Source: an uncultured Butyrivibrio sp. (GTDB lineage: Bacteria > Bacillota > Clostridia > Lachnospirales > Lachnospiraceae). Taken from it: 17,010 nucleotides of DNA. A program made the translations under genes and the position numbers. The DNA lies in contig CAMVRW010000018.1 in the NCBI GenBank assembly GCA_947169985.1, forward strand, positions 1-17,010, in the 5' to 3' direction. Shown piece by piece: positions 1 through 17,010 of this stretch; position 1 is the stretch's first letter; every line of letters begins with the position of its first letter. The notes under the pieces are model-generated. The model was not told the origin of the DNA. It saw only the letters and a list, made by a program, of their open reading frames with translations, and ran no database searches.

Positions 1-410
1 GTTTCCTCAACAGGCGCCTCTACAGACATTTCCACAGATGCTACTTCCACGCTAGCTTCCTTCATAGCAGCCTCTTCCTGGACCTCAGCAGCCTGTGTAT
101 ACTCCGGCAATGTCATCGTATCAACAGCCCTGGCAGTTGGGCTTACCTTCTGCATCATGGCAGTTCCAAGAATCAGCAGGGCAGCGAAGGCTACGCCTAT
201 CTTTCTTTTATCCGAGATAAGCAGTCCTACAAAGGACCAGATTCCTCCTGCGATTCCAAATAATGCACTTATTATAACGATCAAAAAAAGGGCAAAAAAA
301 GTGGTGACTCCGGCACAACGCCTATGCTTCTGATTAAATCCCCTTACTCCAAGCATAAGCTTCGTGATCAGGTCCCCCTTGCACCGATCTATTGGATTTT
401 TATCGAACAA
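1..410 (-). CDS. Two-helix membrane protein, N-terminal part (cut by window edge)
   Basis: An open frame runs from a TTG codon at 410 to the window edge without a stop, giving about 136 residues. I chose TTG because a GAGG lies about 12 bases upstream and an in-frame stop closes the frame just before that; the first ATG (residue 19, at 356) has no usable ribosome binding site. After a basic, Cys-containing N-terminus, two hydrophobic segments follow (about residues 35-60 and 68-84), separated by a short charged turn (SDKRK). A low-complexity tail then begins that is rich in Glu, Val, Ala and Ser, suggesting a flexible extracytoplasmic or cytoplasmic arm before a domain outside the window. I do not recognise a family. 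The start codon is the least certain part; the membrane character is clear. Confidence 0.6.
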   Translation of the reverse strand, partial: MFDKNPIDRCKGDLITKLMLGVRGFNQKHRRCAGVTTFFALFLIVIISALFGIAGGIWSFVGLLISDKRKIGVAFAALLILGTAMMQKVSPTARAVDTMTLPEYTQAAEVQEEAAMKEASVEVASVEMSVEAPVEE

Positions 411-478
411 TGTTACTTTATTCCTCTCTTATTTCTTTTCTGATAAAAAATCAGCCCTAGTATGATACCACATTTTTC

Positions 479-506
479 TTGACAAATGTATTAAATGTTT
501 TATCAT
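479..506 (+). promoter_or_regulatory. Promoter of the aldo/keto reductase gene
   Basis: A perfect -35 box TTGACA (479-484) is followed after 16 bases by TATCAT (501-506, five of six matches to TATAAT). Another TATAAT occurs at 520-525, but without a good -35. A 10-base perfect palindrome, TGTGCGCACA (526-535), lies just downstream near the expected transcript start and could be an operator. The divergent gene ending at 410 could use TTGTCA on the other strand of the same spot, with a poor -10, so the two promoters may overlap. Confidence 0.55.
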
Positions 507-568
507 TTATTTTATACAATATAATTGTGCGCACAGCGCCAGGTTTTCACTTATTTTGAGAGGTAATT

Positions 569-1747
569 ATGGAGTACAGGCAAAACAAAAACGGGGAACC
601 CATATCCATTCTTGGATATGGCTGCATGAGATTTACTACTAATGGAAGAGGCATCGACATTGATAAGGCAGAGAAAGAGATCATGGCCGCCTTTAGACAG
701 GGTGTGAACTACTTTGATACTGCTTATGTATACACCGGATCTGAAGCTGCCCTGGGTGAAATCCTTGAGCGTAACAATATCAGAGACAAGGTAAATATTG
801 CCACCAAGCTCCCCCAGTACCTGGTTGGAAGCAGAGCTGCCCTGGACAAATATTTTGACGAGGAGCTAAAAAGGCTTCGCACTGACCATGTGGACTACTA
901 TCTGATGCACCACATGACTGCCATGAACCAGTGGGACAAACTCGAAAATGTGGGAATCAGGCAGTGGATTGAGGGAAAAAAGGCCTCCGGCCAGATCAGA
1001 AATATAGGTTTTTCCTATCATGGAAATACTGAGGACTTTATCGGGATCCTTGATGCCTATGACTGGGATTATTGCCAGATCCAGTACAACTACGTGGATG
1101 AGCACTCTCAGGCAGGCAGAGAAGGCCTTATGCATGCTGCAGAAAAGAACATTCCGGTAGTTATCATGGAGCCACTAAGAGGCGGTAAGCTTGTAAATCA
1201 ACTTCCTGAGAAGGCAAAAGAACTTATAGCTGCTCAGCCAAATGGTTATACTCCTGCAGAATATGGTCTTAGATGGCTTTGGAATCAAAAAGAAGTTACC
1301 TGTGTTTTATCTGGAATGAACTCCATAGAAATGGTAGAAGAAAACTGCCGTATTGCTTCCAGCGCAAAAGCAGACTCTTTTACTGAAAAAGACTTTGATG
1401 TTATAAGCAAAGTTAAAGAGATAATCTCAGAATCAGAGCTGGTGGGCTGCACAGGCTGCAGATACTGTATGCCCTGCCCTAAGGGCGTAGATATCCCTGC
1501 TCTGTTTAGAAGCTATAACATGACTACTGTAGACAGCAAGTCAGCAGCAAGATTCGAATATGCCCAGACTGTAGGCCTGAAAAAAGACCCTGCCTTTGCC
1601 ACCCAGTGCATAGGCTGCGGAAAATGCGAACAGCATTGCCCACAGAATATACCCATAAGAGAAAAACTCAAGGAAGCAGACAGGGTCATAAGACCTCTCC
1701 CCTACAAGATTGGTATCAATGTAGCAAGAAAGTTTATGCTGCGTTAA
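569..1747 (+). CDS. Aldo/keto reductase with C-terminal two-cluster ferredoxin domain
   Basis: This 392-residue protein belongs to the aldo/keto reductase superfamily, the COG1453-like group of predicted oxidoreductases. The TIM-barrel part spans about residues 1-290. The usual catalytic tetrad is visible as Asp50 and Tyr55 (YFDTAYVY), Lys80 (ATKLP) and His114/115 (LMHHM). Two cysteine motifs follow: C294-x2-C297-x2-C300-x2-C303-P and C347-x2-C350-x2-C353-x3-C357-P, each able to hold a 4Fe-4S cluster. The protein probably moves electrons between a carbonyl or alcohol substrate and a ferredoxin-like chain, as expected in an anaerobe; the substrate is unknown. The start has GAGG eight bases upstream. 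The stop overlaps the stop of the converging gene by three bases in a shared TTAA. No terminator is visible between the two. Confidence 0.93.
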   Translation: MEYRQNKNGEPISILGYGCMRFTTNGRGIDIDKAEKEIMAAFRQGVNYFDTAYVYTGSEAALGEILERNNIRDKVNIATKLPQYLVGSRAALDKYFDEELKRLRTDHVDYYLMHHMTAMNQWDKLENVGIRQWIEGKKASGQIRNIGFSYHGNTEDFIGILDAYDWDYCQIQYNYVDEHSQAGREGLMHAAEKNIPVVIMEPLRGGKLVNQLPEKAKELIAAQPNGYTPAEYGLRWLWNQKEVTCVLSGMNSIEMVEENCRIASSAKADSFTEKDFDVISKVKEIISESELVGCTGCRYCMPCPKGVDIPALFRSYNMTTVDSKSAARFEYAQTVGLKKDPAFATQCIGCGKCEQHCPQNIPIREKLKEADRVIRPLPYKIGINVARKFMLR

Positions 1748-2028
1748 ATTGACTCCTTAAAAAGGTTTGCTGAATAAGTTGTGAAATTGTCCTCCACCCA
1801 CTTGGTGAAGTCCTCGGATGTCATGACTTTATCCCCAAATTCCTCAACTATAATGTCGTCAGACCTGTCAACCACTCTTTTATAAAGCTCAACGATCAGC
1901 TCATTCAGGTACACCTGTGTTCCAGTACTTGGAAGCTGGTCCAGCTCTATAAGAGTATCAGTGATTTCTTTTGTGATGTGATGCTCATGCTTGATTGCCT
2001 CGAGTAGTTGTTTTTCGTCCTTTACCAT
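1744..2028 (-). CDS. Small acidic helical protein of unknown function
   Basis: A 94-residue protein starting at ATG 2028, preceded by an AAAGGGGG ribosome binding site seven to eight bases upstream. A longer reading from TTG at 2046 would place that site inside the coding region, so I reject it. The sequence is rich in Glu, Asp, Lys and Ile and looks helical and cytoplasmic, with no signal peptide, membrane segment, cysteine or recognisable motif. It faces the recombinase gene across a 73-base divergent gap and converges on the aldo/keto reductase with overlapping stop codons. I do not recognise the family. The clear ribosome binding site and lack of a competing frame make it a real gene. Confidence 0.75.
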   Translation of the reverse strand: MVKDEKQLLEAIKHEHHITKEITDTLIELDQLPSTGTQVYLNELIVELYKRVVDRSDDIIVEEFGDKVMTSEDFTKWVEDNFTTYSANLFKESI

Positions 2029-2101
2029 ATGAAAGCCCCCTTTCAACAGTCTTCTTATCTATATTATATGATACAATTGTACTTAGCGGAGGAAAAAGTT
2101 T
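2029..2101. promoter_or_regulatory. Divergent intergenic region with palindromes
   Basis: These 73 bases must hold the start signals of both the 94-residue protein and the recombinase. They are AT-rich, with TATAAT-like hexamers on both strands. A perfect 10-base palindrome TACAATTGTA (2072-2081) and an imperfect one with TATC...GATA ends (2057-2074) are visible. No -35 box is convincing in either direction. The palindromes could be an operator or a recombinase site; neither is shown. The recombinase ribosome binding site GGAGG lies at its right end. Confidence 0.3.
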
Positions 2102-3178
2102 ATGGGCGAAAATTCAGCATATTACAGGGAAATGAATCAGGCAAAGCGCGAAAATATCAAGCAGGTAAAAACTCAGCTTCCACAGCACACTCACGCTTTC
2201 ATCGAGGAGTGTCTCTTGAGATACCAGATCAACACTGTCTACAGCTACAGCCATGATCTTTTGATCTTCTATCAGTATCTTAAGCAGAACAACCCCCTGT
2301 GCAAAAATCTTGATACAAAAGATATCTCTTTTGACGTTATAAAATCCCTTTCCCCCGCTGATATCAACGAATTTCAGAACTATCTTGGCTTCGGCGACAG
2401 AGAAAATGGTAAAAGAGGCGAGAACCCTCGTGCAGTTGCCAGAAAAATGGCATCCATAAGGAATTTCTTTGGATACCTTGTAAAAATGGACCTTATTGCC
2501 CAGGATCCCACAGCTAAGGCTGCCAAAAAGAAAAGAGAAATTGAGAACGAGATCTTCAGACTGGATTCCGATGAGGTAAAACAGCTCATGGATGCTGTTG
2601 CCAACGTGCAGGTAAAGAACAAGCACTCCAAGACCCTTTGCGAGAATACTGCCAAAAGAGATCTTGCCATAATAACCCTGCTTCTTGGAACCGGGATCCG
2701 TGTCTCCGAGTGCGCCGGAATCGACTTAAATGACGTAAACTTTAGCACCAATACCATCTCCATCGTCAGAAAAGGTGGTAAGGCTACGGATATTTATATA
2801 AGTGAACAGGTTCGAAATGCCCTTAAGGACTACATCAAGCATGAACGTCCTATGCTTTTGGCGGATGAAAAAGAGCCTGCGTTGTTTATCTCTCTTAAAC
2901 ATACGAGGCTCTCTGTCAGAAGCATCCAATATATGGTTGAAAAATACGGAAACAATCTGGGCCTTACAAGGAAATTATCTCCTCACAAGCTCAGAAAGAC
3001 CTATGGTACCGCCCTTTATAACAAAACAGGTGATATTTATATGGTTGCCGATGTCCTTGGCCACAAGGATGTCAACACCACTGTCAAACACTACGCAGCC
3101 ATGGAAGAAAAGCATAAACAGATGGCTGCTCAAATAGACATTTATGGTTCAGAAGACGATATTACTGAAGTCCCTTAA
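2102..3178 (+). CDS. Tyrosine recombinase of the XerC/XerD/XerS type
   Basis: A 358-residue site-specific recombinase. An N-terminal SAM-like core-binding domain (about residues 25-130) precedes the catalytic domain (about 150-345). The full catalytic set is visible: Arg200 (GTGIRVSE), Lys224 in the beta hairpin, His295 and Arg298 (PHKLR), His321 (LGHKD) and nucleophile Tyr331 (KHYAAM). Length matches the single-recombinase XerS type (about 356) better than XerC or XerD (about 300), because of an N-terminal extension and an insert near residues 165-185. Chromosome dimer resolution is the simplest role, but a dif site is not visible beside it and an integrase-like role cannot be excluded. GGAGG lies about ten bases before the start. 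The 3' end overlaps the converging flavodoxin gene by 17 bases. Confidence 0.9.
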   Translation: MGENSAYYREMNQAKRENIKQVKTQLPQHTHAFIEECLLRYQINTVYSYSHDLLIFYQYLKQNNPLCKNLDTKDISFDVIKSLSPADINEFQNYLGFGDRENGKRGENPRAVARKMASIRNFFGYLVKMDLIAQDPTAKAAKKKREIENEIFRLDSDEVKQLMDAVANVQVKNKHSKTLCENTAKRDLAIITLLLGTGIRVSECAGIDLNDVNFSTNTISIVRKGGKATDIYISEQVRNALKDYIKHERPMLLADEKEPALFISLKHTRLSVRSIQYMVEKYGNNLGLTRKLSPHKLRKTYGTALYNKTGDIYMVADVLGHKDVNTTVKHYAAMEEKHKQMAAQIDIYGSEDDITEVP

Positions 3179-3599
3179 AGAATTCTACAGCGTTTTTAAG
3201 GTCTGTCTCATCGGGATGTCCCTTGCTGGTTCCGCCAACAAGCTTGAAGGGACCAAAAGTGTTGTAACCGTGGCAGGAGAACTTGCCAACTACTTCAGCA
3301 TTTTTTCCGCTGATGGAAGCCTCCATTGACTTTGAAAAGTCCTTATCCATGGCGCTTGTCATAATGTAGAAGATCTTTTTACCCTGTGGAAGATTCACCT
3401 GGGCAAAGTTCTTAACCTGCTGATGGAACTGTGCTGCATATATTCCTGATGCAAATCCGATCAGATCATAGTCGGAAAGATTCTTTTCTCTAACCTGTGT
3501 AACGTCTACAAGCTCAACATCACATTCTTTTGCTATTGCCTCAACCACTTTCTTTGTGTTGCCGTGATGAGTAGATGCATACGCAATAACTGCTTTCAT
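3162..3599 (-). CDS. Flavodoxin
   Basis: A 145-residue single-domain flavodoxin. The start at ATG 3599 gives MKAVIAYAST, which directly forms the first beta strand, and GGGAGG lies about ten bases upstream; an 11-residue longer reading is possible but has no such site. The FMN phosphate-binding loop is STHHGNT (residues 9-15). Later glycine-rich stretches (SGIYAAQF, HGYNTFGPF) fit the isoalloxazine-binding loops. It is a low-potential one-electron carrier in the cytoplasm, possibly replacing ferredoxin when iron is low. It is monocistronic and converges on the recombinase with overlapping ends. The particular redox partner cannot be told from the sequence. Confidence 0.88.
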   Translation of the reverse strand: MKAVIAYASTHHGNTKKVVEAIAKECDVELVDVTQVREKNLSDYDLIGFASGIYAAQFHQQVKNFAQVNLPQGKKIFYIMTSAMDKDFSKSMEASISGKNAEVVGKFSCHGYNTFGPFKLVGGTSKGHPDETDLKNAVEFFKGLQ

Positions 3600-3640
3600 A
3601 TCTTTGTTACCTCCCTTTGTGTATCTTTGCATATATGTAA

Positions 3641-3646
3641 ATTATA
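3641..3646 (-). promoter_or_regulatory. -10 box of the flavodoxin gene
   Basis: A perfect TATAAT on the minus strand lies about 42 bases before the flavodoxin start. The region 17 bases further upstream has no good -35 match, so an activator may be needed or the call may be chance in AT-rich DNA. Confidence 0.35.
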
Positions 3647-3721
3647 GCGCCTTTTAGGTATATCTTTCCATTTATTTTTCTGTACTAATCGGATTATTTC
3701 AACGAGAATGCGATTTAATGA

Positions 3722-3727
3722 TATAAT
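3722..3727 (+). promoter_or_regulatory. -10 box of the HAD-like gene
   Basis: A perfect TATAAT lies about 40 bases before the start codon. The best -35 candidate is TTCAAC with an 18-base spacer (three of six matches). The position is right for the two-gene unit that follows. Confidence 0.4.
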
Positions 3728-3767
3728 ATAAACATCATATTATTGCTAAATAATAAGGGAGAAGGTC

Positions 3768-4187
3768 ATGAAAGTTTCTTTTAATCTGGATGACGTTCTG
3801 TTCGTTTCCGACGAGGCGATCGAGACAGAGCCTGAACTTGAATTTCCACTAAACAGAGTGTTTCCTGAAAAGCTCAGAAAAGGTTCCGAAGAGCTGATAA
3901 ACGAACTTCAAAAAAGGGGTTTTACTGCCATCGTCTACGCTTCTTCATTCAAAACTCCGATCTATATTGATGCATTATTCAAGCACCACAATATTTATTT
4001 CGATCAGGTCATCACTTCCTTTGATCCAAAGGAAGAAAAGACCATCTCGCTTCACATAGACAGCGAAGAAAAGCCCCAGGGAATTGAAAATCAGGATCTT
4101 AAAATACTCAAAGTATGCGGACCTGATAGTGACTGGGTGAAAAAGGTGCTGGATGAAGCAGAAAGGGTAAAGAATAATGAGCGTTAA
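3768..4187 (+). CDS. Small HAD-like protein with altered nucleophile position
   Basis: A 139-residue protein whose N-terminus reads MKVSFNLDDVLF, the place where haloacid dehalogenase family phosphatases carry hhhhDxDxT/V. The second Asp (Asp8) and neighbouring Asp9 are present, but the first Asp, the catalytic nucleophile, is Asn6 (codon AAT at 3783-3785). A motif II-like strand ending in Ser (AIVYASS) follows near residue 60. The length is short for a full HAD enzyme, so the cap domain is absent. As written it may be catalytically dead and act as a binding or structural protein; the family call itself is moderate. GGGAGAAGG sits just before the start. The 3' end overlaps the next gene by 11 bases, so the two are co-transcribed and probably linked in function. 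Confidence 0.7.
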   Translation: MKVSFNLDDVLFVSDEAIETEPELEFPLNRVFPEKLRKGSEELINELQKRGFTAIVYASSFKTPIYIDALFKHHNIYFDQVITSFDPKEEKTISLHIDSEEKPQGIENQDLKILKVCGPDSDWVKKVLDEAERVKNNER

Positions 4188-4701
4188 GACTATTGTCCTT
4201 ATAATACTTGGCATAGTTGCAGTTCTTCTGATCGCCAATCTGATCATTGTTCTGCACAATTATCTTAAGACCAACAAAAAATATCGCGCTGAGGCCGAGG
4301 AGCGTCTTCAGGCCCAGCAGCGCCGCAAGAAAAGAGAGATGGAAGAAATCCTGTCTGTCATCAAGGGAACCGGCTTTACCGGCGAAGAAGTTGAGCAGAG
4401 ACTGGATTATATTGAGTCCTCTTTTGAAAAAAACGGCGGAGAAGCCCTGGAAGAACTGAATGTTAAAAACAGGGAAAAGTTCGGCCAGAGACGTACATTC
4501 AAATGGAATGGCCTGTTCTACAGAACTGATGTTATCAAGTTTGATGAATCCGATAAGCCCTTCATGGTGATCAGCTGCACAGATGACGAGAATTATGCAA
4601 AGATCGGACTTATGGATGATATTGATGTATTTGGATTTGAACTCAGCGATTCCGAATTGGACAGACACGTGCGCTGCGCACTGGGACTGGAAAGATACTA
4701 A
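4177..4701 (+). CDS. Membrane-anchored protein with coiled-coil segment
   Basis: A 174-residue protein with one N-terminal membrane helix (about residues 4-28), then a highly charged helical stretch rich in Glu, Arg, Lys and Gln (about 32-62) that could form a coiled coil, and a mixed alpha/beta C-terminal domain. The basic residues after the helix suggest that the bulk is cytoplasmic. I do not recognise the C-terminal domain. The start overlaps the end of the HAD-like gene by 11 bases, with AAAGGG as ribosome binding site inside that gene, so expression is coupled. The unit ends at the hairpin just downstream. Confidence 0.75.
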   Translation: MSVKTIVLIILGIVAVLLIANLIIVLHNYLKTNKKYRAEAEERLQAQQRRKKREMEEILSVIKGTGFTGEEVEQRLDYIESSFEKNGGEALEELNVKNREKFGQRRTFKWNGLFYRTDVIKFDESDKPFMVISCTDDENYAKIGLMDDIDVFGFELSDSELDRHVRCALGLERY

Positions 4702-4715
4702 AACACATGTTATTT

Positions 4716-4754
4716 AAAAGAGGCTGACACCATATGGTGTCAAGCCTCTTTTTT
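4716..4754. terminator. Bidirectional intrinsic terminator
   Basis: A near-perfect inverted repeat: AAAAGAGGCT then GACACCAT, mirrored by ATGGTGTC and AAGCCTCTTTT with one bulged base on the right arm. There is a T-run on the right and an A-run on the left, so it can stop transcription from both sides. It serves the membrane-anchored protein gene ending at 4701 and dtd, whose stop codon lies at its right edge (4753). Confidence 0.85.
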
Positions 4755-5187
4755 ATACATCAAGAACTATCGTGACAGGTCCGTCATTTACTGATTCAAC
4801 CTTCATATCCGCTCCAAACTCTCCTGTCTGAACTTCAAAGCCTCTGCTTCTACACTCAGACACCACGAGCTCATAAAGAGGCTTTGATATCTCCGGTCTT
4901 GCGGCCTCAGAAAAGCCAGGCCTTCTGGAACTGCAATCGGCGTAAAGAGTGAACTGGCTCACAATAAGAAGCTTCGCGCCCGCATCCTTTGGCGCAATGT
5001 TCATCTTGCCGTTTTCATCTTCAAATATTCTCAATCCGCAGATCTTATCGGCCATTTTCTTTGCCTTCTCCTCAGTGTCCGTCTGATGAACTCCAAGGAG
5101 CACCAAAAAGCCCTTATCAATCTGTCCGCAAAAATCTGCGCCGATCTTCACCGACGCAGAATCAACTCTTGTAATTACCGCTCTCAT
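4753..5187 (-). CDS. dtd: D-aminoacyl-tRNA deacylase
   Basis: A 144-residue protein of the usual DTD length (E. coli 145). It hydrolyses the ester bond of D-aminoacyl-tRNAs, and of glycyl-tRNA(Ala), freeing the tRNA and keeping D-amino acids out of translation. The SQFTLYAD motif (residues 77-84) and the C-terminal NDGPVT (134-139), whose Gly-cisPro pair reads the D configuration, are both present. Its ATG overlaps the TGA of the upstream gene as ATGA, and the best Shine-Dalgarno (AAGGAG) is some 14 bases away, so translation is probably coupled to that upstream double-glycine peptide gene. It ends in a shared bidirectional terminator. Confidence 0.95.
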   Translation of the reverse strand: MRAVITRVDSASVKIGADFCGQIDKGFLVLLGVHQTDTEEKAKKMADKICGLRIFEDENGKMNIAPKDAGAKLLIVSQFTLYADCSSRRPGFSEAARPEISKPLYELVVSECRSRGFEVQTGEFGADMKVESVNDGPVTIVLDV

Positions 5188-5429
5188 ACCTGGAAATTTG
5201 TCTCCTTAAGAATAAAAGTAGTTGGATCAGCAGAATATCCGCCTCTCTCCCATTTATCGAAAAGCTCTGCTCTTGCCATTCCTGAAAAGCCCTTTTTCTC
5301 CATCCCAAGACTACTCCATGCCTTATCAAAATCATCTTTTTTGCTTGCGGCAAGATCAATCAGTTTTGCTCCTCCGCTCACAGCCTCAAGCTCTCTCTCA
5401 TTAAGGATAATCTTTTCTTTATCTCCCAT
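5184..5429 (-). CDS. Peptide with double-glycine leader (bacteriocin/RiPP-precursor type)
   Basis: An 81-residue protein starting at ATG 5429, eight bases after GGAGG; a GTG three codons earlier overlaps that site and is less likely. The first 20 residues form a classical double-glycine leader, with ELEAVSGG ending at Gly20, the signal normally cut by the C39 peptidase domain of peptide-exporting ABC transporters. The remaining 61 residues are charged, contain no cysteine, and include two Trp and a Gly/Ala/Ser-rich middle. The family behaviour suggests a secreted bacteriocin, pheromone or unmodified precursor. No transporter, immunity or maturation gene is in the window. Its TGA overlaps the dtd start, so the two are one unit. 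Alternatively the leader likeness is chance and this is a cytosolic protein. Confidence 0.75.
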   Translation of the reverse strand: MGDKEKIILNERELEAVSGGAKLIDLAASKKDDFDKAWSSLGMEKKGFSGMARAELFDKWERGGYSADPTTFILKETNFQV

Positions 5430-5460
5430 TTTAAACACCTCCGTTTTATATAACTAATAT

Positions 5461-5489
5461 TTTATACGAACAACTGCACAAAAAGTAAA
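5461..5489 (-). promoter_or_regulatory. Promoter of the double-glycine peptide and dtd unit
   Basis: Reading the minus strand, TTTACT (5484-5489, four of six matches to TTGACA) is followed after exactly 17 bases by TATAAA (5461-5466, five of six). It lies about 32 bases before the peptide start codon. No separate promoter is visible for dtd. Confidence 0.5.
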
Positions 5490-5589
5490 AAATTTTTCCT
5501 AAACAATCTTATGGAATTATCCGCCACATTGTGATATGGTCTTTTGTGTTGATAATTTGAAGATACCGAGGTTTAGAGGTTTATTAGAC

Positions 5590-6507
5590 ATGGTAAAGAT
5601 TGAATACTCCTTTGATGTTAATGATAAGCAGATAATAGCTGCAGAGCAGAAAAAAGCCGCAGTAAAAGAGGCAAAAGAGTGCGTAAGCCCCCTTGACACC
5701 TCATATATAGATGGTAGCGCAAAGTGCGCAGTCACAGTTGATGACAAGAACGCCCGCATTGTAGTTTCCGGTGATGAAGGTATTTTTAAGGATATGCAGT
5801 TCCCACTTAACAAGGCCACCAGGCTCCTTGAAAGCGGAGAATATCTCTTTATCTGTTCTCTGGACAAGAATCTCATCTTCCCCGCAAGAAAAGAGTCTTT
5901 TTCTGAGGGTAATTACCAGGACCTGACAGACCTTATCGCAGGTGCCAGGAATCTTGAGACCAGCCAGGAGATCAAGGAAAGGGAAAAGGAAGAAAAACTT
6001 CGTTTTGAAAAGAGTCAGCGTAGGGATGCAGAGCAATACTTTGGCAAAAGAGATGCATCCGGCAAGCAGCATCAGAGCATAAATGACCTTAAGGATAGAT
6101 TTAAAATACAAAAATACTTCGCTATAGGCTTTGCAATCCTTGGAATGCTTGAAAGCCTTGACGGAGGTCTCTTTGGAGGCGGCGGAGTAACTCCCCTTGC
6201 CATGGTTACCTCAGGCCTTATCGGCCTTATCATGGGCTTTATCTTTAGTTATGTTTATATCTTTTTCAGGGCCTGGTTTGATCAGCAGCAGGAAAAAGTA
6301 AAAGTTGGTTCAATAGTTCTTTTCATAGTAACTGTCCCAACCTTCCTGATTCTTGGTATCCTCGGTGCTATTCCCTACAGCGTTTACGCACTGATAGATG
6401 GCAAAAAAAATACCAGCTTCATTAAGATCGTCAAATTCCTTACTCCCATTGTTGCAGGAGTGGTAATCTTAGCAGAGCTGGCATTTGTATCTCTTTTCCT
6501 TATTTGA
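5590..6507 (+). CDS. Membrane protein with N-terminal soluble domain, YcxB-like in part
   Basis: A 305-residue protein from ATG 5590, with AGAGG about ten bases upstream; an ATG at 5536 in frame lacks a good site. Residues 1-120 form a soluble beta-rich domain whose end (EYLFICSLDKNLIFPARKES) resembles the pattern of YcxB-like domains, where a strand ends in a proline-basic motif; this likeness is weak evidence. A charged linker (about 123-172), rich in Glu, Lys and Arg, could be a coiled coil. Four hydrophobic segments follow (about 174-192, 201-226, 239-266, 280-304), including a GGLFGGGG loop. The function is unknown. It faces the peptide-dtd unit across a divergent gap and converges on the DUF308-like gene with 13 bases between stops and no clear terminator. 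Confidence 0.8.
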   Translation: MVKIEYSFDVNDKQIIAAEQKKAAVKEAKECVSPLDTSYIDGSAKCAVTVDDKNARIVVSGDEGIFKDMQFPLNKATRLLESGEYLFICSLDKNLIFPARKESFSEGNYQDLTDLIAGARNLETSQEIKEREKEEKLRFEKSQRRDAEQYFGKRDASGKQHQSINDLKDRFKIQKYFAIGFAILGMLESLDGGLFGGGGVTPLAMVTSGLIGLIMGFIFSYVYIFFRAWFDQQQEKVKVGSIVLFIVTVPTFLILGILGAIPYSVYALIDGKKNTSFIKIVKFLTPIVAGVVILAELAFVSLFLI

Positions 6508-6520
6508 TCAATTGAGCCTT

Positions 6521-7063
6521 TCACGTAACAGGGCTGTCATCATATACAATTGCGCTCTTTCTGAGAGCGCCTGCAATACGCATGGCCGCTGAATATACAA
6601 GTCCAATGGCATAAATAAACACTGCTGTATTGGTCTTTCGTATATAGATAATGCACAGCACAGCCAGGGCGAAATCCACTATCCCGTGAAAGAACTTAAG
6701 CTTCCAGTGGCCACCTTGGGACTTAGCCTCACCGGATCTTAGCACTTCTACAACACCTTCAAACAAATGGAGCACAGCCAGGTAGATAATGACATAAACC
6801 CTGGGAATATCGTTGGCAGAATAAGCCAGATATCCGAACTCCGTAAGGATTACTCCCTTGTAGAGCTCCAGCTTTCCCCCTACCATATGTCTTGCCATGG
6901 TGAAAAAGTAGATCAGGGTTCCCACTCCATATCCGATGAGAGCAATACCCAAAACTGAAACCACCATAACATAGCCTGATTTGGGATCTATGAAAAGGCT
7001 TATGGCAAATCCCAGCATAAAAACAGCTGTCACTATACTTGTGATTCTCTGAAAATTACTCAT
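6521..7063 (-). CDS. DUF308/HdeD-like multi-pass membrane protein
   Basis: A 180-residue protein that is almost entirely hydrophobic, with five or six likely membrane helices (for example about 8-25, 31-56, 85-106, 124-140 and 146-165) joined by short charged loops. Overall pattern and length match the HdeD/DUF308 family of small membrane proteins; only loosely defined roles, such as acid-stress resistance for E. coli HdeD, are known. Its ATG overlaps the TGA of the DUF6765-type gene as ATGA, so it is translationally coupled and the last gene of the run that begins at 9593. Confidence 0.75.
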   Translation of the reverse strand: MSNFQRITSIVTAVFMLGFAISLFIDPKSGYVMVVSVLGIALIGYGVGTLIYFFTMARHMVGGKLELYKGVILTEFGYLAYSANDIPRVYVIIYLAVLHLFEGVVEVLRSGEAKSQGGHWKLKFFHGIVDFALAVLCIIYIRKTNTAVFIYAIGLVYSAAMRIAGALRKSAIVYDDSPVT

Positions 7064-8169
7064 AATTTCTTCCCTTTGATATCCAACGAAATACCTGCAA
7101 GACGATTTCCTGACTTGTAGATCCTGTCTGTTACCATGTGCTTTTGGGAATATGCAGCCTCTATAAACTTGCCTAAAAAAGCGTATCCCTTTTGTGGCTT
7201 TGGTGCCAGAAGATACTCATCCTGATATTTCTCCAGGTCAAAATCTTCTATAGTCTCTCCGGAAAGCTCCTGGCAAAATTCTTTCCAATCAGCGCAGCCA
7301 TCAAGCTGACGCTTTTCCAATATCTCTTTTATCCGGCTCTCATAAGGTTCAACCGCCTCAGTATCATACCTGTCCAGTTCAAAGCTTGTATACTCACCCC
7401 TTAGATACTTCATGGCGTAGACCATCTGCGTAAAGGCTTTCATGTAGTCTTTTGGGTTATCCTTTAGAACCACCTTGTAATTGTCCCAGGCAGGAAGATA
7501 TTTGTACCTGGCAAAGCTGTAATCCGGGAAATGCCCTGCTCTTCCATGGCCCAGATTCATTACGGAGTTCTCAATACCCCGGTGCAATGTGTTTGAATAT
7601 AAGCCGTTCTCAATATCATCGGGAGTTGATTTCTTATGTCTGAACCTGATCTCTCTTTCTATAAAACCGTCTCCTTCAGGAACAAGCTCATAAAAGTAAT
7701 AGTTTACATTGTTGATAACCTGAGAAGGAGTACCGGCAAAATAGCTGTGAGCCCAGGTGTCTGCAAGAACGTGCATTGCCAGTCCCACTGCCTGAAGGCT
7801 CTTACCCTTTGCCAGGTTCACGGTTTCAGCCAAAAGAGCTCCATTAGGCTTACAGATCAGTCTATATTTGTTTTTATAAATCTTTGTTGCCCATTTCTTC
7901 TCAGCATATAGATCATAGGGCAGGAAATGAAAAGCAGACCATATCCTTGTCATTTCCATGATACCCAAAATGTCCATAGGAGAATCCATAAGCTCAAGCT
8001 GAAGCTGAGTCGTGGCTGCATCCTCTGGCCCCTCTATCTTGGCAAGAAGTGTTGCGGAGCAGTGATCTACAAACTCAGCGCTATAGCAGATATCCATGCA
8101 CTCTTCGTGGGAATAACCCGCGAGGTACGCAGCTGCATATGTGGCATAATAGTGAAAATCCTGCTGCAT
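7060..8169 (-). CDS. DUF6765-type protein, putative metal-dependent hydrolase fold
   Basis: A 369-residue soluble protein. The opening MQQDFHYYATYAAAYLAGYSHEE and the later AMHVLADTWAHSYFAG match my memory of the DUF6765 family, which I cannot confirm here. Several His and Asp residues stand in positions suited to metal binding: Asp4, His6, His21, Asp35/His36, an HxxxDxxxH motif (His133, Asp137, His141), and His208, His213 and Asp216. The HxxxD pattern in helical proteins recalls zinc-dependent phospholipase C and P1 nuclease folds, so a hydrolase is a fair guess, not more. There is no signal peptide. A GGGAGGGG site precedes the start, and only one base separates it from the upstream gene's stop. 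It is flanked by two membrane protein genes in one operon. Confidence 0.78.
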   Translation of the reverse strand: MQQDFHYYATYAAAYLAGYSHEECMDICYSAEFVDHCSATLLAKIEGPEDAATTQLQLELMDSPMDILGIMEMTRIWSAFHFLPYDLYAEKKWATKIYKNKYRLICKPNGALLAETVNLAKGKSLQAVGLAMHVLADTWAHSYFAGTPSQVINNVNYYFYELVPEGDGFIEREIRFRHKKSTPDDIENGLYSNTLHRGIENSVMNLGHGRAGHFPDYSFARYKYLPAWDNYKVVLKDNPKDYMKAFTQMVYAMKYLRGEYTSFELDRYDTEAVEPYESRIKEILEKRQLDGCADWKEFCQELSGETIEDFDLEKYQDEYLLAPKPQKGYAFLGKFIEAAYSQKHMVTDRIYKSGNRLAGISLDIKGKKL

Positions 8170-8170
8170 A

Positions 8171-8680
8171 CTACCCCTCCCTCAATTGTTTTCTGGCCCG
8201 CGAAATGAGAAAAGAGGACACGACCATATCTAAAAGCGCAAGACAATAAGCCACATCTACGAAAAATGCAGCTATAGTAACATCATCTTGATCAACCACT
8301 TCTGGATTAATGTAGGTTGGAAAGCTTACCACAGTGAGTAAAAGAAAGCTTATAGCAAAAAGGAGGTAAAAGAATTTCTTCTTTTTACCCCTTCCTACCA
8401 GTATGGCAGCCCTTCCCACCCTGTAGTGGAGAAAAATAACGGCAAGAGTTAACAAAACGAAAAAGACTGTCATGAACACTCGAATGCCCATATCCTCCTC
8501 ATCCGCCAGATCAAGCATCTCAAAGAAATCCACCTTTCCAATGGCTATTTCTTCAATAATCTTAAGAACAGACCAGAAGCCAAAAAAGATCACAGCAATC
8601 CCGCTGACCACGAGACTGTTACCATATTTTCTTTCTCTTTGCTCCAATTCAGTGCGGGTTATGGCTGCCTTGTTATTCAT
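8171..8680 (-). CDS. Four-helix membrane protein of unknown function
   Basis: A 169-residue protein with four predicted membrane helices (about 22-42, 66-85, 103-121 and 135-158). A strongly acidic stretch between the first two (EMLDLADEEDMG, about 54-65) and a basic one between the second and third (GRGKKKKF, about 96-103) suggest a fixed topology with the basic loop inside. I do not recognise a family. The start is seven bases after the stop of the NifX-SlyD fusion and its stop is one base before the DUF6765-type gene, so it is the second gene of a tight four-gene run. The ribosome binding site (GAGGT, about 14 bases upstream) is distant and lies over the end of the preceding gene. Confidence 0.75.
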   Translation of the reverse strand: MNNKAAITRTELEQRERKYGNSLVVSGIAVIFFGFWSVLKIIEEIAIGKVDFFEMLDLADEEDMGIRVFMTVFFVLLTLAVIFLHYRVGRAAILVGRGKKKKFFYLLFAISFLLLTVVSFPTYINPEVVDQDDVTIAAFFVDVAYCLALLDMVVSSFLISRARKQLREG

Positions 8681-8687
8681 ATTGTTA

Positions 8688-9593
8688 TTATTTTACCTCA
8701 ACAAGCTCAATCTTGAAGTTCAGCTCTTTTCCTGCCATCTCATGGTTAGCATCAAAGGTAATTGTTGTATCATCCTTAGCTGTAACCTTTACAGGAATTG
8801 GTCTTCCGTAGAAGTCCTGAAGGTAAACCTGCTGTCCTACTTCTGCGTCTTCAGAACCGGGAAGCTCTGCAATCTTCAGTGAAAATACAGCCTCAGGATC
8901 AAACTCTCCATATGCTTCGTTTGGAGTAAGGTGGATATCACGGATCTCGCCAACCTCCATGTCAGCTACAGCCATATCAAATCCTCTGATCATCATGCCA
9001 TAGCCACAGGTAAACTCTAAAGGCTCTCCCCTGTCATAGGAAGAATCGAACTGACTTCCATCGTTAAAGGTTCCCTTGTAGTGAACACGGCAGGTTTTTC
9101 CGACGTTCTTGCCCTCAAACAAAGGCTCAGAGTGGCAACCACTGCATCCGCCACATCCGCCGCTTGAACAGCCGCCACACTCTTCCTCAGCTTCATCATC
9201 ATTGTCGTGATGTCCGCAATGTCCCTCATCATCGTGGTGATCACCGCAGCTGTGACCCTCTCCGTGATGATCACAGTTAACACCTGAATCTGTAAGCTCT
9301 CCTCTAAGATATGCCTCTACAGCCTCATCAGCGTTTCCTGATACACCTGCACACATCTCAATGCCGTTCTCCATAAGAGCGTCATGGGCGCCACCGCCGA
9401 TTCCGCCGCAGATAAGTACATCTACCTTCTGATCTGCAAGAAGACCTGCAAGAGCTCCATGTCCCTCGCCGTTTGAGCTGATAACTTCTGAAGAAATGAC
9501 CTTTCCGTCCTCTACTTCATATACCTTAAAAGCCTCTGAGTGTCCAAAATGCTGAAATACTTCACCATTATCATAAGTTACTGCAATTCTCAT
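8688..9593 (-). CDS. Fusion of NifX/NifB-type cofactor-binding domain, His/Cys-rich linker and SlyD-like FKBP prolyl isomerase
   Basis: A 301-residue protein with three parts. Residues 1-97 (MRIAVTYDNGEVFQHFGHSE...) match the dinitrogenase iron-molybdenum cofactor-binding domain found in NifX, NifY and stand-alone proteins, with the typical FGH near residue 17 and a GGIGGGA loop. Residues 106-154 form a metal-binding stretch with nine His and eight Cys. Residues 161-301 are an FKBP-type prolyl isomerase with an inserted flap domain as in SlyD (VHYKGTFNDGSQFDSS, EAYGEFDPEAVF). SlyD normally carries its His/Cys tail at the C-terminus; here it sits between the domains. A role in metal handling or metalloprotein maturation (nickel or iron) is inferred. 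GGAG lies ten bases before the start. It is first of four genes. Confidence 0.9.
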   Translation of the reverse strand: MRIAVTYDNGEVFQHFGHSEAFKVYEVEDGKVISSEVISSNGEGHGALAGLLADQKVDVLICGGIGGGAHDALMENGIEMCAGVSGNADEAVEAYLRGELTDSGVNCDHHGEGHSCGDHHDDEGHCGHHDNDDEAEEECGGCSSGGCGGCSGCHSEPLFEGKNVGKTCRVHYKGTFNDGSQFDSSYDRGEPLEFTCGYGMMIRGFDMAVADMEVGEIRDIHLTPNEAYGEFDPEAVFSLKIAELPGSEDAEVGQQVYLQDFYGRPIPVKVTAKDDTTITFDANHEMAGKELNFKIELVEVK

Positions 9594-9741
9594 TACTATT
9601 ATACTCCTATTCTAATTAAATCCCTGAGAATTGAGATTAACATTTATGTGGTAATATTTCAACCATATTATGCTCCAAACCCGGAAAATGCTGTATAATC
9701 AAAATAGAGTCTACATATTCTTTATATTTTGTGAGGTGATC

Positions 9742-9924
9742 ATGCGCTCTGAGGAAGAAATCAGGAAAAAACTCCAGGATGAAATAGATACCTATCTGAC
9801 ATGCCCAAAATTTACTGTGGAGGAGCATGCACACAACATAAGCATGCTGTCCTGGGTCCTGGAAGTTTCCGATAAGGCTCTCAGCGACATGATAAGAGCA
9901 TCCGAGATGTCTTTTTCCGAATAA
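9742..9924 (+). CDS. 60-residue protein of unknown function
   Basis: Starts at ATG 9742, seven bases after a strong GAGGTGAT ribosome binding site; a longer reading from 9670 would overlap a TATAAT promoter-like element (9694-9699). The protein is acidic and mostly helical, with one cysteine (TCPKF) and two His near the middle, and no membrane segment or signal peptide. The C-terminal half (SWVLEVSDKALSDMIRASEM) has the look of a small helix-turn-helix or dimerising helix pair, but I do not recognise it. It stands alone between the NifX-SlyD operon, transcribed away, and sdaAA, which converges on it. Confidence 0.7.
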   Translation: MRSEEEIRKKLQDEIDTYLTCPKFTVEEHAHNISMLSWVLEVSDKALSDMIRASEMSFSE

Positions 9925-9941
9925 AAGAGATGTTCCCTTTT
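9923..9941. terminator. Weak terminator hairpin between converging genes
   Basis: AAAAGAGA and TCCCTTTT form an eight-base stem around a three-base loop; on the minus-strand RNA all pairs form with one G-U. It overlaps the stop codons of the 60-residue gene and sdaAA. It is AT-rich and short, so it may work poorly, but nothing else in the 16-base gap could stop transcription. Confidence 0.35.
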
Positions 9942-10828
9942 TATACACCTTTAGATCCAAATACCTGATCACGAAGCTTCCGGCCGGTTGGAGTGGTTGC
10001 AAGACCTCCGCCGGCTGTTTCTTTTAATGAGGCAGGAAGCGCTTCTCCCACCTCTCTCATGGCATCTATGCACTCATCCACCGGGATCTTTGACGAAATC
10101 CCTGCAAGGGCCATGTCTGCGCTGGAAAAAGCTATTGCCAGCCCGGAGACATTTCTTTTAATACAAGGGATTTCCACAAGACCTGCCACAGGATCACACA
10201 CCAGCCCCATCTGGCTGGAAATGGCCATGGCACAGGCATCTGCACACTGGCTCGGAGTTCCACCCATTAGCTCCACTAAAGCACCGGCTGCCATTGCTGC
10301 AGCAGATCCGCATTCAGCCTGGCATCCGCCCTGGGCACCTGCAATACTGGCCTTCTGGGCAATTACCATGCCAAAGGCACCTGCAGTAAACATGGACATG
10401 ATGATGTCATCTTCCTTAAAGCCCCTATCCTCGTAAAGGCTCACAAGACACCCTGGAAGGATTCCACAGCTGCCAGCTGTTGGTGCAGCCACAATCTTTC
10501 CCATGGAAGCATTACAGCCTGCAACTGCCAGCGCTCTGGCAATGGCCTTAGTCATGAAGATTCCTGAAAGCCCCTCACCCTTCCCTGCATACTCATTCAT
10601 AAGGAAGCCTTCACCACCCGTAAGACCTGAAGTGGATCTTTGATCCTTCTTCATGCCCTCTTTTACTGAATCCATCATGATATGGAAGCTAAGCTCCATC
10701 TGTTCGTATACTTCAAGACTTGTCTTTTCCATGGAGAGAGCCTGATCCTCCAGGACAAGTTCACTTATTCTGATATTTCTTTTCTCAGCTTCCTGCACAA
10801 GCTCGCTGATAGAGGTATATTCCAGCAT
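9941..10828 (-). CDS. sdaAA: L-serine dehydratase, iron-sulfur dependent, alpha subunit
   Basis: A 295-residue alpha subunit of the two-subunit enzyme that deaminates L-serine to pyruvate and ammonia using an oxygen-sensitive 4Fe-4S cluster. Family signatures are clear: TSGLTGGEG, NASMGKIVAAPTAGSCGILPG, GGCQAECGSAAAMAAG and CDPVAGLVEIPC. Cys169, Cys211 and Cys222 have the spacing (42 and 11 residues) of the three conserved cluster ligands I recall from Legionella serine dehydratase. The length is standard. It follows sdaAB with 11 bases between, within which GGAG provides the ribosome binding site, so both subunits come from one transcript. The product ammonia links it to the nitrogen genes next door. 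Confidence 0.95.
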   Translation of the reverse strand: MLEYTSISELVQEAEKRNIRISELVLEDQALSMEKTSLEVYEQMELSFHIMMDSVKEGMKKDQRSTSGLTGGEGFLMNEYAGKGEGLSGIFMTKAIARALAVAGCNASMGKIVAAPTAGSCGILPGCLVSLYEDRGFKEDDIIMSMFTAGAFGMVIAQKASIAGAQGGCQAECGSAAAMAAGALVELMGGTPSQCADACAMAISSQMGLVCDPVAGLVEIPCIKRNVSGLAIAFSSADMALAGISSKIPVDECIDAMREVGEALPASLKETAGGGLATTPTGRKLRDQVFGSKGV

Positions 10829-10839
10829 CTTCCTGCTCC

Positions 10840-11508
10840 TTAAACTCTTCTTATAAGAATTGCATTGATGACATGGTCGATTCCCCTGATGTCATCTACC
10901 AGAGAATCCGGCGGCGGATTATCTATCTCGATAGTCATAATGGCCTCTCCGCCCTTATGAAGCCTTGAAAGCCTGAAATTAGAGATATTAAGATCCTCAT
11001 GCTCCCAGTGCATCAGGTTGGTCACGCTGGCGATTACGCCGGGCTTATCCTCATGCATAACAAGGATGGTGTTGTTATCACCATTAAACTCAACAGTCAT
11101 GCCGTTTATCTGGTTTACCAGAATATTTCCGCCACCGATGCTGGCTCCCTGCATGACGCCATCGCTGCCATCGTCAAGATAGTAGTGGATCCTTGCAGTG
11201 TTTGGATGCGCTCCAGATATGTTTTCCTTATTAAAAGAGTATTCGATGCCTCTTTCATCTGCTATCTCAAGAGCATTTCTGATCTCCGGTGAATAGCTTT
11301 TATAGCCCATTATTCCTGCAAGTAGCGCCTTGTCCGTTCCATGCCCCTTATAGGTCTGGGCAAAGGAGCCTGAAAGAGTGATCTCCACCTTTTTCAAAGT
11401 TCTTTCATCTATGAGCTTGTTCACCACTCTTCCAAGGCGCACAGCGCCTGCAGTGTGAGAACTTGACGGTCCTATCATCACAGGGCCGATTATGTCAAAA
11501 ACATTCAT
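10840..11508 (-). CDS. sdaAB: L-serine dehydratase, iron-sulfur dependent, beta subunit
   Basis: A 222-residue beta subunit. It opens with the conserved IGPVMIGPSSSHTAGAVR, whose SSSHT (residues 15-19) forms part of the serine and allosteric binding region, and ends in an ACT domain (about 147-222; ILVMHEDKPGVIASVTNLM) that likely senses serine or another amino acid. With SdaAA it makes the active heterodimer in the cytoplasm. GGAGG lies six bases before the start. It is the first gene of the sdaAB-sdaAA pair and is transcribed away from glnA. A perfect TATAAT about 40 bases upstream is the likely -10 box. Confidence 0.95.
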   Translation of the reverse strand: MNVFDIIGPVMIGPSSSHTAGAVRLGRVVNKLIDERTLKKVEITLSGSFAQTYKGHGTDKALLAGIMGYKSYSPEIRNALEIADERGIEYSFNKENISGAHPNTARIHYYLDDGSDGVMQGASIGGGNILVNQINGMTVEFNGDNNTILVMHEDKPGVIASVTNLMHWEHEDLNISNFRLSRLHKGGEAIMTIEIDNPPPDSLVDDIRGIDHVINAILIRRV

Positions 11509-11545
11509 TCCAATTCCTCCGAAAGGCTTTTTATACCTATGAATA

Positions 11546-11551
11546 ATTATA
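11546..11551 (-). promoter_or_regulatory. -10 box of the sdaAB-sdaAA operon
   Basis: A perfect TATAAT on the minus strand about 38 bases before the sdaAB start. No -35 match is seen at 16 to 18 bases upstream. It lies back to back with the glnA promoter, about 22 bases away, so one bound regulator could affect both operons. Confidence 0.4.
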
Positions 11552-11572
11552 TCAAATAAAGCAAATGGCTAC

Positions 11573-11606
11573 TTGCTTTGACTGTACTATTTATGTAAAA
11601 TATCTA
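11573..11606 (+). promoter_or_regulatory. Promoter of glnA
   Basis: Two overlapping readings exist: TTGCTT (11573-11578) with TAAAAT (11596-11601), and TTGACT (11578-11583) with TATCTA (11601-11606), both with 17-base spacers. The first has the better -10, the second the better -35. Either puts the transcript start near 11608-11613, right before the leader hairpin. Confidence 0.5.
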
Positions 11607-11611
11607 GAGGC

Positions 11612-11664
11612 AAGGGCGCCAGAACTCGGACATATTCTGTTCGCTGTTTCTGGTGCCTTTTTCT
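11612..11664 (+). terminator. Intrinsic terminator in the glnA leader (attenuator candidate)
   Basis: AAGGGCGCCAGAA (11612-11624) pairs with TTCTGGTGCCTTT (11648-11660), 13 base pairs with two G-U, enclosing a smaller stem CGGAC/GTTCG (11627-11631 and 11639-11643). A T-run (11658-11662) follows. It points toward glnA only, since the other strand has no T-run, and the nearest gene upstream on this strand ends at 9924, so it is best explained as premature termination of the glnA transcript. A second TTCTG at 11635-11639 could pair with the same CAGAA (11620-11624) and break the terminator. The ANTAR gene downstream is a candidate antitermination factor. Confidence 0.7.
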
Positions 11665-11706
11665 ATATTATCCTATGGAAAACTAAGTCTTGGTTAAGGA
11701 GGAATC

Positions 11707-13040
11707 ATGAGCAAGTATACTAAGGAAGATATATTCCGCATTGTGGAGGAAGAGGATGTAGCTTTTATCAGGCTTCAGTTCTGTGACATTTTCGGTGTTC
11801 CAAAGAACATCGCCATAGCTGCAAGCCAGCTGGAAGGTGCACTGAACAACGAGTGTTTGACGGCGTATCTGTAGAGGGCTTTGTCCGCAGCGATGAGAGC
11901 GATATGTATCTCTATCCCGACCTGGACAGCTTTGAGATATATCCCTGGCGTCCACAGTCCGGTAAGGTTGCCCGTATGTTCTGCAACGTTTACACCGTAG
12001 ACAGACAGCCATTTGCAGGTGATCCCAGACATGTCCTGAAGCAGGTGGTTGAAAAGGCAGCTAAAATGGGCCTTAATTTCAAAGTCAATCCTGAGCCGGA
12101 ATTTTTCCTTTTTGATTATGACGATGAGGGACAGCCTACCACTCATACAAAGGAAAAGGGCGGATATTTTGACGTTGCCCCTGCAGACCAGGGAGAAAAC
12201 GTCCGCCGTGACATAATCCTCAATCTTGAAGAAATGGGCTTTGAGATTTCCTCATCTCACCATGAGATTGCTCCTGCCCAGCATGAGATTGAATTCAAGG
12301 CTGAAGATGCAGAGAGAACTGCAGACATGATCATGACCTTCAAGATGGCTGTTAAAACCATTGCCAAGAAGCACGGCCTTTATGCCACCTTCCTTCCAAA
12401 GCCTACAGAAGGAATCAGTGGTTCAGGTATGCATATAAACATCGTTGCCAAGGATGAGAAAGGAAATAACCTTTTTGCTTCAGAAAATGGTGAGAAGCTT
12501 TCAGACACCGCCCTTCACTTTATCGCCGGTGTTCTCTCCCATGTAAAGGGCATGACTCTTGTGACCAATCCTCTGGTTAATTCCTATAAGAGACTGGTTC
12601 CAGGTTATGATGCTCCCGTAAACATCTCCTGGTCTTCAACCTCCGCCAACAGAAGCGCTCTTATCCGCATCCCTTCTAAGAGAGGCGAGGGTACAAGGAT
12701 AGAGATCAGAAACCCTGATGCTACCTGCAATCCTTACCTCGCAATAGCACTTATTCTCGCTGCAGGTATCGATGGCATTGAAAAGAAAATGACTCCTCCC
12801 GATGAGCTCAACGAGAATCTGGGCCGGGCAACCTATGAACAGCTCCGCAACAGCGGCTATGAGACACTTCCCATGACTCTTGGTGAAGCCATCCATGCCT
12901 ATGAATCAGATGATTTCGTAAAAGAGGTACTGGGAGAATCCATATTTAACAAATTCCTCGACGCAAAAAGAGCTGAGTGGAAGGATTTCCGCACCTGCGT
13001 AACCCAGTGGGAAATCCAGAGATATCTCAATTTGTTCTAA
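11707..13040 (+). pseudogene. glnA: Glutamine synthetase type I, frameshifted after codon 50
   Basis: Glutamine synthetase makes glutamine from glutamate, ammonia and ATP as a cytoplasmic dodecamer. From ATG 11707 (AGGAGG five bases upstream) the frame encodes MSKYTKEDIFRIVEEED and on to LNNEC, then leaves the family sequence and stops at 11872-11874 (55 residues). The rest (VFDGVSVEGFVRSDESDMYL to QRYLNLF) continues in another frame to 13040 with all GS landmarks: PEPEFFLF, HHEIAPAQHEIEF, SGSGMH and NRSALIRIP. Relatives read NNECMFDG here, so GAGTGTTTGAC looks like GAG TGT ATG TTT GAC minus four bases, between TGT repeats. Restored, the protein would be 445 residues (Bacillus 444). It may be a real null allele, a mixed population or a sequence error. 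No ribosome binding site supports restart at GTG 11853. Confidence 0.85.
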
Positions 13041-13080
13041 GCACTTTAAGTACCACAATCTTTAGCACGAGGCGGATTTA

Positions 13081-13629
13081 GTGAACATTATTGTAGCTTT
13101 TGCCAAGGCGGAAAACGCCCAGAATATCAAAAGCATATTGAGCCGTGGCGGCTTTGACGGGGTCATCACCTGTTCTTCAGGTGTTCAGGCCCTTTCAGCC
13201 ATGGACGATCTTGGAAGCGGAGTCATTATCTGTGGCTACCGCCTGAGTGATATGCTCTATTCTGAGCTCCTTGAAGACCTTCCGCCCTACTTCAAAATGC
13301 TGCTTATTGCATCCACTGACAGAGCCCCTTCAGACGCTGATAATGACCGCCTCATATACCTTTCAACACCGCTTCAAAGGGCAGATCTCTTTTCCACCCT
13401 TAATCTGATGCTTGAGGGCGTACACAGGCTCAAAAAGAAAGCCAAGGAACGCAGGATGAAGCGCTCCGAGGCAGACAAAAAGGTCATCGACCAGGCTAAA
13501 GCTCTTTTGATGGAAAGACATCATATGACTGAGCCGGAGGCCCACAAATATCTTCAGAAATGTGCCATGGATTCAGGCACAGACATGCTTGAGACGGCGG
13601 GAATGATCATTTCCCTGACGAACATATAA
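13081..13629 (+). CDS. ANTAR-domain RNA-binding regulator with degenerate receiver domain
   Basis: A 182-residue protein starting at GTG 13081, with GAGGCGG upstream, 40 bases after glnA and probably co-transcribed. Residues 1-110 have the response regulator fold, but the usual phospho-acceptor site reads ICGYRLSD, with Gly52 where Asp is expected; the N-terminal acidic pair is missing (AFAKAEN), and the conserved Lys is Thr96 (LSTPL). It is therefore probably not controlled by phosphorylation. A helical linker (about 110-130) leads to an ANTAR domain (about 128-182, AKALLMERHHMTEPEAHKYLQ), which binds paired hairpins in leader RNAs and prevents termination. Similar genes stand beside glnA in other Clostridia. 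The glnA leader and the gltD-amt gap hold terminator hairpins that are its likely targets. Confidence 0.88.
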   Translation: MNIIVAFAKAENAQNIKSILSRGGFDGVITCSSGVQALSAMDDLGSGVIICGYRLSDMLYSELLEDLPPYFKMLLIASTDRAPSDADNDRLIYLSTPLQRADLFSTLNLMLEGVHRLKKKAKERRMKRSEADKKVIDQAKALLMERHHMTEPEAHKYLQKCAMDSGTDMLETAGMIISLTNI

Positions 13630-13647
13630 GTTATATAACACATATAA

Positions 13648-14121
13648 TCACAAAACTTTTTCCATGCAGATTTTCTGAGGAACAAGCCCCATACTCTCAT
13701 AGAACTTCATTGCCCCGGGATTGCAGCTCCACACATTTAATGTGATGTTGTAGTAGCTCTTTTCCCGGGCATATTTAACTACTGCGTCATAGAGGCTCTT
13801 GCCCACGTGCTGGCCTCTGGCGGCTTCGTCCACACAGATATCATCAATATAAAGAGTCTTGATGTCAGTCAGGACATTGTCTGAAAGCACCTGCTTATGT
13901 ATACAGAAGGCATGTCCGATAGCCCTGTCATCTTCATCTACACATACCAGGATCACATATTCATCATTTGCCAGCAGCTCTTTTAGCTGATCGGCGTTGT
14001 ATTTAGTGGCAGGACCTTTGAAAATGTCAGGCCTTCCATTGTGATGTACCATATCTACCTGTATCAAAAGCTCCAAAATTCTTGGAATGTCTTTTTCCGT
14101 TGCAAATCTTACTGTATTCAT
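13648..14121 (-). CDS. GNAT family N-acetyltransferase
   Basis: A 157-residue single-domain acetyltransferase that would move an acetyl group from acetyl-CoA to an amine. The fold runs from MNTVRFATEKDIPRILELL through the central strand YIDDICVDEAARG to the pyrophosphate-binding loop RGQHVGKSL (about residues 102-110), and ends with NPGAMKFYESMGLVPQ, the usual C-terminal helix and strand. The acceptor is unknown. AGGGAG lies six bases before the start. It converges on the ANTAR gene with 18 bases between stops, and is separated from the upstream amt gene by a terminator, so it has its own promoter. Confidence 0.92.
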   Translation of the reverse strand: MNTVRFATEKDIPRILELLIQVDMVHHNGRPDIFKGPATKYNADQLKELLANDEYVILVCVDEDDRAIGHAFCIHKQVLSDNVLTDIKTLYIDDICVDEAARGQHVGKSLYDAVVKYAREKSYYNITLNVWSCNPGAMKFYESMGLVPQKICMEKVL

Positions 14122-14153
14122 GCGTATCTCCCTGATAATGTTGATCTTTACTG

Positions 14154-14159
14154 ATTATA
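14154..14159 (-). promoter_or_regulatory. -10 box of the acetyltransferase gene
   Basis: A perfect TATAAT on the minus strand, 33 bases before the start codon and just past the amt terminator. The -35 region is a T-rich stretch without a good match. A promoter is needed here because the upstream terminator isolates this gene. Confidence 0.4.
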
Positions 14160-14178
14160 CTACAACTACCAAAAAAGC

Positions 14179-14219
14179 AAAAAGGTCATTACCCCATAAA
14201 ACTAGGGAAATGACCTTTT
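14179..14219 (-). terminator. Intrinsic terminator of the amt-P-II gene
   Basis: AAAAAGGTCATT-A-CCC pairs with GGG-A-AATGACCTTTT around an 8-10 base loop, with T-rich sequence following on the minus strand. It lies 26 bases after the amt stop codon. A-runs and T-runs on both sides mean it may also act weakly on the plus strand. Confidence 0.85.
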
Positions 14220-14244
14220 CGCTATGTAGAAAAATCAGGAAGAT

Positions 14245-16023
14245 TTACTCTACGTCCTGGAGGGCTGCTACGCCTTCCTCGCCGGTACGTACCTTAACTA
14301 CGCGGCTTACATTGTAAACGAATATCTTACCATCACCGATATGTCCGGTGTAAAGAGCCTTCTTGGCTGCTTCAATAACCTTCTGTACAGGGATCTTGGA
14401 AACAATGACCTCAACCTTAACTTTAGGAAGCAGGGTTGAATCCACTGTAGCACCACGGTATTTGTCGGTAGAACCCTTCTGAACACCGCAGCCCATTACC
14501 TGAGTCATTGTCATACCTGTTACACCAAGCTCATTAAGGGCTTTCTTAAGGGTATCAAACTTGGCAAGCTTGCAGATGATAGATACCTTGTGCATACCAG
14601 TATCGAATTCCTCTGACAAAGGAGCCTCCATAGAAACCTGAACTGCTGCATTTTTCTTAGCATCGCTGGCGGCTTCATAATCGCTCTCACCAAGGTCTGT
14701 GTTCTCGTTAACATCAACAGTAAGAGTGTTTGAAATATCCATGATGCTGAATCCTGCATAAGCAGATGTAAGACCGTGCTCTGTGGAATCAAGACCTGTG
14801 ATCTCCTCTTCCTCAGATACTCTAAGGCCTATGAGAGCTTTAATAATAACAAATGCTATTGTAATTGTAAGGGCTGTCCAGGCGGCTACGGTTGCAAAAC
14901 CAAGAAGCTGTATCAGGAGTGTGTGTGTTCCGCCGCCATAGAACAAGCCCACTACACCAGTCTCCTCGTTTCCGGGAGCTGTAGGTGTTGCAAAAAGACC
15001 AACTGCGATAGTTCCCCAGATACCATTCATCATATGTACTGCTACTGCACCAACAGGATCATCAACTCTGAGCTTGTAATCAAGGAACCAAACTCCAAAG
15101 CAAACCAGAAGACCTGCTACTGCACCGATAACAATTGCACCAAAGCAGTCTGTTACATCACAGGGAGCTGTGATAGCTACAAGACCTGCCAAAGATGCGT
15201 TGAGAGACATTGAAACATCGGGCTTACCATACTTAACCCATGTGAAGATCATTGTTACTACTGTTGCTACTGCAGGAGCTACAGTTGTTGTAAGGAAGAT
15301 GGAAGCCAGCTGAGGTCCGCTTGTAGCAGCTGCTCCGTTGAATCCATACCATCCAAACCAGAGAATGAAACATCCAAGAGCACCGATTGCCAGGTTACTG
15401 CCTGGGAATGCGTTAACTTCTGTAATGTTGCCGTTCTTATCCTTAGTAAACTTACCGATTCTTGGTCCAAGCATAGCTGCGCCGATAAGGGCTGAAATAC
15501 CACCTACCATGTGGATCGCACAGGATCCTGCAAAATCATGGAAGCCAAGCTGAGAGAGCCAGCCGCCGCCCCAGATCCAGTGAGCCTCGATAGGATAGAT
15601 AAGTCCTGAGATCACTGCTGAATAGATACAGTAGGACAGGAATTTTGTTCTCTCAGCCATGGCTCCTGATACGATGGTTGCTGTTGTAGCACAGAATACC
15701 AGGTTGAACACAAAGTTTGAGAAGTCAAAGTTTGCATAGGATGTAAAAATGTCGAATCCCGGCTTTCCAATGAACCCCATAAGGTCCTCCCCAAGTAAAA
15801 GTGAAAAGCCGATCAGGATGAACATTACGGTTCCAATACAGAAATCCATAAGGTTCTTCATAAGAATGTTACCTGTATTCTTGGCTCTGGTGAATCCTGC
15901 CTCCACCATGGCGAATCCTGCCTGCATCCAGAATACAAGAGCGGCTCCGATAAGGAACCAGATTGCAAAGATAGTTGTTGTTGAAGATTCAGATACTAAA
16001 CTTCTGATAGCTTCTTCTGTCAT
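14245..16023 (-). CDS. amt: Ammonium transporter fused to a P-II signalling domain
   Basis: A 592-residue fusion. Residues 1-405 are an Amt/MEP/Rh channel with about eleven membrane helices; the twin histidines of the pore are His171 (CAIHMVGG) and His330 (VAVHMMNG), and the family signature surrounds FHDFAGS (Asp163). A linker of about 70 residues follows, then a complete P-II domain (about 477-592; HKVSIICKLAKFDTLKKAL to YNVSRVVKVRTGEEG). In the T-loop, YRGATVDSTLLPK replaces the usual YRGAEYMVDFLPK, so the tyrosine that is uridylylated in enteric GlnK is Val527. The P-II part probably plugs the channel directly in response to ATP, ADP and 2-oxoglutarate. AGGAGG precedes the start. No complete promoter fits between it and gltD, so it may rely on read-through. 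Confidence 0.95.
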   Translation of the reverse strand: MTEEAIRSLVSESSTTTIFAIWFLIGAALVFWMQAGFAMVEAGFTRAKNTGNILMKNLMDFCIGTVMFILIGFSLLLGEDLMGFIGKPGFDIFTSYANFDFSNFVFNLVFCATTATIVSGAMAERTKFLSYCIYSAVISGLIYPIEAHWIWGGGWLSQLGFHDFAGSCAIHMVGGISALIGAAMLGPRIGKFTKDKNGNITEVNAFPGSNLAIGALGCFILWFGWYGFNGAAATSGPQLASIFLTTTVAPAVATVVTMIFTWVKYGKPDVSMSLNASLAGLVAITAPCDVTDCFGAIVIGAVAGLLVCFGVWFLDYKLRVDDPVGAVAVHMMNGIWGTIAVGLFATPTAPGNEETGVVGLFYGGGTHTLLIQLLGFATVAAWTALTITIAFVIIKALIGLRVSEEEEITGLDSTEHGLTSAYAGFSIMDISNTLTVDVNENTDLGESDYEAASDAKKNAAVQVSMEAPLSEEFDTGMHKVSIICKLAKFDTLKKALNELGVTGMTMTQVMGCGVQKGSTDKYRGATVDSTLLPKVKVEVIVSKIPVQKVIEAAKKALYTGHIGDGKIFVYNVSRVVKVRTGEEGVAALQDVE

Positions 16024-16056
16024 AACACACGCCTCCTTTAAATAATTTATATACAG

Positions 16057-16093
16057 AAAAGGCGCCGTAACGGTTTTTTGCCGTCACAGCGCC
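16057..16093 (-). terminator. Hairpin terminator between gltD and amt (attenuator candidate)
   Basis: On the minus strand GGCGCTGTGACGG pairs with CCGTTACGGCGCC (13 pairs, two G-U) around a CAAAAAA loop and is followed by TTTTCT. It begins 15 bases after the gltD stop and ends 37 bases before the amt start. It is either the end of the glt operon or a regulated read-through point into amt. Its trailing GGCGCCTTTTCT resembles GGTGCCTTTTTCT at the end of the glnA leader hairpin. Confidence 0.8.
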
Positions 16094-16108
16094 ATTGCTG
16101 CCAAAATA

Positions 16109-17010
16109 TTACATATTTGAGTAACCCATCAGGTACTCATCTATTTCCCGGGCACATTCCCTGCCCTCTGCGATAGCCCATACCACCAGTGACTGGCCTC
16201 TGTGCATATCTCCCGCAGTGAACACCTTGTCCACATTGGTCCTGTAATTAGGTAAAAGAGTTTCAACCACTCCTCTATCTGTAAGCTTTACACCAAAATC
16301 CTTGGCTGTATATTCTTCACAGCCAACAAATCCGGCTGCTATAAGAAGTAGATCACACCTTATCTCCTCTTCACTTCCGGGAACCTCAGTGAGCTTTCCA
16401 TCCTTAAACTGGACCTTCACTGTCTTTATTCCGCTAAGCTTGTCATTTTTGGTGATCAGCTCTTTTACTGTGGTCTCATATATTCTTGGATCACTTCCAA
16501 ACTTTGCTATCGCTTCCTGCTGGCCATAATCTGTCTTAAGGACCTTGGGCCACTCAGGCCATGGATTGTCAGGTCTCCTTACAACGGGCGGAGCAGGCAT
16601 CATTTCAAGCTGTATGGCTGAACGACATCCGTGTCGCAGGCACGTGCCAAGACAGTCATTTCCGGTGTCACCACCGCCAACAATCACAACCCTCTTGTCC
16701 TTGGCACTGATAAAGGTTCCTTCCTTAAGTCCGGAATCTAAAAGACTTTTTGTAGTAGATTTAAGAAAATCCACTGCATAGTGTACGCCTTTTACCTTCT
16801 CAAAGCCCTTAACCCCCAGGGGCCTTGCCTTCTTAGCGCCGCAGCATAGTGCGATCGCGTCATACTGGGCCAAAAGCTCTTTTGCACTGATGCTGTCCTT
16901 ATCCCCTTTTTCACCAACATTCACACCGGTTCGGAATACTACCCCTTCCTGCTCCATAAGGCTCTTCCGCCTCTCGATTACCTCTTTCTGGAGCTTCATG
17001 TTGGGGATTC
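16109..17010 (-). CDS. gltD: Glutamate synthase [NADPH] small subunit, C-terminal part
   Basis: The frame is open to the right edge, so the N-terminal part, including the 4Fe-4S cysteines and most of the FAD domain, lies outside. What remains is about 300 residues beginning at the [14 protein letters not shown] stretch typical of GltD. It includes an NADPH-binding [13 protein letters not shown] and the C-terminal FAD-contacting [19 protein letters not shown]. The small subunit passes electrons from NADPH to the large subunit, which turns glutamine and 2-oxoglutarate into two glutamates; a related NADPH-ferredoxin oxidoreductase or a dihydropyrimidine dehydrogenase subunit is less likely given the neighbours. 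With amt and glnA it completes the GS/GOGAT pathway. An internal ATG at 16999 is not the start. Confidence 0.92.

Follow-up and report, generated by a model that had tools for sequence, protein, structure and literature searches.

The window, by which we mean the whole stretch of DNA analysed, is 17,010 bases long, forms one complete contig of a draft assembly and contains a glnA gene whose coding sequence is divided between two overlapping reading frames. The N-terminal frame (11707..11874, plus strand) begins at ATG 11707, which is preceded by a strong ribosome site, AAGGAGGA just upstream, and runs for 55 codons to a TAG; it agrees with the family for 50 codons and is then out of frame up to the stop at 11874. 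The rest of the type I glutamine synthetase is encoded in a different frame (11853..13040, plus strand) of 395 codons, counted from a GTG at 11853, and the two frames overlap by 22 bases (11853-11874). The beta-grasp domain PF03951 is split over both, positions 1-34 of 82 lying in the N-terminal piece and 36-81 in the C-terminal piece, and beta-grasp and catalytic domain do not stand in one continuous frame. The catalytic domain PF00120 is complete in the C-terminal piece (2-344 of 344, 416 bits), indicating that the first-pass annotation was right to call all other glutamine synthetase motifs intact, as the remaining domains are whole by Pfam. The likeness to GlnA (TIGR00653; PF03951 plus PF00120) lies in the presence of both Pfam domains across the two pieces and in the score of the C-terminal piece, which exceeds the TIGR00653 cut-off of 429.15 (469 bits, positions 46-461 of 462), whereas the difference lies in a frame broken inside the beta-grasp domain, a state found in none of 29 aligned relatives.

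On the 3' side of glnA follows a gene for an ANTAR-domain protein (13081..13629, plus strand; 182 residues in an open frame, PF03861 with 65.5 bits), which among the matches listed is aligned over all 182 residues in three loci of relatives (L113, L114 and L115). Beyond it, three genes are encoded on the opposite strand: a GNAT acetyltransferase gene, one for a fusion of ammonium transporter and P-II domain, and a gltD-like gene. The fusion (14245..16023, minus strand) is one protein of 592 residues with PF00909 and PF00543 and is matched in L115 with 94% over 592 residues. The gltD-like gene for a glutamate synthase small subunit (16109..17008, minus strand) had been described as intact, a term that does not hold for a gene that runs off the contig end after 299 residues; it covers positions 186-483 of 485 of TIGR01317 with 347.5 bits, below the cut-off of 447.7. 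Elsewhere in the window a minus-strand frame (8688-9593) joins PF02579 (dinitrogenase iron-molybdenum cofactor) and PF00254 (FKBP isomerase) by a stretch rich in His, Cys and Gly, and a plus-strand frame (2102-3178) encodes a tyrosine recombinase/integrase (PF00589), of which the nearest relative has a copy with about 90% identity. Searches of the window with Rfam at the gathering threshold and with ARAGORN returned no matches and no genes, respectively, and a plasmid search gave four records, none with a single place of more than 80% of the query.

The leader of glnA contains two overlapping hairpins (11609..11662, plus strand). The first is an ANTAR-type hairpin with a hexaloop (11609-11620); the second, at about 11613-11662, is a stem that resembles an intrinsic terminator, has a T tail and shares bases with the 3' arm of the first. 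The region 11596-11706 folds with -34.4 kcal/mol and a z-score of -3.29; a scan with a consensus terminator gave no more than shuffled sequences did (one found versus a mean of 1.6). Both by fold and by letters, a six-base loop with A at position 1 and G at position 4 overlaps the first arm of the terminator-like hairpin, and the exact hexaloop hairpin motif occurs once in the window when both strands are searched. By raw motif count such a hexaloop is present in the window and in 24 of 29 relatives, and in one more (L012) it sits on a paired stem very unlike the others; the motif is absent in L014, L018, L024 and L025, and other A1/G4 loops occur in several leaders. Across 17 aligned leader sequences the columns are on average 38% identical; in several of these leaders, for example L007, L008, L014 and L024, inspection by eye does not reveal the terminator-like stem. 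ANTAR target leaders beside glutamine synthetase genes, with A1 and G4 in both of their loops, are described in the available part of a commentary (PMC3369936). The window resembles the ANTAR-controlled nitrogen leaders of that account in the neighbouring ANTAR gene and in an A1/G4 hexaloop before glnA that overlaps the arm of a terminator-like hairpin; it differs in the second, upstream hairpin P1, again with A1 and G4, for which a script search of the 260 bases before glnA with stems of at least 3 pairs gave no hit. It is plausible that the glnA leader of the window is a member of the described ANTAR target kind.

How does the broken frame compare with glnA in related genomes? At the junction (11850..11864, plus strand) the window is four bases short against 29 of 29 aligned relatives of the same genus: the distance from the start-codon position to the junction is 146 nt in the window and 150 nt in every relative, in agreement with the earlier proposal of a frame break after codon 50 caused by a four-base loss. 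In all 29 copies both pieces lie in a single frame of 435-451 codons, counted from the position aligned to the window start codon, which is itself not a start in L009, L010, L011 and L021. The 29 relatives are the 30 kept loci minus the window; counting the genome of the window, 50 of 61 genomes gave a match, so that 20 matching relatives lie outside the alignment, and the frame count also leaves out 79 loci from a separate search. In a set of 60 same-genus genomes, drawn evenly from a larger group, 47 have a full-length PF00120 match of type I in frames of 437-548 residues with no inner stop; the window frame with the type I match, at 417 residues, is shorter than all of these. Moreover, a database protein of 445 residues (P0001), which was among the best 120 listed in a search that scored the 7996 candidates sharing most words, is identical to the N-terminal piece at 50 of 50 residues, agrees with the C-terminal piece (395 residues) except at the residue of the junction and at three further ones, and contains PF03951 whole. 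An intact, near-identical glnA therefore exists. The source fields of P0001 are empty, as they are for proteins encoded by the window, yet the window does not spell it out exactly; the cluster of nine member sequences to which P0001 belongs may include the window's own fragment. Apart from being four bases short in one draft assembly, the glnA of the window is ordinary for a type I glutamine synthetase.

As origin of the loss, slippage between TGT repeats had been suggested. This is one of two placements of the missing bases that fit, but it requires that the codon preceding the junction be spelled as in 3 of 29 relatives. A synonymous spelling is used in 23 of 29, the nearest relative included, and another residue in the remaining 3, so that the flanking repeat perhaps comprised two bases, since from the synonymous spelling the same final sequence can be reached with a two-base flanking repeat. 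Slippage is possible as origin of the four-base loss, with no specific indication for it in the letters around the junction.

Apart from this single break in frames and domains no second lesion is seen in the window glnA. Compared with the nearest relative the C-terminal piece has a dN of 0.031 and a dS of 1.17 and the N-terminal piece (49 codons) a dN of 0.017 and a dS of 1.30; the ANTAR gene, for comparison, has 0.049 and 0.89, all these values coming from a single relative whose distance brings dS close to saturation. Relaxed selection on glnA is not seen in these values, which is compatible with a very recent lesion. The lack of a second lesion and the strong conservation indicate that the break arose very recently or else is absent from the cell. 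The first-pass annotation had reckoned with a recent or artefactual origin, and this view gains from the strong selection, from the intact frame in all 29 aligned relatives and from the near-identical, intact P0001.

The source assembly, which we infer to be a metagenome assembly, is fragmentary, with 376 contigs, apparently numbered by size, of which the first has 26.5 kb, and 2.53 Mb in total; it is 66.85% complete and 2.02% contaminated by the figures the tool gives. Frame breaks in it were surveyed by comparing the window and six other stretches with 106 loci of relatives, covering 96,364 bases of relative-supported coding sequence, 12,159 of them in the window and about 84 kb outside. The survey gave ten candidate pairs of broken frames, of which six represent the window glnA, flagged from six of six relatives. 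Two others mark one and the same place (L120:689-820), which reads as intergenic in a DNA alignment with the nearest relative, and the candidates in L121 and L124 were read from the listing as shadow frames opposite long relative-supported frames. Besides glnA no frame break was thus accepted in the approximately 84 kb. The survey covers frame changes only; it also listed 241 alignments with internal stops, which are unsorted and many of which look like shadow frames or like stop-to-stop frames extended upstream. A generally error-ridden assembly is not what the six other stretches suggest.

Loss of the type I enzyme had been expected to leave the cell dependent on glutamine or on a second glutamine synthetase. 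A search of the same assembly revealed two full-length type III glutamine synthetases in unbroken frames on other contigs, of 703 residues (G000:C12, L119:1861-3969) and 696 residues (G000:C37, L120:6036-8123), both with PF12437 (type III N domain), PF00120 and PF18318. We have discarded glutamine dependence in view of these two enzymes and of 13 genomes, out of the 60 of the genus, in which no full-length type I match occurs. Among the matches listed, a weaker glutamine synthetase-like one lies in frames of 295-416 residues in nine of these 13, and the other four show no frames but those of type III length. Three of the 13 (G004, G051 and G053) are 95-99% complete; the other ten are 60-89% complete, so that absence means little there. 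In G004 the weaker match has one TGA inside. With 13 of 60 genomes lacking a full-length type I match and three of these near-complete, type I glutamine synthetase may be dispensable in the genus.

How could the frame of glnA have come to be broken in this one record? We lean towards an assembly or consensus error. Four bases would then have been lost in the data and not in the cell, low read depth might lie behind the error, and the organism's own glnA would read straight through as in its relatives. Arguing for such an error are the fragmentary state of the assembly, the strong conservation of a gene with no second lesion, the unbroken frame in 29 of 29 aligned relatives and in the type I matches of 47 of 60 genomes, the intact P0001, and published experience. 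Against it count the lack of another accepted break in about 84 kb and the fact that short-read errors most commonly take other forms than a deletion of four bases. As to the published experience, the available text of a study of frame transitions, covering 1106 complete genomes, expects sequencing error, and not true insertion or deletion, to underlie singletons with BLASTp-validated frameshifts, allowing also for indels in pseudogenes in the case of 3244 of those singletons (PMC3711429). A study of 126,564 genomes attributes, in the part available, many pseudogenes to assembly and implicates assembler, platform and coverage (PMC11017572). In the same part the numbers of pseudogenes with frameshifts or internal stops changed with the assembler chosen, low read quality increased internal stops more strongly than it did frameshifts, and the causal analysis for frameshifts named only coverage, with 37% confidence; metagenome assemblies are placed outside the scope of the study (PMC11017572). 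The window is like the singleton frameshift genes of both accounts in that one conserved gene is broken in one record while the homologues are intact. It differs in that it is known from an assembly alone, and neither paper, as far as the available text goes, is shown to cover metagenome assemblies (PMC3711429; PMC11017572).

As the chief alternative, the break could be a genuine, recent and private four-base deletion that inactivates the type I enzyme in the strain or in part of the population, with the two type III enzymes taking over. The two full-length type III genes on other contigs are consistent with such a replacement, as is the absence of a full-length type I match from 13 of the 60 genomes of the genus, three of them at 95-99% completeness. 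The lack of any other accepted break in about 84 kb points the same way, since an assembly with no visible abundance of frame breaks counts somewhat for a real mutation. Against it stand the near-identical intact protein P0001, the occurrence of the break in no other genome among those compared, and the lack of a second lesion or of relaxed selection, although such signs would be missing after a very recent lesion. On balance we regard a genuine deletion as a tentative possibility, somewhat on the doubtful side.

A type I enzyme held in an off-state by selection, in a Butyrivibrio-like population presumably living in the rumen, with the two type III enzymes assimilating nitrogen and the ANTAR and Amt-P-II genes staying in place, appears highly improbable to us. 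The two readings that invoke recoding or a switch are, even taken together, equally improbable. One is a programmed ribosomal frameshift or a restart at GTG 11853. The 22-base overlap of the frames and the GTG opening of the downstream frame would fit such recoding, but the frame transition is conserved in none of 29 aligned relatives and a restarted product would lack half of the beta-grasp domain. Programmed frameshifts have X XXY YYZ as their slippery heptamer motif. By eye no such heptamer is found in frame at the junction, nor do the 14 bases ahead of the GTG show anything like a ribosome site, and we have discarded frameshift and restart alike on these grounds, each being very unlikely. 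The other reading, and the least credible of all, is the reversible on/off switch by slipped-strand mispairing proposed in the first-pass annotation, for which a repeat of two or three bases does flank the four-base loss but which meets with no tandem repeat at the break (none in 11500-13100 at a minimum score of 30), no direct repeat of at least 8 bases across the junction in 11760-11960, and one continuous frame in 29 of 29 aligned relatives; it, too, has been discarded. The lack of a tandem repeat and of the break in any aligned relative makes a switch as well as a programmed frameshift unlikely.

With an assembly or consensus error as the preferred explanation, the locus serves mainly as a warning not to equate a broken frame with loss of function or auxotrophy when a conserved gene is seen in a fragmentary assembly. 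In the same genus some near-complete genomes are already without a full-length type I match, and should the break in the window be genuine, it would offer a single natural example of type III glutamine synthetase possibly standing in for the type I enzyme.
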